Origin: Flavobacterium subsaxonicum WB 4.1-42 = DSM 21790
GTDB taxonomy: Bacteria; Bacteroidota; Bacteroidia; Flavobacteriales; Flavobacteriaceae
Reading direction: 5' to 3'
Assembly (NCBI RefSeq): GCF_000422725.1
Contig: NZ_KE383911.1
Location: forward strand, 1 to 64,000
DNA: 64,000 nucleotides
Below the pieces are notes generated by a model, which saw nothing but the letters and a program-made list of their open reading frames with translations, ran no database searches and was not told where the DNA came from. The first letter of the stretch is position 1; every line of letters begins with the position of its first letter. Positions 1 through 64,000 of the stretch are shown here, in pieces. A program made the position numbers and the translations under genes.

Positions 1-225
1 TCATCTTGTACCGTTGGAACTTTAATATAAAAAGGAATCCCTCTCTATATACTATGGGGTATTAATCCAAATTTCTCTGGGCTATCCCCCTGTACAAGGT
101 AGATTGCATACGCGTTACGCACCCGTGCGCCGGTCTCAAGGCCCGAAAGCCTCTACCCCTCGACTTGCATGTGTTAGGCCTGCCGCTAGCGTTCATCCTG
201 AGCCAGGATCAAACTCTTCATCGTA
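1..225 (-). rRNA. rrs: 16S ribosomal RNA, 5' end only (partial)
   Basis: The reverse strand begins with the universal 16S 5' segment GAGTTTGATCCTGGCTCAG (complement at about 199-217), followed by the usual first variable region. The gene is transcribed to the left and is cut off by the window start, so only about 225 nt of roughly 1,500 are present. The exact mature 5' end is estimated at 223-226. Its promoters lie at 391-688. Confidence 0.97.
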
Positions 226-390
226 TATTTTAAATATTTTTTACGACCTTATATGCTAGGTATTTATTTCGATAAAATCAAGTAGTCTTACTCTCTCTTA
301 TGCTGTCAATTCAATATGTCTATGAACGTGTCTTCTTATTTTAATTCGCTTTCCAATTCCCGCCACAATGGCTGTCTCGGTAAGCGGCTG

Positions 391-420
391 CAAAAGTACA
401 ACTTCTTTTTAAACCCACAA
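391..420 (-). promoter_or_regulatory. rRNA promoter, nearest to 16S
   Basis: Read on the minus strand, a -7 element TACTTTTG (complement of 391-398) lies 19 nt after a TTG (complement of 418-420). This matches the Bacteroidota primary sigma consensus TTG/about 19 nt/TAnnTTTG. It shares the surrounding words AAGCTT and AGAAGT with the promoter at 660-688. Confidence 0.8.
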
Positions 421-533
421 GCTTTTTCAAAAAAAAATTTAACCTTTTTTTTAAACCCGTCCCTCTCGGTGCGGTAAGCCAGGCTTGGTATTTCAGCTTT
501 ACAATGAGCACCTTTCCTTTCGGTTAGGGAGGG

Positions 534-565
534 CAAAGATACTATCTTTTCCCTTTATCATCCAA
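534..565 (-). promoter_or_regulatory. rRNA promoter, middle copy
   Basis: On the minus strand a -7 element TATCTTTG (complement of 534-541) is preceded by TTG (complement of 563-565) at a 21-nt spacing, slightly long for the Bacteroidota consensus. It carries the same AAGCTT word as the flanking two promoters. Confidence 0.65.
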
Positions 566-659
566 GCTTTATTTTACTTTTTTTTAACCTTTATTGCTAT
601 CGGTTAATGCCTTGTTTGCGTTTTCAGTTTGTGTAAGAACTTGCTCTCTAATGCGGGTG

Positions 660-688
660 CAAAAGTACCACTTCTTTTCGCTTTTCAA
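660..688 (-). promoter_or_regulatory. rRNA promoter, distal copy
   Basis: On the minus strand a -7 element TACTTTTG (complement of 660-667) is preceded by TTG (complement of 686-688) at an 18-nt spacing. An A/T-rich stretch further upstream could act as an UP element. It is nearly identical around the -7 box to the copy at 391-420. Confidence 0.8.
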
Positions 689-1028
689 AGCTTTATCTAA
701 ACCTTTTTTAAATGTTTTTCTTAACTCTTTGTTAATGTGAAGCTTGAATACGAAAGTTTTTTGTTATTTTTTATCGGGAGGTGGATCTGGGTGGGGTTTT
801 ATCAAATTTAAGAGGTAGATTGGGGCAGTTTTGTCGATTTGGTAATATAACTAAAGGCTATTTCGCAAAGATTCTCAAAGAAGGCGCAAAGTTACACAAA
901 GGTTACTCTTATTTATAATAAGTCCTCTCCCCTAACCCCTCTCCACACGAGCGCAGCGAACTGGCGCAGCAAAGGAGAGGGGAGCCAAGAACGGGTACAG
1001 CAGGGATAATATTAGCTTATACAAAACA

Positions 1029-1051
1029 ACTCCTATATATATATAAGGAGT
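1029..1051 (-). terminator. Hairpin just after the M23 peptidase gene
   Basis: Arms ACTCCT (1029-1034) and AGGAGT (1046-1051) flank an AT repeat, directly after the TAG stop codon at 1053-1055. On the minus strand the hairpin is followed by TTGTTTTG, so it can terminate the peptidase transcript. Confidence 0.55.
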
Positions 1052-1052
1052 A

Positions 1053-2210
1053 CTAATTAATGGCTTTGGCCAGGCTTTTGTGCAAAAAGGCTTTTTGGCC
1101 GGTTGGGGTTTGTATGTGCAGCCAGTCGTTGTGCTGGCCCAGCAGGGTTACGGTTTGGGTTGGACTTAGTGCACCTACGGTTGGTGCGCTTGTAGATGGC
1201 CCCTGGCGCAGGTTGGCTTTACCTTTTGTTTTTAGGGTTGCGGCGGCAAAGCTTCGGGTAAACTGGGCCGGTGTAACTTTAGGAATTTGATACACGTAGG
1301 GCAGCGGGTTTACGGCGCCACTTTTATAAATGCCAAAGTGCAGGTGCGGCGGCGTAAATTTTGCATTGCCGGTGTTGCCCACAAAGCCAAGGGTGTCGCC
1401 GGTTTTTACACTGGCGCCGGTTTGCACCGCTATACTGTCCAGGTGGGCATAGTATAACGATTTGCCAAACAGCCCGTCGCGCAGCCAGACCTGCTTGCCG
1501 CCCAGGCCTTTTTCGCCGGTGTAGCTAACAGAGCCGTTGGTAATGGCTACCACAGGGGTGCCGCGTTTGGCAAAAATGTCGATTCCCTCGTGCGAGCGTT
1601 TGCCGCCATCGCGTTCCATACCCCAAAAACTGCCTATTGCCGCGTTGCCTTTGCCTGATACCGGGAATACATAAAGCGGACGCTTGCTCAGGCTGATAAA
1701 AAAATTACTGTTGGCCGCCAGTTCGGGCTGGATGATTACTTTATAAAATCCGGTCTGCGGTACTTCGTATTCTAAAGATGCCTCGCCAATCTTGGTACTT
1801 AGCACCGGTACATAGGCGGTGTCCTGTTGGGCAAGCACATCTATAAACATACGCTGGTTTACGGAGTCGGCGGCCACTGCAGCCTGCAACACCTCCCCTT
1901 CCTGCAACTGCACGGTGTAGGTATACACGGCATTGCTGTTGGGCGTAAAAACCCCTTTTTCGCCGTAAGGCAATGTAACCTGCAGGCTATCATAGGCTTT
2001 AGCGGTGTTGTAGGCAATATCCCATTCGGTATAAATAGTTTTGTTATCGTTAAACTCGCGGGCGTAAACCTGGCGTGCGGTGGGGTTGGTAACCGCATCG
2101 GCCACTTTAGTAAATCCGGTAGATATGCTTTGGGTTAAGCCGGAGCACGATATTATAAGCAACAGCGCAACGGCTGCTACTGTGGTGTATATTAGGTTGT
2201 TTCTTTTCAC
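1053..2210 (-). CDS. M23 family metallopeptidase lipoprotein with SH3-like domain
   Basis: A 385-residue cell-wall hydrolase of the LytM/M23 family, expected to cut peptide cross-links in peptidoglycan. The N-terminus is a lipoprotein signal with the lipobox cysteine at residue 22. The M23 domain spans about 180-310 and keeps all zinc and catalytic residues: H207 and D211 in HEGID, H256 in YYAHLD, and H289/H291 in HLH. A bacterial SH3-type domain (about 325-383, with NLRQGPS and WLHI) should bind the wall. It stands alone, divergent from the NYN gene. The family call is secure; the target bond is not visible. Confidence 0.92.
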   Translation of the reverse strand: MKRNNLIYTTVAAVALLLIISCSGLTQSISTGFTKVADAVTNPTARQVYAREFNDNKTIYTEWDIAYNTAKAYDSLQVTLPYGEKGVFTPNSNAVYTYTVQLQEGEVLQAAVAADSVNQRMFIDVLAQQDTAYVPVLSTKIGEASLEYEVPQTGFYKVIIQPELAANSNFFISLSKRPLYVFPVSGKGNAAIGSFWGMERDGGKRSHEGIDIFAKRGTPVVAITNGSVSYTGEKGLGGKQVWLRDGLFGKSLYYAHLDSIAVQTGASVKTGDTLGFVGNTGNAKFTPPHLHFGIYKSGAVNPLPYVYQIPKVTPAQFTRSFAAATLKTKGKANLRQGPSTSAPTVGALSPTQTVTLLGQHNDWLHIQTPTGQKAFLHKSLAKAIN

Positions 2211-2357
2211 AACCTCTATTATGCCAATACTGTGCCATGTTTTGTTAAAATGCTGTACCCCTGTTTTGTAGCCACTTTGTTGTGCGCCTGTAAAAATTGT
2301 TGTAGGTTTATACTACAATTTACTATACTTCTGTACACCTATATATATACCAAACCC

Positions 2358-3116
2358 ATGGATACTTTTAGAAAAGAATTGCGCCTGGCCGTTTTAATTG
2401 ATGCCGATAACGTATCGTACACGCACGTTAAAGAAATGCTGGAGGAAATTGCCAAGAGCGGCACCCCCACCATTAAGCGTATTTATGCCGACTGGACCAA
2501 GCCTAACGCTAACGGCTGGAAAAATGTTTTGCTGGATAACGCCATTACCCCCATACAGCAGTACAGCTACACCAGCGGAAAGAACAGCAGCGACAGTGCC
2601 CTGATTATTGATGCCATGGATATTTTGTATGCCGAAAAGGTGGAGGGTTTTTGCATTGTGAGCAGCGACAGCGATTTTACACGACTGGCCATGCGCCTGC
2701 GCGAAGCGGGTATGAAGGTTATTGGCATTGGCGAAAAGAAAACCCCTACCCCATTTATTACCGCCTGCGATAAGTTTATTTATATTGAAATTTTAAAACC
2801 CGATGTTGCGCCGCCGGTGGTTAAAAGCGTTAAAGGCAAGGAAGCCCCTAAAGTAGAGAACAAACCGCTTACCGGCCTTGACGACCAGCTTACTAAACTG
2901 CTTACTAAGAGCGCGAGCGACCTGGCCGACGACACGGGCTGGACGTTTTTGGGCGACCTTGGTAATTTTATTGTGAAGAAACGTACCGACTTTGACCCCC
3001 GCAATTACGGTTTCCCAAAGCTGCTGCCGCTGATTAAGAGTACCGAAAGGTTTGAGATCGACGAGCGCGAAACCGGTAAGGGCAACACACGACACATATA
3101 TATTAGGGTGAAGTAG
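2358..3116 (+). CDS. NYN domain protein with C-terminal OST-HTH/LOTUS-like region
   Basis: A 252-residue protein of the LabA/DUF88 type, a PIN-like fold predicted to be an RNA nuclease. The acidic cluster is present: D15 and D17 in LIDADN, D79 and D85 after the NSSD motif, and D104/D106 in SSDSDF. After a lysine- and proline-rich linker (about 150-170) the last 80 residues have the spacing of an OST-HTH/LOTUS RNA-binding domain (FLGDLGN and GFPKLLPLI). I chose the ATG at 2358 because the family starts with this hydrophobic strand; an upstream in-frame extension to 2232 has no similarity. Its RNA target is unknown. Confidence 0.85.
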   Translation: MDTFRKELRLAVLIDADNVSYTHVKEMLEEIAKSGTPTIKRIYADWTKPNANGWKNVLLDNAITPIQQYSYTSGKNSSDSALIIDAMDILYAEKVEGFCIVSSDSDFTRLAMRLREAGMKVIGIGEKKTPTPFITACDKFIYIEILKPDVAPPVVKSVKGKEAPKVENKPLTGLDDQLTKLLTKSASDLADDTGWTFLGDLGNFIVKKRTDFDPRNYGFPKLLPLIKSTERFEIDERETGKGNTRHIYIRVK

Positions 3117-3134
3117 GATTTTTAGATTACGAAA

Positions 3135-3896
3135 ATGAAACTAATTGGAACTTTAAAAAAACCGTTGCTGGAACAACCTTACCTGTACCGTATTGAGTTG
3201 CTGGACCGGTTTTTTCAGATATTAAACAATAAAGAGCTTGTGTTTGTACAGCCCAATTGCTGGACAGACCCTATGGAGAATATTATTTTTAATGCCCGCA
3301 TTATTAAAAATGGCCTGCCATACGAGCATCCTGCCAAAGATAAAATTTATGCCCAGTGCTGGAGTTATGATGACGATTCGTATGCGCTATGGCAAATATA
3401 CACTACCAAAGCCAATAACGAAGGCGTTACCAAAAGGCACCCCGGAGTGCGTATTACCACACATTTTGACAGGCTACAGCATATAGCCGACCTTAATAAA
3501 GGCAATTTTTATTACGGGATGGTTAACTACTTAACTAATAAAAACTTATTAAAGCTGCCTGCTAACGAGGAGTATGTACGATGCCTTCAATCGGAGGAGA
3601 TTAATGAAGAACACATTAAATCGCTGCTCATAAAACGAAAATCGTACAATTATGAGAAGGAGATACGCCTTATTGCCCTGCCCGATTCAGGTTTGATTGA
3701 TGCCAACAACAGCAGGCTTTGCCGTTTAAAGATCGAGCCGTCGGAATTTATATCGTCGGTACGGTTTGACCCATCGTTAACCCACCAGGAATTTAAACAG
3801 TATAAAGAGCAGCTGGTAGAACAATATGGCTTTAAGCCTACCGCCATTACCAAATCGACCCTTAATAACCAGAACGATTTGATTTTCAGGCTTTAA
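3135..3896 (+). CDS. DUF2971-like protein
   Basis: A 253-residue cytoplasmic protein that begins 18 nt after the NYN gene and is probably co-transcribed with it. The N-terminal pattern, YRIELLDRFFQIL then an asparagine- and tryptophan-containing NCWTDPME, and the later YGMVNYL and YEKEIRLIAL segments fit the DUF2971 family. Members are widespread, often near restriction or mobile genes, and have no assigned reaction. No mobile element is seen here. The call rests on pattern resemblance. Confidence 0.65.
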   Translation: MKLIGTLKKPLLEQPYLYRIELLDRFFQILNNKELVFVQPNCWTDPMENIIFNARIIKNGLPYEHPAKDKIYAQCWSYDDDSYALWQIYTTKANNEGVTKRHPGVRITTHFDRLQHIADLNKGNFYYGMVNYLTNKNLLKLPANEEYVRCLQSEEINEEHIKSLLIKRKSYNYEKEIRLIALPDSGLIDANNSRLCRLKIEPSEFISSVRFDPSLTHQEFKQYKEQLVEQYGFKPTAITKSTLNNQNDLIFRL

Positions 3897-4104
3897 TACT
3901 ATAAATCACGTAATCTGGTTTGTGTTTATTGTTTTTGATGGCTGTAAATGCACTTCGACCCGAAAAAACAGTAAATTAACTGATTTTAAGGTAATTAAAA
4001 ACAAAACTTGTATTTATTTTGTAATATCGTACTCTGTTTTGCACAACTAAATTCATAGCATAATTACACTGTAAGGAAATTCCAACCTTTTAATAATTAT
4101 ATAT

Positions 4105-5940
4105 ATGAATGCAAAAAAAGTAGTACTGCTGGTAGCCATTGCGCTGCTTGTTTTTTCGTGCAAACGAAAAGACGATTATGATGAATTGCTCAAAAAAATA
4201 GAAATTAATCCGGCATTTGAGAAATCGCCGCCAATTGCCAAAAATGTTTTTTTTGAAGCATTAGAGAAACCATTAGATAATGGTAACAACATGAGGTTTA
4301 TTGCCCAGTTTGATAAAGATGTTATAAGGGGCAGGTATCTGGCACTACTGCTGGACGACAAAAAGGTGGTACTGCGTGATGATGGTAAGTTTGCCGATAA
4401 GAAGGCTAACGACAACCAGTTTTCGGTATTTTTAAAGGAAGACCTGGGCCAGTTTAAGCAGGAAATTGCGGGCAGGCAAAAAGCTGCCCTGGATAACGAC
4501 CGGATGACGGTGTTTAAAAACAGGCAGATGCTTACCCTAAACACAAAAGAATTGCACACGGCCGACCTTACACGGTTTACTGCCGGGCGTATTTTTAGAA
4601 TACCGCCCGATATTTTCAGGATTACCGTTGGCCTTACCGATCCTGCAAAAACACTGTTGATTAATGAGGTAAGCGTGGTTGAAGACCCTGCACGTACATT
4701 TAACCCCTGCACGGGTGCCGGTACTGCAAACGGCGTGTGGACATTTGGTGCGCTAATGCGGCAAATGGCATCGCCCAACCCCGGGGCCATTGCTACCGAT
4801 GCCCAGGTGTCTGACTTTGTTATAAAATGGCTTAATACCTGGCAAACCAACCAAACCATAAATGGCGAAGATGTGCCGGCAAGGGCCACTGTGCAAAACA
4901 CATTATTAACGCCGTGGTTAAATGCCAGCCAGGCTGCGGGAGCACCTAATGGTGAACTTAAAATGGAGCTTGCCCCTTTTAAATTACTGGCTATTGTAAA
5001 CCGCATGGACTTGAGAGGAAATTCTGGCTACGGTTTTAGCAATGCCGGCGAAGGCAGGTTTGTTTTTAGCGCAATGGGCGCCAATTGCAGTCCGTTGCAG
5101 TTTACCGTTATTTTTGAATATGGTATTAATAAATCCAAATGCAGCACCGTTAAAGATTTTGCCAGAGAATGGCATGCCCTTGATGCCCTTGCAACAGGCA
5201 GTGCCGCTTACAACAATGCCCTGGAGCATATAACCATGCAGTTTACCCAAAGCGGCACCAATGTTAATAAGCCTAACCAAAATTCTATTAACCAGATACG
5301 TACGGATGATTTTTTAACATCGCCGTGGGAGCTAAGGGAGTTTAACCTTGCCGATACAGGGCTGCTTGTTCCGGCAACGGTAAAGCAGGAGCCTGCTAAA
5401 AAGTACAATGCAAAAATTAATAATGCCGATGTGCAGCGCCTTATTACCTATGTTAACAATAATTCAGGCATTATTGTAAATAATAATTATGAAGTTCCGG
5501 AGCAGGTGCCGCTAACAGCGGGTACCACAACGCCTACTACTGCGTTTTTGGGCGGTAAGGCTCATACTATGAGTCCCGGCCATTTTTGGAACGGTACTGC
5601 AACTGCGGCCGGGGGCGCCTTTATTACCAGTGATGAAGCCCGGCACATATTCTCGTTTAATACATGCAGCGGTTGCCACGGCGGCGAAACCAATACGTTT
5701 TTTACCCATGTTAAGCCCGCACCTTTTGGCTCTAAGGCGCAACTCTCTGGGTTTTTAACGGGCATTACTGTAACCGATGCCGCGAACAGGCCAACGGGTG
5801 CAGCCACCGTAAGAACTTTTAACGACCTTGAAAGGCGAAGGCTGGACCTTACCGATTTTATTAATAACCGCTGTACCAACATAAGGGTATTCGACCTGGC
5901 GCATGTACTAACATTTACACCCGTACGAATGACCCATTAA
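4105..5940 (+). CDS. Large lipoprotein with one CxxCH haem-type motif
   Basis: A 611-residue protein starting with a lipoprotein signal (MNAKKVVLLVAIALLVFSC). No enzyme family is recognised for the body. A single CSGCH motif at residues 521-525, set in FNTCSGCHGGET, looks like a c-type haem attachment site, so the protein may be an exported monohaem cytochrome. An alternative is that the cysteines bind metal or form a disulfide. It is monocistronic, with a terminator hairpin at 5970-5996 facing the TonB receptor gene. Confidence 0.6.
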   Translation: MNAKKVVLLVAIALLVFSCKRKDDYDELLKKIEINPAFEKSPPIAKNVFFEALEKPLDNGNNMRFIAQFDKDVIRGRYLALLLDDKKVVLRDDGKFADKKANDNQFSVFLKEDLGQFKQEIAGRQKAALDNDRMTVFKNRQMLTLNTKELHTADLTRFTAGRIFRIPPDIFRITVGLTDPAKTLLINEVSVVEDPARTFNPCTGAGTANGVWTFGALMRQMASPNPGAIATDAQVSDFVIKWLNTWQTNQTINGEDVPARATVQNTLLTPWLNASQAAGAPNGELKMELAPFKLLAIVNRMDLRGNSGYGFSNAGEGRFVFSAMGANCSPLQFTVIFEYGINKSKCSTVKDFAREWHALDALATGSAAYNNALEHITMQFTQSGTNVNKPNQNSINQIRTDDFLTSPWELREFNLADTGLLVPATVKQEPAKKYNAKINNADVQRLITYVNNNSGIIVNNNYEVPEQVPLTAGTTTPTTAFLGGKAHTMSPGHFWNGTATAAGGAFITSDEARHIFSFNTCSGCHGGETNTFFTHVKPAPFGSKAQLSGFLTGITVTDAANRPTGAATVRTFNDLERRRLDLTDFINNRCTNIRVFDLAHVLTFTPVRMTH

Positions 5941-5969
5941 TTTTGTACTATTTAAGTTTGTTTGGCAAC

Positions 5970-5998
5970 AGGGCACAATTACTACGGTTGTGCCCTTT
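5970..5998. terminator. Terminator between converging genes
   Basis: Perfect arms AGGGCACAA (5970-5978) and TTGTGCCCT (5988-5996) followed by TTGTTATT. It sits between the lipoprotein gene (+) and the TonB receptor gene (-), and could serve both directions. Confidence 0.75.
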
Positions 5999-6016
5999 GT
6001 TATTAAAACAATCAGC

Positions 6017-8170
6017 TTACAAATTTTCCAGTTGGTTTTTGCTTTTATTGGAGCTGATGGTCCAGAAAAAGCCTACGAAAAAGAAACGGCTTGCGGGCTG
6101 CGTAACCGCCTGGCGTGCAAACTGGCCGTCGGCACCCGCGTTGTCGGCATAGTTGTAGCCAAAAACATTATCGGCTCCTAAAACATTAGATACCGAGAAG
6201 TACAGTATTTTTTGCTGCGACAGCAGGTAGGCCCAGCTAAGGCTAAGGTTGTTGTAGCTTTTGGTGTGGCCATTCATAAACCTGGTTTCGTTAGGATTGT
6301 CGTACGGGCGGCCCGAGTTGTAGCTGTAGGTAACGCCTAATTGCGAGCGCAAATCGTTTATCCAGTATTTTGTTACTACAGAAAAATTGTGCGGGGCTAT
6401 GTAGCTTGGCGTTACTTTGCTTTCGTAATTTTTGTAATCGCGCTTGCTGTCTATGTACGAGTACGAAATCCAGTAATCAACGTTTTTAAAGGTACGGTTA
6501 TCCCTCCAAAAAAGGTCGATACCCCGCGCGTAGCCCTTACCACCATTGGTGTACTGGCTGTTATATTCCGGCAATTGGGTGTTGTATTTTACAAGGCTGT
6601 TGTAGTCTTTGTAATAGGCTTCGGCCCTAAAGGTTTTGCCCTCGCTGTTGTACATGTAGTTAAAAATATAGTGGGCGGTTTTTTCGAAATCAAATTGTTT
6701 GAAATATTTAATATAATCCTGCTTTGGGGTTTGGTAAAAATCGCCGTAGGCTAAAGAAAACTGTCCTTTTTTACCCGCCTTGTACGCCAGTGCCGCCCTT
6801 GGCTCTATGGTAGTCTTGCCAATTATTTGGGAGTACGAACTCCTCATCCCTGCCTTAATGGCAAAGTTTTTAGAAAAGATAACATCGCCCTCGGCATACA
6901 GCGCGCCAATGCCGTTGTAATAACCACTGTTGTAGGCAAAGCCGGTGGGTTCTTTATAATCCTCATTAAAATCGGTAATAAAATAATCGCCACCAAAAGT
7001 CAGCTTTACCCTGTCGCTAAAACCTTTAGTTAGTTTTAATTTAAGATGGCTGCTGTGCTCGCCATTGGTAACCTTATCGGCGTTAAGCCCAATATTGTTG
7101 TGGCTGTAACCGTAAGACACACCCGTTTGTATGGTCCACTGCGTGCCGAACATACCTTTATACGATGAGTTTACATAAAAATTATCGTTAGCCATATTTA
7201 CCCTAACCGGTGCAGGCTCGTTAATATCCTTTTGGTTCAGGTCGAAGTCGGCATGGTCAAAAGCGGCGTACACCTTAAACATACCATTGGTAAATTTATA
7301 GCGGTACACACTCTCGCCGGCAATAGACTGGTAGGGCTTGTTCCAGTTAACATCCTGCGGAACGATCCACTGGTAGGGTTGCAGGTTGGTGTAGGCCGCA
7401 TTAACGCTAAGCGAACTTTTATCCCACTTTTGGGTGTTGCTAAGGCCAAGTCCTACCGTCATTACCGCTACTTCGGTAGCTTCTTCCGCCGGCTCTTCTA
7501 TCGTGTTAAGCAGCAGCACGCTCGATAATGCCTCGCCAAACTCAGCCGAATACCCCCCGGTGCTAAACGTCATCCCCTTAAAAAGAAAGGGCGAAAAACG
7601 GCCACGGGTCGGCAAATTGTTAGCGGTGGCATTGTAGGGCTGCGCCACACGGATACCGTCTACAAAAGTCTGTGTTTCATCGGCCTCGCCGCCGCGCACA
7701 AATAGCCTGCCGCTTTCGCCTACTGTTTGTGTGCCCGGTAGTGTTTGCAGCGCGGCTATAATATTTCCGGCAGATCCTGCCGTTGTTACAATATCCAGCG
7801 GTTTAAGTACGTTGACCTTGCTGTTATCTCCGGCGCTAAACGTACCGGCCGAAATTACCACGGCATCTAACGTATTTACGCTTTCGCGGAGTTTGAATGT
7901 TTGCGGCTTAAAATTTTCCACCACTATATCCTGCCTTACATCATCGGCACTTAAAAAAGTAATTACCAGTACCTGTGCGCGTGTGGCGGTAGTTTCGAAA
8001 TTAAAGGTACCGTCTTCGGCCGATGTGGCGCCATCATACGTGCCATCTATATAAATGTTGGCGCCGGCAACAGGCTGCCCTTTAGCGTTGGTAACGGTAC
8101 CGCTGATAACGGTTTGCGCCTGGGCCGTAAATGCTGTTAAAAATAAGGTTAGGAGTAAAAGTGTTTTCAT
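6017..8170 (-). CDS. TonB-dependent receptor with carboxypeptidase-like N-terminal domain
   Basis: A 717-residue outer-membrane transporter. A signal peptide ends at TAQAQ; residues about 20-105 form a CarboxypepD_reg-like (CNA-B) domain (SGTVTNAKGQPVAGANIYIDG), common in Bacteroidota receptors. The plug domain follows (about 115-220, with LPGTQTVGESGRLFVRGG and FVDGIRV), then the beta-barrel to the end. The substrate cannot be read from sequence. No SusD partner lies next to it, so it is probably not a glycan receptor; metal chelate uptake is more likely, as inference. Confidence 0.88.
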   Translation of the reverse strand: MKTLLLLTLFLTAFTAQAQTVISGTVTNAKGQPVAGANIYIDGTYDGATSAEDGTFNFETTATRAQVLVITFLSADDVRQDIVVENFKPQTFKLRESVNTLDAVVISAGTFSAGDNSKVNVLKPLDIVTTAGSAGNIIAALQTLPGTQTVGESGRLFVRGGEADETQTFVDGIRVAQPYNATANNLPTRGRFSPFLFKGMTFSTGGYSAEFGEALSSVLLLNTIEEPAEEATEVAVMTVGLGLSNTQKWDKSSLSVNAAYTNLQPYQWIVPQDVNWNKPYQSIAGESVYRYKFTNGMFKVYAAFDHADFDLNQKDINEPAPVRVNMANDNFYVNSSYKGMFGTQWTIQTGVSYGYSHNNIGLNADKVTNGEHSSHLKLKLTKGFSDRVKLTFGGDYFITDFNEDYKEPTGFAYNSGYYNGIGALYAEGDVIFSKNFAIKAGMRSSYSQIIGKTTIEPRAALAYKAGKKGQFSLAYGDFYQTPKQDYIKYFKQFDFEKTAHYIFNYMYNSEGKTFRAEAYYKDYNSLVKYNTQLPEYNSQYTNGGKGYARGIDLFWRDNRTFKNVDYWISYSYIDSKRDYKNYESKVTPSYIAPHNFSVVTKYWINDLRSQLGVTYSYNSGRPYDNPNETRFMNGHTKSYNNLSLSWAYLLSQQKILYFSVSNVLGADNVFGYNYADNAGADGQFARQAVTQPASRFFFVGFFWTISSNKSKNQLENL

Positions 8171-8326
8171 GGCTGTTGGTTTGATGAAGCAAAGTTGCGT
8201 TAGTGCCGCCTGCTTTCATAAAAAAGGTTGCCGAGTTGCAGAATTTTAAGGATGAGTTGTTTGTGTAGTATATTTTGTACACCGAATAAAAAAAGTATAG
8301 TTTTACGCAGCAATTCAACTTTATAT

Positions 8327-9343
8327 ATGGCGACCAACAATCTTAAAGAAAACACCAACTGGGCAGCCCTATCGCTTACCCGTTTTGTGCTGGCGTTTGT
8401 TGTAATGGTTTGGCATTTAAAGGAGTTTGCCAATATAACCAGCCTGCAATGGCTTTACAACATGGGCTCTTTTGAGGCTGTACTGGGCTTTTTGCTTATA
8501 AGCGGATTTTCGATAGGCATTTCCATCTCCAATAATAAAGAGCATTTTTTTAAGCGGAGGCTGCAGCGCATCTATCCGGTGTACCTGGCCTGTATTGCGC
8601 TTACCGTTGCTATTGCAGGGCTTCATCTTAACATTACCGGGATTGCGACGCTTATAGCCAACGTGTTTTTTTTGAACCAGGTGGTAACCGAAGTCTCATA
8701 CATACCCGCGGCCTGGTCTTTATCGTTGGAAGTGTGGCTGTACTGCCTCGCGCCGTTGCTCCTAAAACTAAAAAAGAACCAGCTGCTCTACCTTATTGGA
8801 TTCTCCTTTTTATGCTATGTTTTATATACCTGCGGGCGCACGCTGTTTAACTGGCGGTACTATGCGGGTATCCCGTTCGGGCTTAACCTGTTGCTTTTAT
8901 CTTTTATATGGCTGGCGGGTTTTAATAAGGCAACATCATATAATAAAAAACAAAGTAATGCTATCATCGGGTTGCTGCTGTTGGGTACTGCGGGGCTAAC
9001 CATTGCCATACAAACCGCCTATCGCATCAAGAACCATGACATTGATCTACTAATAACCGACCTGCCCGTATTTCTTGGCAAGACCATTTGCTTAGCGATA
9101 CCTTATTTTACACTGGTGCATAATGCTAAAATTACGGCATTTAAACCTGCTTTTACTAAAATAGCCAATTTGCTGGGCAACATATCCTACCCGTTGTACC
9201 TGTCGCATGCCATAACCTTTGTTTTTTTAAAGAAGATGCAGGTAACTAATACATCTTTATATATAATCACTGCTCTTGTGGTGGGTACGGTACTGTATTA
9301 TATTTTTGATTTTTACAGCCGTAAGCGCAGGCGAACGTATTAA
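8327..9343 (+). CDS. Acyltransferase family 3 membrane protein
   Basis: A 338-residue integral membrane protein of the acyltransferase-3 (OafA/NodX) family, which transfers acyl groups to surface sugars. The N-terminal segment shows the family order SLTRFVLAFVVMVWHLKEF, with the conserved histidine near residue 32, followed by a second loop (GFLLISGFSIGISI) and about ten membrane helices. The ATG at 8327 matches the usual family start, rather than the longer frame from 8228. It stands alone, so its acceptor is unknown. Confidence 0.85.
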   Translation: MATNNLKENTNWAALSLTRFVLAFVVMVWHLKEFANITSLQWLYNMGSFEAVLGFLLISGFSIGISISNNKEHFFKRRLQRIYPVYLACIALTVAIAGLHLNITGIATLIANVFFLNQVVTEVSYIPAAWSLSLEVWLYCLAPLLLKLKKNQLLYLIGFSFLCYVLYTCGRTLFNWRYYAGIPFGLNLLLLSFIWLAGFNKATSYNKKQSNAIIGLLLLGTAGLTIAIQTAYRIKNHDIDLLITDLPVFLGKTICLAIPYFTLVHNAKITAFKPAFTKIANLLGNISYPLYLSHAITFVFLKKMQVTNTSLYIITALVVGTVLYYIFDFYSRKRRRTY

Positions 9344-9406
9344 TAATAGCAACGTTACAGTATAATTTGGTTTATTTTAATACTTTCGCAGCTCCAAAAA
9401 CAAACC

Positions 9407-10609
9407 ATGAAACAGGCAATTACCCTACTATTACTTTTTACCGCATTTTTAGGCTTTTCGCAAAACTCGTATCAACCCGGTTATTTTGTAAGTAACGATG
9501 GCACGACAACCAATTGCCTGATACGCAATATTGGCTGGAAAGACAGCCCAACCGAATTTGACTATAAGCTTACCGAAGCAGCTGAAACCCAAAAGGCAAA
9601 CATAAAGATCGTACAAAAGTTTAATGTGTCGGGCTACGAATTTAGGCGTTTTACCACCGATATAGACCGTTCCGGCAACGATGTATCGCGCATGAGCATT
9701 AAAGAAGCTCCGGAGTTTATACGCGAAACCTTGTTTTTAAAGGTTCTGGTTGATGGCAAAGCTACACTTTTGCATTACGAAGACAGCAACCTGGTACGCT
9801 ATTTTGTAAGTACCGATGATAACGCAACAGCACAGCAACTGGTTTATAAGCAGTATGAGAGTGACGGCAAAGTGGGTTACAACAACAAATTTAGAGGACA
9901 GTTGTTTGATATTATGAAGGATAAGTTTAAAGATCCTGAACGTTTTAAATCTATAAGGTACAGCAAAGACCCACTGGTTAAACTGTTTTTAGAATATAAC
10001 GGTGGCAGCGGGCAGGAAGTAAGCAACCTTAGCGCATCTCAAAACAAGTCGGTTATAAATTTTAAGATTACACCCGGGGTTAATTTTACTTCTTTAGATG
10101 CCATGCGCCGCGACGGTGCTGGACAGAAATTTGACTTTGATGGTAAAGCAATTTTTAGAATAGGAGCCGAAATAGAACTTCAATTACCCTTTAATAACAA
10201 CAAATGGGCGTTGTTTGTAGATCCTAACTACAGCCAGTATAAAAACAAAGGTACTTTAAAGAACTATAAGTGGAACGCCGACTTTAAGTATCTTGAAGTT
10301 CCGGCGGGTGTTAGGCATTATATGTATCTTAATAAAAATTCGAAGCTATTTATAGATGCCATGTACGTACTTGCCCTTAATGTTGGTACTTCTCAAATTA
10401 GTTATAACTATTTAAGCGATGGGCAGCAGTATGCTAACCCTTTTGATGTTACAAAAACATCGTATGCTGCGATTGGTGCCGGTTTTAGCTATAGCAGATA
10501 CAGTGCCGAAGTTAGGCTAAATCTAAATCGCGGTATACTGCATAACTATGTCCTTGTAAAATCAGAATACAGTTCGGTTAGCTTTATACTGGGCTACAAA
10601 CTATTTTAA
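9407..10609 (+). CDS. Exported protein with probable outer-membrane beta-barrel
   Basis: A 400-residue protein with a signal peptide ending at LGFSQ. The first half is a soluble region rich in charged residues. The second half (about 220-400) alternates short strands ending in aromatic residues (WALFVDPNYSQY, RYSAEVRLNLNRGI, YSSVSFILGYKLF), with a C-terminal phenylalanine typical of outer-membrane barrels of the PorT/OMP_b-brl type. Function unknown; it is preceded by a short intergenic region and appears monocistronic. Confidence 0.6.
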   Translation: MKQAITLLLLFTAFLGFSQNSYQPGYFVSNDGTTTNCLIRNIGWKDSPTEFDYKLTEAAETQKANIKIVQKFNVSGYEFRRFTTDIDRSGNDVSRMSIKEAPEFIRETLFLKVLVDGKATLLHYEDSNLVRYFVSTDDNATAQQLVYKQYESDGKVGYNNKFRGQLFDIMKDKFKDPERFKSIRYSKDPLVKLFLEYNGGSGQEVSNLSASQNKSVINFKITPGVNFTSLDAMRRDGAGQKFDFDGKAIFRIGAEIELQLPFNNNKWALFVDPNYSQYKNKGTLKNYKWNADFKYLEVPAGVRHYMYLNKNSKLFIDAMYVLALNVGTSQISYNYLSDGQQYANPFDVTKTSYAAIGAGFSYSRYSAEVRLNLNRGILHNYVLVKSEYSSVSFILGYKLF

Positions 10610-10643
10610 TGTTAAATTTTATAGAAAATATTTATGCAGACTT

Positions 10644-10651
10644 TATCTTTG
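10644..10651 (+). promoter_or_regulatory. -7 box for the ClC gene
   Basis: TATCTTTG matches TAnnTTTG exactly, 19 nt before the ATG at 10671. No good TTG at -33 is visible. Confidence 0.5.
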
Positions 10652-10670
10652 TATAGTAAACACTTATACA

Positions 10671-11936
10671 ATGCAGTTTTCTTTTTCACAGTTACTTAAA
10701 GCGCTCATTTTCAATAAAAAATTAATCATCGCTTCTCTTGTAATAGGCTTTATGGCAGCATTGCTTGGCGTATCGTTAAAGCATATTACAGAACATTATG
10801 AAGAGATATTATACCACAGGGCAGCCAAAAACCACTTATGGTATGCGGTTTTTCCGTTTGTGGGCTTATCGCTAATTTACATTTTGCGCTTTTACCTGTT
10901 TAAGAAAAAAGAGAACAAAGGCATTAAAGAAGTGTTTGATGCCAATGCTACCGGCACGCCGCTGCCATCGTACAAAATACCATCGCATTTTATAAACGGC
11001 CTGCTAACCGTTAGTTTTGGCGGAAGCACGGGCATAGAGGTTTCTACCGTTGTGGCCACGGCCGCAATTGGGTCGGTCGCCACCCAAAAAGAACCCTTTC
11101 TTAAAAAATACAAGCAGGAGCTTATTTGCGCAGGCATAACCGCCGGGCTAACGACACTGTTTAACACACCCCTTGCGGGATTGTTGTTTGCTTATGAGGT
11201 TATCTTTAAAAAAGTGAGCAAAGCATTTATTGTCACCAACCTGCTATCGGCAGCAGTGGCCTATGGTTTTGTGTACATGCTGGGCGAAGAAGCCTTGTTT
11301 ACCGTAAACATTACGCAATGGCATTTATATGCCCTGCCGTGGTTTGTGCTGCTGGGTGTACTTGCGGGTATCAACTCTATTTACCTAACCAAGAGCGTGT
11401 TATTTTTTAAAAAGCAGTTTTTAAAATTCAGTACCGGTTACCATAAAATACTCTTTGGCGCGGCAGCCATTACTATTATGATAACGCTGCTACCACAACT
11501 GTATGGCGAAGGCTACCACGCCTTAAAAGACAGCCTACTTACGGCCAATACCCTTGTACTTACACCGTTTATAGCCTTTACCCTTTTGGGGATACTGCTG
11601 CTTAAGCCGCTAATAACATCCATAACCCTATCTGCCGGTGGCGATGGCGGCGTGTTTGCACCCGGCATTTTTATTGGCGCATTTTTAGGCCTGTTGCTGG
11701 CCATTACGCTAAACACCTTTTTTGATGCCGGCGTTATACCTCTTAATTTTATGATAGTGGGCATGGCTGCCATGCTTAGTGCCAGCATACATGCGCCGCT
11801 TACAGCCTTGTTTTTAGTATGTGGGTTAATAAACAACTACGCTTTATTTATACCTTTGCTTATAGTAAGTTTTGTAGCTAAATACACCGCACAGCGCATT
11901 TTTCCGTACACGGTGTACAGCTTCGCAAAAAAATAA
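10671..11936 (+). CDS. ClC-type chloride channel or H+/Cl- antiporter
   Basis: A 421-residue polytopic membrane protein. Two ClC signatures are visible: GGSTGIEVS, the position of the GKEGP filter loop with the gating glutamate retained but the following GP replaced, and the later GGDGGVFAPGIFIG matching the GGxFxP filter. The non-canonical GIEVS loop suggests altered anion choice or transport mode. The HPP-family gene begins 8 nt after its stop, so the two form a small operon. Confidence 0.88.
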   Translation: MQFSFSQLLKALIFNKKLIIASLVIGFMAALLGVSLKHITEHYEEILYHRAAKNHLWYAVFPFVGLSLIYILRFYLFKKKENKGIKEVFDANATGTPLPSYKIPSHFINGLLTVSFGGSTGIEVSTVVATAAIGSVATQKEPFLKKYKQELICAGITAGLTTLFNTPLAGLLFAYEVIFKKVSKAFIVTNLLSAAVAYGFVYMLGEEALFTVNITQWHLYALPWFVLLGVLAGINSIYLTKSVLFFKKQFLKFSTGYHKILFGAAAITIMITLLPQLYGEGYHALKDSLLTANTLVLTPFIAFTLLGILLLKPLITSITLSAGGDGGVFAPGIFIGAFLGLLLAITLNTFFDAGVIPLNFMIVGMAAMLSASIHAPLTALFLVCGLINNYALFIPLLIVSFVAKYTAQRIFPYTVYSFAKK

Positions 11937-11944
11937 GCACTACT

Positions 11945-12550
11945 ATGCCCATTAAAAAAATTAAGCGCACCTACCGCCATGCCCGCTATGTGTTTTATAA
12001 AGAAACACTTGTAGATTTTAAAGAACACTTTTGGGCTTTTGTGGGTTCGTTTATCGGCCTGGGCACCATTACCTTTTTACAATACAAAATGTTTAGCCCG
12101 CAGGATGTTGTACTACTTGTAGGATCGTTTGGGGCATCGTGTGTTTTAGTGTATGGGGTAATACTGAGTCCGCTTGCGCAACCCCGCAACCTTATTGGCG
12201 GGCATGTAATCTCGGCCCTCATTGGCGTAACCATCCAGAAACTACTGCCCGAAACGGTTTGGATAGCCGCGCCCCTTGCGGTATCGCTCTCCATCATTTT
12301 TATGCAGATAACCAAAACGCTGCACCCACCCGGCGGCGCCACGGCACTAATAGCCGTGACGGGGTCGGCGCAAATAAAGGCATTGGGATATATGTATGTG
12401 CTGTCGCCCGTTTTAAGCGGGGCCGTTATACTGTTAATTGCGGCACTTATTTTTAATAACATCCACAAGCACAGGCAGTACCCATCGCCATCGGCCATCA
12501 AAAATATAAAGCTATACGGTAAACGCATAAAAAGGCTGGCGCGCAGATAA
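11945..12550 (+). CDS. HPP family membrane protein
   Basis: A 201-residue protein with four or five predicted membrane helices and the name-giving motif HPPGGATALIAV near residue 120. HPP proteins are integral membrane proteins; some plant and cyanobacterial members carry nitrite. Coupling to a ClC protein in one operon suggests joint handling of small anions here, but that is inference. Confidence 0.85.
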   Translation: MPIKKIKRTYRHARYVFYKETLVDFKEHFWAFVGSFIGLGTITFLQYKMFSPQDVVLLVGSFGASCVLVYGVILSPLAQPRNLIGGHVISALIGVTIQKLLPETVWIAAPLAVSLSIIFMQITKTLHPPGGATALIAVTGSAQIKALGYMYVLSPVLSGAVILLIAALIFNNIHKHRQYPSPSAIKNIKLYGKRIKRLARR

Positions 12551-12606
12551 GGTATTTTCGGTCAAAAAAAAGTATCTTAGTGCTGCAAATCAAAAACGTA
12601 TAGCTT

Positions 12607-12981
12607 ATGAATATCCCGGCCAACTACCTGCCCGTAATGCCTTACCTGGTTTTAGATAACGCCCCCGAGTTTTTAACGTATGCCAAAAAAGTGTTTGGTG
12701 CTGTGGAGCAACTAATACTTCCCGGCGAAAAAGAGCGCATTATTATGCATGGCGAGCTTAAAATTGGCGATGCTGTAATTATGTTTGCCCAAAGCAACGA
12801 CAACTGGAAACAGAAGCCTGCCGGCATGTTTATTTACGTGGAGAGCGTAGACCGGGTGTACAACGCGGGCATTGAACAGGGTGGCACATCGTTACAACCT
12901 CCTGCAAAACAAGAATATGGCTATGCCGCAGGGTTCGAAGACCCATTTGGCAACCAATGGTGGGTAAACCAACCCGAATAA
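12607..12981 (+). CDS. VOC family protein, PhnB-like
   Basis: A 124-residue single-repeat vicinal-oxygen-chelate protein. The N-terminal MPYLVLDNAPEFLTYAKKVFGA and the C-terminal FEDPFGNQWWVNQ are the usual PhnB/glyoxalase-like ends. Substrate unknown; such proteins include bleomycin-resistance and glyoxalase relatives. It is followed 7 nt later by a second VOC gene. Confidence 0.85.
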   Translation: MNIPANYLPVMPYLVLDNAPEFLTYAKKVFGAVEQLILPGEKERIIMHGELKIGDAVIMFAQSNDNWKQKPAGMFIYVESVDRVYNAGIEQGGTSLQPPAKQEYGYAAGFEDPFGNQWWVNQPE

Positions 12982-12988
12982 ATTATTT

Positions 12989-13378
12989 ATGATAACAATT
13001 AGCAAAATACACCACGTAGCCATTATCTGTAAAGACTATCAGGCTTCTAAACACTTTTACACCAATATTTTAGGCTTTACAGTTGTGGCCGAGAATTACC
13101 GTAAGGAGCGCGACTCGTATAAATTAGACCTTGCTGTTAACGGTACTTATGCTATAGAGCTGTTTTCGTTCCCCAATCCGCCGGCAAGGCCATCGCGGCC
13201 CGAAGCACAGGGTTTAAGACACATTGCTTTTGAGGTGCCTGATATAGACGACACCGTTGCATGGCTCGCCAAAAATAATATTGAGGCCGAACCCATCCGT
13301 GTAGACGAATTTACCGGAAAGCGTTTTACTTTTATTGCCGACCCGGATGATTTGCCGGTGGAGTTTTATGAGGGGTAA
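12989..13378 (+). CDS. VOC family protein, glyoxalase I / YaeR-like
   Basis: A 129-residue metalloenzyme-type VOC protein. All four expected metal ligands can be placed: H in KIHHVAI, E in YAIELFSF, H in GLRHIAFEV and E in LPVEFYEG. The layout resembles the YaeR/GloA2 subgroup, likely acting on small aldehyde adducts. It is the second gene of a VOC pair. Confidence 0.85.
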   Translation: MITISKIHHVAIICKDYQASKHFYTNILGFTVVAENYRKERDSYKLDLAVNGTYAIELFSFPNPPARPSRPEAQGLRHIAFEVPDIDDTVAWLAKNNIEAEPIRVDEFTGKRFTFIADPDDLPVEFYEG

Positions 13379-13740
13379 ATTTTGGGAAATTACAAAAAAC
13401 AACTTCGGATACAATTTTTCAATCTGAAATCTGAAATTTCAAATTTGAAAATGTTTGCCAATCTCGAAGTCCAAAAGTGAAATATCAATGTTAAATTTTC
13501 AATTTTAGGGTACATTTTTTCAATCTGAATTCCGAAATCGAAAACCTGAAATTATTTGCCAATCTCGAAGTCCAAAAGTGAAATATTAAGCCCTTTTTTA
13601 GCCTAAAATTTGTATTTTGATGCTTGTTATTTCGAACCTGGATTTTTGTAATTTTTACCCTCTTATTTAAAATTTCTAAAATTCCAAAATTCAATTTATA
13701 AATTTAAAGAGTACCTTTGAACTTTAAAACAACTACTATT
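13379..13740. repeat. Intergenic region with a 101-bp imperfect tandem repeat
   Basis: A 32-nt word beginning TTTGCCAATCTCGAAGTC occurs twice without mismatch, at 13454-13485 and 13555-13586, a period of 101 nt. The sequence before each copy (TTTTTCAATCTGAA and nearby CTGAAAT words) is also similar but diverged. No ORF is supported. The end of the region holds the promoter of the next gene. Confidence 0.75.
13712..13719 (+). promoter_or_regulatory. -7 box for the TnpR-like gene
   Basis: TACCTTTG matches TAnnTTTG, 21 nt before the ATG at 13741, giving a very short leader. Confidence 0.55.
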
Positions 13741-14283
13741 ATGGTTTACAAATTTAGAGTAATACTAGATGCAGAGGAAGATATTTTCAGGGATATAGCT
13801 ATTCTTGAGGAAGATACACTCGAAGATTTGCACAACGCAATTGTAAATGCCTTTGGCTTTGACGGGCTGGAGATTGCCTCGTTCTATACCTGCGATGACG
13901 AGTGGACCCAAGAGGAAGAGATTCCGCTTTTTGATACCGGCGACACCCCGGGCGAACAAAAAACAATGGCCGACTATATTTTAGGCGAAAGACTTGACAG
14001 AGAGGCTAATAAGATTATATATGTATACGACTTTTTAAATATGTGGACGTTTTTTGTGGAGCTTGCTGCTATTGAAGAGCCGGAAGTTGGCGTAAGCTAC
14101 CCCGATTTACTCTTCTCTCATGGCGAAATGCCTGCCAACGCACCCGAAATGGCCTTTGGTACCGATAGTACCAGCGACGACCTTTACGGCGAATTTGACG
14201 ACGATTACGACGAAGAAGACCTGGACATGTTTAGCGATGACAGCATGGAAGACCTTGGTTTTGACGACCATAGCTGGAATTAA
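13741..14283 (+). CDS. Acidic protein, pRiA4b ORF-3 / IS1096 TnpR-like family
   Basis: A 180-residue cytoplasmic protein. The first 120 residues (MVYKFRVIL, DTLEDLHNAIVNAFGFDG, IIYVYDFLNMWTFFVEL) match the family named after plasmid pRiA4b ORF-3 and the IS1096 passenger protein TnpR. The last 50 residues are almost all D, E and S, ending DDHSWN. The ATG at 13741 is the family start; an in-frame extension upstream overlaps the promoter. No transposase or terminal repeats are nearby, so this looks like a resident gene and not part of an element. Function unknown. Confidence 0.75.
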   Translation: MVYKFRVILDAEEDIFRDIAILEEDTLEDLHNAIVNAFGFDGLEIASFYTCDDEWTQEEEIPLFDTGDTPGEQKTMADYILGERLDREANKIIYVYDFLNMWTFFVELAAIEEPEVGVSYPDLLFSHGEMPANAPEMAFGTDSTSDDLYGEFDDDYDEEDLDMFSDDSMEDLGFDDHSWN

Positions 14284-14358
14284 TTTTTAAGGTTCTGAGT
14301 TGCAAAGTCTCAAAGTGGCATAGTAACAAAGTATCTTTTAAAACAAAACAAACATACG

Positions 14359-14390
14359 GCAGCAGGTAACTTGTTACTATGCTGCTTTTT
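14359..14390 (+). terminator. Terminator after the TnpR-like gene
   Basis: GCAGCAGGTAAC (14359-14370) pairs with GTTAC and TGCTGC (14373-14386) with small bulges, followed by TTTTT. A second longer pairing, GCATAGTAACAA (14318-14329) with TTGTTACTATGC (14371-14382), competes with it. Confidence 0.55.
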
Positions 14391-14450
14391 AATCTTAACT
14401 CACTAACTTAGCTACTTTGTAACTCAGCAACTTAGCTACTCATAAAAAAA

Positions 14451-15509
14451 ATGATCAACTTATTTAATACGCAGATAGAGAGCCTTTCGGTTCACAGGGT
14501 AGGTAACAAGAGCCGCAGCGAGGCTATATTTTTGTCGGAGCAGCAGTACAGCCCAAGCGATGAGATTGCTCCGCTGCTAAAAGAGTACTTTTTTAAGCCC
14601 TTCAGGGATAAGGAAGAGAACTACTTTCAGTTTGCGCACGATGTACATTTAGACTACCACGACATGTATAACTTTGCTACAGAGATCTTTACAGACCCAA
14701 GCAAGACACACGAGGTTTCTAAAAAAATAACCAAGCACCTTTTTGAGCAGTCTAACCACCCGCACATTAAAAATGGCGAGGTGTATGTTGCTTATCTTAC
14801 GCACCTTACTATCGACAATAACCCTGTAGACGCTATTGGTATCTTTAAAAGCGAGATAAAAACAGACTTCCTTCAGTTTGACGAAAAGGGTGATAATCTG
14901 GAAGTTATGCTTCAACAGGGTATCAACCTTAATAAATTAGATAAAGGATGCCTTATCTTTAACTTTAAGAAAGAAGAAGGCTACAAAATACTTACTATAG
15001 ACCATAACCGTTATGATGCCCGCTACTGGCTGGAGCATTTTTTATCGGTGGATGCCTTTCAGGATGAGAACTTTATGACTAAAAAGTACATGAAGTTTGT
15101 TCAGGATTTTGCTAAAGATGTTGTGCTTCCGGCAGAAGACAAGAAAGAAGAGGTTATGTTTATGAACAGGGCCGTTAACCACTTTGCCAAAAACGACACG
15201 TTTGAAGAGACTGCTTTTATGAACGATGTTATTGATAATCCGGACATTGCATCTGAATTTAAAAATTACAAGGTAGAAAAAGCGCCAAAGTATAGTATTG
15301 AGGATGTTACAACCTTCCCCATTGCTAATGCAGCGGTTAGCGATGCCCGTAAAAAAATCAAGAACGTTATTAACCTGGATACCAACATACAAATTAAGCT
15401 GGACTTTATTAACCCTGAAAGTGCCGAGAAATTTGTAGAAAAAGGCTGGGATGAAGAGAAACAAATGTATTACTACCTTGTGTACTTTAACAAAGAACAA
15501 AAGAGTTAA
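14451..15509 (+). CDS. Nucleoid-associated protein, NdpA/YejK family
   Basis: A 352-residue protein of the PF04245 (37-kDa nucleoid-associated) family. Typical features are the N-terminal ESLSVHRVGNKSRSE, the central VYVAYLTHLTIDNNPVDAIGIFK and the RYWLEHFL segment near 195. Family members bind DNA in the nucleoid; the exact role is unknown. A strong terminator follows at 15531-15558. Confidence 0.85.
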   Translation: MINLFNTQIESLSVHRVGNKSRSEAIFLSEQQYSPSDEIAPLLKEYFFKPFRDKEENYFQFAHDVHLDYHDMYNFATEIFTDPSKTHEVSKKITKHLFEQSNHPHIKNGEVYVAYLTHLTIDNNPVDAIGIFKSEIKTDFLQFDEKGDNLEVMLQQGINLNKLDKGCLIFNFKKEEGYKILTIDHNRYDARYWLEHFLSVDAFQDENFMTKKYMKFVQDFAKDVVLPAEDKKEEVMFMNRAVNHFAKNDTFEETAFMNDVIDNPDIASEFKNYKVEKAPKYSIEDVTTFPIANAAVSDARKKIKNVINLDTNIQIKLDFINPESAEKFVEKGWDEEKQMYYYLVYFNKEQKS

Positions 15510-15530
15510 TACTCCCTAACTATACCAAGA

Positions 15531-15558
15531 GCCCTGCTAAATTTTAGTAGGGCTTTTT
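15531..15558. terminator. Terminator between converging genes
   Basis: GCCCTGCTAAA pairs with TTTAGTAGGGC across a very short loop, followed by TTTTTAATT. It ends the nucleoid protein gene and overlaps the end of the opposing gene. Confidence 0.85.
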
Positions 15559-16132
15559 AATTATATGTAAACCAAACAGTTGTAGCTCCTGTATTTTTAG
15601 CATACTCTAAAAATTGTTTAAAATTACGCAGATCTTGCCCAAAGTTATTTCGCGTATAGCTTTCTACCTTATCTTTCTTAAAATCAGTAAAATAAACAGC
15701 GTTATTTAGCGAATCAAACTCGGTTGGCAATAGAATCGCTGGCAAATTATCAATTGGGGTTAACCTATTAATAATTGTAGCTACTGTATTCAATATCAAA
15801 TCTATATTACCGCTAACCTTTTGTTTATCAGCCTCGGCACTTGCAACTATTTGTCCACGCTCTTCTTCATTCTCGGCAGTTTCTAAAAAAAACTCAAGCC
15901 CCTCGTCATCCGGGTATGCTTCCATATCATAAAACACAGATACATCAACATTGGTTATCTCCCCTATCTGATCCAACTCCGCAATATGGTCAACAACGTT
16001 TTTACGGCACATAAAGTTGCAAAAAGTTCGGCTCAAGCCATGTAGCTGATGGTTGCTCTTTAAATTATCCATATACTCGCCAGATAGCAAATTGTCATAA
16101 TTATCGGTAATAACACTGATATCCAGTCCCAT
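15557..16132 (-). CDS. Uncharacterised protein
   Basis: A 191-residue soluble protein that I do not recognise. It begins MGLDISVITDN, like small proteins of the DUF4240/GLDI type, and has a clustered acidic stretch (AYPDDEGLEFFLETAENEEERG) in the middle. No signal peptide or membrane segment is seen. It reads toward the nucleoid protein gene and is alone on its strand. Confidence 0.6.
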   Translation of the reverse strand: MGLDISVITDNYDNLLSGEYMDNLKSNHQLHGLSRTFCNFMCRKNVVDHIAELDQIGEITNVDVSVFYDMEAYPDDEGLEFFLETAENEEERGQIVASAEADKQKVSGNIDLILNTVATIINRLTPIDNLPAILLPTEFDSLNNAVYFTDFKKDKVESYTRNNFGQDLRNFKQFLEYAKNTGATTVWFTYN

Positions 16133-16319
16133 ATAATTTATTTTTAAATTAAACCAAAGCTACAAAAACAATGCTTTTTACAAAATTATTTTTAACAGCA
16201 GTTATCTAAGCATTATTTTGCTGTTAAATGTATGGTAAAAGATGGATGCACGCATAATTTTAGCTTTTTATTAGGGTATTATTGCCTAATTTTCAGGCTA
16301 ATTTCAGGAGGGACACAAG

Positions 16320-18182
16320 ATGGCACTACATTACAGGCTGCTTTTATTGCTGGCGTTTTTTGCCATTGCGCCATTGCACGCCCAGGAGACTATTAAGAAA
16401 AAAGATACGGTACAGCAGCATCGCGACCAGATGTACAAAAAACTACAGGATTATTCCAGCAGGCGTAAGTTTACTAAATTTGTGCATAAGCTTGTTTTTA
16501 GGGCAGTTAAAGAGCAAGAACCATCTAAAAAACGTAGGGATGTAAAAAACAAGGCCCCCGAAATGCAAACCAATTATGCACGGGTACAGGGCAAAATTGT
16601 GCGCAAAATTATCATCGAAACACTCGACCCGTTTGGATATTCGGTTAACGATACCACTCGCAAGCCCGACACCTGGTTAGAAAATACAGGTAATGGTATT
16701 CACCTAAAAACCAAGCAAATGACGATTCGGAATTTGCTGCTCTTCAAAAAAAACAAGCCACTCGATTCGCTTTTAATATTAGATTCAGAGCGTTTAATAC
16801 GTAGCCAGCGCTTTGTGCGCCGCGTTGCCATAAAACCGCAGGCTACAGCCAGTAAAGACTCTATAGATGTTTACATCAGGGTACTCGACTCCTGGAGCCT
16901 TATTCCCAACGGGTCGGCGTCCAGTTCGGGCACCTCTATAAAACTTACAGAGCGTAACTTTTTTGGGCTGGGGCACCAGTTTGAAAACGATTTTGATAAG
17001 CGGTTTAATACCGGCGAAACATCGTACCTGGCGCGCTATACCGTACCCAACATAATGAATACCTATGTTACCGCACAGGCAACCTACCAGATATGGCAAA
17101 GCGATAACTCGCTGAAAGCCTTTGGTCTAAATAGAGATTTCTTCTCGGCATATACCCGTTGGGCCGGTGGTGCTTATGTAGAATCGAGGGTGCAGCGCGA
17201 TACACTACCTAACGCACAGCAAGTGTGGAACTACCAGAACTTTAACTCCAAAGCACAGGATTTTTGGGGTGGTTATGCCTTTAAGATTTACGAAGGAGAA
17301 ACCGAGGCCGACCGTACCACAAGGCTTGTAACTACAGCACGCTACTATGCACGCCAGTACTCTGAAACCCCTACTGTAGAATATGACTCGGTTGGATATT
17401 ACTCTAACGAGCATTTTTACATGGGCAGTATAGGTTTAACATCGCGTAAGTTCGTGCAGGATAAGTTTTTATTCAACTACGATATTGTGGAGGATATCCC
17501 CATAGGTAAGGTGTATTCGGTCACGTTTGGCCTACAGGACAAGAACCAGGAACGGCGGCTTTATTTAGGTGGCCGGTATGCCTTTGGTAACTACTACAGG
17601 TGGGGTTATTTTAGCCTCAATACACAGGTGGGTTCCTTTTACTATCGGGGCAACACGCAGCAAACTACCTTAAGCTTAGATGCTTTGTACTTTACCAATA
17701 TTAAAACGTGGGGCAACTGGCGCTTTAGGCATTTTATAAAACCTATGGTTGTTATGGGCGATAACCGCATGTCCATAATAACCGATCAGCTAAATATTAA
17801 CGGCGATGCTACTGGTATTGCAGGTTTTGACAGCCGTACCCTGCTCGGCACAAAAAAGGCACTACTAACACTCCAAACCCAGTCGTATGCGCCGTGGAAT
17901 TTGTTAGGCTTCCGTCTTAATCCATTCGCCAGTTTTACTATGGGAGTAGTGGGTACAGAGGAACGGAAACTATTTGAAAGTAAAGTATATACCAAAATAG
18001 GAGTTGGTTTGTTAATTTATAATGACTACCTTATTTTTAACAGCTTTCAGCTATCGCTGGCGTTTTACCCAAGCATACCAGACAGGGGCACTAACCTGTT
18101 TAAAACAAACACCATACAAAACACCGATATCATTTTGCCGGATTTCCAAGTGGGCAAGCCGGGTATAGTTCCGTATCAGTAA
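16320..18182 (+). CDS. Omp85-like outer-membrane protein with POTRA-like N-terminus
   Basis: A 620-residue exported protein (signal peptide ending at PLHAQ). Residues about 85-200 contain POTRA-like pairs (YARVQGKIVRKIIIETLDPFG and VRRVAIKP...VYIRVLDSW). The remaining 400 residues are rich in amphipathic strands (YLARYTVPNIMNTYVTAQATYQ, LIFNSFQLSLAFYPSIP), as in BamA/TamA-type barrels. A clear Shine-Dalgarno AGGAGGG at 16306-16312, rare in this genome, supports the ATG. A role in inserting or moving outer-membrane material is inferred from fold only. Confidence 0.65.
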   Translation: MALHYRLLLLLAFFAIAPLHAQETIKKKDTVQQHRDQMYKKLQDYSSRRKFTKFVHKLVFRAVKEQEPSKKRRDVKNKAPEMQTNYARVQGKIVRKIIIETLDPFGYSVNDTTRKPDTWLENTGNGIHLKTKQMTIRNLLLFKKNKPLDSLLILDSERLIRSQRFVRRVAIKPQATASKDSIDVYIRVLDSWSLIPNGSASSSGTSIKLTERNFFGLGHQFENDFDKRFNTGETSYLARYTVPNIMNTYVTAQATYQIWQSDNSLKAFGLNRDFFSAYTRWAGGAYVESRVQRDTLPNAQQVWNYQNFNSKAQDFWGGYAFKIYEGETEADRTTRLVTTARYYARQYSETPTVEYDSVGYYSNEHFYMGSIGLTSRKFVQDKFLFNYDIVEDIPIGKVYSVTFGLQDKNQERRLYLGGRYAFGNYYRWGYFSLNTQVGSFYYRGNTQQTTLSLDALYFTNIKTWGNWRFRHFIKPMVVMGDNRMSIITDQLNINGDATGIAGFDSRTLLGTKKALLTLQTQSYAPWNLLGFRLNPFASFTMGVVGTEERKLFESKVYTKIGVGLLIYNDYLIFNSFQLSLAFYPSIPDRGTNLFKTNTIQNTDIILPDFQVGKPGIVPYQ

Positions 18183-18184
18183 TT

Positions 18185-18238
18185 CGTTGTTGCTTGTTGG
18201 TTGTTGTTGGTTGTGGTTGTTGGTTGTTGGTTGTTGGT
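18185..18238. repeat. GTTGTTG-rich low-complexity tract
   Basis: About 54 nt of repeated GGTTGTTG words after the Omp85-like gene. The rest of this 257-nt gap is TATC/TTCT-rich with no ORF. Confidence 0.8.
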
Positions 18239-18439
18239 AAAAACTTACATCATAACTCCTTACTGCCTGTTGCCAATTGATTAGCGCTAATTGTTTATCA
18301 ACAATTTTCTTCGCCCTACGCCTATCATCTTCTGTCTATTATCTATTATCTTCTCCTCTTTTTAACTTATTTTCTATTTATGTGGTAACAAATGTTGCGG
18401 GTTATCGTCTAACATTTAACAACCAATAAATAACCTATT

Positions 18440-19345
18440 TTGGAAACTATCTTATCTATAAACGGCCTGCACAAGCATTATGGCAAAGTGCACGCTGTTA
18501 ACAATGTTTCTTTTGATATACAAAAAGGAAACGTATACGGCATTCTTGGCCCCAACGGCAGCGGTAAAAGTACAACACTGGGCATTATACTTAGTGTAGT
18601 AAATAAATCGGCTGGTACGTACAGCTGGTTTGGCGGTGCTAAAGAAACTCACGAAGCCCTTAAGCATGTTGGCGCCATTATAGAGCGCCCAAATTTTTAC
18701 CCTTACATGACGGCTTACAACAACCTTAAGCTGGTATGCAACATTAAAGGGGTACCGCTCCAAAAAATAGACGAAAAATTAGAACTGGTAGGCCTTTTAG
18801 ACAGGAAAGACAGTAAATTCCGCACTTTTTCTTTGGGTATGAAACAGCGCCTTGCCATAGCCTCTGCCCTATTAAACGATCCTCAAATTTTAATATTAGA
18901 CGAACCTACCAATGGACTCGACCCACAGGGAATCCGCCAAATACGCGATATTATAAGGCTAATTGCCTCTCAGGGCACTACTATATTACTGGCATCGCAT
19001 TTATTGGATGAAGTAGAAAAAGTTTGCAGCCACGTTGTAGTATTACGCAAGGGCGTGGTGTTGTATACCGGCACTGTTAATGGTATGATAAACAGCGAAG
19101 GCTTTTTTGAGCTTAAAGCAGCCGATAACACCAGCCTGCAGGCCCTTTTACAGGAACATCCGGCTATAGATAAAACAGAACTGGTTGAGGGTATATTGTT
19201 TGCGTATCCTAAAGCACCACTGGAAGCCGCCGACTTAAACCGCTACTTGTTTAACAATGGCATTTGTGTAGACCATTTAGTAAAACGCAAAAGCAGCTTA
19301 GAAGAGCAGTTTATCCAGTTAACATCTAACCAACCCGAAAACTAA
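18440..19345 (+). CDS. ABC transporter ATP-binding protein, BcrA/NatA type
   Basis: A 301-residue cytoplasmic ATPase. Walker A is GPNGSGKST at 37-45, the signature is FSLGMKQRLAIASAL, and Walker B is ILILDEPTNGLDPQG. The C-terminal 80 residues are the extension usual for ABC-2 export ATPases. The start is TTG at 18440; no ATG lies upstream in frame and the first strand of the fold begins immediately. The permease follows 9 nt later, forming an exporter whose substrate is unknown. Confidence 0.88.
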   Translation: METILSINGLHKHYGKVHAVNNVSFDIQKGNVYGILGPNGSGKSTTLGIILSVVNKSAGTYSWFGGAKETHEALKHVGAIIERPNFYPYMTAYNNLKLVCNIKGVPLQKIDEKLELVGLLDRKDSKFRTFSLGMKQRLAIASALLNDPQILILDEPTNGLDPQGIRQIRDIIRLIASQGTTILLASHLLDEVEKVCSHVVVLRKGVVLYTGTVNGMINSEGFFELKAADNTSLQALLQEHPAIDKTELVEGILFAYPKAPLEAADLNRYLFNNGICVDHLVKRKSSLEEQFIQLTSNQPEN

Positions 19346-19354
19346 CACCCTACC

Positions 19355-20197
19355 ATGAAACGACTTATAAGCATAGAACTCCAAAAATTATGGAGAAACA
19401 GGGCCAGCAAAATACTTATACTTGCCTATTTTATCATACTTTCTTTTATTGCCCTTATTGCCTCAATACGATTTACTGTTTTTGGTGTAGAATTTAATAT
19501 AGCCGAACAGGGTATCTTTAACTTTCCGTACATCTGGCATTTTAATACCTATGTAGCATCGGCACTTAAATTCTTTTTAGCTATAGTAATTGTATCTATG
19601 ATGGCTAACGAATACACGTATGGCACTCTAAAACAAAATCTTATAGACGGTTTAAGTAAAAAAGAATTTATAAAATCTAAATTTTATACGGTAGGCCTTT
19701 TTGCTTTTTGCTCGGCGGTATTTGTTTTTATAATGACACTTATATTGGGCTATAGTTTTTCATCGTATACAGAAACAAGCATTGTTTTAACGGGTATAGA
19801 ATACATTGGTGCCTATTTTATAAAGCTGGTAGGTTTCTTTTCGTTCTGCCTTTTTGTGGGTATTTTAATTAAGAGATCGGCTTTTGCCATAGGGTTTATT
19901 TTTATCTGGTACATAATAGAACAAATTTTTCATGGCGTTATATTATGGAAAATAGCTTTAGATGAAAGTGTTACGAACAAAATTATGGCATTTTTTCCGT
20001 TAGAATCTATGACCAACCTTATTATAGAGCCCTTTACCCGCTTTAAAGCTTATAAAGCAATAGAGAGCACTGTGCAGCAAGGTGTAATTGAACCTAAAGA
20101 TTACAGCGTGCACTGGTACAGCGTAGTTATAGTAATATTCTGGATCACGTTCTTTGTATTTGCATCGTACAGGATATTAAAAAAGAGAGACCTGTAG
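19355..20197 (+). CDS. ABC-2 type permease
   Basis: A 280-residue membrane protein with six predicted helices, the first at about residues 20-42 (ILILAYFIILSFIALIA). It has the ABC-2 arrangement including a KQNLIDGLSKKEFIKSK coupling region. It pairs with the preceding ATPase. The family includes bacitracin-type and sodium exporters; which one applies here is not visible. Confidence 0.85.
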   Translation: MKRLISIELQKLWRNRASKILILAYFIILSFIALIASIRFTVFGVEFNIAEQGIFNFPYIWHFNTYVASALKFFLAIVIVSMMANEYTYGTLKQNLIDGLSKKEFIKSKFYTVGLFAFCSAVFVFIMTLILGYSFSSYTETSIVLTGIEYIGAYFIKLVGFFSFCLFVGILIKRSAFAIGFIFIWYIIEQIFHGVILWKIALDESVTNKIMAFFPLESMTNLIIEPFTRFKAYKAIESTVQQGVIEPKDYSVHWYSVVIVIFWITFFVFASYRILKKRDL

Positions 20198-20223
20198 CCT
20201 CTCTTTCATATCTTAATAAACAA

Positions 20224-20252
20224 AAGGCTCTAAAAATCTGAGAGCCTTTGTT
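20224..20252. terminator. Bidirectional terminator
   Basis: AAAGGCTCT pairs with AGAGCCTTT around a short loop, flanked by A and T runs. It separates the ABC permease (+) and the S41 protease (-). Confidence 0.85.
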
Positions 20253-20253
20253 G

Positions 20254-21699
20254 TTATTTTAAAGTGCTGTTAAGGCCTATTGAGCCTTCGGGCATTTCGT
20301 CTAAATACATTTCGTTACCAAAACGCAGTATGCTTTTAGAGTCTTTAAGTAGTTTATGGGTATGGCGCGGGGCATTACCACTCCTGTCGGTACCTGTAAT
20401 TTGCGCTATTGCGGCCGCAAGCAGTGGCTCCGTTGGGCTACCAAGCACACCAAGGTTACTCATATCTTCTTCCCTCCATATATCAGGGCTAATACCATTA
20501 CTATAATCGCCAAAACCCTCTTTATTTACGGTACGTAATACAATAGGCTGCATAGCGTAGGTATGGCTACCGTCGCGGTTACTGCTTGAATAATCGGGCG
20601 AATCGTACAGTGTTACAGACCCTACGTTTTTACCGGTGGTAAGGTCTCCAATAACAACAACATTTATGTAAGGTTTAAGACAGTTAATAATCAACTCGCT
20701 GGCAGAGGCCGTAGAAGCCGACGTTAGTATATAAACCTTACTAAGATTAAGTTTATTAATACCTGTATCGTCTGAAAGTTTATATGAAAATTTAGTTACT
20801 AAAGAACCCGCATTATTCTCTTCGTAATAGGCTTGTAATTTTTCATTCCATTGTTGCGTTGTAAACACCTGCCCGTCAAATTGCCCGGTAATCATACTTG
20901 CAAGATATCCGGCTGTACGAACAGATCCTCCACCATTATATCGCAAATCCAATACAAGATCTGTAATACCTCCCGCCTTAAGGCCTCCAATAGCAGTATT
21001 AAGCTGTGTATCATAATCGCTATAAAAGCCATTATACATAAGGTAGCCTATTTTGTGGCTGCCCTGCTCAAGCACTGTAGATAAATATACAGGGTTCTCT
21101 GCATACTGCGCTTTGGTTAAGGCAACCTCCTGTCCGTTAGGCGTTAGTGTGCCGCTATTATAATCGGCAAGGTTAAGGGTGTAACTATCTGCACCTAATA
21201 ACGTACGGTAATTATCTGCCGTTAGCGTAGTGCCGTTAACCGCATAAAATAAATCGCCTCGCTGAATATCTTTAGTAGCGGCATCGCTATCGGGCAAAAT
21301 ATAGCGCACATAGCCAAAAACAGTAGTCTGGCTACTATCGGTATATAAAAGGCCATACTCTACCCCATTGCTTTTTACAATACCCTGCAAGGCATTTTCC
21401 AGCACATGAAAATCAGAGAATATTACGCTCCAGCGATCTACCTCACCACGCTTGTACAAAAGGCTTTCAAAAAGCTCCTCGGGGCTGCCGTAGGTTGCTA
21501 AAAAGTCGTTAAGCGCTGATTGATTAGAAAACTTATTGTCATTAAGGTTGGGCACGTCTTGCTGCCACAGGTAATACAGGTTTAGGCCCTTCCAGATAAA
21601 ATCATTTACGGGTACGGCCTTGTCATCTTCATCTTCGCAACTTTGTAGCACTAAGGCACCTATAATCAGCGAAAACAGCAGTAGAGTTATCTTTTTCAT
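20254..21699 (-). CDS. S41 family peptidase lipoprotein
   Basis: A 481-residue C-terminal-processing-type protease anchored as a lipoprotein (cysteine 21 in LQSCEDED). A PDZ-like region lies at about 105-200 (DIQRGDLFYAVNGTTL). The catalytic core has LVLDLRYNGGGS (249-259), the serine segment SASTASASE (327-335) and lysine K357 in TTGKNVGS, so the Ser/Lys dyad is intact. Family members trim periplasmic or outer-membrane proteins. It is separate from the sigma-factor operon that starts divergently 100 nt away. Confidence 0.88.
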   Translation of the reverse strand: MKKITLLLFSLIIGALVLQSCEDEDDKAVPVNDFIWKGLNLYYLWQQDVPNLNDNKFSNQSALNDFLATYGSPEELFESLLYKRGEVDRWSVIFSDFHVLENALQGIVKSNGVEYGLLYTDSSQTTVFGYVRYILPDSDAATKDIQRGDLFYAVNGTTLTADNYRTLLGADSYTLNLADYNSGTLTPNGQEVALTKAQYAENPVYLSTVLEQGSHKIGYLMYNGFYSDYDTQLNTAIGGLKAGGITDLVLDLRYNGGGSVRTAGYLASMITGQFDGQVFTTQQWNEKLQAYYEENNAGSLVTKFSYKLSDDTGINKLNLSKVYILTSASTASASELIINCLKPYINVVVIGDLTTGKNVGSVTLYDSPDYSSSNRDGSHTYAMQPIVLRTVNKEGFGDYSNGISPDIWREEDMSNLGVLGSPTEPLLAAAIAQITGTDRSGNAPRHTHKLLKDSKSILRFGNEMYLDEMPEGSIGLNSTLK

Positions 21700-21802
21700 T
21701 AAGCAGTTTTTATTAATAGAACGTAAATTTAAATATTTTTACTATTCTTTGTAACAAAAAATATCACTATTCGTCTTCATTAAACAAACCAATAACAAAC
21801 CA

Positions 21803-22318
21803 ATGAATCAGGCGGAGTTTATAAAAACCATCTCCCCGTTTAAAGACCGGGTCTTCAGGCTTGCCAAACGGCTGCTTGTAAGTACCGAGGAAGCGGAGGA
21901 CGCCACCCAGGAGGTGCTGGTTAAATTATGGAACAACCGGGAAAAACTTGCTACTTATAGCAGTGTAGAAGCCCTGGCTATGACGATAACCAAGAACTAC
22001 TCTCTGGACAGGCTAAAGAGCAAACAGGCCAGCGAAATGCGAATTGTGCACTCTAACTACAGCGACAGGCAGGCAGGCCTGCAGCAACAGGCAGAAGACC
22101 GCGATAGCTGGAGCTGGGCCGAGAAGATAATGCAAACATTGCCCGAACAGCAAAAACTAATACTGCAAATGCGCGATATAGAGCAGTACGAGTTTGAAGA
22201 GATTGCCAAGATTATGGATATGAACGAAACCGCCGTTAGGGTGGCACTATCCAGGGCAAGAAAAACATTAAGAGAAGAATTGACAAAAACACACAGCTAT
22301 GGAATTAAAAATAATTGA
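21803..22318 (+). CDS. ECF-type RNA polymerase sigma factor
   Basis: A 171-residue sigma-70 family protein. Region 2 (FKDRVFRLAKRLLVSTEEAEDATQEVLVKLW) and region 4 (LPEQQKLILQMRDIEQYEFEEIAKIMDMNETAVRVALSRARKTLRE) are complete. It should redirect RNA polymerase to a small regulon. The downstream gene overlaps its end by 20 nt and is a putative anti-sigma factor, and three DUF4252 genes follow. Self-activation of the operon is likely but not shown. Confidence 0.92.
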   Translation: MNQAEFIKTISPFKDRVFRLAKRLLVSTEEAEDATQEVLVKLWNNREKLATYSSVEALAMTITKNYSLDRLKSKQASEMRIVHSNYSDRQAGLQQQAEDRDSWSWAEKIMQTLPEQQKLILQMRDIEQYEFEEIAKIMDMNETAVRVALSRARKTLREELTKTHSYGIKNN

Positions 22319-22745
22319 ACAACTACTGGATAAGTACTTTGATGCAGAAACCAGTATTGCCGAAGAGAAGCAGCTTAAGGCTTACTTTTCTTTACCGGAT
22401 GTGGCGCCACACCTGGAGCAGTACAGGCCAATGTTTGGGTACTTTGCCAACCAGGCAACGCAACAGTTTGAAAAATCTGTACCGTTACAAGCCAAAAAGC
22501 AATATGGCAAATGGCTATCTGTAGCTGCAAGCCTTGTGCTTATGGCCGGCATGCTTACCTTTTTTAATACAACACAGCCTGCCGCTAATACTAACGACTT
22601 AGGTACTTACAACGATCCTGAAACTGCCTTTAGGGAAACGCAAAAAGCACTTAACATGGTTTCTAAAAACGTTAACGTTGGGGTTAGCAGCATTAATTAC
22701 TTAGGAGAATACGAAAAATCTAAAAAAACAATTTTTAAAGACTAA
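22299..22745 (+). CDS. Putative membrane anti-sigma factor
   Basis: A 148-residue protein overlapping the sigma gene by 20 nt. Residues 1-70 form a soluble helical part (KIIEQLLDKYFDAETSIAEEKQLKAYF), typical of Bacteroidota anti-sigma zones. One membrane helix follows at about 70-88 (WLSVAASLVLMAGMLTFF), with a short periplasmic tail. No canonical HxxxCxxC zinc motif is present. Role inferred from order, overlap and topology. Confidence 0.75.
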   Translation: MELKIIEQLLDKYFDAETSIAEEKQLKAYFSLPDVAPHLEQYRPMFGYFANQATQQFEKSVPLQAKKQYGKWLSVAASLVLMAGMLTFFNTTQPAANTNDLGTYNDPETAFRETQKALNMVSKNVNVGVSSINYLGEYEKSKKTIFKD

Positions 22746-22749
22746 CATC

Positions 22750-23247
22750 ATGAAAAAGTTTATAATCACTTTATTACTTGCAGCATTACCTGCAGTAACC
22801 TTTGCCCAGTCTGCATTTGATAAATTTAGCAATGTAGATGGTATAGAAGCCGTAACTATTAGCGGTAAAATGTTCGAAATGCTTGGCAGCGTAGAAGCCG
22901 GCGATAATGATGCCGAAACGCAAAAGGTACTTAACCAGGTTAAAAACCTTGATAACCTTAAGATATTTAGTACCGCCGAGAAAAAATACAGGAAAGAGAT
23001 ACGAACAGCGGTTACCAATTATCTTAAAACCAATGCGCTTGAGGAGTTAATGAGCGTTAAAGATGGCAAATCGACTATAAGGATTTATGTTAAGCAGGGT
23101 GCCAGTGCAAACATTGTAAAAGAGGGCCTGCTGTTTGTAGAAGATGCCGATGATAAACAGGTAGTACTTATATCTTTTACGGGTACGCTTAACCTTAACG
23201 ATCTTAAAGACCTAAAGGGTTTTAAAGGCTCTAAAGGAGCTAAATAA
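22750..23247 (+). CDS. DUF4252 protein, copy 1
   Basis: A 165-residue exported protein (signal peptide ending at VTFAQ). The body has the DUF4252 pattern: a conserved FDKF near residue 24, a LKIFSTAEKKYRKEI segment and a C-terminal LISFTGTLNLNDLKDL strand. It starts 4 nt after the anti-sigma gene. Function unknown; it is probably a periplasmic target or modulator of the sigma system. Confidence 0.85.
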   Translation: MKKFIITLLLAALPAVTFAQSAFDKFSNVDGIEAVTISGKMFEMLGSVEAGDNDAETQKVLNQVKNLDNLKIFSTAEKKYRKEIRTAVTNYLKTNALEELMSVKDGKSTIRIYVKQGASANIVKEGLLFVEDADDKQVVLISFTGTLNLNDLKDLKGFKGSKGAK

Positions 23248-23306
23248 GCACAACGCATACACCACACCAAAAACAAAAAAATAATAAATTACACACTATA
23301 GAAATA

Positions 23307-23831
23307 ATGAAAAAGCTTATAATTGCCTTACTCTTAACCCTGTTACCAATGCTTAGCTTTGCTCAGACTGCTTTTGAGAAGTTTGAAGACAAAACCGAGA
23401 TTACATCGGTAATAGTAAACAAGAAGATGTTTCAGCTAATGAGCGAGTTAAAAATGGACCCTAAAGATAAGAGTGGCCAGCAGTATCTTAACCTGGTTAA
23501 AAAACTGGAAAGCCTTAAAGTGTTTACCACAGAAAGCTCTAAATATTCTAAAGATATGAAGGCTACTGTAGATACCTATCTTAAAGGCCACCCGCTTGAA
23601 GAGCTTATGCGAATTAACGAAGAAGGCCGTGCTATAAAGATTTTTGTAAAATCTGGTTCTACAGCATCTCAGGTTAAAGAGCTACTAATGTTTATAGAGG
23701 GCAACGGCCCTAAAGACAGCACCGTACTACTATCGTTAACCGGTAGTTTCGACCTGAACGAACTTTCTGTTCTTACAGATAAAATGAGCCTTCCGGGTGG
23801 TAGTGCACTTAAAAAAGCAGCTAAAAAATAA
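23307..23831 (+). CDS. DUF4252 protein, copy 2
   Basis: A 174-residue exported protein (signal peptide ending at LSFAQ) clearly paralogous to copy 1: AFEKFEDKTEI, LKVFTTESSKYSKDMKATVDTYL and LLSLTGSFDLNELS align with it. The 59-nt gap from copy 1 has no terminator, so the genes are likely co-transcribed. Function unknown. Confidence 0.85.
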   Translation: MKKLIIALLLTLLPMLSFAQTAFEKFEDKTEITSVIVNKKMFQLMSELKMDPKDKSGQQYLNLVKKLESLKVFTTESSKYSKDMKATVDTYLKGHPLEELMRINEEGRAIKIFVKSGSTASQVKELLMFIEGNGPKDSTVLLSLTGSFDLNELSVLTDKMSLPGGSALKKAAKK

Positions 23832-23834
23832 GCC

Positions 23835-24377
23835 ATGATAAAAATCTTAATGATAATAACCGCGGCAGCCCTGCTACTGGTTTCGTGCAACAGCGAGCCT
23901 ACCGTACAAAAGTATTTTGTAGAAAAAGCAGAGGCTAAAGATTTTGTAGCGTTTGATATTGCACCTTCTATTTTAAAAACCGACAAGTATAACCTTACGG
24001 CAGAAGAGCAAAGTGCGCTAAAATCCATTCACAATGTAAATGTGCTGGTGTTTAAAGCCAACAAAGACAATGCAGCAACTTTTGAGAAGGAAGCCGATGC
24101 TGCAAAAGGCCTTTTAAAAACGGATGATTATGAGTCGCTAATAAAAGTTAATGCTCAGGGTTTTATAGCCTCTATTAACACTAAAGGCGAAGGCAATAAT
24201 ATTGAAGAGTTTGTGGTGTATGCCCAACAGCCCGAAAATGGCTTTGGCCTGATAAGGGTTTCCGGCAACAACATGACGCCTAATAATGTTATGACAATTG
24301 CATCCATCATCCAGAAATCGGGGGTTAATGCCGAGCAGTTTAAGGCTTTGGAACAGTTAATGCCCAACAAACAATAG
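23835..24377 (+). CDS. DUF4252-like lipoprotein, copy 3
   Basis: A 180-residue lipoprotein (lipobox cysteine 18 in LLLVSCNSE) beginning 3 nt after copy 2. Its body keeps the family order (VNVLVFKANKDNAATFEKEADAAKGLL, FVVYAQ, GLIRVSGNNMTPNNVM) but is more diverged. It differs from the first two in being lipid-anchored. A terminator follows at once, closing the operon. Confidence 0.75.
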   Translation: MIKILMIITAAALLLVSCNSEPTVQKYFVEKAEAKDFVAFDIAPSILKTDKYNLTAEEQSALKSIHNVNVLVFKANKDNAATFEKEADAAKGLLKTDDYESLIKVNAQGFIASINTKGEGNNIEEFVVYAQQPENGFGLIRVSGNNMTPNNVMTIASIIQKSGVNAEQFKALEQLMPNKQ

Positions 24378-24397
24378 AGTTAGTTAGTTGAAATAAA

Positions 24398-24436
24398 AAT
24401 CCCCTGCAAGTTATGTACTGCAGGGGATTTTGTTTT
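24398..24436. terminator. Terminator closing the sigma/DUF4252 operon
   Basis: AATCCCCTGCA pairs with TGCAGGGGATT, followed by TTGTTTTTT. It also faces the next gene on the minus strand. Confidence 0.9.
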
Positions 24437-24439
24437 TTG

Positions 24440-25192
24440 CTACATTGGCATTTCGTAAATTTTAGTGCTGTCTAAGGCCATCCAGGCAGCATTTTTCTCT
24501 ATATATTTTATATCAAAAAATTCGGTTTTCATTACTTTATAACTTTTACGCTTAGGTTTAAGAATCTCCTTTTTATAATGCATTATAACTGTATCCAATT
24601 TAATTTCCATTTTAGATGTAATACGGCAAGACATTGGCCCCTCTATACATAAATTAGACCATACTGTTTGCACAATTGTTCCGCTTGTTATATCCTGCAT
24701 TGATTTAAAAAGATAAATTTCGCCCGAGCAAAAACCAGAACCTGTACCACAAACCTTTACACTAAAATAATCGCCGTGTTTTTTAAAGCCCTCAAAATTA
24801 TTATGCCAGCAGCATAAATACATTCCCGCAGAAAAACTATCGCTTTCCAAAATCCCTCCCTTATTTGTAAACTCTATTACAACAGGTACGTAATTTTGGT
24901 TTGGATGTATAATATCCAGAACACAGGCTATATACCTGCCAGTATAGGTTTTATAATATTTCCCAATAGTATCGGTAGTTTTTATGTCCCCTCCATGCGG
25001 GTCAATAGTGTCATTGCCACTTACCTGAGCCAGTAAGTTTATGCCCTGCTGTTTTAAAATAAATCCCGAATCGCCTATAAATTCATTATATATGCTTAGC
25101 TCCTTGGTATCGCTAACTCTATGAGGTTTTCCACCAATAATTACAAAACTAATTAAAGACAGGAAAATTAGGTAGGGTAAGGTATTTTTCAT
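24440..25192 (-). CDS. Uncharacterised exported protein
   Basis: A 250-residue protein with an N-terminal hydrophobic signal or anchor (YLIFLSLISFVIIGG). I do not recognise the rest. A cysteine-rich middle (MYLCCWHNN, KVCGTGSGFCSGE, SNLCIEGPMSC) suggests disulfides or metal binding in the periplasm. It is more AT-rich than its neighbours and stands alone. Confidence 0.55.
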   Translation of the reverse strand: MKNTLPYLIFLSLISFVIIGGKPHRVSDTKELSIYNEFIGDSGFILKQQGINLLAQVSGNDTIDPHGGDIKTTDTIGKYYKTYTGRYIACVLDIIHPNQNYVPVVIEFTNKGGILESDSFSAGMYLCCWHNNFEGFKKHGDYFSVKVCGTGSGFCSGEIYLFKSMQDITSGTIVQTVWSNLCIEGPMSCRITSKMEIKLDTVIMHYKKEILKPKRKSYKVMKTEFFDIKYIEKNAAWMALDSTKIYEMPM

Positions 25193-25244
25193 TTATAAAT
25201 TACAGATATGCAGTAAATTTAAATGAAAAACAAACTACCAAACG

Positions 25245-25555
25245 CTACTTTTTACGACTTATTTTTACTGGATTTTGGCGGGTATCAAAAACGTCATGAA
25301 TTTCAACATTATTGCGATTGAAGTCAATCATGTAAACAATTTTATAACTTTTATATATAGGTATCGATAGGTAAAATCATAACCAGTTAACAATGCTTCT
25401 TCCTGCCCAATTTCAGGTTGCCTTTCAAGCTTAAAGCTTTCATCAACTATACCCTCTACTAATTTCTCTGCCACTCTCAAAGATGCATTTTCATTATAAT
25501 AATCAAAAATATCTTGTAGTTGGCGTTTAGCAAATACAGACCAAATAATTTTCAT
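25245..25555 (-). pseudogene. RelE/ParE-type toxin gene, frameshifted in a TA tract
   Basis: The reading frame from ATG 25555 gives a ParE/RelE toxin start (MKIIWSVFAKRQLQDIFDYYNE) but stops at 25328 with an unrelated tail (IKVIKLFT). Removing one TA from the TATATATA tract at 25352-25359 restores the family ending: YKSYKIVYMIDF, then VEIHDVFDTRQNP, to a stop at 25245-25247. The restored protein would have 102 residues, the usual length. The ATG overlaps the antitoxin TGA by 4 nt (ATGA). The gene is therefore a recent frameshift mutant, a phase-variable toxin, or a sequencing artefact. Confidence 0.85.
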
Positions 25556-25788
25556 TTCCAACCTTTAATCTCCTTTAGTAAATCTTCAGAACTTATATAT
25601 CTCCCATTCCTAAAATCTTCTTCAGATTTATCAAGACGGGCATTAAGTTCCTCCATTGTAAACGGCTTTAGATCGCGGGTTTTAGCTGTTTCCTTTTTTA
25701 GTAATTTCTCTAACCTCGAAATTACTTCTTCACTTTGCAGTTTAAGAAACTCCTGTACAAATTCTATTTTTCTTGATTGAATGTCCAT
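25552..25788 (-). CDS. Antitoxin of the ParE-type module
   Basis: A 78-residue mostly helical, charged protein directly upstream of the toxin, with which it shares ATGA. The sequence (SEEVISRLEKLLKKE, FTMEELNARLDKSEEDF, YISSEDLLKEIKGW) is like the small antitoxins paired with RelE/ParE toxins in Bacteroidota. The final 30 residues would wrap the toxin. It is intact although its partner is frameshifted. Confidence 0.8.
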   Translation of the reverse strand: MDIQSRKIEFVQEFLKLQSEEVISRLEKLLKKETAKTRDLKPFTMEELNARLDKSEEDFRNGRYISSEDLLKEIKGWK

Positions 25789-25859
25789 GGCATAAGCTTT
25801 TTACAAAAATACGAATTTAAATTAACGATAGCCGTTGAGAACGTATTTTTGAAATCGGT

Positions 25860-26303
25860 TTACTTTTTAAAATACTTTAACGGAAACAGCAACATACCAA
25901 AACATTCGCCTTGGTCTTTACCCAGGTGTTTGTGGTGCATTTTGTGGGCGCGGCGTACTGCTTTGCCGTAGCGGCTGGTTGCATTGCGAAATATTTTAAA
26001 ACGCTGGTGTATAAAAATATCGTGTACTAAAAAGTAGGTAAGCCCATAAGCAAAAATGCCCAGGCCAATGGCAAGGCCAATTTTTAAAATATCGTAGCGC
26101 CAAAGCAAAAAGAACCCAATACTAATGGCGGCATAAAATATAAAAAAGGTATCGTTACGCTCAAACCAGGAGTCGTGGTCTTTACGATGATGATCGGCAT
26201 GCAGGCTCCACAAAAAGCCATGCATAATGTATTTATGGGTAAACCAGGCCATAAATTCCATCATAAAAAACGTAAGGAAAAACACCAAAATATAAAGCCA
26301 CAT
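25860..26303 (-). CDS. crtZ: Beta-carotene hydroxylase, CrtZ type
   Basis: A 147-residue di-iron membrane enzyme that adds 3-hydroxyl groups to the beta-ionone rings, converting beta-carotene to zeaxanthin. All histidine boxes are present: HKYIMHG, HADHHRKDHD, HDIFIHQR and HKMHH. The frame is open to 26339, but I prefer the ATG at 26303: it gives the family start MWLYILVFF and places the gene 10 nt after the crtB stop, whereas the longer form would overlap crtB by 26 nt. It is the last gene of crtI-crtB-crtZ. Confidence 0.92.
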   Translation of the reverse strand: MWLYILVFFLTFFMMEFMAWFTHKYIMHGFLWSLHADHHRKDHDSWFERNDTFFIFYAAISIGFFLLWRYDILKIGLAIGLGIFAYGLTYFLVHDIFIHQRFKIFRNATSRYGKAVRRAHKMHHKHLGKDQGECFGMLLFPLKYFKK

Positions 26304-26313
26304 AACGGTAAGT

Positions 26314-27153
26314 TTAAATAATATTAAAACGATAATCAAGGTAGCATTTAGCCAGCAGGGTTATTTTTTGATAATCGGGCACACGGATGCGGGTAGTTTT
26401 AATTTCTAACGGCGGTGTGTTTTTTAGCTTGCTAAGCAGCTTTTTGTAGTACACATAAGCCGTGTAAACGCCAAATTTAGCTTCGGCTGGCAATTGCACT
26501 ATGCCCTTGTAACCCTCGCGCAAATCGGCTTCAATTTCCTCTACAATAGCCTTTTTAGTGGCATCGTCCATCTCGTTTAGGTTAAGGGTGGGGAAGTAAC
26601 TACGGTCAAGTTCTTCCATATCAGCCTTTAGGTCGCGTAAAAAGTTTATTTTCTGGAACGCCGACCCCAGTCGCATCGCCGGGTTCTTAAGCTCCTCATA
26701 ACGCGCATCATCATTATTTACAAATACCTTAAGGCACATAAGGCCAACAACATCGGCACTGCCATAAATATATTCGTTATACTCTGCAAAAGTTGCGTAA
26801 TATTTTTTAATCAGGTCCTGCTTCATGCTCTTCATAAATGCATCGATAAGGCTACGCGGAATGTTATATTGCCTAACGGTATGCTGAAACGCATTAAGCA
26901 CGGGGTTAAGACTTATACCCTGCTGCAGCGCATTTTCTAAATCTGCCTCAAACATTGCAAACAGCTGCTCTTTATCATAATCATGAAAAGAGTCTACAAT
27001 TTCGTCGGCCAGGCGCACAAAGCCATACACGTTATATATATCCTGCCTTATGCGCGGCGAAAGCATTTTTACCGCAGTAGAAAACGAGGTGCTGTAGGCA
27101 CGTGTTACGTTGCGGCTGCAATCAAAAGATATTTTATCAAAAATAGACTTCAT
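26314..27153 (-). CDS. crtB: Phytoene synthase
   Basis: A 279-residue enzyme that joins two geranylgeranyl diphosphates to phytoene, the first committed carotenoid step. Both aspartate-rich motifs for Mg-diphosphate binding are visible: VRLADEIVDSF (about 46-56) and FLRDLKADMEELDRSYF (about 170-186). The start codon overlaps the crtI stop by 4 nt (ATGA), so the genes are translationally coupled. Confidence 0.95.
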   Translation of the reverse strand: MKSIFDKISFDCSRNVTRAYSTSFSTAVKMLSPRIRQDIYNVYGFVRLADEIVDSFHDYDKEQLFAMFEADLENALQQGISLNPVLNAFQHTVRQYNIPRSLIDAFMKSMKQDLIKKYYATFAEYNEYIYGSADVVGLMCLKVFVNNDDARYEELKNPAMRLGSAFQKINFLRDLKADMEELDRSYFPTLNLNEMDDATKKAIVEEIEADLREGYKGIVQLPAEAKFGVYTAYVYYKKLLSKLKNTPPLEIKTTRIRVPDYQKITLLAKCYLDYRFNII

Positions 27154-28643
27154 AGGGCTGTGGCTGGGTTTACGTTAGTTACTTTGGTGTGTTTTTTTAT
27201 CAATCCCGCAACCAGTTTGCCAGATATTAAGGCGGGGGGCACACCGGGCCCCGGTACGGTAAGCTGACCGGTAAAGTACAGGTTTTGCACTTTACTGCTT
27301 TTTAGCTTAGGGCGTAAAAAAGCGGTTTGCAATAAGGTGTTTGCAAGGCCGTAGGCATTGCCTTTATACGAGTTATAGTCTTTTATAAAATCGTTTAGGC
27401 AAAATGACTCCTTAAATATAATATTTTTTTGAACGCTTTGATTGGTAAGCCTTTCAAAACGTGTTATAATTTTATTAAAATATTGCTCCCTCAGTTCCGG
27501 CGTATCTTCTATGCCCGGTGCAAGCGGGATTAAAAATATACCTGCCTCCTGCCCTTGCGGTGCAGCACTATCATCGGTTTTAGATGGAAAGCTGGCATAG
27601 AACAGTGGTTCATCCGGCCAACGCGGATTATCATAAATATCGCGGGCATGTACATCAAAATCGGTATCAAAAAACAGTGTATGATGCTCTACATTTTCTA
27701 TCTTCTTATCAAAACCAACGTAGAATAGTAATGATGATGGTGCAAAGGTTTTTTTGTCCCAGTATTTTTCAGAATACTTACGGTTGGCCACATCCAAAAG
27801 TGATTCCCCATGATGGTAATCGGCACCACACACCACAATATCTGCGGCTATAACTTCTCCATTAACTAACAACGATTTAACCAACCCGTTCTCAGAATGT
27901 ATTTTACCCACATTAGCGTTGGTTTGTATAGTAACCCCAAGCTCTGTAGCCAACTGCACCATGCCTTGCACTACGCTAAACATACCATCTTTAGGATGCC
28001 AGGTACCCAAGCCAAAATCGGCATAGTTCATAAAGCTGTAAAAAGAAGGCGTATCGCTTGGCTTGGCGCCGAGAAACAATACCGGGAACTCCAGTATCTG
28101 AACGAGTTTTTTGTTTTTAAAACGCCTGCGCACATCTTTAGATATATTACCCAGAAACTGCCCTACCCTCGTCATGGTCTGAGTAGTGACCAGTTCCAAA
28201 GGAGATTCGCCGGGACGGTACACCAAATCTTTAATAGCTATATTGTAGTTGCTTTGGGCTTCGTCTATAAATTCGGTCAGGCTCGAACCACTCCCCTTTT
28301 CAACATTCTCAAAAGTTGCAGCAATATCTGCCATGTTATCGGCAATATTCACAAAATCATTTTCGCCAAAAACTACGCGGTATGCCGGTGAGAGTTTAGT
28401 AAGGCTGTAATAATCCTGAGGAGTTTTACCAAAATCGGCAAAAAAACGTTCAAACACATCGGGCATCCAGTACCATGTAGGCCCCATATCAAACGTAAAT
28501 CCACCTTTTTTAAGCTGGCGGGCACGGCCACCCACGGTAGCATTTTTTTCGTAAACAGTAACATTGTTACCCTGCTGTGCAAGGTAGCATGCCGCTGCAA
28601 GCGACGAAAACCCTGAACCAATAATTTTTATATCTTTTTTCAT
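27150..28643 (-). CDS. crtI: Phytoene desaturase
   Basis: A 497-residue FAD-dependent desaturase that converts phytoene to lycopene. The N-terminal nucleotide-binding motif GSGFSSLAAACYLAQQG and the following YEKNATVGGRAR are typical, and the C-terminal FTGQLTVPGPGVPPALISGK is the CrtI signature. It leads the crtIBZ operon. No lycopene cyclase gene is in the window, so the pathway needs another locus. The promoter and probable operators lie immediately upstream (28645-28680). Confidence 0.95.
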   Translation of the reverse strand: MKKDIKIIGSGFSSLAAACYLAQQGNNVTVYEKNATVGGRARQLKKGGFTFDMGPTWYWMPDVFERFFADFGKTPQDYYSLTKLSPAYRVVFGENDFVNIADNMADIAATFENVEKGSGSSLTEFIDEAQSNYNIAIKDLVYRPGESPLELVTTQTMTRVGQFLGNISKDVRRRFKNKKLVQILEFPVLFLGAKPSDTPSFYSFMNYADFGLGTWHPKDGMFSVVQGMVQLATELGVTIQTNANVGKIHSENGLVKSLLVNGEVIAADIVVCGADYHHGESLLDVANRKYSEKYWDKKTFAPSSLLFYVGFDKKIENVEHHTLFFDTDFDVHARDIYDNPRWPDEPLFYASFPSKTDDSAAPQGQEAGIFLIPLAPGIEDTPELREQYFNKIITRFERLTNQSVQKNIIFKESFCLNDFIKDYNSYKGNAYGLANTLLQTAFLRPKLKSSKVQNLYFTGQLTVPGPGVPPALISGKLVAGLIKKHTKVTNVNPATAL

Positions 28644-28644
28644 A

Positions 28645-28680
28645 TTTTGTTTAACAAATATAAGTTTTTATTAAACAAAA
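28645..28680 (-). promoter_or_regulatory. crtI promoter with inverted repeat, probable regulator operator
   Basis: On the minus strand TATATTTG (complement of 28655-28662) is a perfect -7 box. It lies inside an inverted repeat with 10-bp arms, TTTTGTTTAA (28645-28654) and TTAAACAAAA (28671-28680). The near arm ends 1 nt before the crtI ATG, so a bound repressor would block both polymerase and the start site. The same 10-mer occurs once in the promoter of the CarH-like gene. Confidence 0.65.
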
Positions 28681-28700
28681 CTTATTTAAGAAAGTGTTAA

Positions 28701-29600
28701 TTACAGCGAGTCTCCAAATTCTTTAACGCTGGCAAACGCCTGTATTGCATTACTTAAAAGCTCGGGCCTTATATGTGCCGCACATCGGCCAAATACATAC
28801 AAGTTGGTATGATTATCCGTAAGCACCTCACGCTTCATCGATTCTATGTAGCGGTTAATGTCAGACGGGCTTGGCTCTACCGTTATATACGTTACATACG
28901 TAATATTATCAAAGTAGTTTTTTACATCTTTAACCCCAGGCAGAGGCACACTCTCGCCAATATAAATGGTTTTAAAACCGTTAAGTGTAAGCTCGTAATT
29001 AAGCAGCATCAGGCCAATTTCATGTATCTCGCCTTCAGGCAGGTACAATACAAAAACACGATCGGTTTTTACAGGCGGCTGCAATTGCAGTTTTTCGGTA
29101 TTAGATGCTATTTTTTGTTTAACCAGGCTGCTTATAAAGTGTTCGTGCGCCGGGGTTATGGTGTCGGTTTGCCACAACTCGCCTATTTCTTCGAGAAGCG
29201 GAATAAAACATCCGTAAAAAATATCACGGAACGATTTCTCGCTCAGCAAACTATTGTAAGTACTCAAAAACAATTGCTGATCAAAATTCATCATGGCCAG
29301 TTTAAAGTTATTAAGCACATGGCTGTCAAGTGTTTTGTTAGATAAAATACCCCTTACCATTGCCGGAATTTTGTCTTCAGGCAGTTTGGCAATAGCCGAA
29401 ATTTTATATCCAAAAGAATGTAACGTACATATATTTAGCAGCTTTTGCAGGTTGTGCACATCGTATACACGTATATTGGTATCAGTACGCATGGGCTGCA
29501 ATACGCTATAGCGCTTCTCCCATATCCTGATGGTGTGCGCTTTTATACCCGATAGGTTCTCCAGGTCTTTTATAGTAAATACGTTTTTCGGACTGTTCAT
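28701..29600 (-). CDS. MerR-family regulator with B12-binding domain, CarH/LitR-like
   Basis: A 299-residue predicted transcription factor. A MerR winged helix (residues 7-75, FTIKDLENLSGIKAHTIRIWEKRY) precedes a cobalamin-binding helical bundle and a Rossmann-type domain. Residues known in Thermus CarH can be placed: W143, E153 and H154 with the same spacing, and H193 in EIHEIG as the lower cobalt ligand. It should be a dark repressor released by light through adenosylcobalamin. The start is ATG 29600; the TTG extension to 29624 runs into the promoter. It adjoins crtIBZ. Confidence 0.88.
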   Translation of the reverse strand: MNSPKNVFTIKDLENLSGIKAHTIRIWEKRYSVLQPMRTDTNIRVYDVHNLQKLLNICTLHSFGYKISAIAKLPEDKIPAMVRGILSNKTLDSHVLNNFKLAMMNFDQQLFLSTYNSLLSEKSFRDIFYGCFIPLLEEIGELWQTDTITPAHEHFISSLVKQKIASNTEKLQLQPPVKTDRVFVLYLPEGEIHEIGLMLLNYELTLNGFKTIYIGESVPLPGVKDVKNYFDNITYVTYITVEPSPSDINRYIESMKREVLTDNHTNLYVFGRCAAHIRPELLSNAIQAFASVKEFGDSL

Positions 29601-29616
29601 TCTTTTGCTGTAAACA

Positions 29617-29629
29617 TTAAACAAAAGTA
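29617..29629 (-). promoter_or_regulatory. Promoter of the CarH-like gene with operator word
   Basis: On the minus strand the -7 box TACTTTTG (complement of 29622-29629) overlaps the 10-mer TTTTGTTTAA (complement of 29617-29626) also found twice at crtI. The half-word TGTTTA repeats at 29611-29616. This arrangement suggests autoregulation. Confidence 0.6.
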
Positions 29630-29874
29630 TACAAAAAAATTTTAACTGATTTTATGTTAAGGTAAATTTGGGAGAGATGCCAAAAGTTGTAAAGCTGAAA
29701 GTCTTAAAGTGCAGCCAGTAAGTTGTAAAGAGCGGGAGCAAAAACAGGCGGCCTAAATTTTTAAATATCAGTTGGTTTAGGTATAAATTGTTAATAAATG
29801 GGCACGTATACGTTATATTTTACAGTTTTATTCTAAAGTGCTCATACTAAAGTTTTTTTTATCGAAATAATGTG

Positions 29875-29882
29875 TACCTTTG
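29875..29882 (+). promoter_or_regulatory. -7 box for bipA
   Basis: TACCTTTG matches TAnnTTTG, 19 nt before the ATG at 29902. Confidence 0.65.
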
Positions 29883-29901
29883 CAGCTTCAAAAAAAGACA
29901 G

Positions 29902-31698
29902 ATGGCATCTATAAGAAACATTGCAATTATTGCCCACGTTGACCACGGTAAAACTACACTGGTTGACAAAATTATGTACCACTGCCAGTTGTTCCGTGAT
30001 AACGAGAACACAGGCGACCTGATACTTGACAACAACGACCTTGAGCGTGAGCGTGGTATTACCATTACCTCTAAAAACGTTTCTGTTGTATATAAAGGTA
30101 CAAAGATTAACATTATCGACACCCCGGGTCACGCCGACTTTGGTGGAGAGGTTGAGCGCGTACTTAACATGGCCGATGGTGTTTGCCTTTTGGTGGATGC
30201 TTTTGAAGGCCCAATGCCACAAACGCGTTTTGTACTTCAAAAAGCGTTAGACCTTGGCCTTAAGCCTTGCGTGGTTATTAATAAAGTAGATAAAGAAAAC
30301 TGCACTCCGGAAGAAGTGCACGAAAAAGTTTTCGACCTGATGTTTGAATTAGGCGCAACCGAAGAGCAATTAGATTTCCCTACTGTTTACGGTTCTGCTA
30401 AAAATAACTGGATGTCTGACGATTTCAGAAACCAGACTGATAACATAGAGCCTTTACTGGACATGGTTATCAACAATGTACCGGCTCCAAAAGTATCTGA
30501 AGGTACGCCACAAATGCTAATCACATCGTTAGACTTTTCTGCCTTTACAGGCCGTATCGCTATCGGTCGTTTAGAAAGAGGCGTTTTAAAAGAAGGTATG
30601 CCTATATCTCTTGTAAAAAGAGATGGTACTGTAACAAAATCAAGAATTAAAGAATTACACACTTTTGAAGGTCTTGGCCGTAAAAAAGTACAAGAGGTAA
30701 TTGCTGGAGATATTTGTGCAATTATTGGTGTTGAAGGTTTTGAAATTGGCGATACTATTGCTGATTTTGAAAATCCTGAAGCATTACAAACTATTGCTAT
30801 CGACGAGCCTACAATGAGCATGTTGTTTACAATTAACGATTCGCCTTTCTTTGGTAAAGAAGGTAAATTTGTAACATCACGCCACATTAGAGATCGTTTA
30901 ACCAAAGAGTTAGAGAAAAACTTAGCGATGAAGCTTGGTGAAACTGATTCTGCTGATAAATTTATGGTTTTTGGCCGTGGTGTACTACACTTATCTGTTC
31001 TTATCGAAACAATGAGAAGAGAAGGTTACGAGCTACAAATTGGTCAGCCACAGGTTATCATTAAAGAAATTGACGGTAAAAAATCAGAGCCAATTGAAGA
31101 ATTAACAATCGACTTACCTGAAAACCTTTCTGGCCGTGCTGTTGAATTTGTAACCATCCGTAAAGGAGAATTACTTTCAATGGAAGCTAAAGGCGAGCGT
31201 ATGATCGTTAAATTCAACATTCCATCTCGTGGTATTATCGGTTTAAGAAACCAATTACTTACAGCTACTGCAGGTGAAGCTATTATGGCACACCGTTACA
31301 TTGGTTATGAGCCTTACAAAGGCGAAATTCCAGGCCGTAACAATGGTTCGTTAATATCTATGGAAAACGGTAAAGCTATACCTTATTCTATCGATAAATT
31401 ACAGGATCGTGGTAAATTCTTTGTTAATGCTAACGACGAAATTTACGAAGGTCAGGTTATTGGCGAAAACAGCCGTAGCGATGATATGACTGTTAACGTT
31501 ACTAAGATGAAAAAACAATCTAACGTACGTTCATCAGGAAATGATGAGAAAGCAAGGATTATACCTCCGGTTATTTTCTCTCTTGAAGAAGCGTTAGAAT
31601 ACATCCAGAAAGATGAGTACGTAGAGGTAACTCCTAAGAGCTTACGTGTACGTAAAATATACCTAAACGAAACCGACAGGAAACGTTTTAAATTCTAA
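29902..31698 (+). CDS. typA: Translational GTPase TypA/BipA
   Basis: A 598-residue ribosome-associated GTPase of the EF-G superfamily involved in ribosome assembly and stress adaptation. G1 is AHVDHGKTT (about 10-18), G3 is [16 protein letters not shown] and G4 is NKVD. Domains II, III, V and the TypA-specific C-terminal domain (RVRKIYLNE) are all present, giving full family length. The ATG at 29902 is the conserved start ([10 protein letters not shown]); the 10-residue upstream extension overlaps the promoter box. A strong terminator follows. Confidence 0.97.
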
Positions 31699-31725
31699 TC
31701 TGAAACTTTTAGATTTTATAGAATC

Positions 31726-31752
31726 AGCCCCACCAAACGGTGGGGCTTTTTT
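31726..31752 (+). terminator. Terminator of typA
   Basis: AGCCCCACC pairs with GGTGGGGCT, followed by a run of six T. Confidence 0.95.
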
Positions 31753-31756
31753 GTAC

Positions 31757-31960
31757 TTATACATTCATAGGAATACTTAATATCACAAACTTACACCCAT
31801 ATTTAATGCTCTCTTTACGATAGAACAACTGTATCTCATTTCCTTTACTATCATGTTCCTGTACTGACAATTACTCCTCCAATACATCAACTTAATTATC
31901 ATAGAAAGAACAAATGGCAAGCGGGTAAAAATTTCCTGGATTGAAAATGAAGCATCTAAT
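31757..31960 (-). pseudogene. Possible gene remnant with two in-frame stops
   Basis: One minus-strand frame reads like protein across about 65 codons: NPGNFYPLAICSFYDN, stop, VDVLEE, stop, then LSVQEHDSKGNEIQLFYRKE continuing to IPMNV and a final stop at 31757-31759. The composition is protein-like and both internal stops are TAA, one mutation from a sense codon. There is no start codon. I do not recognise the family. This may be a decayed 3' end or chance. Confidence 0.35.
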
Positions 31961-31971
31961 TAATATAACAA

Positions 31972-32003
31972 AACAGCCCCGCAATTGCTTGCAGGGCTGT
32001 TTC
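31972..32003. terminator. Terminator of the B12 surface operon
   Basis: AACAGCCC (31972-31979) pairs with GGGCTGTT (31994-32001). It lies just after the last gene of the minus-strand operon, with A/T runs on both sides. Confidence 0.75.
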
Positions 32004-32029
32004 TATAATAAGTAAGATATAAATCTAAA

Positions 32030-33010
32030 CTATCTGTATACTACAATTTGCTTTACAGCTTTTTTGCCGTTAGCCGTTACGTTTACAAAGTAAATGCCGC
32101 TATGCAAACCCGAAAGATCTGCACTGCCGCTGCCCTGCAATTGGCTGCTATACACTAACCGCGACGCTACATCGTAAATAGTTACCTCAGCAATGCCATC
32201 GATTTCAGTTTTAATATAGAGCACAGTGCTGGCCGGGTTAGGATATACGCTAAATTGCAATCCTACTACCTCTTTTACATCCAAAACCTGTTGGTGTATT
32301 ACACCAATACCCGTAAGGTCGAAACCGCTGGTATTATAAGGCGTTGGGTATGGATCGTTAACCATGTTGCCAAAACTGTCGTAAGTGGCGTAGGCAGGCT
32401 CTAAAGAACCTACAACGTCTACTATTTTAACGTGGGTAATGTTGTTCTTGTTTAACAACGTATTATCGGGCACATCGCTAAGGTCGAAAGGTGTACCAAA
32501 ACCTACCCTGTATTTACCGGCAAGGTTGTTAAGGTTACGCGCATCTAACAGTCCAAACCCGCCTAATGGCGTTGCGGTTTGCGTTTGGCTGTGCGCCGGA
32601 AACCTGAAATAGTTAACCCCATCCGAACTTACCTCAACAAAAGCCAGCTCTAAAAAGGTATTGCTACCATTCTCGAAAACTGCAAAGTCAAAACCGGCTC
32701 CATTAGCAATAGGTGTTGCAAAAGTAGCAATAGCAGTACCGGCATCGCCCAGGCTTAGTGCGCCAGAACCCGGCATTCCAATAGCATCATCGGCTGTGCC
32801 GTAAGTTGCCATATTGCTGCCCTGGTATTCTACAGTAGGATCGGATATTTGTATATAGCCTCTCTCCACTGTTACGCCTGTAGCCCACGCAATAAACACG
32901 TTGCTATCCTGTGGTATGGCCGTTGTGCCCGCAGTATCAGCATCAGGTGGATATGATAGCTGCGCCTGGGCTGTAGCCGAAATAAGAAACAGAAGTAGTA
33001 ACTTTTTCAT
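32030..33010 (-). CDS. T9SS-secreted cell-surface protein of the cobalamin locus
   Basis: A 326-residue secreted protein (signal peptide ending at ATAQAQ) with a type IX secretion sorting domain in the last 75 residues (YPNPASTVLYI, SGIYFVNVTANGKKAVKQIVV). The body shows a jelly-roll-like pattern (GFDFAVFENGSN, LAFVEVSSDGVNYFRFPA) known from Bacteroidota cell-surface proteins without assigned role. It is the fourth gene of the riboswitch-led operon, 6 nt after the propeller gene. Extracellular binding of cobalamin or of the BtuB/BtuG complex is a guess from context. Confidence 0.75.
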   Translation of the reverse strand: MKKLLLLFLISATAQAQLSYPPDADTAGTTAIPQDSNVFIAWATGVTVERGYIQISDPTVEYQGSNMATYGTADDAIGMPGSGALSLGDAGTAIATFATPIANGAGFDFAVFENGSNTFLELAFVEVSSDGVNYFRFPAHSQTQTATPLGGFGLLDARNLNNLAGKYRVGFGTPFDLSDVPDNTLLNKNNITHVKIVDVVGSLEPAYATYDSFGNMVNDPYPTPYNTSGFDLTGIGVIHQQVLDVKEVVGLQFSVYPNPASTVLYIKTEIDGIAEVTIYDVASRLVYSSQLQGSGSADLSGLHSGIYFVNVTANGKKAVKQIVVYR

Positions 33011-33016
33011 GGGTTA

Positions 33017-34300
33017 TTATTGGATAACTACCTTTTTAACTGTTTTTGCGTTACCTGCAACTATTTGTACAAGGTAAGTACCTTTTTGTAAACCTGCAAC
33101 GTTGATTCCGTTAGCGGTGTAAGCTTCGGTTTTAACTATCCTTCCTGCAAGATCATATATGATTACATCGGCAGCATCAGTATCAACATAAAGCACCTCT
33201 GCAACCGGGTTAGGATATACGCTTACGTTTAAAGCAGCAATATCTTTAACACCGGCAGTAACTTGCGGAGCTTTGTAAAAACCATTAGGCAAAATGCCTA
33301 CTGTATAATCATCAAGCAATTCGCCATTGGTATCATATACAAATACTTTACCTGCCGACACATAATCTACAGCGTCGCCAACAAATATCTTATCATCTAT
33401 TAAGGCAAAACCATATACGCCATAAACGCCCTGCTCTTCAAGTGTTATTAAAGGCTCTGTTGGCAACGACGAATCTGTTTCTAACAAACGGTAAACACCC
33501 GAATCTATAGTATAATAAAGCGATTCGCCATCAGTTTGCAGGTTGGTTGGGTGTTGTGCCTCGCCAAATGCTACAGCGCCTAAAGGGCTAAGATCGCCGG
33601 AATCAATAATAAATAACGAGCCCGGGGTTTCATCCTCTGTCCACGATGGTTTTCCTTCGCAAAGAACAAAAAGGTACTCATCTATTACTACAAGAGATGT
33701 TGGCACATCGCCAACCGTTAGCGACTCAGCAAATGTATTGGTTGTAGCATCAAGAACACTAAGAGTATTACCGTAACCATAGCCTCCTTTGTGTGCAACG
33801 TAAAGCATTCCATCCAACTCAATAATTTTTTCAGGGCCTTCTACAACCGCAATGGTAGATGTTACAAGATTAGTGGCAAGGTTAATTACAGCAACATAAT
33901 CATCGGTAGTATCTAATGCGTCTCCCCAGCAGGTAACATAAGCATTACTGCCGTAAAATGCAATATAACGTGGGTTATCAAGGCCCTCGGTTACAGCCGC
34001 AACATGCACTAAAGTAGATGCATTTACAACCTCAACTTTGTTAGAGCCGTTAAATACCACATAACCATACTGACCTTTAAAGCCCATGCTTTGTGCAGTA
34101 TCGCCAAAAGTTGTTGCAGGGTTTGCTGTAGCATATACATCATTTTGAAGTACACCCGCATTAGATATAAAAGACAGCGAAGCATTGTTTTGACCAAAGC
34201 CACCTTCGTTCAATACAAATACACCTTCAGAAAAGGTTTGTGCCTGTGCACCAAAGCCAAAGGCCATTAGCACCAAGGCTAAAAAAGTAATTTTTTTCAT
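33017..34300 (-). CDS. BtuG-like beta-propeller with T9SS sorting domain
   Basis: A 427-residue secreted protein (signal peptide ending at GAQAQ). About 340 residues form a YncE/DUF5074-like propeller: FVLNEGGFGQNNASLSFI at the start, NPRYIAF, AVINLATN and PEKIIELDGMLYVAHKG mark blades. The last 75 residues are a type A T9SS sorting domain (VYPNPVAEVLYV, KGTYLVQIVAGNAKTVKKVVI). It is homologous to the next gene upstream, but uses T9SS and not a lipid anchor. Cobalamin capture is inferred from BtuG of Bacteroides and from the riboswitch. Confidence 0.8.
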   Translation of the reverse strand: MKKITFLALVLMAFGFGAQAQTFSEGVFVLNEGGFGQNNASLSFISNAGVLQNDVYATANPATTFGDTAQSMGFKGQYGYVVFNGSNKVEVVNASTLVHVAAVTEGLDNPRYIAFYGSNAYVTCWGDALDTTDDYVAVINLATNLVTSTIAVVEGPEKIIELDGMLYVAHKGGYGYGNTLSVLDATTNTFAESLTVGDVPTSLVVIDEYLFVLCEGKPSWTEDETPGSLFIIDSGDLSPLGAVAFGEAQHPTNLQTDGESLYYTIDSGVYRLLETDSSLPTEPLITLEEQGVYGVYGFALIDDKIFVGDAVDYVSAGKVFVYDTNGELLDDYTVGILPNGFYKAPQVTAGVKDIAALNVSVYPNPVAEVLYVDTDAADVIIYDLAGRIVKTEAYTANGINVAGLQKGTYLVQIVAGNAKTVKKVVIQ

Positions 34301-34318
34301 TATAATTGAGGTTTAAAA

Positions 34319-35356
34319 TTAATTAAAGTAAAATCCGTTAGGGCCTACGCCAACATTATAGGCACCTAAAAGCGACCCGGTTAGCGAAAAGGTAAACACC
34401 TGACTGTTAGATGCAAAATCGCCGCCTTCGGCAACATAAATTTTGTCGTCTTCTACATTAAAGCCATACATACCACCGTAAGCCGATGTAGACACATAGC
34501 TAAATAAAGGCGTAACAGGCAGCGTAGTAGCATTTACGCCCATGGTATATACAGATGTATCATTAGTGAAATAAATCTTATCGTCTTCTATAGTAAGGTT
34601 TTTAGAATATAGTAAAGCTTCCGGTAGTGTAACCGTACCAGCAATGGTGTTGTTAGAGAGGTTTATTTTACTAAGTTTAGAATCGCCTAATACATACAGT
34701 ATACCATCTTCTTCGTCAAACGAATTAGGAGAGTCGTTAAGCTCTATAACTTTTTCAACTGTATTATTGGCAGGGTTAAATACCGTTACCGATGTTCCGC
34801 TGCCGTAATAGCCGTTAAAAATGTAAAGCTTACCGTTTTCCTCGGTAATTTTTTCCGACCAGTTGTTAAGCTGTATTTTGCTTGTAGTAAAATCGGTAAG
34901 GTTAATCACGGTTAAAAAGTCGTCATCGCCAGTATTGTAATCGGCATAATTGGTAATGTATGCCTTGCCGTTAACTACAGCGCCATAACGCGGACTGCTA
35001 AAGTTGGTATCTACATTGGCAACAAACTCAAACGTATGGCGGTTTACTACTGTTACTTTATTTGCCGAACCCGATATGATAAACGTCAGATCATCGGTAA
35101 AGAAAATGGACTGTAAATAAGAACCCAATCCCGGTTTACCAGGATTTACAGTATTGTAAATGTCCTGTTGCACGGTGCTATTGTCTCCAATAAAAGTTAC
35201 CGATGCCGATGATACATTGCTGTTACCCTCGTTAAGTACAAACGTACCGTTATCAAAAGCCTGGTTTTCTACTTTTGTACCGTTATCATCATCACTGTTA
35301 CACGATACCAATACTGCAGATGCTGCAAAAGCTATCAGGTATTTTTTAAAATTCAT
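34319..35356 (-). CDS. btuG: BtuG-like surface lipoprotein, DUF5074/YncE beta-propeller
   Basis: A 345-residue lipoprotein (cysteine 19 in VLVSCNSDDDNG, with acidic residues after it as in surface-exposed Bacteroidota lipoproteins). The propeller repeats resemble those of the following gene: FVLNEGNSNVSSASVTFI, SPRYGAVVNGKAYITNY, FLTVINLTDF. In Bacteroides, BtuG of this family caps BtuB and binds cobalamin with very high affinity. It starts 3 nt after btuB in the riboswitch operon, the same pairing. The symbol is by analogy. Confidence 0.82.
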   Translation of the reverse strand: MNFKKYLIAFAASAVLVSCNSDDDNGTKVENQAFDNGTFVLNEGNSNVSSASVTFIGDNSTVQQDIYNTVNPGKPGLGSYLQSIFFTDDLTFIISGSANKVTVVNRHTFEFVANVDTNFSSPRYGAVVNGKAYITNYADYNTGDDDFLTVINLTDFTTSKIQLNNWSEKITEENGKLYIFNGYYGSGTSVTVFNPANNTVEKVIELNDSPNSFDEEDGILYVLGDSKLSKINLSNNTIAGTVTLPEALLYSKNLTIEDDKIYFTNDTSVYTMGVNATTLPVTPLFSYVSTSAYGGMYGFNVEDDKIYVAEGGDFASNSQVFTFSLTGSLLGAYNVGVGPNGFYFN

Positions 35357-35359
35357 ATA

Positions 35360-37189
35360 TTAAAATTTAATTGTTAAGTACATATTATAATTGCGACCCG
35401 GCAAAGGCCTGCTGTCTACACTTACATAATCTTTATTTGCAAAGTTTAAAACCTGCGCACCCAAAGTGTAGGTATTGGTTTTGCCAAAATTATAGGCCAC
35501 ACCGGCGTTAGCAGTAGTGTAGCTTTCTATATTATAGCGAGAGTCGTTATCGCTACGGGTAAATACCTCGCCATTGTATAAGAGTTGGGCATACGCCGAA
35601 AATTTATTAAACCCGTACGATACTCCTCCCGTAGCCTTGTGGTGGGGCACGTAGATAAGCTGTTTGTTGGTAGTCTCATCTTTAGAATCGGTGTAGCCGT
35701 AAGTACCGTTTACCTCAAAATTATGCCTGCCAAAAGCTTTTTTATAGGCCACTAAAAGCTCTGCACCGCTGGTAGTAACCTTATCGGTGTTCATTGGGCG
35801 CCACACGCTGCCGGTAGGTACCCAGCGCAGCATATCGTTTAATTTAATGTAATATCCGGTAAGGGTAAAATTCAGGTTACCAAAAGTAAAGGCATTGCCC
35901 AGTTCAGCCTGCCATGATGTTTCCGGCATAAGGTCGGCATTGCCACCATCCATCCAATACAAATCATTAAAAGTGGGTATCCTGAAGTTTTTAGACGTGT
36001 TAAGCTTAAGCGTATAAAACCCGGTAGCCTTATATTTTATTCCTGCTGAATACAACAGCGGACTCTCATAATTACTCGTTACTTCTTTACGAAGCCCGGC
36101 CTCATACATAAACCTGTCAGTTAAGTTGTGGGTAGCTAAAATACTGGCACCACCTATATGCCGGGTTTTGTTAATGATGTCGCTGCCAAAGCCCTTGTTC
36201 TGCATAAAATCGAACACCGTGTTTATCTTAAACTTCTCCCCTGCTTTAAAAAGCAGGTCGTATTTGGCTATTAACGATTCTACCCTGCCGTAGGTAAAGC
36301 CGGGGCTCTCTATATTTTGGTAGTATTTGTACTGTTCCTGCAAAAACGCGGCCTTGAATTTCGAAGTAAACTTGCCATACAGGCCTGCCCACTCCAGCAT
36401 ATTGCGGGTGTTGGAATCGCGGTACTTGGTTTTAACTTCCGACGGGAAAATAAGCGAGAAGTGTCTTTCGCCATCAAAAAGGTAACTGTAAAAGGTTAGC
36501 CTGTTCTTTTCATCTACCTTATAGGCTACAACGGCATTAAGACTGGTATTGTAATACTGCCCGTTAAGGTTGGTGCCGCCATTGGCATAGTCATAATCAT
36601 TATCAGAACTGTTTCTTGTAACGCTAACCGAAGCACTAAATTTATCTGACGCTATATTAGTGGAGTAATGATAACCCTGCGTATTAAAGCTGCCGTAGTT
36701 TACGCGAAGTTCGTTAGTAAACCGTTGCCCAAACGCTACCCGATTATCTAAATGGATACTACCCCCTATGGCACTGCTACCGTAAATAACGCTGCCGCCC
36801 CCTGCCCTAACTGTAACCGAATTAAAATCGCGGGTGGTAACGGTATTAAAATCGGTCTGCCCGTTGAGTTGTGAGTTAATGTTGATTCCGTTCCAGATAA
36901 CGGCGGTTTGCTGTGCGGTAGTACCTCTAAACGATGGCGATGACACCATGCCCAAACCGTTTTCTTTAAAGTAAATTACACTGTTGTAGTTTAAAAGGGA
37001 GGTTAACGAGGCTGCATTTTTATTGATAACAGAATCGTTTAACTGCTGTACCGATTGTGTGCCTGAGAAGTTGTGCAGCTGGGTATCGGTAATTATAACT
37101 TCTTTAAGCTGAACCACAGCGTCCTGTTGCGCCAAAAGGGTTTGGCACAGCAACAACAATAGCGGTAAGAACAGTTTTTTCAGCGTCAT
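35360..37189 (-). CDS. btuB: TonB-dependent vitamin B12 receptor, BtuB-like
   Basis: A 609-residue outer-membrane transporter. The signal peptide ends at TLLAQ; the plug domain (about 25-150) shows FRGTTAQQTAVIWNGININS and GGGSVIYGSSAIGGSI, followed by the barrel with a C-terminal phenylalanine. The length is close to E. coli BtuB, shorter than glycan receptors. A cobalamin riboswitch directly upstream and the BtuG-like partner give the substrate. I chose ATG 37189; the frame extends to a GTG at 37195. Confidence 0.9.
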   Translation of the reverse strand: MTLKKLFLPLLLLLCQTLLAQQDAVVQLKEVIITDTQLHNFSGTQSVQQLNDSVINKNAASLTSLLNYNSVIYFKENGLGMVSSPSFRGTTAQQTAVIWNGININSQLNGQTDFNTVTTRDFNSVTVRAGGGSVIYGSSAIGGSIHLDNRVAFGQRFTNELRVNYGSFNTQGYHYSTNIASDKFSASVSVTRNSSDNDYDYANGGTNLNGQYYNTSLNAVVAYKVDEKNRLTFYSYLFDGERHFSLIFPSEVKTKYRDSNTRNMLEWAGLYGKFTSKFKAAFLQEQYKYYQNIESPGFTYGRVESLIAKYDLLFKAGEKFKINTVFDFMQNKGFGSDIINKTRHIGGASILATHNLTDRFMYEAGLRKEVTSNYESPLLYSAGIKYKATGFYTLKLNTSKNFRIPTFNDLYWMDGGNADLMPETSWQAELGNAFTFGNLNFTLTGYYIKLNDMLRWVPTGSVWRPMNTDKVTTSGAELLVAYKKAFGRHNFEVNGTYGYTDSKDETTNKQLIYVPHHKATGGVSYGFNKFSAYAQLLYNGEVFTRSDNDSRYNIESYTTANAGVAYNFGKTNTYTLGAQVLNFANKDYVSVDSRPLPGRNYNMYLTIKF

Positions 37190-37204
37190 AATCACAAAAC
37201 CCTT

Positions 37205-37400
37205 TTCCCGAGGATTCGTTATTAGTTACCGCTTAAGGCAGGTCTCCTGGCTTGCGTACTGTTGTTTACCTTCCCGCGCTAAATAGCGTAGTGGCATGCA
37301 GTTAACAACAGCCTCTCAACATATTTGAGATTAGCTTACAGTTGCGGGAACAGCCCGGGCATTTACACCCGATTCCCTTTTAATGTGATATGCTACAGTG
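37205..37400 (-). promoter_or_regulatory. Cobalamin riboswitch
   Basis: On the minus strand the leader contains the conserved pieces of an adenosylcobalamin riboswitch in order: AAAGGGAA, GGTGTAAATGCCC, CCCGCAACTGTAAGC, GCCACTACGC, and the B12 box AGCCAGGAGACCTGCC (complement of 37237-37252). The btuB ATG is about 48 nt after the B12 box. High cobalamin should shut off the four-gene surface operon. Confidence 0.97.
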
Positions 37401-37425
37401 CACAATCACAACCTTAAGTGGATGG

Positions 37426-37433
37426 CAAAGATA
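37426..37433 (-). promoter_or_regulatory. -7 box for the riboswitch operon
   Basis: The complement reads TATCTTTG, a perfect TAnnTTTG, about 26 nt upstream of the riboswitch core. It is back to back with the box at 37453-37460. Confidence 0.7.
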
Positions 37434-37452
37434 TATTGAATTATTTAATTTA

Positions 37453-37460
37453 TACATTTG
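37453..37460 (+). promoter_or_regulatory. -7 box for the btuFCD-like operon
   Basis: TACATTTG, 19 nt before the ATG at 37480. No riboswitch fits in the remaining leader on this strand. Confidence 0.65.
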
Positions 37461-37479
37461 CATCTGCTGAATTTTATTT

Positions 37480-38616
37480 ATGAGAAAGCTATATTTTATT
37501 CTTTTTATTGCACTATTGGCATTTGCCGGATGCAAAAACGAAACGCAGGCACCATTGGCAAAAGCCCAACAGGTAAAAAATGCCGTTAAATATGCCAAAG
37601 GCCTGCAAATATTTAAATATGATGGCATTACCGTTGTAAAAGTTACCCAACTCTGGCCCGATGCCAAGCAAGGCTTTACCTATGTAATGCAGCAAAAAGG
37701 CGCGGTAGTGCCCGATAGTTTAAAGCAGTTTACCATTATTCCCGTGCCATTAACCAGCGTTATTGTAACCTCAACTACACACATACCATCACTCGAAATG
37801 CTGGGTGTAGAAAGCACTCTGGTGGGTTTTCCGGGTACTGATTATATATCGTCTCAAAAAACACGCGCCCTTATTGAGGCCGGCAAGGTTAAAGAAGCCG
37901 GTGCTAACGAGAGCCTTACTACCGAAGTGGTTATAGACCTTAACCCCGCCGCTGTGGTGGCTTTTGGCATTAACAGCACCAACAAGACACTTAACACCTT
38001 AGAACAAAGCGGACTTAAAGTGCTTTACAACGGCGACTGGACTGAGCAATCTCCGCTTGGTAAAGCTGAATGGATTAAATTTTTTGGCGCGCTTTACGCG
38101 AAAGATGCCCAGGCCGATGCATTGTTCTCTCAAATAGAAAAAGATTATAATGATGCCCTTGCCTTGACTAAAAATGTTACCAAAAAGCCTACCGCTATGG
38201 CAGGGGCAGTTTATCAGGATCAGTGGTTTATGCCGCAGGGTGGCAGCTGGGGGTCGTTATTTTTAAAAGATGCTGGCGCCAATTACCTTTGGGCTGATGC
38301 CGAAGGAACGGGCAGCCTGAGCCTCTCGTTAGAAACTGTTTTGGATAAAGCCCAGAATGCCGAGATATGGATTGGCCCGAGCCAGTTTACATCATTAAAA
38401 GAAATGACCGATGCCAACCCGCATTACAGCCAGTTTAAATCGTTTAAAAACAAAGAGGTATATTCGTATAGTGTAAAAAAGGGCAAGACAGGAGGGCTTA
38501 TTTATTTTGAGATGGCCCCTAACCGCCCCGACCTGGTTTTAAAAGACCTGATTAGTATTTTTCACCCTGAACTACTACCGGGCTACCAGTTAAACTATTT
38601 CGAAAAACTAAAATAA
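37480..38616 (+). CDS. btuF: ABC transporter substrate-binding lipoprotein, BtuF-like
   Basis: A 378-residue lipoprotein (cysteine 18 in AFAGCKNE) with a periplasmic binding protein fold of the FhuD/BtuF class: VTSTTHIPSLEMLGV, TTEVVIDLNPAAVVAFG and PHYSQFKSFKNKEVYSYS are in the expected order. It should pass substrate to the FecCD-type permease encoded 1 nt after its stop. Cobalamin is inferred from the divergent riboswitch operon; iron-siderophore is the alternative. The symbol is by context. Confidence 0.82.
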   Translation: MRKLYFILFIALLAFAGCKNETQAPLAKAQQVKNAVKYAKGLQIFKYDGITVVKVTQLWPDAKQGFTYVMQQKGAVVPDSLKQFTIIPVPLTSVIVTSTTHIPSLEMLGVESTLVGFPGTDYISSQKTRALIEAGKVKEAGANESLTTEVVIDLNPAAVVAFGINSTNKTLNTLEQSGLKVLYNGDWTEQSPLGKAEWIKFFGALYAKDAQADALFSQIEKDYNDALALTKNVTKKPTAMAGAVYQDQWFMPQGGSWGSLFLKDAGANYLWADAEGTGSLSLSLETVLDKAQNAEIWIGPSQFTSLKEMTDANPHYSQFKSFKNKEVYSYSVKKGKTGGLIYFEMAPNRPDLVLKDLISIFHPELLPGYQLNYFEKLK

Positions 38617-38617
38617 C

Positions 38618-39652
38618 GTGCAACACCCTAAACGCAACATAGCGCTTTTTATCATTTTGGGCATTGCCCTTGCGTTGCTGTTTATAGTAAATATTAGTTT
38701 AGGGTCGGTTAAAATCCCAATGCAGGATGTGCTGCAAAGCCTTACCGGCGGCGATGCCTCTAAAACTACCTGGCAGTATATTATTATAAACTACAGGCTA
38801 CCAAAAGCCATTACAGCCTTACTGGTAGGCATGGGCTTATCGGTCAGTGGATTGTTGATGCAAACACTGTTTCGTAATCCGCTTGCAGGGCCAGATGTTT
38901 TAGGATTAAGTTCAGGCGCAAGCCTGGGTGTGGCCTTTGTAATATTAGGGTCGGCGGTACTGCCCGGTGCAATGGCAGGTTTTTTTCTTTCATCTTACGG
39001 CATTGTACTGGCTTCTACATTGGGCAGTTTTGTGGTATTACTGGCTGTGTTAGCCGTGGCACAGCACCTGCGCGATACTATGGCAATACTTATTATCGGC
39101 CTTATGTTTACAAGCTTTACGGGCGCTATTGTAGGAGTGCTGACTTACTTTAGCACTGCCGAACAGCTTCAGAAATATACATTTTGGTCATTAGGCAGTT
39201 TAGGTAACTTAAGCTGGGGCAACATTATAATTTTGGGCTTGGTAACGCTTGCCGGATTGTTACTTTCTGCACTTTGTATAAAACCTTTAGATGCGCTATT
39301 ATTAGGCGAACGCTACGCCAAAAGCATGGGCATCGACTTTAATAAAACACGCTTTATAATAATACTGGCAACCAGCCTGCTTACAGGCTGTATAACGGCC
39401 TTTGCCGGGCCTGTAGCCTTTGTTGGGCTTGTAGTGCCGCACATGGCAAAACTGTTGTTTAAAACCAGTAATCACATGTTGTTGTTTTGGGCAACGCTGC
39501 TTTGCGGAGGCATATTACTATTGCTATGCGATATCTTTACCCAATTGCCCGGCAGCTCTTTCGTGCTGCCTATAAACGCTATAACAAGCATTGTCGGTGC
39601 ACCGGTGGTTATTGCCTTATTACTTGGTAAACGTAAAGGAATTTTTAATTAA
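38618..39652 (+). CDS. btuC: FecCD/BtuC-type ABC permease
   Basis: A 344-residue inner-membrane protein with about ten helices. Family motifs are visible: RLPKAITALLVGMGLSVSG, MQTLFRNPLAGPDVLGLSSGASLG and FVGLVVPHMAKLL. It starts with GTG at 38618, one nucleotide after the btuF-like stop. It forms the channel for cobalamin or a siderophore; context favours cobalamin. Confidence 0.88.
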   Translation: MQHPKRNIALFIILGIALALLFIVNISLGSVKIPMQDVLQSLTGGDASKTTWQYIIINYRLPKAITALLVGMGLSVSGLLMQTLFRNPLAGPDVLGLSSGASLGVAFVILGSAVLPGAMAGFFLSSYGIVLASTLGSFVVLLAVLAVAQHLRDTMAILIIGLMFTSFTGAIVGVLTYFSTAEQLQKYTFWSLGSLGNLSWGNIIILGLVTLAGLLLSALCIKPLDALLLGERYAKSMGIDFNKTRFIIILATSLLTGCITAFAGPVAFVGLVVPHMAKLLFKTSNHMLLFWATLLCGGILLLLCDIFTQLPGSSFVLPINAITSIVGAPVVIALLLGKRKGIFN

Positions 39653-39658
39653 CCGGTT

Positions 39659-40444
39659 ATGGAAAAAGGCACCACTTTATTACAGGCTATCAACCTCAGC
39701 ATTGGCTACACCGCTAAAAAGCAGGCAGCTACAATTGCGAGCAATATTAACCTGGAACTAAAAGCCGGAAGCCTTACCGCACTTATCGGCGCCAACGGTA
39801 TTGGAAAGTCTACATTATTGCGAACCCTTACAGGAATCCAGCAGCCTTTAAGCGGCAACGTATTGCTAAACAATATGGCTGTTGCCGAATATAGTGCGCA
39901 GGAACTTTCGCAAAACTTAAGCATTGTTTTAACCGAAGCGCTTCCTCCAAGTAACCTAACCGTTTTTGAGTTAGTGGCACTCGGTCGCCAGCCGTATACT
40001 AACTGGTTGGGCAGCCTGTCTGATGATGACTTTACAAAGGTTAATATTGCTTTAAAGCTTACCCAAACAGCACATTTATCGCACAAAAAACATTTTGAAA
40101 TAAGCGATGGCCAGCTTCAAAAAGTACTTATAGCGCGCGCCCTGGCACAGGATACCCCACTTATTATTTTAGACGAGCCTACCACCCACCTGGATTTATT
40201 ACATAAAGTAAACCTCCTGCGCCTTCTAAAAAAACTGGCACAAGAGGCTAATAAATGTATTTTATACTCTACCCACGATCTTGACCTCGCCCTGCAACTA
40301 AGCGACCGGATTATTGTAATGACGCCCCAAACCGTTGTGCAGGGCACCCCGCAAAACCTTATTGATAACAACGTATTTGACACCCTTTTTAACGATGCCA
40401 ACATTGTGTTTGATAAAGATAAGGGCGGGTTTGTAGTAAAGTAG
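39659..40444 (+). CDS. btuD: ABC transporter ATP-binding protein, BtuD/FecE type
   Basis: A 261-residue ATPase. Walker A is GANGIGKST at 44-52, the signature is ISDGQLQKVLIARAL, where LSGGQ is altered to ISDGQ, and Walker B is LIILDEPTTHLD. It completes the btuFCD-like operon, starting 6 nt after the permease. A convergent lipoprotein gene ends 5 nt away. Confidence 0.88.
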   Translation: MEKGTTLLQAINLSIGYTAKKQAATIASNINLELKAGSLTALIGANGIGKSTLLRTLTGIQQPLSGNVLLNNMAVAEYSAQELSQNLSIVLTEALPPSNLTVFELVALGRQPYTNWLGSLSDDDFTKVNIALKLTQTAHLSHKKHFEISDGQLQKVLIARALAQDTPLIILDEPTTHLDLLHKVNLLRLLKKLAQEANKCILYSTHDLDLALQLSDRIIVMTPQTVVQGTPQNLIDNNVFDTLFNDANIVFDKDKGGFVVK

Positions 40445-40449
40445 TAAGA

Positions 40450-41127
40450 TTAATTGGTAAGCTGCATCTTATAACATTGATTGGCAGCTACGGTTAATGT
40501 ACCCTCCCACGTTTTTTCGGAGCAGCTTGCACTATAGCTGTACGTACCTGCCGGCACTGTAAAGTTAGCGCAGCCAGATGAACCGCATGCGGGAGACGAA
40601 CTAAAGAAAGACGATATACTACCAGATCCCTGTCCGGTTAAAGAAACGCTGATTGACCCGCAACCAAGATCTGACTGTACCCAGAATGTAATATTACCAT
40701 CTCCAGAGCCACCGGTACCGCCGCCTCCGCCAGTTCCACCTCCACCGGATCCATCACAAGGAAAATTATCCGATGCATAATATATCTGTGCCGTGTGGGT
40801 ATCTACCACCTGGTCTGGCACGCCTACAAGCATTTGGTCGCCATCTATTGCCAATGGAAATTTAATAGTTTCACCATTAACTACAAAAGTCATAGAGGGT
40901 TCTGATGCGTCAAAAGATCCTACCGTTTCTACGTTATTTGAACAAGTAATGGCCGACGTTCCGCTAAAGCGCACGTAGGTTTCCATGTTGCTGCGTTTCC
41001 AGTCGCCTTCAAAACTTGAGCTCTCATCGTTCTCAAAACTAATAGGTTCTTCATCCTCACAGGAAATTATGGTAATGGTAAAAGCCATAACCATTAAGAA
41101 GCTTAAAATTTTAGTAATTTTTTTCAT
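40450..41127 (-). CDS. Uncharacterised lipoprotein with glycine-rich linker
   Basis: A 225-residue lipoprotein (lipobox cysteine 23 in ITIISCEDEEP). Residues about 30-125 form one beta-rich domain (WKRSNMETYVRFSG). A GGGG-rich linker (about 128-146) leads to a second domain with six cysteines, paired in CGSISV, ACGSSGCANF and ASCSEKTW. Likely surface or periplasmic with disulfides. Family not recognised. Confidence 0.6.
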   Translation of the reverse strand: MKKITKILSFLMVMAFTITIISCEDEEPISFENDESSSFEGDWKRSNMETYVRFSGTSAITCSNNVETVGSFDASEPSMTFVVNGETIKFPLAIDGDQMLVGVPDQVVDTHTAQIYYASDNFPCDGSGGGGTGGGGGTGGSGDGNITFWVQSDLGCGSISVSLTGQGSGSISSFFSSSPACGSSGCANFTVPAGTYSYSASCSEKTWEGTLTVAANQCYKMQLTN

Positions 41128-41330
41128 AATAAGGGATATAAATGTTTACATATCAAATATATACGTTAAAAAATTATTAAAAAATAACCAACAATGGGTA
41201 ATTTAATCTGTAAAGTGACTAAAAATATTCAATTTAGTACTAATCTGCAATTAGTTACCTTTAACAAAAGCTAAACACAAATTGGCTAGCCAATTATTAT
41301 ATTTACATATAACAGTAAAAACAAATAATT

Positions 41331-41591
41331 ATGAGCAATAAGTTTAAAGTAAGTTATCCGGGCGATAAGGCCGAATTACTTGATAAAATAAGAAGCACCG
41401 TAGGCACTAAAGGTAAACTTGACGGTAACGACCAACAAGGCAAATTTGAAGGCAGCACCCCTGTGGGCAGTTTTGAAGGTTCGTACACCATTCAGGGCGA
41501 TGATATTAACATTACCATAGACAAAAAGCCGTTTCTTGTATCTAACGGCCGCATTCAGGAGGAGTTTGAAAAAGCCCTTAAAAAAGCATAA
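41331..41591 (+). CDS. Small conserved protein, weakly PHA-granule-region-like
   Basis: An 86-residue soluble protein. Beta strands with GKFEGSTPVGSFEGSYTIQGDDINITIDKKPFLV and a final helix (RIQEEFEKALKK) resemble small 'polyhydroxyalkanoic acid system' proteins found widely in Bacteroidota, but the match is weak. It is 2 nt from the next gene, so they are co-transcribed. Function unknown. Confidence 0.6.
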   Translation: MSNKFKVSYPGDKAELLDKIRSTVGTKGKLDGNDQQGKFEGSTPVGSFEGSYTIQGDDINITIDKKPFLVSNGRIQEEFEKALKKA

Positions 41592-41593
41592 CC

Positions 41594-42118
41594 ATGCTAA
41601 AACTGTACACTTTTGTATGTGTTTTAGTGGGTGTGGCAGCATTGGCCCAGCCACCGCGCATGGAGTTAGAGCCAAACGGCTTTGCTCCTGTTCAAGTAAC
41701 CATTCCCAGTATTCCTAACGAAAAACTGGTAGAGATTACCAAAGCCTGGGCGGCAGAGTATAATAAATACGGCCAGCGCAATAACCGTGGCTTTGATGCT
41801 ACCGATGTTACCAATAATACGATAACTATATCGGCATTTAAAAAGAATGCGTTTTACTACCGCGACCGCGGCGAGGCTTTTGAGCACAAGATAAACTATA
41901 GCATGAAGATTGTGTTTAGCCAAAACAGCTACTCTGTAACTTTTACGGTAAACAAAATTTTTACCGACAGCGATGTAGAACTGGAATATAATATTCCGAA
42001 TTACTTTACATCGGCCGGTAAGCTTAAGGAAGGTTACCTGGAGCTGGACACATCTTTAGAAACTACGGTAAACGATATTGTTAATTCGCATTACAATTTT
42101 ATAGTAAACTATAAGTAA
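41594..42118 (+). CDS. Exported DUF4468-like protein
   Basis: A 174-residue protein with a short signal peptide (ending GVAALAQ). The single domain (LVEITKAWAAEYNK, TNNTITISAFKKNAFYYRDRG, YSMKIVFSQNSYSVTFTVNKIF) has the TBP-like beta pattern of DUF4468. Probably periplasmic; the role is unknown. Second gene of a three-gene cluster. Confidence 0.65.
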   Translation: MLKLYTFVCVLVGVAALAQPPRMELEPNGFAPVQVTIPSIPNEKLVEITKAWAAEYNKYGQRNNRGFDATDVTNNTITISAFKKNAFYYRDRGEAFEHKINYSMKIVFSQNSYSVTFTVNKIFTDSDVELEYNIPNYFTSAGKLKEGYLELDTSLETTVNDIVNSHYNFIVNYK

Positions 42119-42144
42119 CTACATCAACCTAAAAATAAACTATT

Positions 42145-42561
42145 ATGGCACCAGGAACCGACGACCCTAAAGACTTAGGTGACAAAAAAATAAACAATGC
42201 CGAGAAAACCAGCGATAAGAACGAAGGTTTTAGCGGCGAAAACCTGCCAAAAAACTACGACCCAAGCAAAGATAAGCTTGATGCCGAGCTGGAAAAGAGG
42301 AAAGACGGCAGTGTAGCAACCGTGCAGCGTGCCCGCGATATTGACGAGAAAAAAGCCCCTGCAGTTAACAGCCTTTCCGGTGAAAGTGAGGAAGATGGCG
42401 AAGTTGTAAATAAAAGCCGTGGCACAAGCAGCGATGCTGAAGACATGGAAACTACAGAGAACCGGGATTTTAATTCGGATACTGAGAAAAACCGCTATCC
42501 GGCAGACCATCCTGATAACAAAAAAGTGCGTGGCAACACCCATTTTGGAGATTCGGAGTAA
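42145..42561 (+). CDS. Highly charged, probably disordered protein
   Basis: A 138-residue hydrophilic protein, almost free of hydrophobic residues, with many K, E, D and N (KDLGDKKINNAEKTSD, EKRKDGSVATVQRARD). It lacks signal peptide and domains and is likely intrinsically disordered, as in stress-related hydrophilins. That role is inference. A terminator follows at 42581-42612. Confidence 0.6.
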   Translation: MAPGTDDPKDLGDKKINNAEKTSDKNEGFSGENLPKNYDPSKDKLDAELEKRKDGSVATVQRARDIDEKKAPAVNSLSGESEEDGEVVNKSRGTSSDAEDMETTENRDFNSDTEKNRYPADHPDNKKVRGNTHFGDSE

Positions 42562-42580
42562 TCGAATACTACACAACATA

Positions 42581-42612
42581 AAAAACCAGGATTTCTAAGT
42601 CCTGGTTTTTTT
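42581..42612 (+). terminator. Terminator of the 41331-42561 cluster
   Basis: AAAAACCAGGA pairs with TCCTGGTTTTT and is followed by more T. Confidence 0.92.
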
Positions 42613-42758
42613 TGTGTCTTATCAGTAGACAGATTTGCAACCCCTGCTTACGTAAAAGCTCGGGCGTATTTATTTATGTTGGAGTGCATATCTTAGATTA
42701 TAAGTTTGTGCGTCAATTATTTACCTATCTATGATACATTATCATCACAATAAACATA

Positions 42759-42795
42759 CAAAAAAGCGCCGTTATGGTATAACCAAAACGGCGCT
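42759..42795 (-). terminator. Terminator of the DUF4142/lmo0937-like operon
   Basis: AGCGCCGTT (42765-42773) pairs with AACGGCGCT (42787-42795). On the minus strand it is followed by a T run (complement of 42760-42765). Confidence 0.85.
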
Positions 42796-42819
42796 CTAAT
42801 AGCTGCAATATTAAATCTG

Positions 42820-42984
42820 TTAGTCCAGGGGCCTATTGTTGCGTCGAAGTAAATTCAACAAAATCATGATTACTGCAATAACAAGCAACAAATGGATTAA
42901 TGCACTGCCTACGTGGTAAGCAAAGCTTCCAAGAGCCCAAAATACTATCAGTATTATGGCAACTATATATAATAAATTTCTCAT
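42820..42984 (-). CDS. Small membrane protein, lmo0937-like
   Basis: A 54-residue protein not covered by longer frames: MRNLLYIVAIILIVFWALGS then FAYHVGSALIHLLLVIAVIM and a short basic tail (LRRNNRPLD). Two membrane helices and the WALGxFxYHxG pattern match the lmo0937 family of small membrane proteins, often next to stress genes. It starts 17 nt after the DUF4142 gene and shares its terminator. Confidence 0.85.
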   Translation of the reverse strand: MRNLLYIVAIILIVFWALGSFAYHVGSALIHLLLVIAVIMILLNLLRRNNRPLD

Positions 42985-43001
42985 AGCGATATTTTATGCG
43001 A

Positions 43002-43604
43002 TTATTTAACCGCGTCTACTTTTTCTTTAGCCATTTTAGAGTGCTCTAAATGCTTGTTAAGTTCTGGCAGCATATTAGCAGCCCACATCCTGATATCCGG
43101 ATCTTTAGCTTTTTCAGATGCTTTTTCTATCTTATCGATAGTTTTTTCATGACCGTCTACCATAGCATCGGTATACGCTTTATCAAAGTCATAACCTGTT
43201 TTATCGTTAAGGTCGCCATATTTGTCCTGGCCTTTTTCTGTTAACGATGCAGGTAATGTAATACCTTTTTTAGCAGCAAGTGCTTTTGTAGCTTCAGATG
43301 CTTTAGTGTGTTCATCTACCATCATTTTACCTAAAGCCTTAACATCTGGGTTAGTACTTTTTGTCTGGGCAAGTTTACCTAACTCAATTTCTTTCATATC
43401 AACTTCGGCAGCGTCAACAAGATATTGAGAATCATCTTCTAAGCTATCTGTAGCTTCGGTATCAAGATTGGCTTCGTTAGCATCTTCTGCTACTTCTTTT
43501 GGGTCTTCGGCTTTAGGTTCGTTTTTACAAGATCCCATACCAAAAGACATTGTTACTACAGCTGCTCCAAGAAGTGCTTTGCTAAATAAATTGGACTTTT
43601 TCAT
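43002..43604 (-). CDS. DUF4142 lipoprotein
   Basis: A 200-residue lipoprotein (cysteine 26 in GMGSCKNE) with an acidic linker and a four-helix DUF4142 domain (about 60-200): FxxxA-type helix QYLVDAAEVDMKEIELGKLA, then KALGKMMVDEHTKASEATKALAAKKG. DUF4142 is a ferritin-like fold with no proven reaction, frequent in stress clusters. Confidence 0.88.
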   Translation of the reverse strand: MKKSNLFSKALLGAAVVTMSFGMGSCKNEPKAEDPKEVAEDANEANLDTEATDSLEDDSQYLVDAAEVDMKEIELGKLAQTKSTNPDVKALGKMMVDEHTKASEATKALAAKKGITLPASLTEKGQDKYGDLNDKTGYDFDKAYTDAMVDGHEKTIDKIEKASEKAKDPDIRMWAANMLPELNKHLEHSKMAKEKVDAVK

Positions 43605-43855
43605 AATTGGTTATATTTTGTTATTTGTTTAAAGCTAAATTACTGCTTATAAAAAGGCCATGTTGTTAGCACTATCACAATAAGTGTTAGCAAAATACTA
43701 AATGTTATAGTATTTACGCAGAATGAATAATTTGCTTTAGCACATTAAATAAACGTATTTGTTAATACAAATGCATTATAGCTGCCAAAACCAAAATTAA
43801 CAGGAAATTGAATATAGGATTTACCCAACTCCTGTTCTATGCCCTTAAAAATGCA

Positions 43856-43863
43856 TAGCTTTG
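43856..43863 (+). promoter_or_regulatory. -7 box for the LETM1-related gene
   Basis: TAGCTTTG matches TAnnTTTG, 20 nt before the ATG at 43884. Confidence 0.6.
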
Positions 43864-43883
43864 CACCATAGTATATAAACCAA

Positions 43884-45086
43884 ATGATAAACCCATCTGC
43901 CAGCGGTTGGATTGATAAGTTTTTCGGGCAACTAAAAAACAGGCTGCCCGTGTATCAAAATTCCCATGCCTTTTACAGGGCAATACGGGACACCGGGTTT
44001 ATATATGGCCACGTGGTATCTTTTAATAATTTAGACAAGAAAGAAACCAAAGGCTGGACCACCGAAGAGGTTACCAAAGCGGCACTGCTTAACACGTTGT
44101 ATGATGTATACCGCCTTATTGATCAGAATGAAGACACTACCCTGTTTATAGAAAAAGCCGGTGCCTTTTACAAGGCCATGCAGCCCGGGGGTTTCGAGCT
44201 GCTTAAAAAAATGCTGCCAACCGTTACCCCCAGTCACGAACTGGAGAATATATTAGATGAGCGCATTAAAATAAACAGCAATATTATTAGCCGCAACTTT
44301 AGCCACATACTTACCAATGCGCTTTTGTTTATGGATGTACTGGCGTTTAGGCAGTACCTGCTTAACGCAGAAAAGCCGGAAAAGTACCTCCGTAAGCTGG
44401 AAGAAACCGTAATGGGTATTGTTACTATTGCGCTGCAAAGTAAAGAAGACAAGAGCGATTATGACGATTTACTAATAAAGTTATTTGAATCGTCTGTGCG
44501 ATATACCAAGCTATCGGCTATTAATGCAGATGATATGGATAAAGCCGGTTTTGATTACTTTGAGTCGAAATCGGAAAAAAATTATCTGTTGGATATGGCC
44601 GCAATGGCTATCTGGAGTGATGGCCGCGCACAGCAAAGCGAAATAGGCTTTTTATACCGCCTGTCTGAAAGGCTGGGCCTTACCGATGATGCCGCTGCCG
44701 AAAGCATGGCATCTTTTGATGTTTTTTTAAAGATCAATAAAAAGCACATTCCGTACTTTAAATACAGTAACCCGGTTAAGCATTTTTACGACCATGCTGC
44801 ACAAAGTGTTATGCTGCTTATTAACCGTAATAAAAACCGCCTCGTTAAAGAGCTATCCAATAATGGCGAGCTTATGGTGCTGCTTACCCACTCTACCCAC
44901 CGCAACCTTAACGATAAGGAAAAGAAAAAAATTAAAAAACAACTGCTGGAAATTTGCAAGACCATACCATCTCTTACTATTTTCCTGTTGCCCGGCGGCA
45001 GTCTGCTTTTACCGCTGCTTATAAAATTTATTCCGCAATTGCTGCCAAGTGTTCTTAATGAGAACCTGGAAAGGGATGGAGAATAA
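43884..45086 (+). CDS. LETM1-related biofilm-associated protein
   Basis: A 400-residue protein typical of Flavobacteriia. The N-terminal 300 residues are helical with no signal peptide (WIDKFFGQLKNRLP, YDVYRLIDQNEDTTLFIEKAGAFYKAM) and include a TerB-like acidic segment (DMAAMAIWSDGRAQQSEIGFLYRL). The C-terminus (KKQLLEICKTIPSLTIFLLPGGSLLLPLLIKFIPQLLP) is the LETM1 core seen in mitochondrial ion-homeostasis proteins. The biofilm link is family annotation; the mechanism is unknown. Confidence 0.82.
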   Translation: MINPSASGWIDKFFGQLKNRLPVYQNSHAFYRAIRDTGFIYGHVVSFNNLDKKETKGWTTEEVTKAALLNTLYDVYRLIDQNEDTTLFIEKAGAFYKAMQPGGFELLKKMLPTVTPSHELENILDERIKINSNIISRNFSHILTNALLFMDVLAFRQYLLNAEKPEKYLRKLEETVMGIVTIALQSKEDKSDYDDLLIKLFESSVRYTKLSAINADDMDKAGFDYFESKSEKNYLLDMAAMAIWSDGRAQQSEIGFLYRLSERLGLTDDAAAESMASFDVFLKINKKHIPYFKYSNPVKHFYDHAAQSVMLLINRNKNRLVKELSNNGELMVLLTHSTHRNLNDKEKKKIKKQLLEICKTIPSLTIFLLPGGSLLLPLLIKFIPQLLPSVLNENLERDGE

Positions 45087-45213
45087 CCGTAGCTCATTAA
45101 TTTGTAATTTGTTGCTAAAACAATTTTTTCTTTTTTTCTTAAATTATAATACGATTGTCGGTAAAATTTTTAATTTAGACTAAAAATCAATCATCACTAA
45201 AGTATCTCACACC

Positions 45214-46725
45214 ATGAAAAAAATTACTCTTTTTTTAGGGCTTTTAGCCAGCACCGGCCTATTTGCACAAAACTACGTACCGGACACTACTTTTGGAAAC
45301 AATGCAATGGCTTTTTATGATGGTGTTTCTTTTTACCCTGATTCAGGGGGAGTTGTAAACAACAATTATTATTTTACCAGCGAAAACAAGTTAGGAAAAG
45401 TAAATTATGACGGAGCTATAGACACAAACTTTGGCACAAATGGTTTTATAACTTTAACTTCATCTACAGAAACTTTTACAATTGAAGGTTTTAAATTTAT
45501 TGACAATTATTTCTACGTTTATGGCACAGCTACAAATATCGCAGCGAACACCAGAGATGCTTTTATATGCAAAATAAACGAAACAGGTAATTTTGATAGT
45601 ACTTTTGCAACCAATGGCATGGCGAAATTTGATTTTTCTGGAAACGAAACTCTTGAAGATTTTGTAGTAACCGATAATAAACTTTTTTGTGTAGGTACAA
45701 AATATGTAACCGGCACAGCCGAAGTTCTATATTTTAAAGTAAACAATAATGGTTCTGTTGATACCACTTTTGATACTAATGGATATAAAACTTTTTCGGT
45801 AGATAATTACAGTGCAGGATACTTTATAAGTGCTTACAACAATAATTTTTTTATTGCCGGCAATACTAACATTGGCAACGGTGTTTATTCTCTTTTAATG
45901 TTAGAAGTAAGCCAGGATGGCGCTTTGGTAACGTCTTTTGGCACAGATGGCTACAAAGTAGAGCCGTTGGATTCAAATGCAAGCTCTACTGTAAATCAGG
46001 TGCAATTATATAATAATGCTCTATACATTAGTTATCGGAGGGGTACATCTAATTTAGATACAAATGCTAAAATACTTAAATACAATCTGTCTACTAATCA
46101 AACCGATTTTAATATTGATGCGTACAGAACAGGTACCAACTTTTTAGTCACAGATGAAGGCATGTATGTTACCGGCACATTAAATTGCAATCCGTTTGGA
46201 TCACCTGAACTGGGTAATTGTAATTTTAACCTTGACAGAAAATTGATTACAACCGGAGCTGCAGATACAAGCTTTTTTACTACAGGATCTTATAATTACG
46301 ATTTTCCTCACCAGTTAAATTCTAACGACTTGTCCAGTGTACTGGTTAAAGATGATAGCGGTAATATACTAATAGGCGGGTCTGTGTACAGAGATTATTT
46401 TGATGCCAACAATAATTACATACATGGCCATGGTTTTGGTATGACGCGCATAACAAGCGGACCACTAAGTACTGATGATGTTAAAGCGAGTAAAGCAACA
46501 CTTTACCCTAATCCGTTCGAAAATGTTATTACTGTACAAACTGACAAACAGGTAAAAAATATAGTAGTTTACGACCTTAGCGGACGAATGGTAGCAAATA
46601 AAAATTATAACAACACTACCGGTGTAATAAATGTAGAACTTTCTTCTTTACAGAAAGGTGCTTACCTTGTTAGGATAGAAACTGCTGATGCCGGCGTTTT
46701 CTCAGAAAAAGTAATCAAACAATAA
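45214..46725 (+). CDS. T9SS-secreted protein with delta-60 repeats
   Basis: A 503-residue secreted protein (signal peptide ending at GLFAQ). Repeats of the delta-60 type recur every 50-60 residues (DTNFGTNGFITL, DSTFATNGMAKF, DTTFDTNGYKTF, VTSFGTDGYKV), forming a propeller-like body. A type A T9SS sorting domain closes it (LYPNPFENVITV, KGAYLVRIETADAGVFSEKVIKQ). Substrate or partner unknown. Confidence 0.88.
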   Translation: MKKITLFLGLLASTGLFAQNYVPDTTFGNNAMAFYDGVSFYPDSGGVVNNNYYFTSENKLGKVNYDGAIDTNFGTNGFITLTSSTETFTIEGFKFIDNYFYVYGTATNIAANTRDAFICKINETGNFDSTFATNGMAKFDFSGNETLEDFVVTDNKLFCVGTKYVTGTAEVLYFKVNNNGSVDTTFDTNGYKTFSVDNYSAGYFISAYNNNFFIAGNTNIGNGVYSLLMLEVSQDGALVTSFGTDGYKVEPLDSNASSTVNQVQLYNNALYISYRRGTSNLDTNAKILKYNLSTNQTDFNIDAYRTGTNFLVTDEGMYVTGTLNCNPFGSPELGNCNFNLDRKLITTGAADTSFFTTGSYNYDFPHQLNSNDLSSVLVKDDSGNILIGGSVYRDYFDANNNYIHGHGFGMTRITSGPLSTDDVKASKATLYPNPFENVITVQTDKQVKNIVVYDLSGRMVANKNYNNTTGVINVELSSLQKGAYLVRIETADAGVFSEKVIKQ

Positions 46726-46747
46726 CTGAAAAATATTCTATACAAAC

Positions 46748-46774
46748 AAATCCCGCTCCTGTGCGGGATTTTTT
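46748..46774 (+). terminator. Terminator after the delta-60 gene
   Basis: AAATCCCGC pairs with GCGGGATTT, followed by TTT. Confidence 0.9.
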
Positions 46775-46850
46775 GTTACCACAGCTTTCTTGGTGGGCTC
46801 TTAGCTGCTATCAAAAATTTATTACCTTAGTAACTCGTTAAGGCAATACT

Positions 46851-47702
46851 ATGGACAAAATTATTTTCACGTTTCTATTTTTATATACTACGCTGTTGTT
46901 TAGCCAGTCTAATTATGATGCCGGTATCGAGCTGCTAAAAACGGAACAGTATATCGAGGCTATCAAGAAATTTGACCTCGCTGAAAAAGACAACAACAAA
47001 AACAGCGCGGTTTATTTTAACAGGGCCATGTGCTATACCGTTTTAGAAAAATACCCCGAAGCTTTAAAAGATTATGATAAGACCATAAAACTTGATAGTA
47101 AAAACTATCAGGCGTTATTTTTTAGGGGCCTTGTAAAAAAAGACCTTAAGGATTATAAGGGCGCGGTAAAAGATTTACTGGAGGCCTATGATAGTGATGC
47201 AACGCTAACACGGGCACTTTTAAAATCGGGAGAAATATATTTATACAACATAGAAGATTACAAAAAAGCTATTGAGGTGTTTGACACCTACCTTTCGTAC
47301 GATCCGGACAATGCCTTAGTACTTGCCTATATGGGCAACGCGTATGGCAGTATAGATAATGCTAAGAACAAAAAAACAGCCATTGGGTATATGGATAAAG
47401 CCATTGCTATAAAGCAGGAAAGCTGGTACTACCTTACCCGTGGACGGCTTTATTTTGATTTGTTTGATTTTGACCACGACACAAAAAATCTTACAAATGC
47501 AATTGATAATTTTACCGTTGCCATAAAACTGGCACCTACAGAGAGCAAATTGTATTTTTGGCGTGCCGAAGTTTATTTTCAGCTCAAGCAAAAAGAAAAT
47601 GCCTGCCCCGATTACATCAAAGCTGCCGAGTTAGGATATGATGTTCCTAAATACAAAATCGACTTGTGTAAATCTAAAGGCCATCTTTTAATAGTTGATT
47701 GA
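46851..47702 (+). CDS. Exported TPR protein
   Basis: A 283-residue protein with a signal peptide (ending LLFSQ) and at least five TPR-like helical pairs (YIEAIKKFDLAEKDNNK, AVYFNRAMCYTVLEKYPEALKDYDK, ALFFRGLVKKDLKDYKGAVKDLLEAY). It probably acts as a periplasmic scaffold. No neighbour explains its partner. Confidence 0.85.
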   Translation: MDKIIFTFLFLYTTLLFSQSNYDAGIELLKTEQYIEAIKKFDLAEKDNNKNSAVYFNRAMCYTVLEKYPEALKDYDKTIKLDSKNYQALFFRGLVKKDLKDYKGAVKDLLEAYDSDATLTRALLKSGEIYLYNIEDYKKAIEVFDTYLSYDPDNALVLAYMGNAYGSIDNAKNKKTAIGYMDKAIAIKQESWYYLTRGRLYFDLFDFDHDTKNLTNAIDNFTVAIKLAPTESKLYFWRAEVYFQLKQKENACPDYIKAAELGYDVPKYKIDLCKSKGHLLIVD

Positions 47703-47728
47703 TGAATCAGCTAATACCGTAAAAGCAA

Positions 47729-47755
47729 AAATCCCGCTCAGGGCGGGATTTGTTT
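47729..47755. terminator. Terminator between converging genes
   Basis: AAATCCCGC pairs with GCGGGATTT around a tight loop, with A and T on the two sides. Confidence 0.85.
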
Positions 47756-48404
47756 ATTGAAATATTAATCGGTCTACTTCACCAAGGTCGTTGTTGTCGC
47801 AAAAATTTACGCCAAGGTCTTTTACAATACCATCTCCAAGTCCGTAAACCCATCCATGAATGCAAAGCTGCTGGCCCCGTTTCCATGCCGTTTGTACTAT
47901 CGATGTTTTGGCAAGATCGTACACCTGCTCTTTAACGTTAATTTCTACAAAAGCATCAAATCGCTCATTAAAATCTTCTATCGCGTTAAGGTATTCGTGG
48001 TTATGCCTGTACACATCTTTAATATGCCTTATCCAGTTATCTATAATTCCAATAGATGAGTTACCCATAGCGGCCTTAACACCACCGCAACCATAATGCC
48101 CGCTTACTATAACGTGTTGTACCTTAAGTACGTTAACAGCATAGTCTAACACACTAAGCATGTTCATATCGCTGTGCACCACCATATTGGCAATATTACG
48201 GTGTACAAAAACTTCGCCCGGCATGGCACCAATAACCTCGTTGGCAGGCACACGGCTATCGCTGCAGCCTATCCATAATAAGGGTGGCGACTGGCCGGCT
48301 ACCAGTTTCTGAAAATACTGTGGGTCGTTGGCAAGTTTGGTCTCAGACCATATTTTGTTATTGTCTAATATCTTTTTATAAAAATCGTCGTGTCCGTGTT
48401 CCAT
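47754..48404 (-). CDS. can: Beta-class carbonic anhydrase
   Basis: A 216-residue zinc enzyme converting CO2 and bicarbonate. The zinc ligands are C47, H103 and C106 (CSDSR and SGHYGCGG), with the D49/R51 pair also present. It follows the SulP transporter gene by 49 nt on the same strand, a common bicarbonate-supply pairing. Confidence 0.95.
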   Translation of the reverse strand: MEHGHDDFYKKILDNNKIWSETKLANDPQYFQKLVAGQSPPLLWIGCSDSRVPANEVIGAMPGEVFVHRNIANMVVHSDMNMLSVLDYAVNVLKVQHVIVSGHYGCGGVKAAMGNSSIGIIDNWIRHIKDVYRHNHEYLNAIEDFNERFDAFVEINVKEQVYDLAKTSIVQTAWKRGQQLCIHGWVYGLGDGIVKDLGVNFCDNNDLGEVDRLIFQ

Positions 48405-48453
48405 AATCTTGTACTTTATATAAATTTCTGCTATAGCAGAAGTAAATCAGTTG

Positions 48454-50085
48454 TTATTCAGTTATCTCTTCCTGTAAATCTTTTTTTGACGGATGTTCTA
48501 CAAACACATTTTGTTTGCCGCTGTTGTTGGTATTAGCAAGCTCATATTCTTCCTTAAACCCGGTAAGGGTAACTGTAATATCCTGTTCGGGTGCTTTTAT
48601 ATCCCTAAACTCCTGAATAAGATCAAGCACATCATGTGCAATATAAACTGTATCTGAAGCATCAATAATAACAACAGACCCTTCCGGAATATCATTTAAG
48701 GTAGCTTTAATGGCCGCCTTGTTTAGGAATGATACTTCTTGCGCAAGGTCTATATGTATAACGTCACCTTCTTTATATTCTTCTTTCTTAAAATTGTAAG
48801 CCCTTTTTAAGTTACCCCTAAGTATAAACACAACACTTATAACCATACCCAAAGCAACACCCTTAAGCAAATCTGTAGCAACAACGGCTACGAGCGTGGC
48901 AATAAACGGTATAAACTGGTATTTGCCCTTGTGCCAAAAATGCATAAGTTTGGCCGGGCTGGCAAGTTTATATCCTACCACCAACAATACAGCGGCCAGT
49001 GTAGCCAACGGAATTTTGTTAAGCACTGTTGGTATGGCCAGCACACAGATAAGCAATAATACGCCATGTATTATAGCCGACGCTTTTGTTTTAGCCCCCG
49101 CGTTTGCGTTGGCCGATGAGCGTACCACAACCGATGTCATGGGCAGGCCGCCAATAAGCGAGCTCAGCATGTTACCAATACCCTGCGCTTTAAGCTCGCG
49201 GTTGGTATTGGTATAGCGCTTTTGCACGTCCATCCTGTCCGATGCTTCTATGCAAAGCAGTGTTTCTATAGATGCAACAACCGTTATGGTAGCAGCGGTT
49301 ATCCATACTTTAGGGTTGGCTATTGCCGAAAAATTAGGAGTTACAACAATGCCCTTTAGCTCTTCTAAAGACTGCGGTACGGGTAGTTTAACCAAATGGT
49401 TGCCACTTAGTGCAAACAGGCTGCCGGTTTGCGTAAACAATTCGTTTATAACAATGCTGGCAATAACAGCAACCAATGCTCCCGGTACCAGTTTAAGCCT
49501 TTTAAGCACTCCAATTTTGTCCCATGCAATAAGTATAACTAACGATATTAGCGCAATTACAAGTGCTCCCGGCTCTATGCGGCCCAGTATTTCGGGCACA
49601 TCAGAAAATGGGTTGCCTCCATCAAGGTGAAACAGGGTTTCGTCTCCCTCATAATCTTTGTCGTAACCAACGGCGTGCTCTATCTGGTTCAGGATAATAA
49701 TTACCCCAATACCGGCAAGCATGCCCTCTATAACGTTAGACGGAAAGTAATTGCTTATGCTACCTGCCCTAATAAAGCCCAATATAAGCTGCATAACACC
49801 CGCCAGGAACACGCTGAGTAAAAACACATCAAACGACCCGAACGATGATATAGCTACTAATACTATAGCAGTAAGGCCGGCCGCAGGGCCACTTACACTT
49901 ATGTTGGAGTTGCTTAACGAGCCTACTACAATACCGCCTATAACACCGGCAATAATGCCCGAAAGCGGTGGTGCACCAGAAGCCAGTGCAATACCCAAAC
50001 ACAGTGGCAATGCCACCAAAAACACCACAAGCCCCGATGGAAAATCAGACCTGAGGTTATCAAAAAAATTTGTCTTTTTTGTCAT
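48454..50085 (-). CDS. SulP family anion transporter with STAS domain
   Basis: A 543-residue membrane transporter with about 12-14 helices (FPSGLVVFLVALPLCLGIALASGAPP is the SLC26 signature start), and a cytoplasmic STAS domain in the last 100 residues (VSFLNKAAIKATLNDIPEGSVVIIDAS). Its link to carbonic anhydrase suggests bicarbonate import, as with BicA; sulfate is the alternative. ATG 50085 is used, as the TTG at 50091 adds only two residues. Confidence 0.88.
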   Translation of the reverse strand: MTKKTNFFDNLRSDFPSGLVVFLVALPLCLGIALASGAPPLSGIIAGVIGGIVVGSLSNSNISVSGPAAGLTAIVLVAISSFGSFDVFLLSVFLAGVMQLILGFIRAGSISNYFPSNVIEGMLAGIGVIIILNQIEHAVGYDKDYEGDETLFHLDGGNPFSDVPEILGRIEPGALVIALISLVILIAWDKIGVLKRLKLVPGALVAVIASIVINELFTQTGSLFALSGNHLVKLPVPQSLEELKGIVVTPNFSAIANPKVWITAATITVVASIETLLCIEASDRMDVQKRYTNTNRELKAQGIGNMLSSLIGGLPMTSVVVRSSANANAGAKTKASAIIHGVLLLICVLAIPTVLNKIPLATLAAVLLVVGYKLASPAKLMHFWHKGKYQFIPFIATLVAVVATDLLKGVALGMVISVVFILRGNLKRAYNFKKEEYKEGDVIHIDLAQEVSFLNKAAIKATLNDIPEGSVVIIDASDTVYIAHDVLDLIQEFRDIKAPEQDITVTLTGFKEEYELANTNNSGKQNVFVEHPSKKDLQEEITE

Positions 50086-50113
50086 AACCAAAAGAAATAT
50101 AATACAGATATTG

Positions 50114-50135
50114 TTTAAATACAGGCGTATTTAAA
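50114..50135. promoter_or_regulatory. 22-bp palindrome upstream of the SulP gene
   Basis: TTTAAATAC (50114-50122), AGGC, then GTATTTAAA (50127-50135): 9-bp perfect arms and a 4-nt spacer, 29 nt before the SulP ATG. No T run follows, so an operator is likelier than a terminator. Confidence 0.5.
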
Positions 50136-50161
50136 TTAACCCACTATGGGCTAATCATATA

Positions 50162-50449
50162 TTATATTACTTCCGGAGGGGGTATAAAAATATCTCCTGA
50201 AACATTATTATGCCTCAGGAGATTTTTAGATTTTATAAGTGTAGATTTTTTTATTGCAGGTAAAACGCCAAACTCAAAAACAAGGCTTGGGCCTGCTTTT
50301 ACCTCTTTAATTTCTTTGTGTACTTCTTCTTCTGTAATGCTGCATACAACAATCGTGTCTGCATCATCATCCTGTAGCAGGCTCACAATGGTAGGAGTTG
50401 CTAAAAACAGGAAAAATAGTAATACGACTATTTTGACACAAACCTTCAT
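50162..50449 (-). CDS. Small uncharacterised exported protein
   Basis: A 95-residue protein with an N-terminal hydrophobic signal (IVVLLFFLFLATPTIVSLL) followed by an acidic stretch (QDDDADT). The C-terminus ends FIPPPEVI. It sits between dps and the SulP gene on the same strand. Function unknown. Confidence 0.6.
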   Translation of the reverse strand: MKVCVKIVVLLFFLFLATPTIVSLLQDDDADTIVVCSITEEEVHKEIKEVKAGPSLVFEFGVLPAIKKSTLIKSKNLLRHNNVSGDIFIPPPEVI

Positions 50450-50495
50450 ACCTACGAAGGTAGCAAAAAAACATTTGCATCAATTTAAATGCACA

Positions 50496-50990
50496 TTAAA
50501 TTTCTTCTTCGCTCCATGCCTTCATCATCCACATGGTTTTTTCCTGCTCTTTAATAAAGTCGCTCATCATAGAGTTGGTACCTTCATCGTTAATTTTAGC
50601 AGTCTCATCCAGTATAACCCTTTCTATGGTTAAAAGGTCGGCCAAAGATGCAATTACAAGATGTACTGCTTCTGTATCTTTAGATATATTTTTACCTACT
50701 TTAAGTTTGTTGTTAGCCACATAATCTTCAAAAGTATGCAGTGGTGTAGCACCAAGTGTAAGCACCCTTTCTGCAATAAGGTCTATCTTATCCTGGGCAT
50801 CGGTATACAGTTCTTCAAATTTTACATGCAACTGAAAGAAACGCTTGCCGCGAATGTTCCAGTGTATGCCGCGCAGGTTTTGGTAGTACACCTGAAAGTT
50901 AGATAAAAGTATGTTTAGTTCTGCTGCAATTACTTCTGCTTCTTTAACCGGCAGGCCCAGTATATTAAAGGCTTCTTCTTTTGTTTTCAT
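50496..50990 (-). CDS. dps: Dps family DNA-protection ferritin
   Basis: A 164-residue mini-ferritin that oxidises iron with peroxide and protects DNA. The ferroxidase residues are in the typical window (NLRGIHWNIRGKRFFQLHVKFEELYTDAQDKIDLIAERVL), with a histidine in HWN and the aspartate/glutamate in DKIDLIAE. It is transcribed divergently from oxyR, the usual regulator of dps. Confidence 0.95.
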   Translation of the reverse strand: MKTKEEAFNILGLPVKEAEVIAAELNILLSNFQVYYQNLRGIHWNIRGKRFFQLHVKFEELYTDAQDKIDLIAERVLTLGATPLHTFEDYVANNKLKVGKNISKDTEAVHLVIASLADLLTIERVILDETAKINDEGTNSMMSDFIKEQEKTMWMMKAWSEEEI

Positions 50991-51058
50991 GGTATTAAAT
51001 AGGTTTGTTATTGTAAGTTTTTACCTCTATAAATTTAAGTAAATTTAATTAGAAAAAC

Positions 51059-51075
51059 GATAGGTATTATCAATC
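51059..51075. promoter_or_regulatory. Candidate OxyR site
   Basis: GATAGGTATTATCAATC carries a perfect left half-site GATAGGT of the proteobacterial OxyR consensus and a degenerate right half. It lies in the dps-oxyR divergent gap, 32 nt before the oxyR ATG. Confidence 0.45.
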
Positions 51076-51106
51076 ATTTTTATAATTTTATCATAAATAT
51101 CTATAT

Positions 51107-52054
51107 ATGACAATTACCCAATTGCATTATGTATTGGCCGTTGCCGAACATAAAAACTTTACCCTGGCTGCCGAAAAGTGCTTTGTTACCCAGCCAACGC
51201 TTAGCATGCAAATACAAAAACTTGAAGAAGAGCTTGATATACAAATATTTGATCGCGGTAAAAAACCCATCCAGCTTACCGATGTTGGCGCACAAATTGT
51301 TACACAAGCCAAAAATATAGTTAACGAAAGCGGCCGTATTAAAGACATTGTAGACCAGCAAAAGGGCTACATTGGCGGCGATTTTAAAGTGGGAATTATA
51401 CCTACCGTTATGCCTACTTTACTGCCTATGTTTATGGCTAATTTTATAAATAAATACCCAAAGGTTAACCTTATTATAGAGGAGCGCACTACCGAGGAGA
51501 TTATTAAAATGCTTAAAAATGGCCAGCTGGATGCCGCTATTGCTGCTACCCCCCTTAACGAAGAAACAATTAAAGAGATTGTTTTATATTACGAGCCTTT
51601 TGTTGCCTACGTGCCGGAGAACAACCCCGCATACCTTAAAAAAGAGTTTGATGTAGAAGACCTGGAAATTAACCTGAGCAGCATTTTATTGTTACAGGAC
51701 GGGCATTGTTTTAGAAACAACGTACTCAATATCTGTAAAGCTACATCGCTTGGGCCAAGCAGCCATTTCCAGATTGAAAGCGGTAGCTTTGAAACTATGG
51801 TTAAGCTTGCCGATGAAGGTTTGGGAATGACCCTCCTGCCCTACCTGCACACGCTTGATATGACCGGCAAACATGCCGATAAGCTGCGCCATTTTAAGGA
51901 ACCAAAACCATCGAGAGAGGTTAGCCTTATCTACTCTAAAAAAGAGCTTAAGCTGCATATTATAGAGGCGCTGCGCAGCACAATATCCGGCGTTGTAAGG
52001 GGTGCCATAGCATTTAACAATGTAGCTATTACAAGCCCGCTTCATAAAAAATAA
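51107..52054 (+). CDS. oxyR: LysR-type peroxide sensor OxyR
   Basis: A 315-residue LysR-type regulator. The N-terminal helix-turn-helix is residues 1-60 (HYVLAVAEHKNFTLAAEKCFVTQPTLSMQIQKLE). The redox pair of OxyR is present: C201 and C210 in GHCFRNNVLNIC, matching C199/C208 of E. coli. It should activate dps under peroxide. A terminator follows. Confidence 0.95.
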   Translation: MTITQLHYVLAVAEHKNFTLAAEKCFVTQPTLSMQIQKLEEELDIQIFDRGKKPIQLTDVGAQIVTQAKNIVNESGRIKDIVDQQKGYIGGDFKVGIIPTVMPTLLPMFMANFINKYPKVNLIIEERTTEEIIKMLKNGQLDAAIAATPLNEETIKEIVLYYEPFVAYVPENNPAYLKKEFDVEDLEINLSSILLLQDGHCFRNNVLNICKATSLGPSSHFQIESGSFETMVKLADEGLGMTLLPYLHTLDMTGKHADKLRHFKEPKPSREVSLIYSKKELKLHIIEALRSTISGVVRGAIAFNNVAITSPLHKK

Positions 52055-52071
52055 ACCTAAGTTATGCCTAC

Positions 52072-52100
52072 AAAAAAAGCCCTCACAGAGGGCTTTTTTG
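52072..52100. terminator. Terminator of oxyR
   Basis: AAAGCCCTC pairs with GAGGGCTTT around a 3-nt loop, with A and T runs. It overlaps the end of the gene on the other strand. Confidence 0.92.
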
Positions 52101-52295
52101 TTATTCTACATACGCCAAACAGGCTTGCAATTCGGGTTTACTTTTAGTAAACTTGTAAAGCCAGTCTACCAATTGCTCCAATTCGTAAGGCAGGAGCAAT
52201 TTAAGTGCTTTTTCAACCTCTTTGCAAAAAAGCGTTGGGTCGAAACTCACATTTTCCAACACTGTTTTAGTGTAACCAAACATAGGTGTAGGCAT
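52101..52295 (-). CDS. Small conserved protein, 64 residues
   Basis: A 64-residue protein (MPTPMFGYTKTVLENVSFD then FCKEVEKALKLLLPYELEQLVDWLYKFTK). I recall near-identical small proteins as common in Flavobacteriia. The ATG at 52295 is preferred; the longer frame from 52352 starts at a TTG within a -7 box, complement TAAATTTG at 52350-52357. Mostly helical, no signal peptide; function unknown. Confidence 0.7.
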   Translation of the reverse strand: MPTPMFGYTKTVLENVSFDPTLFCKEVEKALKLLLPYELEQLVDWLYKFTKSKPELQACLAYVE

Positions 52296-52429
52296 TTTAA
52301 TATAGTGATTATGATTATTAGGTGATAAGAACGAATGTGTAAATGTAAACAAATTTACACAACTACAACGTTATATTAAATATTTTTTATTACCTAAAAA
52401 TCAGAATATAACAATAAATTAACAAAATA

Positions 52430-53092
52430 TTACAATTTTGAAGCTCGAAGCATTTCGCGTTTACCGGGTGGCCCGGCAAGTTTTTGTGTACTGAAACCCG
52501 CTTGCTGCATGGCTTTTTTAATAACTGTTCTGCATGCATACGTTACTAATATACCGCTGGGTTTCAAGGCCGCATACATAGCATTAAATATAGCTTCGCT
52601 CCATAAATCGGGCTGAGATGGGTATCCAAAAGCATCAAAATAAATAAGATCGTACTTATTTACATCTTTTATATCCTGAAAATGCTGTTGGCGTTTATTT
52701 AACGTAAAGCCATCGGTAAGTTTAACATCAACTTCCCAGGGGCTGCTGTGCATTTTTAAGAAAATATCAGCATATTTATCAGCATTAAGCTGGCTCACAT
52801 AATTAAGCTGTGCCGCTTCTTCGGCCAAAACAGGGTATGCCTCTACCGTGGTGTAATGAATTTGCTGTCCGCTCTTAGCAGCTTCATAAAAGGTAATAAA
52901 AGCGTTGAGGCCGGTACCAAAACCAATTTCTAAAATAGAAATGGGACGGTCTTTAATAAGTTCCAGCCCGTTTTTTATAAATACATGATACGCCTCTTGT
53001 ATGGCGCCAAATTTAGAATGGTAGGTTTCCTGCATTTCGGGCAGGTAAATAGTAACAGATCCGTCTTGGGTAGTAATAATTTCTCTTTTCAA
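52430..53092 (-). CDS. mnmD: tRNA 5-methylaminomethyl-2-thiouridine methyltransferase, MnmD
   Basis: A 220-residue SAM-dependent methyltransferase that completes the mnm5s2U modification at tRNA position 34, as the MnmC1 half of E. coli MnmC. The SAM motif ILEIGFGTGLNAFIT and the family-specific YFDAFGYPSQPDLWSEAIFNAMY and AGPPGKREMLRA are present. No MnmC2 oxidase domain is fused. Confidence 0.92.
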   Translation of the reverse strand: MKREIITTQDGSVTIYLPEMQETYHSKFGAIQEAYHVFIKNGLELIKDRPISILEIGFGTGLNAFITFYEAAKSGQQIHYTTVEAYPVLAEEAAQLNYVSQLNADKYADIFLKMHSSPWEVDVKLTDGFTLNKRQQHFQDIKDVNKYDLIYFDAFGYPSQPDLWSEAIFNAMYAALKPSGILVTYACRTVIKKAMQQAGFSTQKLAGPPGKREMLRASKL

Positions 53093-53130
53093 TCTAAATA
53101 CTTTAAGTTATTAGTACTACAACAGTTATA

Positions 53131-53565
53131 TTAATTTAAAAATGCCTTCGAGTTAACATTATATCCAAGTATTTTAATATCATCATCTACTTTTGATAAT
53201 ATAATTTTTTCTTCGGCACTAAACTTATCGTATTCAACAGTATACACTAAGACATAATTAGTTGCCGGATTGGTACCTACAGTACTTGTAGTTTGCCAGT
53301 TTGCCAATTTACGCGACTTATAGTTACCCAGTTTTTCGTTTAGCATTGTAAACATTTTTTGAAGATCTTCTCTTGTAGTAACCTCAAAAAATTTATCGCC
53401 AAAAAGCATTTCAGCTTTTTTAAAATCCTGTTTAGCAATATCTGTATAAAGAACTTCAGCCACTTTCTCGGCTTCACCTTTTTTAGACTCTTCATTAACA
53501 TTAGTACCGTTAAACTGGCAGCTTACAAAAAGTACAACTGTAAAAAAGTAAAATATTTTTTTCAT
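53131..53565 (-). CDS. Small lipoprotein, DUF4019/DUF3887-like
   Basis: A 144-residue lipoprotein (cysteine 16 in LFVSCQFNG) with one alpha/beta domain (AEVLYTDIAKQDFKKAEMLFGDKFFEVT) of the NTF2-like kind suggested for DUF4019/DUF3887. It reads in the same direction as mnmD and the DUF4920 pair. Role unknown. Confidence 0.6.
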   Translation of the reverse strand: MKKIFYFFTVVLFVSCQFNGTNVNEESKKGEAEKVAEVLYTDIAKQDFKKAEMLFGDKFFEVTTREDLQKMFTMLNEKLGNYKSRKLANWQTTSTVGTNPATNYVLVYTVEYDKFSAEEKIILSKVDDDIKILGYNVNSKAFLN

Positions 53566-53598
53566 TTATGATGTTTATGAAGTGATTACAACCTAATG

Positions 53599-54066
53599 CT
53601 ATTTTATATACAATTTTTTAATGCGCGGTATCGGGCCGTCGCATTTGCCTTCATGGCATTTTACGCAGGCAGTAACGGCGTCGTTAAAATGCTGCTTGGC
53701 ATTGGTTGGATCGTTATAAATAAGTTCCTGAGCTTTTATAAATTTTGCCGCCTGAAGCTTAAAAAATGCATCGTTCTCTGATTCATCCGTCATGGCGCTC
53801 GAATGTATCTTTAAAATATGCTGCGGGAACGTGCCAATGGAATCGTCCTTGGTAATACGCTCTTTTAAGCGCAAATTATCTACGTACATTTGCTCCATAA
53901 GCGCTGCCATTTCGCTCATTTTGTACATCTGGAACTCCTTTGTAAGAGGCTTGGCACAAGATGCCGAATCCTTTTTTATACCAGCTTCAGGTTCAGCCTC
54001 AACTTTTTTGTTGCAGGCCGTTAGCAAGAGCATCGCCGCACAGGCAATTGTAAAAAGTCTAATCAT
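53599..54066 (-). CDS. Lipoprotein with C-terminal CxxCH motif
   Basis: A 155-residue lipoprotein (cysteine 18 in LLTACNKK). Helical body, then a CVKCH motif at 134-138 in TACVKCHEGKCDGPI, which resembles cytochrome c'-like proteins where haem binds near the C-terminus. The start overlaps the DUF4920 stop by one base (TAATG on the minus strand), so the two are coupled. Confidence 0.7.
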   Translation of the reverse strand: MIRLFTIACAAMLLLTACNKKVEAEPEAGIKKDSASCAKPLTKEFQMYKMSEMAALMEQMYVDNLRLKERITKDDSIGTFPQHILKIHSSAMTDESENDAFFKLQAAKFIKAQELIYNDPTNAKQHFNDAVTACVKCHEGKCDGPIPRIKKLYIK

Positions 54067-54713
54067 TATTTGCTAATAAGTACACCATCGGCTAAAAAGC
54101 CATATGTAATTTCGGGCTCGGTAATTTTGCTAATTTCAGCTTCGGTTTTGCCGCCATCTTTAGCGTAGTGCCTTAACTGGGCAACGCTAACCTCGCTAAC
54201 AAAAGCCTTACCGCTAACCACGGCATCCTGGCCGGTTGCATTAAGCGGCACAAAAAAGGCATAGTCTTTAAACTTTACAAACGATTCTTTTTCGCCTGGT
54301 AGTTGCAACGCCATCCAGCAGCCTTTCTTTTTGCAAACGTCTTTAATTTTTGTCTTAAACTTTATGTTTACAGTATCGCCCGCTTTAAGCGAGTTATACT
54401 TTTTAAGCATAGCCTCTTTACTAAGGGCGTTGTCTGCCAATATTTTATCGCCAAAAGAAGCATAATCAACCTTAACCTCCTTAGCAGCTTTAACCTCTAC
54501 AACAGGTTCAGGTTTGGCTGTGGTCTCAGTTTCCGTCACAGCAACGTTCTCGGCAGGAGTTTGTTCTTCTGCAGCAGCCACAGTATCAGTGTCTACGCTA
54601 ACGGTATCCGTCTGGCCTTCTATAACGGTATCTTCAGTTTTAACTGTAGTCTCTTTTTTCTGGCAGGCAGCAAGGCTTAGCAATGCGGCGGCTATTATAA
54701 ACGATTTTTTCAT
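54066..54713 (-). CDS. DUF4920 lipoprotein
   Basis: A 215-residue lipoprotein (cysteine 17 in LAACQKKE). An acidic, threonine-rich linker (about 22-75) is followed by a DUF4920 domain with KDVCKKKGCWMAL and the GKAFVSEVSVAQLRHYA segment. It is translationally coupled to the CxxCH lipoprotein. The conserved Cys pair suggests metal or redox work in the envelope, as inference. Confidence 0.82.
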   Translation of the reverse strand: MKKSFIIAAALLSLAACQKKETTVKTEDTVIEGQTDTVSVDTDTVAAAEEQTPAENVAVTETETTAKPEPVVEVKAAKEVKVDYASFGDKILADNALSKEAMLKKYNSLKAGDTVNIKFKTKIKDVCKKKGCWMALQLPGEKESFVKFKDYAFFVPLNATGQDAVVSGKAFVSEVSVAQLRHYAKDGGKTEAEISKITEPEITYGFLADGVLISK

Positions 54714-54866
54714 TTTGTAACGAAAATTAAATTTAATGTGACAAATTTATGCAGAATCTTTAAATACAACAAAGCAAGTTTGGTTTTTATACCACTTTAT
54801 TTCAGTAAATTACTTTTTTAATTTCCAGATTTTGAACATAAAAAGCCCAATAACATGATTTTTTAT

Positions 54867-54874
54867 TAAATTTG
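54867..54874 (+). promoter_or_regulatory. -7 box for ilvE
   Basis: TAAATTTG matches TAnnTTTG, 36 nt before the ATG at 54911. Confidence 0.55.
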
Positions 54875-54910
54875 CAATAACACGACTAACTTTTAATACC
54901 CAAATAATTA

Positions 54911-55978
54911 ATGAGCCACAATCCAACTGATACCTTTGAGATAAAAAAAGCCGCAACATCTAAAATTGATTCTGTAGATTTTGAAAACCTGCCTTTTGGA
55001 AGCATTTTTACAGACCACATGATGTATTGCGACTACAAAGATGGGCAATGGGGTACACCGGTTATTGAGCCGTATGCTCCAATACCTATGGATCCGTCGT
55101 CGAGAGTGTTTCATTACGGCCAGGCCATTTTTGAAGGCATGAAAGCCTATAAAGACGAGCAGGACGAAATTTGGCTTTTTAGGCCCGACCAAAATTTTAT
55201 CCGCTTTAATAAGTCGGCTACAAGGCTGGCAATGCCAGAGGTTCCGGAACCTGTTTTTATGGAAGGCCTTAAACAGTTAATTAACATTGATAAAGATTGG
55301 GTTAAAAAAGGTAAGGGCAACTCGTTATACCTTCGCCCATTTATGATAGCTACCGGACATGGCGTTATTGCATCGCCATCTGCACAATACCGTTTTATGA
55401 TTATTATGTCGCCTGCAAAATCGTACTACCAGGGCGAAGTTAAAGTGCTTATTGCAGAGCATTACAGCCGCGCTGCAAACGGTGGTATTGGTGCTGCTAA
55501 AGCTGCCGGTAACTATTCGGCTCAGTTTTATCCTACCCGCCTGGCTAACGAGCAGGGCTACCAGCAGGTTATATGGACCGATGATGCTACCCATACAAAG
55601 CTGGAGGAAGCAGGTACTATGAACGTTTTCTTTAAAATTAACGATACCCTTTACACCGCTCCAACAAGCGAGAGGATACTGGATGGCGTTACCCGTAAAA
55701 GTATTTTAGAACTTGCCAAGCGCGATAATATTAAACTGGAAGTACGATCTGTACTGGTTGCCGAATTACTTGAAGCTGCCAAAGATGGCTCTCTTAAAGA
55801 AATTTTTGGCGCAGGTACTGCCGCAGTAATTAACCCTATTATTGGTTTTGCCTACCAGGATAATTATTACGAACTGCCTAAACAGGAGAACCCTATTGCC
55901 TTAGAAATTAAAGATAAGCTTACTAACATACAGCATAAACTTGCCGAAGACACCTTTGGGTGGACGGTAAAGATATAA
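54911..55978 (+). CDS. ilvE: Branched-chain amino acid aminotransferase
   Basis: A 355-residue PLP enzyme for the last step of leucine, isoleucine and valine synthesis. The PLP lysine is K197 in IGAAKAAGNYSAQF. Other fold-IV features are HYGQAIFEGMKAY, LYLRPFM and EAGTMNVFF. Full length, with no neighbouring ilv genes. Confidence 0.95.
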   Translation: MSHNPTDTFEIKKAATSKIDSVDFENLPFGSIFTDHMMYCDYKDGQWGTPVIEPYAPIPMDPSSRVFHYGQAIFEGMKAYKDEQDEIWLFRPDQNFIRFNKSATRLAMPEVPEPVFMEGLKQLINIDKDWVKKGKGNSLYLRPFMIATGHGVIASPSAQYRFMIIMSPAKSYYQGEVKVLIAEHYSRAANGGIGAAKAAGNYSAQFYPTRLANEQGYQQVIWTDDATHTKLEEAGTMNVFFKINDTLYTAPTSERILDGVTRKSILELAKRDNIKLEVRSVLVAELLEAAKDGSLKEIFGAGTAAVINPIIGFAYQDNYYELPKQENPIALEIKDKLTNIQHKLAEDTFGWTVKI

Positions 55979-55988
55979 TATAGTTTAT

Positions 55989-56113
55989 AGTCGCAGTCGC
56001 AGTTTACAGACAGCTACTATTAATATAAAGTCCTGGTTTTAGTTTTCAGTTTATACTGATTACCAAAACCGGGACTTTGCTTATACACAAAACTGAAAAC
56101 TGCGACTGCGACT
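55989..56113. repeat. Nested inverted repeat between ilvE and the MazG-like gene
   Basis: Outer arms of 17 bp, AGTCGCAGTCGCAGTTT (55989-56005) and its exact complement (56097-56113), enclose inner arms AAAGTCCTGGTTTT (56027-56040) and AAAACCGGGACTTT (56065-56078), which pair with one G-U. It can terminate both converging genes. Confidence 0.85.
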
Positions 56114-56118
56114 GAAAA

Positions 56119-56502
56119 CTATTTAAGTATCTCTGTAAAATCGGGTTTAAAATAGTTAGGGCCTTTCATCACCTTGCCGTCTTCGCGGTACACCGGCAGG
56201 CCGTTGGCGCCCAGCTTGCTCATGTTGCTGCGTTGTATCTCGCTAAAAACTTCTTCTATTTTATATTGCAGGCCGTGTTCTATAATAGTTCCGCACAGTA
56301 TATAAAGCATGTCTCCAAGGGCATCGGCAATTTCAACCAGGTCGTTATTTTGCACAGCCTCAAGATACTCCTCATTTTCTTCCTTCATAAGGTTATAGCG
56401 CAGCAGATTTACGGCTTCGCCCAGGTTTGCTTTAGGTATCTCGCTTATCCCAAGCCCAAAAGAACTATGAAATTCTTTAACGGCATCCAGTTGGTTTTTC
56501 AT
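56119..56502 (-). CDS. MazG-like nucleotide pyrophosphohydrolase
   Basis: A 127-residue all-helical enzyme of the MazG/phosphoribosyl-ATP pyrophosphatase superfamily, likely hydrolysing nucleoside triphosphates. The metal-binding EExxE and ExxD motifs are visible (LMKEENEEYLEA and DLVEIADALGDMLYIL). ATG 56502 (MKNQLDAVKEF) is preferred to the frame opening at 56550. A -7 box (complement TATTTTTG, 56534-56541) lies upstream. Confidence 0.85.
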   Translation of the reverse strand: MKNQLDAVKEFHSSFGLGISEIPKANLGEAVNLLRYNLMKEENEEYLEAVQNNDLVEIADALGDMLYILCGTIIEHGLQYKIEEVFSEIQRSNMSKLGANGLPVYREDGKVMKGPNYFKPDFTEILK

Positions 56503-56533
56503 GTTTTTTATAAATTTATGGGTTAAAAATAAC

Positions 56534-56563
56534 CAAAAATACGCCTGCAATATTGTAGCTTTG
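56534..56563. promoter_or_regulatory. Divergent -7 boxes, MazG-like gene and small membrane protein
   Basis: TATTTTTG on the minus strand (complement of 56534-56541) and TAGCTTTG on the plus strand (56556-56563) both match TAnnTTTG. Confidence 0.6.
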
Positions 56564-56579
56564 CAAAAAAGATTTCAAC

Positions 56580-56774
56580 ATGTTTACCTCGGGTCAATTA
56601 TATTTTGCAGGCAGTTTTATTGTAGTATTTGTAATAGCCATGATATATGTTTATCGTAAAGACCTTGCACTGCACAAAAAATATTACAAGGGCAGTTATT
56701 GGATTTTAATTGCTTTTTTAAGTTTTATAGCAGCACTGTTTGTGGTTAAGTTTTTAACCAAAGACCCTTCTTAA
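56580..56774 (+). CDS. Small membrane protein, 64 residues
   Basis: A 64-residue protein with two helices (QLYFAGSFIVVFVIAMIYVY and GSYWILIAFLSFIAALFVVKFL) separated by a basic loop. Its promoter is divergent from the MazG-like gene and a terminator follows. Conserved-looking but without known role. Confidence 0.65.
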   Translation: MFTSGQLYFAGSFIVVFVIAMIYVYRKDLALHKKYYKGSYWILIAFLSFIAALFVVKFLTKDPS

Positions 56775-56799
56775 AATTTTCTTAAAACTATTATAGTAA

Positions 56800-56829
56800 A
56801 AAATCCCCATTGATGGGGATTTTTTTTTA
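56800..56829 (+). terminator. Terminator after the small membrane protein
   Basis: AAAATCCCCA pairs with TGGGGATTTT and a long T run follows. Confidence 0.95.
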
Positions 56830-56877
56830 ATTTAAGTTGCTCAAATTTGCAATGTTAACCAATAACAATCAATAATT

Positions 56878-57432
56878 ATGGAACATGAAGTTTACACAGG
56901 CACAGGCACTTATAATAAAAGCACCCTTGCCGCAACCTACAATGTTTATTTACCGCTTCTTACAGAAGGTACCTATCTATTTTACACTTCAAAAATTTAT
57001 AATTTTTCTTGCGCAGAGTATCCCAACACCATCCTTATTTTTATGAAGGTTAAAAACGGACCTAATGTAGACCTTAGTGGTATGACAAGCCAGCCGGGTA
57101 TACCTGTAAACTTTAGCCTTAGCAACATAGACATAGTTAATGTTGACTCTAGATGTGTACCTCTTGATACGTTAGAGGATATTAATGTAATTATAATGCA
57201 CGATACCCAGTATGACATTCCTTATGCCAAAAGCAAAGCATTTTGTGTAGCGCCAACACCTATAAATTTTAGTGCTGCAACCACTGTAAATGCCAATGTA
57301 AACAAAGGTAGTGCAACACAGGCTGCTACGCTCGAAGCTCCTATTACAACGGCAACCGCTGCTGCTGCAACTATATTATACCAGCCTAAAAAATATAAAC
57401 TGGGCCAGTTAAAACCCATGGTTACAGCCTGA
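56878..57432 (+). CDS. Uncharacterised protein
   Basis: A 184-residue protein that I do not recognise. No signal peptide. The first 125 residues look beta-rich (TYNVYLPLLTEGTYLFYTSKIYNF, NTILIFMKVKNG) and the tail is alanine/threonine-rich (ATTVNANVNKGSATQAATLEAP) and may be unstructured. It lies 68 nt before the histidine kinase gene, in the same direction. Confidence 0.5.
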   Translation: MEHEVYTGTGTYNKSTLAATYNVYLPLLTEGTYLFYTSKIYNFSCAEYPNTILIFMKVKNGPNVDLSGMTSQPGIPVNFSLSNIDIVNVDSRCVPLDTLEDINVIIMHDTQYDIPYAKSKAFCVAPTPINFSAATTVNANVNKGSATQAATLEAPITTATAAAATILYQPKKYKLGQLKPMVTA

Positions 57433-57499
57433 ATGGTAAATCCATACATAGCCACAAGCTATAAATTTATTAGCCTTATAAAGAATTTTATATAAAATA

Positions 57500-59266
57500 A
57501 TGCCGCGTTATTTAAAACTTATTGTATGCATAGTATTTTTTACTAATAATGCATTTTCTCAATATTCTGACAATTTAATACGTCTTCGCAAAGAGATAAA
57601 AGCGGGTAAAAATAGCGCGTGCGATATTTTAAAGAAAATAGATACAAAATCATTATCGACAGCAGATAATGCCTTGTATCTATACTTAAGAGCCAAATGC
57701 GATGATCTGACTAACATACAGGACAGCGCTTTTGATTATTTTATACGTTCTAAAAAAGCCTATCTGGCTATAGATAGTATAGACAGGGCTATGGAAATGA
57801 ACCTTGAAATAAGTTATTTACTGTCTGCTCAGCAAAATAATTCTATAGATTGTTTTAAATACGCAAACGAGTCGCTTAGGTATGCCGATAAGTCTAATAA
57901 TCTTATTTTAAAGGCAAAAACATATACTCATTTAGGAATGCTGTACCTTGATGAAGAAAAATACAACCAAAGCCTTGATTATTATAAAAAGGCACAACTA
58001 CTTGTAAAAAAAATTGGTAAGCCGGCAATGGAATCTGCCATAAATAATAATCTGGCTGTGCTTTTTAACGAGGCCCTTAAAATGCCAGATTCTGCATTGT
58101 ATTACTTAGATAAAGATTTAAGTTATATAAAGATAAAAGGCCAGCCCCAGGATTATTATTACAATTACACCAACCGCGCATCGGCTTACACACACAAGGG
58201 GCATTATAAAGAAGCTATAAAACTATTGTTACAGGCAGATTCTTTAAACTTTAATTCGCAGGTAACTAAGCCCTTTATATACGGAACTTTAGCTCTAAAT
58301 TATGGCGAAATAAACGATTATAATAATGCGTACAAGTATGCTTTATTAAATAAGCAATTTTCTGACAGCTTAAATATTACCAATCAAAACATCTCTATAA
58401 ACGAGATACAAACCAAATACCAAACCGCCGAGAAAGAACTTGAAAACACGGTTTTAAAAAACGATAATAAAATTCAGAAAATAGTAATGTATGCCTTTAT
58501 AGCGCTTTTTATTGTGGCATTAATTATTGCCTTTCTTATTGTTAAAAATTCGCGTAAGCGCGAAAAAATAGCTGCGCAGGAGAAACTTATAGAACAGCAA
58601 AAACTGGATAAGGTTTTAAAAGATTACGAGCTTAATAGTATAGATATGATGCTGGAAGGCCAGGAAAAAGAACGCCAACGCCTTGCTAACGACCTGCATG
58701 ATAACCTTGGCAGTATGCTGGCAACGCTCAAACTTAATTTCGAAAACCTGAAACTTAGAAAAAACGACCTTAAGGAACACGAGAACAAGCTTTACGACCG
58801 TACCGATGAGCTTATACAGGAGGCGTACCAAAAAGTCCGCAGGCTGGCACATGCTAAAAATGCCGGGGTTTTTGCCAGTCAGGGCCTTATACCCGCCATT
58901 GTTAAGCTGGCCGAGAAAATATCGATACCCGGAAAGCTTAAAATAGAAGTAATACCTTTTGGATTTACAGACAGGCTGGATAATACCCAGGAAATTGCTA
59001 TCTTTAGGATAATTCAGGAGCTGGCTACCAACATTATAAAGCATTCCCAAGCTACAGAAGCCACGATACACCTAACGCACCACGACGATAATATTAATAT
59101 TATTATTGAAGATAATGGTGTAGGCTTTAAACCCGAGGCAATAATTGATGCCGATGGTATGGGGCTTACATCCATCAAAAAGAAAACCAAACAATTGGGT
59201 GGCACTTTTACTATTGATGCTACTCCAAGCCGCGGAACAACCATTTTAATAGATTTACCGGTATGA
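57500..59266 (+). CDS. TPR sensor histidine kinase, NarL/DegS-type
   Basis: A 588-residue membrane kinase. A signal peptide is followed by TPR-like periplasmic repeats (about 60-290: YTHLGMLYLDEEKYNQSLDYYKKA), one membrane helix at 328-349, a coiled-coil, then a HisKA_3 domain with the phosphoacceptor H400 in NDLHDNLG, and an HATPase_c domain (ELATNIIKHSQA, DNGVGF, GMGLTSI). The start overlaps the next gene's ATGA, so kinase and regulator are made together. The signal is unknown. Confidence 0.92.
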   Translation: MPRYLKLIVCIVFFTNNAFSQYSDNLIRLRKEIKAGKNSACDILKKIDTKSLSTADNALYLYLRAKCDDLTNIQDSAFDYFIRSKKAYLAIDSIDRAMEMNLEISYLLSAQQNNSIDCFKYANESLRYADKSNNLILKAKTYTHLGMLYLDEEKYNQSLDYYKKAQLLVKKIGKPAMESAINNNLAVLFNEALKMPDSALYYLDKDLSYIKIKGQPQDYYYNYTNRASAYTHKGHYKEAIKLLLQADSLNFNSQVTKPFIYGTLALNYGEINDYNNAYKYALLNKQFSDSLNITNQNISINEIQTKYQTAEKELENTVLKNDNKIQKIVMYAFIALFIVALIIAFLIVKNSRKREKIAAQEKLIEQQKLDKVLKDYELNSIDMMLEGQEKERQRLANDLHDNLGSMLATLKLNFENLKLRKNDLKEHENKLYDRTDELIQEAYQKVRRLAHAKNAGVFASQGLIPAIVKLAEKISIPGKLKIEVIPFGFTDRLDNTQEIAIFRIIQELATNIIKHSQATEATIHLTHHDDNINIIIEDNGVGFKPEAIIDADGMGLTSIKKKTKQLGGTFTIDATPSRGTTILIDLPV

Positions 59267-59877
59267 TAAAAGTTGTAATTGCAGAAGACCATCAATCGCT
59301 TATAGATGGTATTAAAATATTTCTGGAATATGAGAGTGATATTACCGTTGTAGGCGAGGCTAACGATGGCGAAAGGCTGCTTGAAATTGTGCGCGCCAAA
59401 CAGCCCGATGTGGTACTTACCGATATCCGTATGCCTAAAATGGATGGCATTACCGCTACACGGTTGCTCAAAAAAGAATTTCCCTACTGCAAGGTACTTG
59501 CCTTTAGTATGTTCGAACAGGATGAGGCTGCGGTGCAGATGATGGAAGCCGGAGCATCGGGCTACATAATGAAGAATTCATCGCTTAAAACCGTTGTAGA
59601 AGCCATAAGGGGTGTAATGAATGGCAAGAAGTATTTTGATGATTCGCTTAAAAAGAAAGAGCATAACAATAACGAAAGCGATGTGCCCCTAAGCAGGCGC
59701 GAGCAGGAAATTGTAAAGCTTGTGGGCGAAGGTAAAACATCTCAGGAAATTGCCGACCATCTTTTTATTGGCAAAACCACAGTAGACACGCACAGGAAAA
59801 ACATACTCAAAAAGCTTAACCTGCAAGGCAAGAGCGAGTTGCTGCGCTACAGCATGGAAAAGAAATACGACTTTTAA
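59263..59877 (+). CDS. LuxR-type response regulator
   Basis: A 204-residue regulator. The receiver domain has D9, the phosphorylated D54 (VVLTDIRMPKMDG) and the switch threonine/serine region; the C-terminal LuxR helix-turn-helix is about 140-200 (LSRREQEIVKLVGEGKTSQEIADHLFIGKTTVDTHRKNILKKL). It overlaps the kinase stop by 4 nt. The target genes are not visible. Confidence 0.94.
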   Translation: MIKVVIAEDHQSLIDGIKIFLEYESDITVVGEANDGERLLEIVRAKQPDVVLTDIRMPKMDGITATRLLKKEFPYCKVLAFSMFEQDEAAVQMMEAGASGYIMKNSSLKTVVEAIRGVMNGKKYFDDSLKKKEHNNNESDVPLSRREQEIVKLVGEGKTSQEIADHLFIGKTTVDTHRKNILKKLNLQGKSELLRYSMEKKYDF

Positions 59878-59930
59878 TTATCTTAGGTTTAGATATTTAT
59901 ATTATGTTAGTTAGTTTTTAAATTGAAAAA

Positions 59931-59962
59931 AATGCCCGGTAGCCTCCCGCCGGGTATTTTTG
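59931..59962 (+). terminator. Terminator of the two-component operon
   Basis: AATGCCCGG pairs with CCGGGTATT, followed by TTTTGTTTTT. Confidence 0.85.
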
Positions 59963-59998
59963 TTTTTAACAGATTTTTCTTATTGGCACACTCTTTGT

Positions 59999-60039
59999 AT
60001 TTGTGAGCATATTATCACAAATTATTTTAATTACCTTTG
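59999..60039 (+). promoter_or_regulatory. lpoB promoter with 24-bp palindrome
   Basis: ATTTGTGA (59999-60006) and TCACAAAT (60015-60022) are perfect arms around an 8-nt spacer. The -7 box TACCTTTG (60032-60039) follows by 9 nt, so a bound protein would cover the -33 position. The ATG is at 60067. Confidence 0.55.
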
Positions 60040-60066
60040 AATCATTAATCAAATAACCATAAAACA

Positions 60067-60654
60067 ATGAGAACAAATACCTTAAAATTTGTTTTGGCTA
60101 TAGCTCTTGGATTTACCCTTGTAAACTGCGCCACAAAAGTAGAACGCGTTAGCGAAAACACGGTAACCGACCTTAGCGGACGCTGGAACGAGACCGACTC
60201 AAGGCTTACTGCCGAAGAAATTACTGCCGAACTTATGGACCACGCCTGGTACAGCACCTATGCTTCAGAAAATGGCGGTAAAAAACCGGTTATAATTGTT
60301 GGGCTTATTACCAATAAATCGCACGAGCAAATTGCCACCGAAACGTTTTCTAAAGATATAGAGAAAGCTATCATCAATTCAGGAAGGATGAAACTGGTTC
60401 AGGCGGGTAACATGCGCGAGGAGATAAGGGCAGAAAGGGCCGATCAGCAAAACAACGCATCGCAATCTACCATGAAAAAATTCGGTTTAGAAAACGGTGC
60501 CGATTTTATGCTTCAGGGTACCATTAACTCTATTGTTGATTCTAACAAAAAAGAAAAAAGCGTTTACTACCAGATAGACCTTGAGCTTACGCACATACAA
60601 ACCAATGATAAAGTTTGGATAGGCGACAAAAAGATCAAAAAACTTATAAAGTAA
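60067..60654 (+). CDS. lpoB: LpoB-like penicillin-binding-protein activator lipoprotein
   Basis: A 195-residue lipoprotein (cysteine 21 in LVNCATKV). The LpoB domain fits: DLSGRWNETDSRLTAEEI, KKPVIIVGLITNKSHEQIAT, FSKDIEKAIINSGRMKLV and NGADFMLQGTINSI. In E. coli LpoB spans the periplasm to activate PBP1b. It heads an operon with a COG3014-type gene, an arrangement known from other bacteria. Confidence 0.88.
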   Translation: MRTNTLKFVLAIALGFTLVNCATKVERVSENTVTDLSGRWNETDSRLTAEEITAELMDHAWYSTYASENGGKKPVIIVGLITNKSHEQIATETFSKDIEKAIINSGRMKLVQAGNMREEIRAERADQQNNASQSTMKKFGLENGADFMLQGTINSIVDSNKKEKSVYYQIDLELTHIQTNDKVWIGDKKIKKLIK

Positions 60655-60689
60655 TTTACACGTAGCAAACCTTCCTTTTTTACATCGCC

Positions 60690-62957
60690 ATGAAAGCAGC
60701 CAAAAACACGGGTGCCGTTATTTTTAAAACGGCAGCAGTACTGTTATTGATTGGTTTTCAATCCTGTGGGACTTACAATTCCAAAACCTCAGAAATTGAA
60801 AGTGATCTTCTTAACGGCAACTTTGATAATGCCATTGCCAATATAGATAAAAATAAATTTCTGCAAAAAGACAGGAACAGGCTTTTGTACCTTTTAGAAA
60901 AAGGAAAGCTGGAACACCTTAAAGGCAACTACGAGGTTAGCAACCAGTTTTTTGAAGATGCTTACATTTTAATAGACGACCAGATAAAAACCAATGCCGG
61001 GCAGGCTGTTGCGGCTAAGTTTACTAACCCAATGGCCGAGCCCTACAAAGGCGAAGATTTTGAGAAAGTTACCATACACTACTACAAGGCGCTAAACTAT
61101 TCGCACCTGGGTATGCCCAACGAGGCCCTTGTAGAAGCCAAGCGTATTAACATTAAGCTATTAGAACTTAACGACCGTTATCCTGACAATAAGAACAAGT
61201 ATAAAGAAGATGCTTTTTCGCAAATAATCCAGGGTATTTTGTACGAAGGCACCGGCGATATTAACGGAGCCTTTATTGCTTACCGTAATGCCCAGGAAAT
61301 TTACGATCTTAACGGCGGTACTTACTTTAATGTACCCTTGCCAGAGCAGCTTAAAGAAGATTTGTTGCGCACCAGTCGCCAACTTGGCTTTACGCAGGAG
61401 CACAACGATTACCTTAAAAAATTTCGACCACAGGATTTTTCGAATGGTGGCAAGCCATCGGCAAAAAATCCTAAAAAAGAAATGGGTATGCCCCCTATGC
61501 CTAAGCCCACCCCTACCGGAGAGGCTGTGGTATTTTGGGAAAACGGCCTTGGCCCCGCCAAAGACCAGATTATCTTAACGGTATCGGGCACGGGCTACTT
61601 TTTTTATGCCACCTATATGGATGGTGATGTTATGGAAGACATCCTGATACCCATTCCATCTGGCATTAACATTGGTACGGTAAATGCCATTGCAATACCC
61701 AAATACCGTAAAAGAGAGAATTATTACAGCAAAGCATCCATTTTTGTAAATGGTAACGAGCAGAAGTTTGAGTTGGCACAGGATTTTTATCCTATAGCCA
61801 AGCAATGCCTTAAAGACCGTATGCTGCGCGAAACTATAGACCTTGTGCTGCGTTTCGCAACAAAAAAAGGGGCAAGTGCCTTATTAGGTGCCCTGGCCGA
61901 TGGCGCTACCAAAGATAATAAAGATGGTAGTAACGATCTCGGCGACCTGGTTAGGCTTGGTGCCGATATTGCCGGTGCAGCTACAGAAAAAGCCGATACC
62001 CGTAATTGGCAGTCGCTACCCGCTTCAATTAGCTATGCACGTGTGCCTTTACAGGAAGGTGTGGATAATAAATTCATCATAAAAAAATACGGCCCTAAAG
62101 GTATTGATACCGATACCCTTACTATTCCCTACAGGCGAGGTTTACAAATTGTAAATTATTTTGACCTTGGCCGTACGCAGATACTCCCTTTAAACAATAA
62201 TGCTACTACAACGTCTAAATTTGTACCCAATGCCAGTTTAGAACCTGCCACAAAAGATGGCTTAGCCAGTAATTCGGCTGCTATACCTGCCGAAGCTCCC
62301 GGCATGGCGCAAAACATCGTGGCAAAATATACTAAAGCTTTAGGAGGAATTGAGAAGTTAAAAACGGTTAGTACAACGCTTACAATCAGTTCTGTAAAAA
62401 CAACCGCGCAGGATGGTGCAATCATAACTAAAGAGGTAACCTCTAAAACAGCAGCCAACACTAATAATTACCAAAAAATAGTTACTAATGGTAAAGCTGT
62501 AGAAACGGTAACCTTAAAAGGTTATGAAGGCTTTGTTAAAGATGGTAGCAAGTATATAAAAATGAGTCCTGAGCAATATAACGCATCGCTTATGCTGCCA
62601 AGGCCATTACAAAATTATAACCTTCCGTTAGAAGGCCAAAGCTTAAAATACGAAGGCATTGCCATTGTTAACAACCAAAGAACCTATGCACTTAGCTTTA
62701 TAGAGCCGGTAACAAATTCGGGTATTATAAATTACTACAGTGTGGCTACCAGCCTGCTTATTGCTACTAAAACCAGTACGCCATTGGGTAAAGAACTTAT
62801 AGTAACAACAAGTTATTTTACTGATTACAAAGATGTAAACGGACTTAAATTTCCGTACACCATAACCACAAAAGGAGATAATTTTACCAGCGAAGAACGT
62901 ATTACACAGCTTAAAATTAATGAAGGCGTTACCGATGCCGATTTTAAAATTAATTAG
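60690..62957 (+). CDS. COG3014-type lipoprotein fused to a LolA-like C-terminal domain
   Basis: A 755-residue exported lipoprotein (cysteine 26 in IGFQSCGTY). Residues about 30-240 are TPR-like (NYEVSNQFFEDAYILIDDQ, KVTIHYYKALNYSHLGMPNEALVEAKRIN). The part about 290-480 is the COG3014 core, ending WQSLPASISYARVPLQEG. After a linker (about 505-545) comes a separate domain (AKYTKALGGIEKLKTVSTTLTI to TQLKINEGVTDADFKIN) resembling outer-membrane lipoprotein-sorting/LolA-like domains. The fusion is unusual. It starts 35 nt after lpoB. Confidence 0.78.
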   Translation: MKAAKNTGAVIFKTAAVLLLIGFQSCGTYNSKTSEIESDLLNGNFDNAIANIDKNKFLQKDRNRLLYLLEKGKLEHLKGNYEVSNQFFEDAYILIDDQIKTNAGQAVAAKFTNPMAEPYKGEDFEKVTIHYYKALNYSHLGMPNEALVEAKRINIKLLELNDRYPDNKNKYKEDAFSQIIQGILYEGTGDINGAFIAYRNAQEIYDLNGGTYFNVPLPEQLKEDLLRTSRQLGFTQEHNDYLKKFRPQDFSNGGKPSAKNPKKEMGMPPMPKPTPTGEAVVFWENGLGPAKDQIILTVSGTGYFFYATYMDGDVMEDILIPIPSGINIGTVNAIAIPKYRKRENYYSKASIFVNGNEQKFELAQDFYPIAKQCLKDRMLRETIDLVLRFATKKGASALLGALADGATKDNKDGSNDLGDLVRLGADIAGAATEKADTRNWQSLPASISYARVPLQEGVDNKFIIKKYGPKGIDTDTLTIPYRRGLQIVNYFDLGRTQILPLNNNATTTSKFVPNASLEPATKDGLASNSAAIPAEAPGMAQNIVAKYTKALGGIEKLKTVSTTLTISSVKTTAQDGAIITKEVTSKTAANTNNYQKIVTNGKAVETVTLKGYEGFVKDGSKYIKMSPEQYNASLMLPRPLQNYNLPLEGQSLKYEGIAIVNNQRTYALSFIEPVTNSGIINYYSVATSLLIATKTSTPLGKELIVTTSYFTDYKDVNGLKFPYTITTKGDNFTSEERITQLKINEGVTDADFKIN

Positions 62958-62959
62958 TT

Positions 62960-63337
62960 ATGAAAAATATCCTGTTACTTTTCGTATTGCTTACGGGCGT
63001 TCAGTTTGCGGCGGCTCAAACCGATAACGGCTGGGAAGACTGGCAAAAAACAAGTTGCTACAGCAAAATATCGTTTCGCCTTAAAGATGCCGGCACGCGG
63101 GGCGAGCAGCACATCTGGAAAATCCAGTTTAAAAGTGATTATCCGGAGTTGATATCCTTTAATTATAATCTTACCGACGAGCTGCAGCAATACAATATCA
63201 CTACCCATAGAAAAACGCTGAACGCAAACGAGCTGAGTAAGGAAATTGAGATTTTTACTAAAGAAGATAATATTTATATCCTGGTAGATAAAGTAAGCCT
63301 ATCGCCCTACCCTCAGGATTTTATAGATTGCAATTAA
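62960..63337 (+). CDS. Uncharacterised exported protein in the lpoB operon
   Basis: A 125-residue protein with a signal peptide (ending FAAAQ) starting 2 nt after the fusion gene, so in the same operon. Two cysteines (TSCYSKISF and the C-terminal DCN) could form a disulfide. The sequence is beta-rich (EQHIWKIQFKSDYPELISFNYNL). Family not recognised; an envelope role is inferred from position. Confidence 0.6.
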   Translation: MKNILLLFVLLTGVQFAAAQTDNGWEDWQKTSCYSKISFRLKDAGTRGEQHIWKIQFKSDYPELISFNYNLTDELQQYNITTHRKTLNANELSKEIEIFTKEDNIYILVDKVSLSPYPQDFIDCN

Positions 63338-63442
63338 AATATCCAAAAAAAATTATTATAAACCCGTGTTAAGCCTCTTCAAACTAATTTGGATTGTTAA
63401 CATAAATATTTATATTTTTACAACAATCTAAATTTTCGGTAC

Positions 63443-64000
63443 ATGAAAATTGTTAAATATATATTTCTACTGCTGGTGCTGGCTTCTATTGCCATTACAG
63501 TGTTTATTGCTACGCAGGAAGGAAAATATAATATTAAAGAAGAAAAAGTTATAAACGTTCCTAAATCAGTACTTTATAACTATATAAACGACTACAGAAA
63601 CTGGGAAAACCTTGGCATGCTTACCAATGCCGATACCACCGCGCAATACACCTATTCTGAAAATACGGTGGGCAAAAATGCTACTATGGCATGGGTAAAA
63701 AATGCAACCAACGGCAACATACAAACCATAAACGCCGTAGCTAACGATTCTATTAGCCAAAAAGTGGTTATAGACAATCTTGCATCGCAAATTTCGTGGA
63801 GGTTTAAAGATACCCTTAACAGCACTAAAATTGCTGTAAACGTACAAGGCCACCTTACGTTTACCGAAAAAGCGTATGCCCTTATTAATGGAAACACCAA
63901 CAACAAACTAAAAAATACGCTTGCCAGCGGATTAGAAAACCTGAATACTTTTTTAGTAAAAGAACTTAAGGTGTACAATGTAAAAGTTGGCGGCATAGTT
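63443..64000 (+). CDS. SRPBCC/polyketide-cyclase-like membrane-anchored protein (partial)
   Basis: At least 186 residues, cut by the window end. An N-terminal membrane anchor (YIFLLLVLASIAITVFIA) is followed by a START/SRPBCC pattern: EEKVINVPKSVLYNYINDYRNWENLG, then IDNLASQISWRFKDT. Such domains bind hydrophobic ligands; the ligand is unknown. It may belong to the lpoB region but lies 105 nt after the preceding gene. Confidence 0.75.
   Translation, partial: MKIVKYIFLLLVLASIAITVFIATQEGKYNIKEEKVINVPKSVLYNYINDYRNWENLGMLTNADTTAQYTYSENTVGKNATMAWVKNATNGNIQTINAVANDSISQKVVIDNLASQISWRFKDTLNSTKIAVNVQGHLTFTEKAYALINGNTNNKLKNTLASGLENLNTFLVKELKVYNVKVGGIV

Follow-up and report, generated by a model that had tools for sequence, protein, structure and literature searches.

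Two BtuG-type propellers with different export signals in a vitamin B12 locus of Flavobacterium subsaxonicum, and a candidate secreted B12-capture pair

Layout of the locus and features of its proteins

The window is the whole stretch of DNA analyzed here, 64,000 nucleotides of Flavobacterium subsaxonicum WB 4.1-42 (= DSM 21790; contig NZ_KE383911.1, positions 1 to 64,000). On its reverse strand, a cobalamin riboswitch (37220..37431; Rfam RF00174, 104.2 bits, E 5.2e-25) lies upstream of a row of four genes. These encode a BtuB-like TonB-dependent receptor (35360..37195; Pfam TonB_dep_Rec_b-barrel and Plug; TIGR01779 at 104 bits, below its cut-off of 599.7 bits), a BtuG-type propeller lipoprotein (LIP, 34319..35356), a BtuG-type propeller with a type-A sorting domain of the type IX system (T9P, 33017..34300), and a predicted T9SS-exported jelly-roll protein (JRL, 32030..33010) that starts 6 nt after T9P. 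On the forward strand lie a BtuF-like periplasmic binding lipoprotein (37480..38616; PF01497, 70.4 bits), a BtuC-like permease (38618..39652; PF01032, 261 bits; NF003001 BtuC at 191 bits, below the 334-bit cut-off) and a BtuD-like ATPase (39659..40444; PF00005, 101 bits). The initial annotation had placed the propellers in a B12 locus, which these flanking genes and the riboswitch bear out. Three B12-binding domains scored over cut-off in the source genome, and CobS was not found in a search of it. SprA, searched as a marker of the T9SS translocon, gave SprA_N matches of 412 and 209 bits, both within one 2474-aa frame.

Both propellers matched DUF5074 (PF16819, cut-off 27.2 bits; LIP 55.4 bits, T9P 58.3 bits), both carry FVLNEG, and they were 35% identical over 331 columns (E 3e-53), far above chance. 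The initial description of two adjacent homologous propellers was confirmed, gene boundaries included, as was the assignment of two export routes. The LIP signal is of the lipoprotein type, ending LVSC and followed by NSDDD (Cys19, the predicted lipidation site, with the acidic residues after it; 35285..35302, reverse strand). NSDDD resembles SDDFE, the surface-export consensus of F. johnsoniae (in the sections of PMC5080379 used here), and LIP combines the lipobox Cys and acidic export signal described in the sections of PMC6143338 and PMC5080379 used for comparison. Of the two propellers only T9P matched Por_Secre_tail (53 bits; TIGR04183 52.9 bits, cut-off 23), with the sorting domain at residues 361-427 (33020..33220, reverse strand; PF18962, TIGR04183); its N-terminus, judged by eye, is an ordinary signal peptide with no lipobox. 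Because a T9SS sorting domain stands in place of the lipobox, T9P was treated as a BtuG homologue outside the published sense of BtuG. Type-A sorting domains were over cut-off in all ten other T9SS propellers scanned.

Against the solved Bacteroides BtuG chains, T9P matched over its whole propeller (residues 19-341, 1.3e-33) and LIP in pieces (1.8e-16). The AlphaFold2 model of LIP (pLDDT 89.4) had BtuG chains as its best 16 PDB matches, and its predicted fold agreed with BT2095/BtuG3 at TM 0.78 and 2.4 A; the BtuG-type fold proposed at the outset for both proteins was upheld by the full-length match of T9P and the predicted fold of LIP. The beta-5A pocket loop, aligned with BtuG2 (14 residues), is kept in T9P as 13 residues (33620..33658, reverse strand), and in LIP is a three-residue remnant, GDS (34679..34687, reverse strand). 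It spans 13-15 residues in 20/20 rows of the T9SS propeller clade, 3-7 residues in 27/27 rows of the clade of LIP, and 9-16 residues in ten outgroup rows. The length of this loop varies among lipoprotein BtuGs, and a short loop as unique to the clade of LIP was refuted by one of 20 other flavobacterial lipoproteins, with 2 residues. LIP lacks the BtuG2 pocket feature of a beta-5A loop whose Tyr239 closes on B12; it was still filed as BtuG-type, since that loop belongs to the BtuG2 pocket and has no published status as a definition of the family. Where BtuG2 carries Trp272 and Tyr239, the T9P of the window shows His and Pro, and BtuG2 Trp194 aligns with a gap in both propellers.

JRL carries a T9SS sorting domain at residues 255-324 (32039..32248, reverse strand; profile matches, TIGR04183 54.1 bits, cut-off 23), with a signal peptide judged by eye. 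It is widespread in Bacteroidota B12 loci, and Pfam gave no credible family for the body in 44/44 members. The body (32291..32959, reverse strand) was modelled with pLDDT 96.8 and pTM 0.93. The predicted fold was nearest to 7BIZ (BtuH2; Z 12.6, 157 residues), followed by 8BLW_B (BtuG1 H domain; Z 11.3, 162 residues) and, at 9.5, CBM32; in Foldseek, 8BLW_B was the only match of the model under 0.001. Profile-profile comparison with the H domains gave E 8.9e-5 (controls 0.55 and 0.58), with an hhalign probability of only 59.5 over 58 columns. HMM matches on three H-type domains were weak (11-16 bits), and a sequence search of the PDB returned no BtuH match for JRL. Asn114 (Asn97 in the modelled body; 32669..32671, reverse strand) was aligned through the GNAF motif with BtuH2 Asn399, a phosphate contact, and was invariant in 44/44 members. 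Phe401 of BtuH2 (N-x-F) is a Phe in many JRL rows and is missing in the JRL of the window, as is the counterpart of BtuH2 Gln333. On its predicted fold, JRL is probably a BtuH-type B12 binder.

Assignment of JRL to DUF4465/BtuJ found no support in Pfam (PF14717 matched by 0/44 members); BtuJ structures were absent among the best 50 VIA-align rows for JRL, which is uninformative. Among the matches listed, 5/71 class genomes with a JRL-profile match had only weak ones (49-57 bits), and no match to B12 genes was found within 13-14 kb of three weak JRL-like loci (L218-L220). The LIC_13355 family is related to JRL-like jelly-rolls. Neither BtuB nor BtuG was in reach at 14/80 JRL loci; eight of these were scanned for a cobalamin riboswitch, which was present in five and not found in L173, L185 and L196. 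SprA was present in 191/197 class genomes among the matches listed, so that little can be read from the occurrence of JRL in genomes with T9SS. In the JRL tree (43 rows from 90 loci), T9SS-linked JRLs as one clade were neither resolved nor rejected (AU p 0.364).

Phylogeny of the propellers and module structure

Propeller rows numbered 144, of which 93 entered a quick tree and 75 a careful tree; duplicates (L064 = L127, L069 = L130) were removed by hand, as were near copies and rows that were long or distant. T9SS propellers formed one clade in 20 of 21 cases, sister to lipoprotein BtuGs of another flavobacterial lineage, and LIP sits in a different, short-loop clade. Holding together the pair of the window and the pairs of its three nearest relatives was rejected (dlnL 229, AU p 2e-43). 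A recent tandem duplication in the lineage of the window, making LIP and T9P sister copies with export switched in situ, would fit their adjacency on the same strand and their 35% identity, but it is very improbable given this rejection and the beta-5A loop, which is short in LIP as in its own clade and long in T9P. The phylogeny placed both proteins in one family, as initially proposed, but not as closest kin. Likewise, the proposed duplication followed by an export switch holds in outline, because the 20 T9SS propellers form a clade whose sister is a group of lipoprotein BtuGs, but not within this lineage; most likely it took place in another flavobacterial lineage.

The remaining T9SS propeller, from Chryseobacterium sp. 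Leaf394 (L151), has a long branch and a short beta-5A loop (6 residues), fitting a second origin. A single origin of all 21 had an AU p of 0.0147, in a test chosen after a first tree had been seen. Given this post hoc choice and the long branch, a second origin is no more than likely. Twelve single BtuGs with ~110-130 extra residues (L071-L082) were considered as T9SS forms from frame lengths among the matches listed, and were rejected since 12/12 were flagged as lipoproteins; the extra residues precede the propeller, with Calx-beta in L071, the one checked by Pfam.

JRL, which the initial annotation overlooked as the partner of T9P, was adjoining or fused in 25/25 T9P rows (directly after T9P in 18, fused in 7; the 25 include two repeats of the same genomes, L064/L127 and L069/L130). 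Evolutionary distances were compared by Mantel correlation across 18 of the 25 T9P loci. Those excluded were L139 and L142, whose stretches contain neither BtuB nor LIP, together with four loci that were near copies or repeats, and L151. Correlations were 0.84 for BtuB-LIP and 0.89 for T9P-JRL, and 0.48-0.57 for the cross-pairs (BtuB-T9P 0.48), with contrasts of ~1.5 to 2.8 jackknife standard errors; some shared descent remains, as all modules correlate. In a quick tree of 54 rows, BtuB goes with LIP and not with T9P. Such joint evolution is what would be expected of a cap, which supports the role first assigned to LIP. Linked to btuB under the cobalamin riboswitch, LIP is the probable lid of BtuB.

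In L132, L065 and L141 the clade changes jointly for BtuB and LIP and stays the same for T9P and JRL; in L132 (Aequorivita capsosiphonis), T9P and JRL are of the Aequorivita type, but its BtuB and LIP belong to another clade. LIP was in the stretch at 23/25 T9P loci and elsewhere in the other two genomes. These are Aequorivita sinensis (L139) and F. selenitireducens (L142), where T9P-JRL stands behind its own cobalamin riboswitch and LIP directly behind BtuB on another contig. A riboswitch was present in 13/13 T9P loci scanned, before BtuB in 11 and directly before T9P in 2. In F. humi, BtuB, LIP and one JRL are of the local type, and a T9P-JRL pair is present in addition. T9SS-tailed DUF4465 proteins, of a B12-binding family, occurred in the same loci in 4/6 cases checked. 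BtuB-LIP and T9P-JRL behave as separate, exchangeable evolutionary units.

Proposed mechanism and alternative readings

We consider it probable that the locus encodes two-module B12 scavenging, with a BtuB-LIP importer and a T9SS-secreted B12-capture pair, T9P-JRL, as the counterpart of Bacteroides 'BtuGH'. The riboswitch is expected to permit expression of BtuB, LIP, T9P and JRL under B12 limitation. BtuB with its LIP lid would act as a pedal-bin importer like Bacteroides BtuBG. The T9P propeller and the BtuH-type jelly-roll JRL would both leave the cell by type IX secretion and, glycolipid-anchored or released on the outside, may capture B12 and hand it over to BtuB-LIP, with BtuFCD completing import. 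T9P would most likely go back to another flavobacterial lineage, in which one of two copies of a duplicated lipoprotein BtuG acquired the T9SS tail. The T9P-JRL and BtuB-LIP pairs would have recombined later, so that the window would hold a non-cognate pair.

T9P could instead be an alternative lid, both propellers capping BtuB and the T9SS form replacing LIP or exchanging with it rather than capturing B12 freely. Its beta-5A loop is the fuller of the two, and the lid of Bacteroides BtuB1G1 joins a propeller and an H domain in one protein (in the sections of PMC10404256 used here). We regard this as quite unlikely, since BtuB distances track LIP more than T9P, BtuB and LIP switch clade jointly without T9P-JRL, BtuB keeps LIP right behind it where T9P-JRL stands alone, and LIP accompanies T9P in the stretch or elsewhere in the genome. 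It is unlikely, too, that T9P and JRL have a ligand other than B12, or that they are surface proteins of structural function riding in a B12 operon. The aromatic positions of T9P that differ from BtuG2, the two BtuH contacts missing in the JRL of the window, the membership of sugar-binding CBM32 in the jelly-roll superfamily and the weak JRL-like proteins outside B12 loci point that way. Against it stand the riboswitch at every T9P locus scanned and at most of the scanned JRL loci lacking BtuB and BtuG, the BtuH2-type predicted fold of JRL, and the T9SS-tailed DUF4465 proteins sharing these loci.

A variant history, compatible with the two-module model, is that T9P-JRL is old and vertically inherited and that BtuB-LIP was replaced beneath it. 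We hold this as possible but doubtful. A. capsosiphonis, retaining Aequorivita-type T9P and JRL, is as expected from such replacement, but the extra pair in F. humi, beside local BtuB, LIP and JRL, looks like gain of a pair, T9P-JRL can occur by itself under a riboswitch of its own, and in the window T9P has a low GC3 (0.29 vs. 0.37-0.50).

Relation to known B12 and glycan uptake systems

In the cited work, it is surface lipoproteins of gut Bacteroides that capture B12. We tentatively suggest, as a conjecture short of probable, that T9SS-bearing Bacteroidota secrete a B12-capture layer of T9SS-tailed BtuG (T9P), BtuH (JRL) and BtuJ (DUF4465) proteins. JRL would be an unnamed BtuH-type B12-binding family found across the phylum. 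The T9P-JRL pair would be released as a siderophore-like 'cobalophore', able to move between BtuB-lid backgrounds or to form a riboswitch-controlled operon by itself. Should T9P and JRL prove to bind B12, protein secretion, and not lipid anchoring alone, would be a means by which environmental Bacteroidota compete for it, and a large family without a Pfam domain would gain a function. Related genomes, with fused, split and free-standing pairs or the lid only, form a natural experiment on whether a secreted high-affinity binder feeds or competes with the BtuB lid.

The closest known arrangement is BtuG1 of Bacteroides thetaiotaomicron (BT1490, 'BtuGH'; PDB 8BLW), with an N-terminal propeller and a C-terminal BtuH-type domain beside BtuB, and fused T9P-JRL proteins have the same domain order. 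BtuG1, however, is a lipoprotein and the lid of BtuB1, whereas T9P-JRL is T9SS-tailed and is found together with a distinct lipoprotein lid. Grouping of two BtuG1-like fusion proteins (family f32) with the fused T9P-JRL was rejected in a quick tree (AU p 2.6e-38), so the pairing of propeller and H domain looks convergent. BtuG2 and BtuG3 (BT1954, BT2095) resemble the propellers of the window in fold, NEG loop, Tyr316 and B12 locus; BtuG2 is a lipoprotein, whereas T9P is T9SS-tailed and LIP lacks the beta-5A loop. With BtuH2 (PDB 7BIZ), JRL has in common its predicted fold and the motif SLG..G..I..F, and many JRL rows also have N-x-F around Asn399, of which the JRL of the window keeps the Asn. 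BtuH2 is a lipoprotein with PKD domains; JRL is a smaller protein with a T9SS tail, in which only some of the contacts are retained. BtuJ/DUF4465 B12 binders are, like JRL, accessory jelly-rolls of such loci, JRL being without a DUF4465 match. SusCD-type systems combine a capped TonB transporter with additional surface glycan binders (in the sections of PMC10404256 used here); their caps and binders are lipoproteins with no T9SS-tailed propeller, and the B12 locus shares with them the plan of a capped transporter plus binders.

Locus layout and propeller folds

A cobalamin riboswitch (37220-37431, minus strand) precedes a row of four minus-strand genes: BtuB (35360-37195), the BtuG-type propeller lipoprotein LIP (34319-35356), the propeller with a T9SS sorting domain, T9P (33017-34300), and the predicted T9SS-exported jelly-roll protein JRL (32030-33010). 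The gaps BtuB/LIP, LIP/T9P and T9P/JRL are 3, 18 and 6 nt. BtuF-, BtuC- and BtuD-like genes run in the opposite direction from 37480 and adjoin a small lipoprotein-like ORF (40450-41127; no Pfam family at E 0.1). A partial 16S rRNA gene, its 5' portion, lies at the window edge (1-224). The initial annotation described two homologous propellers with different export signals, and this was borne out: both are DUF5074 propellers, 35% identical, LIP having a lipobox followed by acidic residues and T9P an ordinary signal peptide (by eye) and a type-A T9SS sorting domain. JRL has the same two signals (signal peptide by eye). GC3 was 0.29 for T9P vs 0.37-0.50 for the five other locus genes measured. 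The closest named locus among the matches listed was that of Flavobacterium zepuense, with four genes identical in kind and order.

The genome encodes SprA. Three B12-binding domains over the cut-off were found in it and CobS was not, so, judging from gene content, the organism probably imports B12. A further T9SS-tailed propeller on its contig C14 (L223:6709-8001) was weakly BtuG-like (65 bits), with no Pfam propeller match and no B12 gene match within the 16 kb read.

T9P aligned end to end with BtuG chains (1.3e-33), and the top PDB matches of the LIP model (pLDDT 89.4) were BtuG structures (TM 0.78, 2.4 A). BtuG2 residue numbers from PMC10404256, in which the beta-5A loop shuts onto B12 in simulations, were verified on the printed chain (11/11). 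Aligned to BtuG2, this loop measured 13-15 residues in 20/20 T9SS-clade rows, 13 in 12/12 sister lipoproteins of that clade, and only 3-7 in the lipoprotein clade to which the window's LIP belongs (27/27 rows). In T9P, His and Pro stand where BtuG2 has Trp272 and Tyr239, which speaks against a fully canonical pocket. Separately, lipoprotein BtuGs at L071-L082 had about 110-130 residues, perhaps a stalk, between lipobox and propeller; Calx-beta was found in L071, the one checked.

Probable origin of the export switch and exchange of modules

In a careful tree of 75 propellers, 20/21 T9SS propellers formed one clade (100/98), whose sister (98/89) comprised 12 Winogradskyella-Bizionia-type lipoproteins, 11 of them from T9P loci; the window's LIP fell in a separate clade. 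Duplication followed by a switch of export route, as proposed initially for the adjacent propellers, is thus retained for the Winogradskyella-Bizionia-type lineage, where by the tree one duplication and one switch most likely account for the T9SS clade, and abandoned for the window's own lineage, since a constraint uniting LIP and T9P of the window with those of its three nearest relatives in one clade was rejected (p 2e-43). A single clade of the 18 lipoprotein partners was also rejected (p 9.9e-5). The T9SS propeller outside the main clade, from Chryseobacterium sp. Leaf394 (L151:2186-7954; lipoprotein, T9SS propeller and JRL), is a possible second export switch.

A search with T9P through 395 genomes sampled from the window's family showed a T9SS propeller beside a lipoprotein BtuG in at least nine. 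T9P and JRL were separate genes, each with a sorting domain, in three (the window, G067, G245), and fused into one protein of ~650-657 residues in six (G105, G259, G292, G362, G368, G382); fused vs split required two state changes inside the T9SS clade. Grouping of two fusion proteins of family f32, possibly Bacteroidaceae, with the fused T9P-JRL was rejected (p 2.6e-38, quick tree). The named collection held T9P with JRL in Winogradskyella, Aequorivita, Bizionia, an Ulvibacter-labelled genome, one Chryseobacterium, Flavobacterium zepuense, endophyticum, humi and selenitireducens, and unclassified Flavobacteriaceae PS02334. In the class-wide sample the BtuG profile matched 160/197 genomes, and a T9P-like 431-residue frame was seen in the window alone among the matches listed. 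Four other long frames (G413, G462, G520, G523) gave no sorting-domain match; on reading, two were propeller fusions with a BtuH-type domain (H domain).

Over 18 loci, distance correlations were 0.84 for BtuB-LIP, 0.89 for T9P-JRL and 0.48-0.57 for every cross-pair (module contrasts 0.27-0.38, jackknife errors 0.13-0.20). Exchange of modules is indicated by mixed partners in the trees of three loci. Aequorivita capsosiphonis (L132) has T9P and JRL of Aequorivita type, yet its BtuB and LIP group next to those of G239; in G292 (L065) the fused T9P-JRL is of G362/Bizionia type, its BtuB and LIP of G013/G101/G106 type; and F. humi (L141) carries BtuB, LIP and a JRL that all belong to the local Flavobacterium type (for this JRL with moderate support, 88/76), with T9P and a second, T9P-type JRL (99/93) lying between them.

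T9P-JRL also occurred without BtuB or LIP within 14.7 kb, in Aequorivita sinensis (L139, unit 5030-7921, T9P from 5658) and F. selenitireducens (L142, unit 5346-7915, T9P from 5646), each with a cobalamin riboswitch directly upstream (5030-5262 and 5346-5532). Both genomes had a LIP-type match on a separate contig, directly behind a BtuB. Counting these two, the riboswitch was present in 13/13 T9P loci scanned.

Predicted fold and B12 linkage of the jelly-roll protein

The JRL body had no credible Pfam family in 44/44 members (best E 0.007, scattered families), and sequence search of the PDB found no BtuH chain. For the very confident structure model (pLDDT 96.8), the top two VIA-align chains were BtuH2 (7BIZ, Z 12.6) and the BtuG1 H domain (8BLW_B, Z 11.3), with CBM32 domains behind (Z 9.5 and below); Foldseek agreed (8BLW_B, 3.9e-4). 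Three H-type domains from f32 were aligned, two of fusion proteins and one of a BtuH-like protein; the one searched matched 8BLW at 2.9e-68 and 7BIZ at 2.7e-31. Against these the JRL profile gave E 8.9e-5 (probability 59.5), with E 0.55 and 0.58 in two control comparisons. The aligned stretch terminates at BtuH2 Asn399 and Phe401 (numbering verified, 8/8), which contact B12 according to PMC8941943; the Asn is invariant in 44/44 JRLs and the Phe is absent from the window's JRL. The same source reports AlyQ, an alginate-lyase CBM also matched here, as resembling BtuH2.

JRL relatives were encoded on at least 555 stretches of the genome collection. In the best 80 loci, 76 JRLs had a sorting-domain match and 66 a BtuG- or BtuB-like gene within reach; the other 14 included 8 on shortened stretches. 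Scanning eight of these 14 gave a cobalamin riboswitch in five (L163, L166, L177, L182, L190; ~1.3 kb or less upstream in the last three) and none in three. Class-wide, JRL-profile matches occurred in 71/197 genomes: 66 with strong matches (>250 bits), all within the 160 BtuG-profile genomes by eye, and five weak, with no evident B12 link (three read).

Some JRLs were tandem or had extra residues or domains ahead of the sorting domain (L202:6944-9253, L158:427-2133, L184:6935-8890). One on a Verrucomicrobiaceae-labelled contig (L168:2104-2904) had an apparent PEP-CTERM tail in place of the T9SS domain, possibly another change of anchoring.

Proposed mechanism and known systems

BtuB-LIP would act as a pedal-bin importer, a reading based on LIP evolving with BtuB and keeping its place behind it. 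For T9P-JRL the proposed role is that of a secreted pair that captures B12: each of the two carries a T9SS tail, they stand side by side or within one protein, they can make up a unit under a riboswitch of their own, and they combine a BtuG propeller with what is probably a BtuH-type domain, a combination known from BtuG1. B12 would then be passed from T9P-JRL to LIP or BtuB.

T9SS-exported B12 binders were not described in the literature searched on vitamin B12/cobalamin, TonB-dependent uptake, type IX secretion and Flavobacterium (titles and abstract starts as listed, mainly open-access papers); BtuG and T9SS are named together, at listing level in the same search, in one paper, on the BAM complex. 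DUF4465 proteins are described in PMC13398666 as >70% predicted lipoproteins, the remainder with periplasmic targeting signals. DUF4465 (BtuJ-type) with a sorting domain made up 4/6 T9SS-tailed proteins checked in JRL loci (L191:5976-6944, L188:2853-3824, L165:652-1668, L166:1371-2396), so the use of T9SS for exporting B12 binders probably extends further than these descriptions suggest. For vesicle-borne BtuJ of Bacteroides a siderophore-like role has been proposed (PMC12751083); by analogy, T9SS-released T9P-JRL could act in this way without vesicles.
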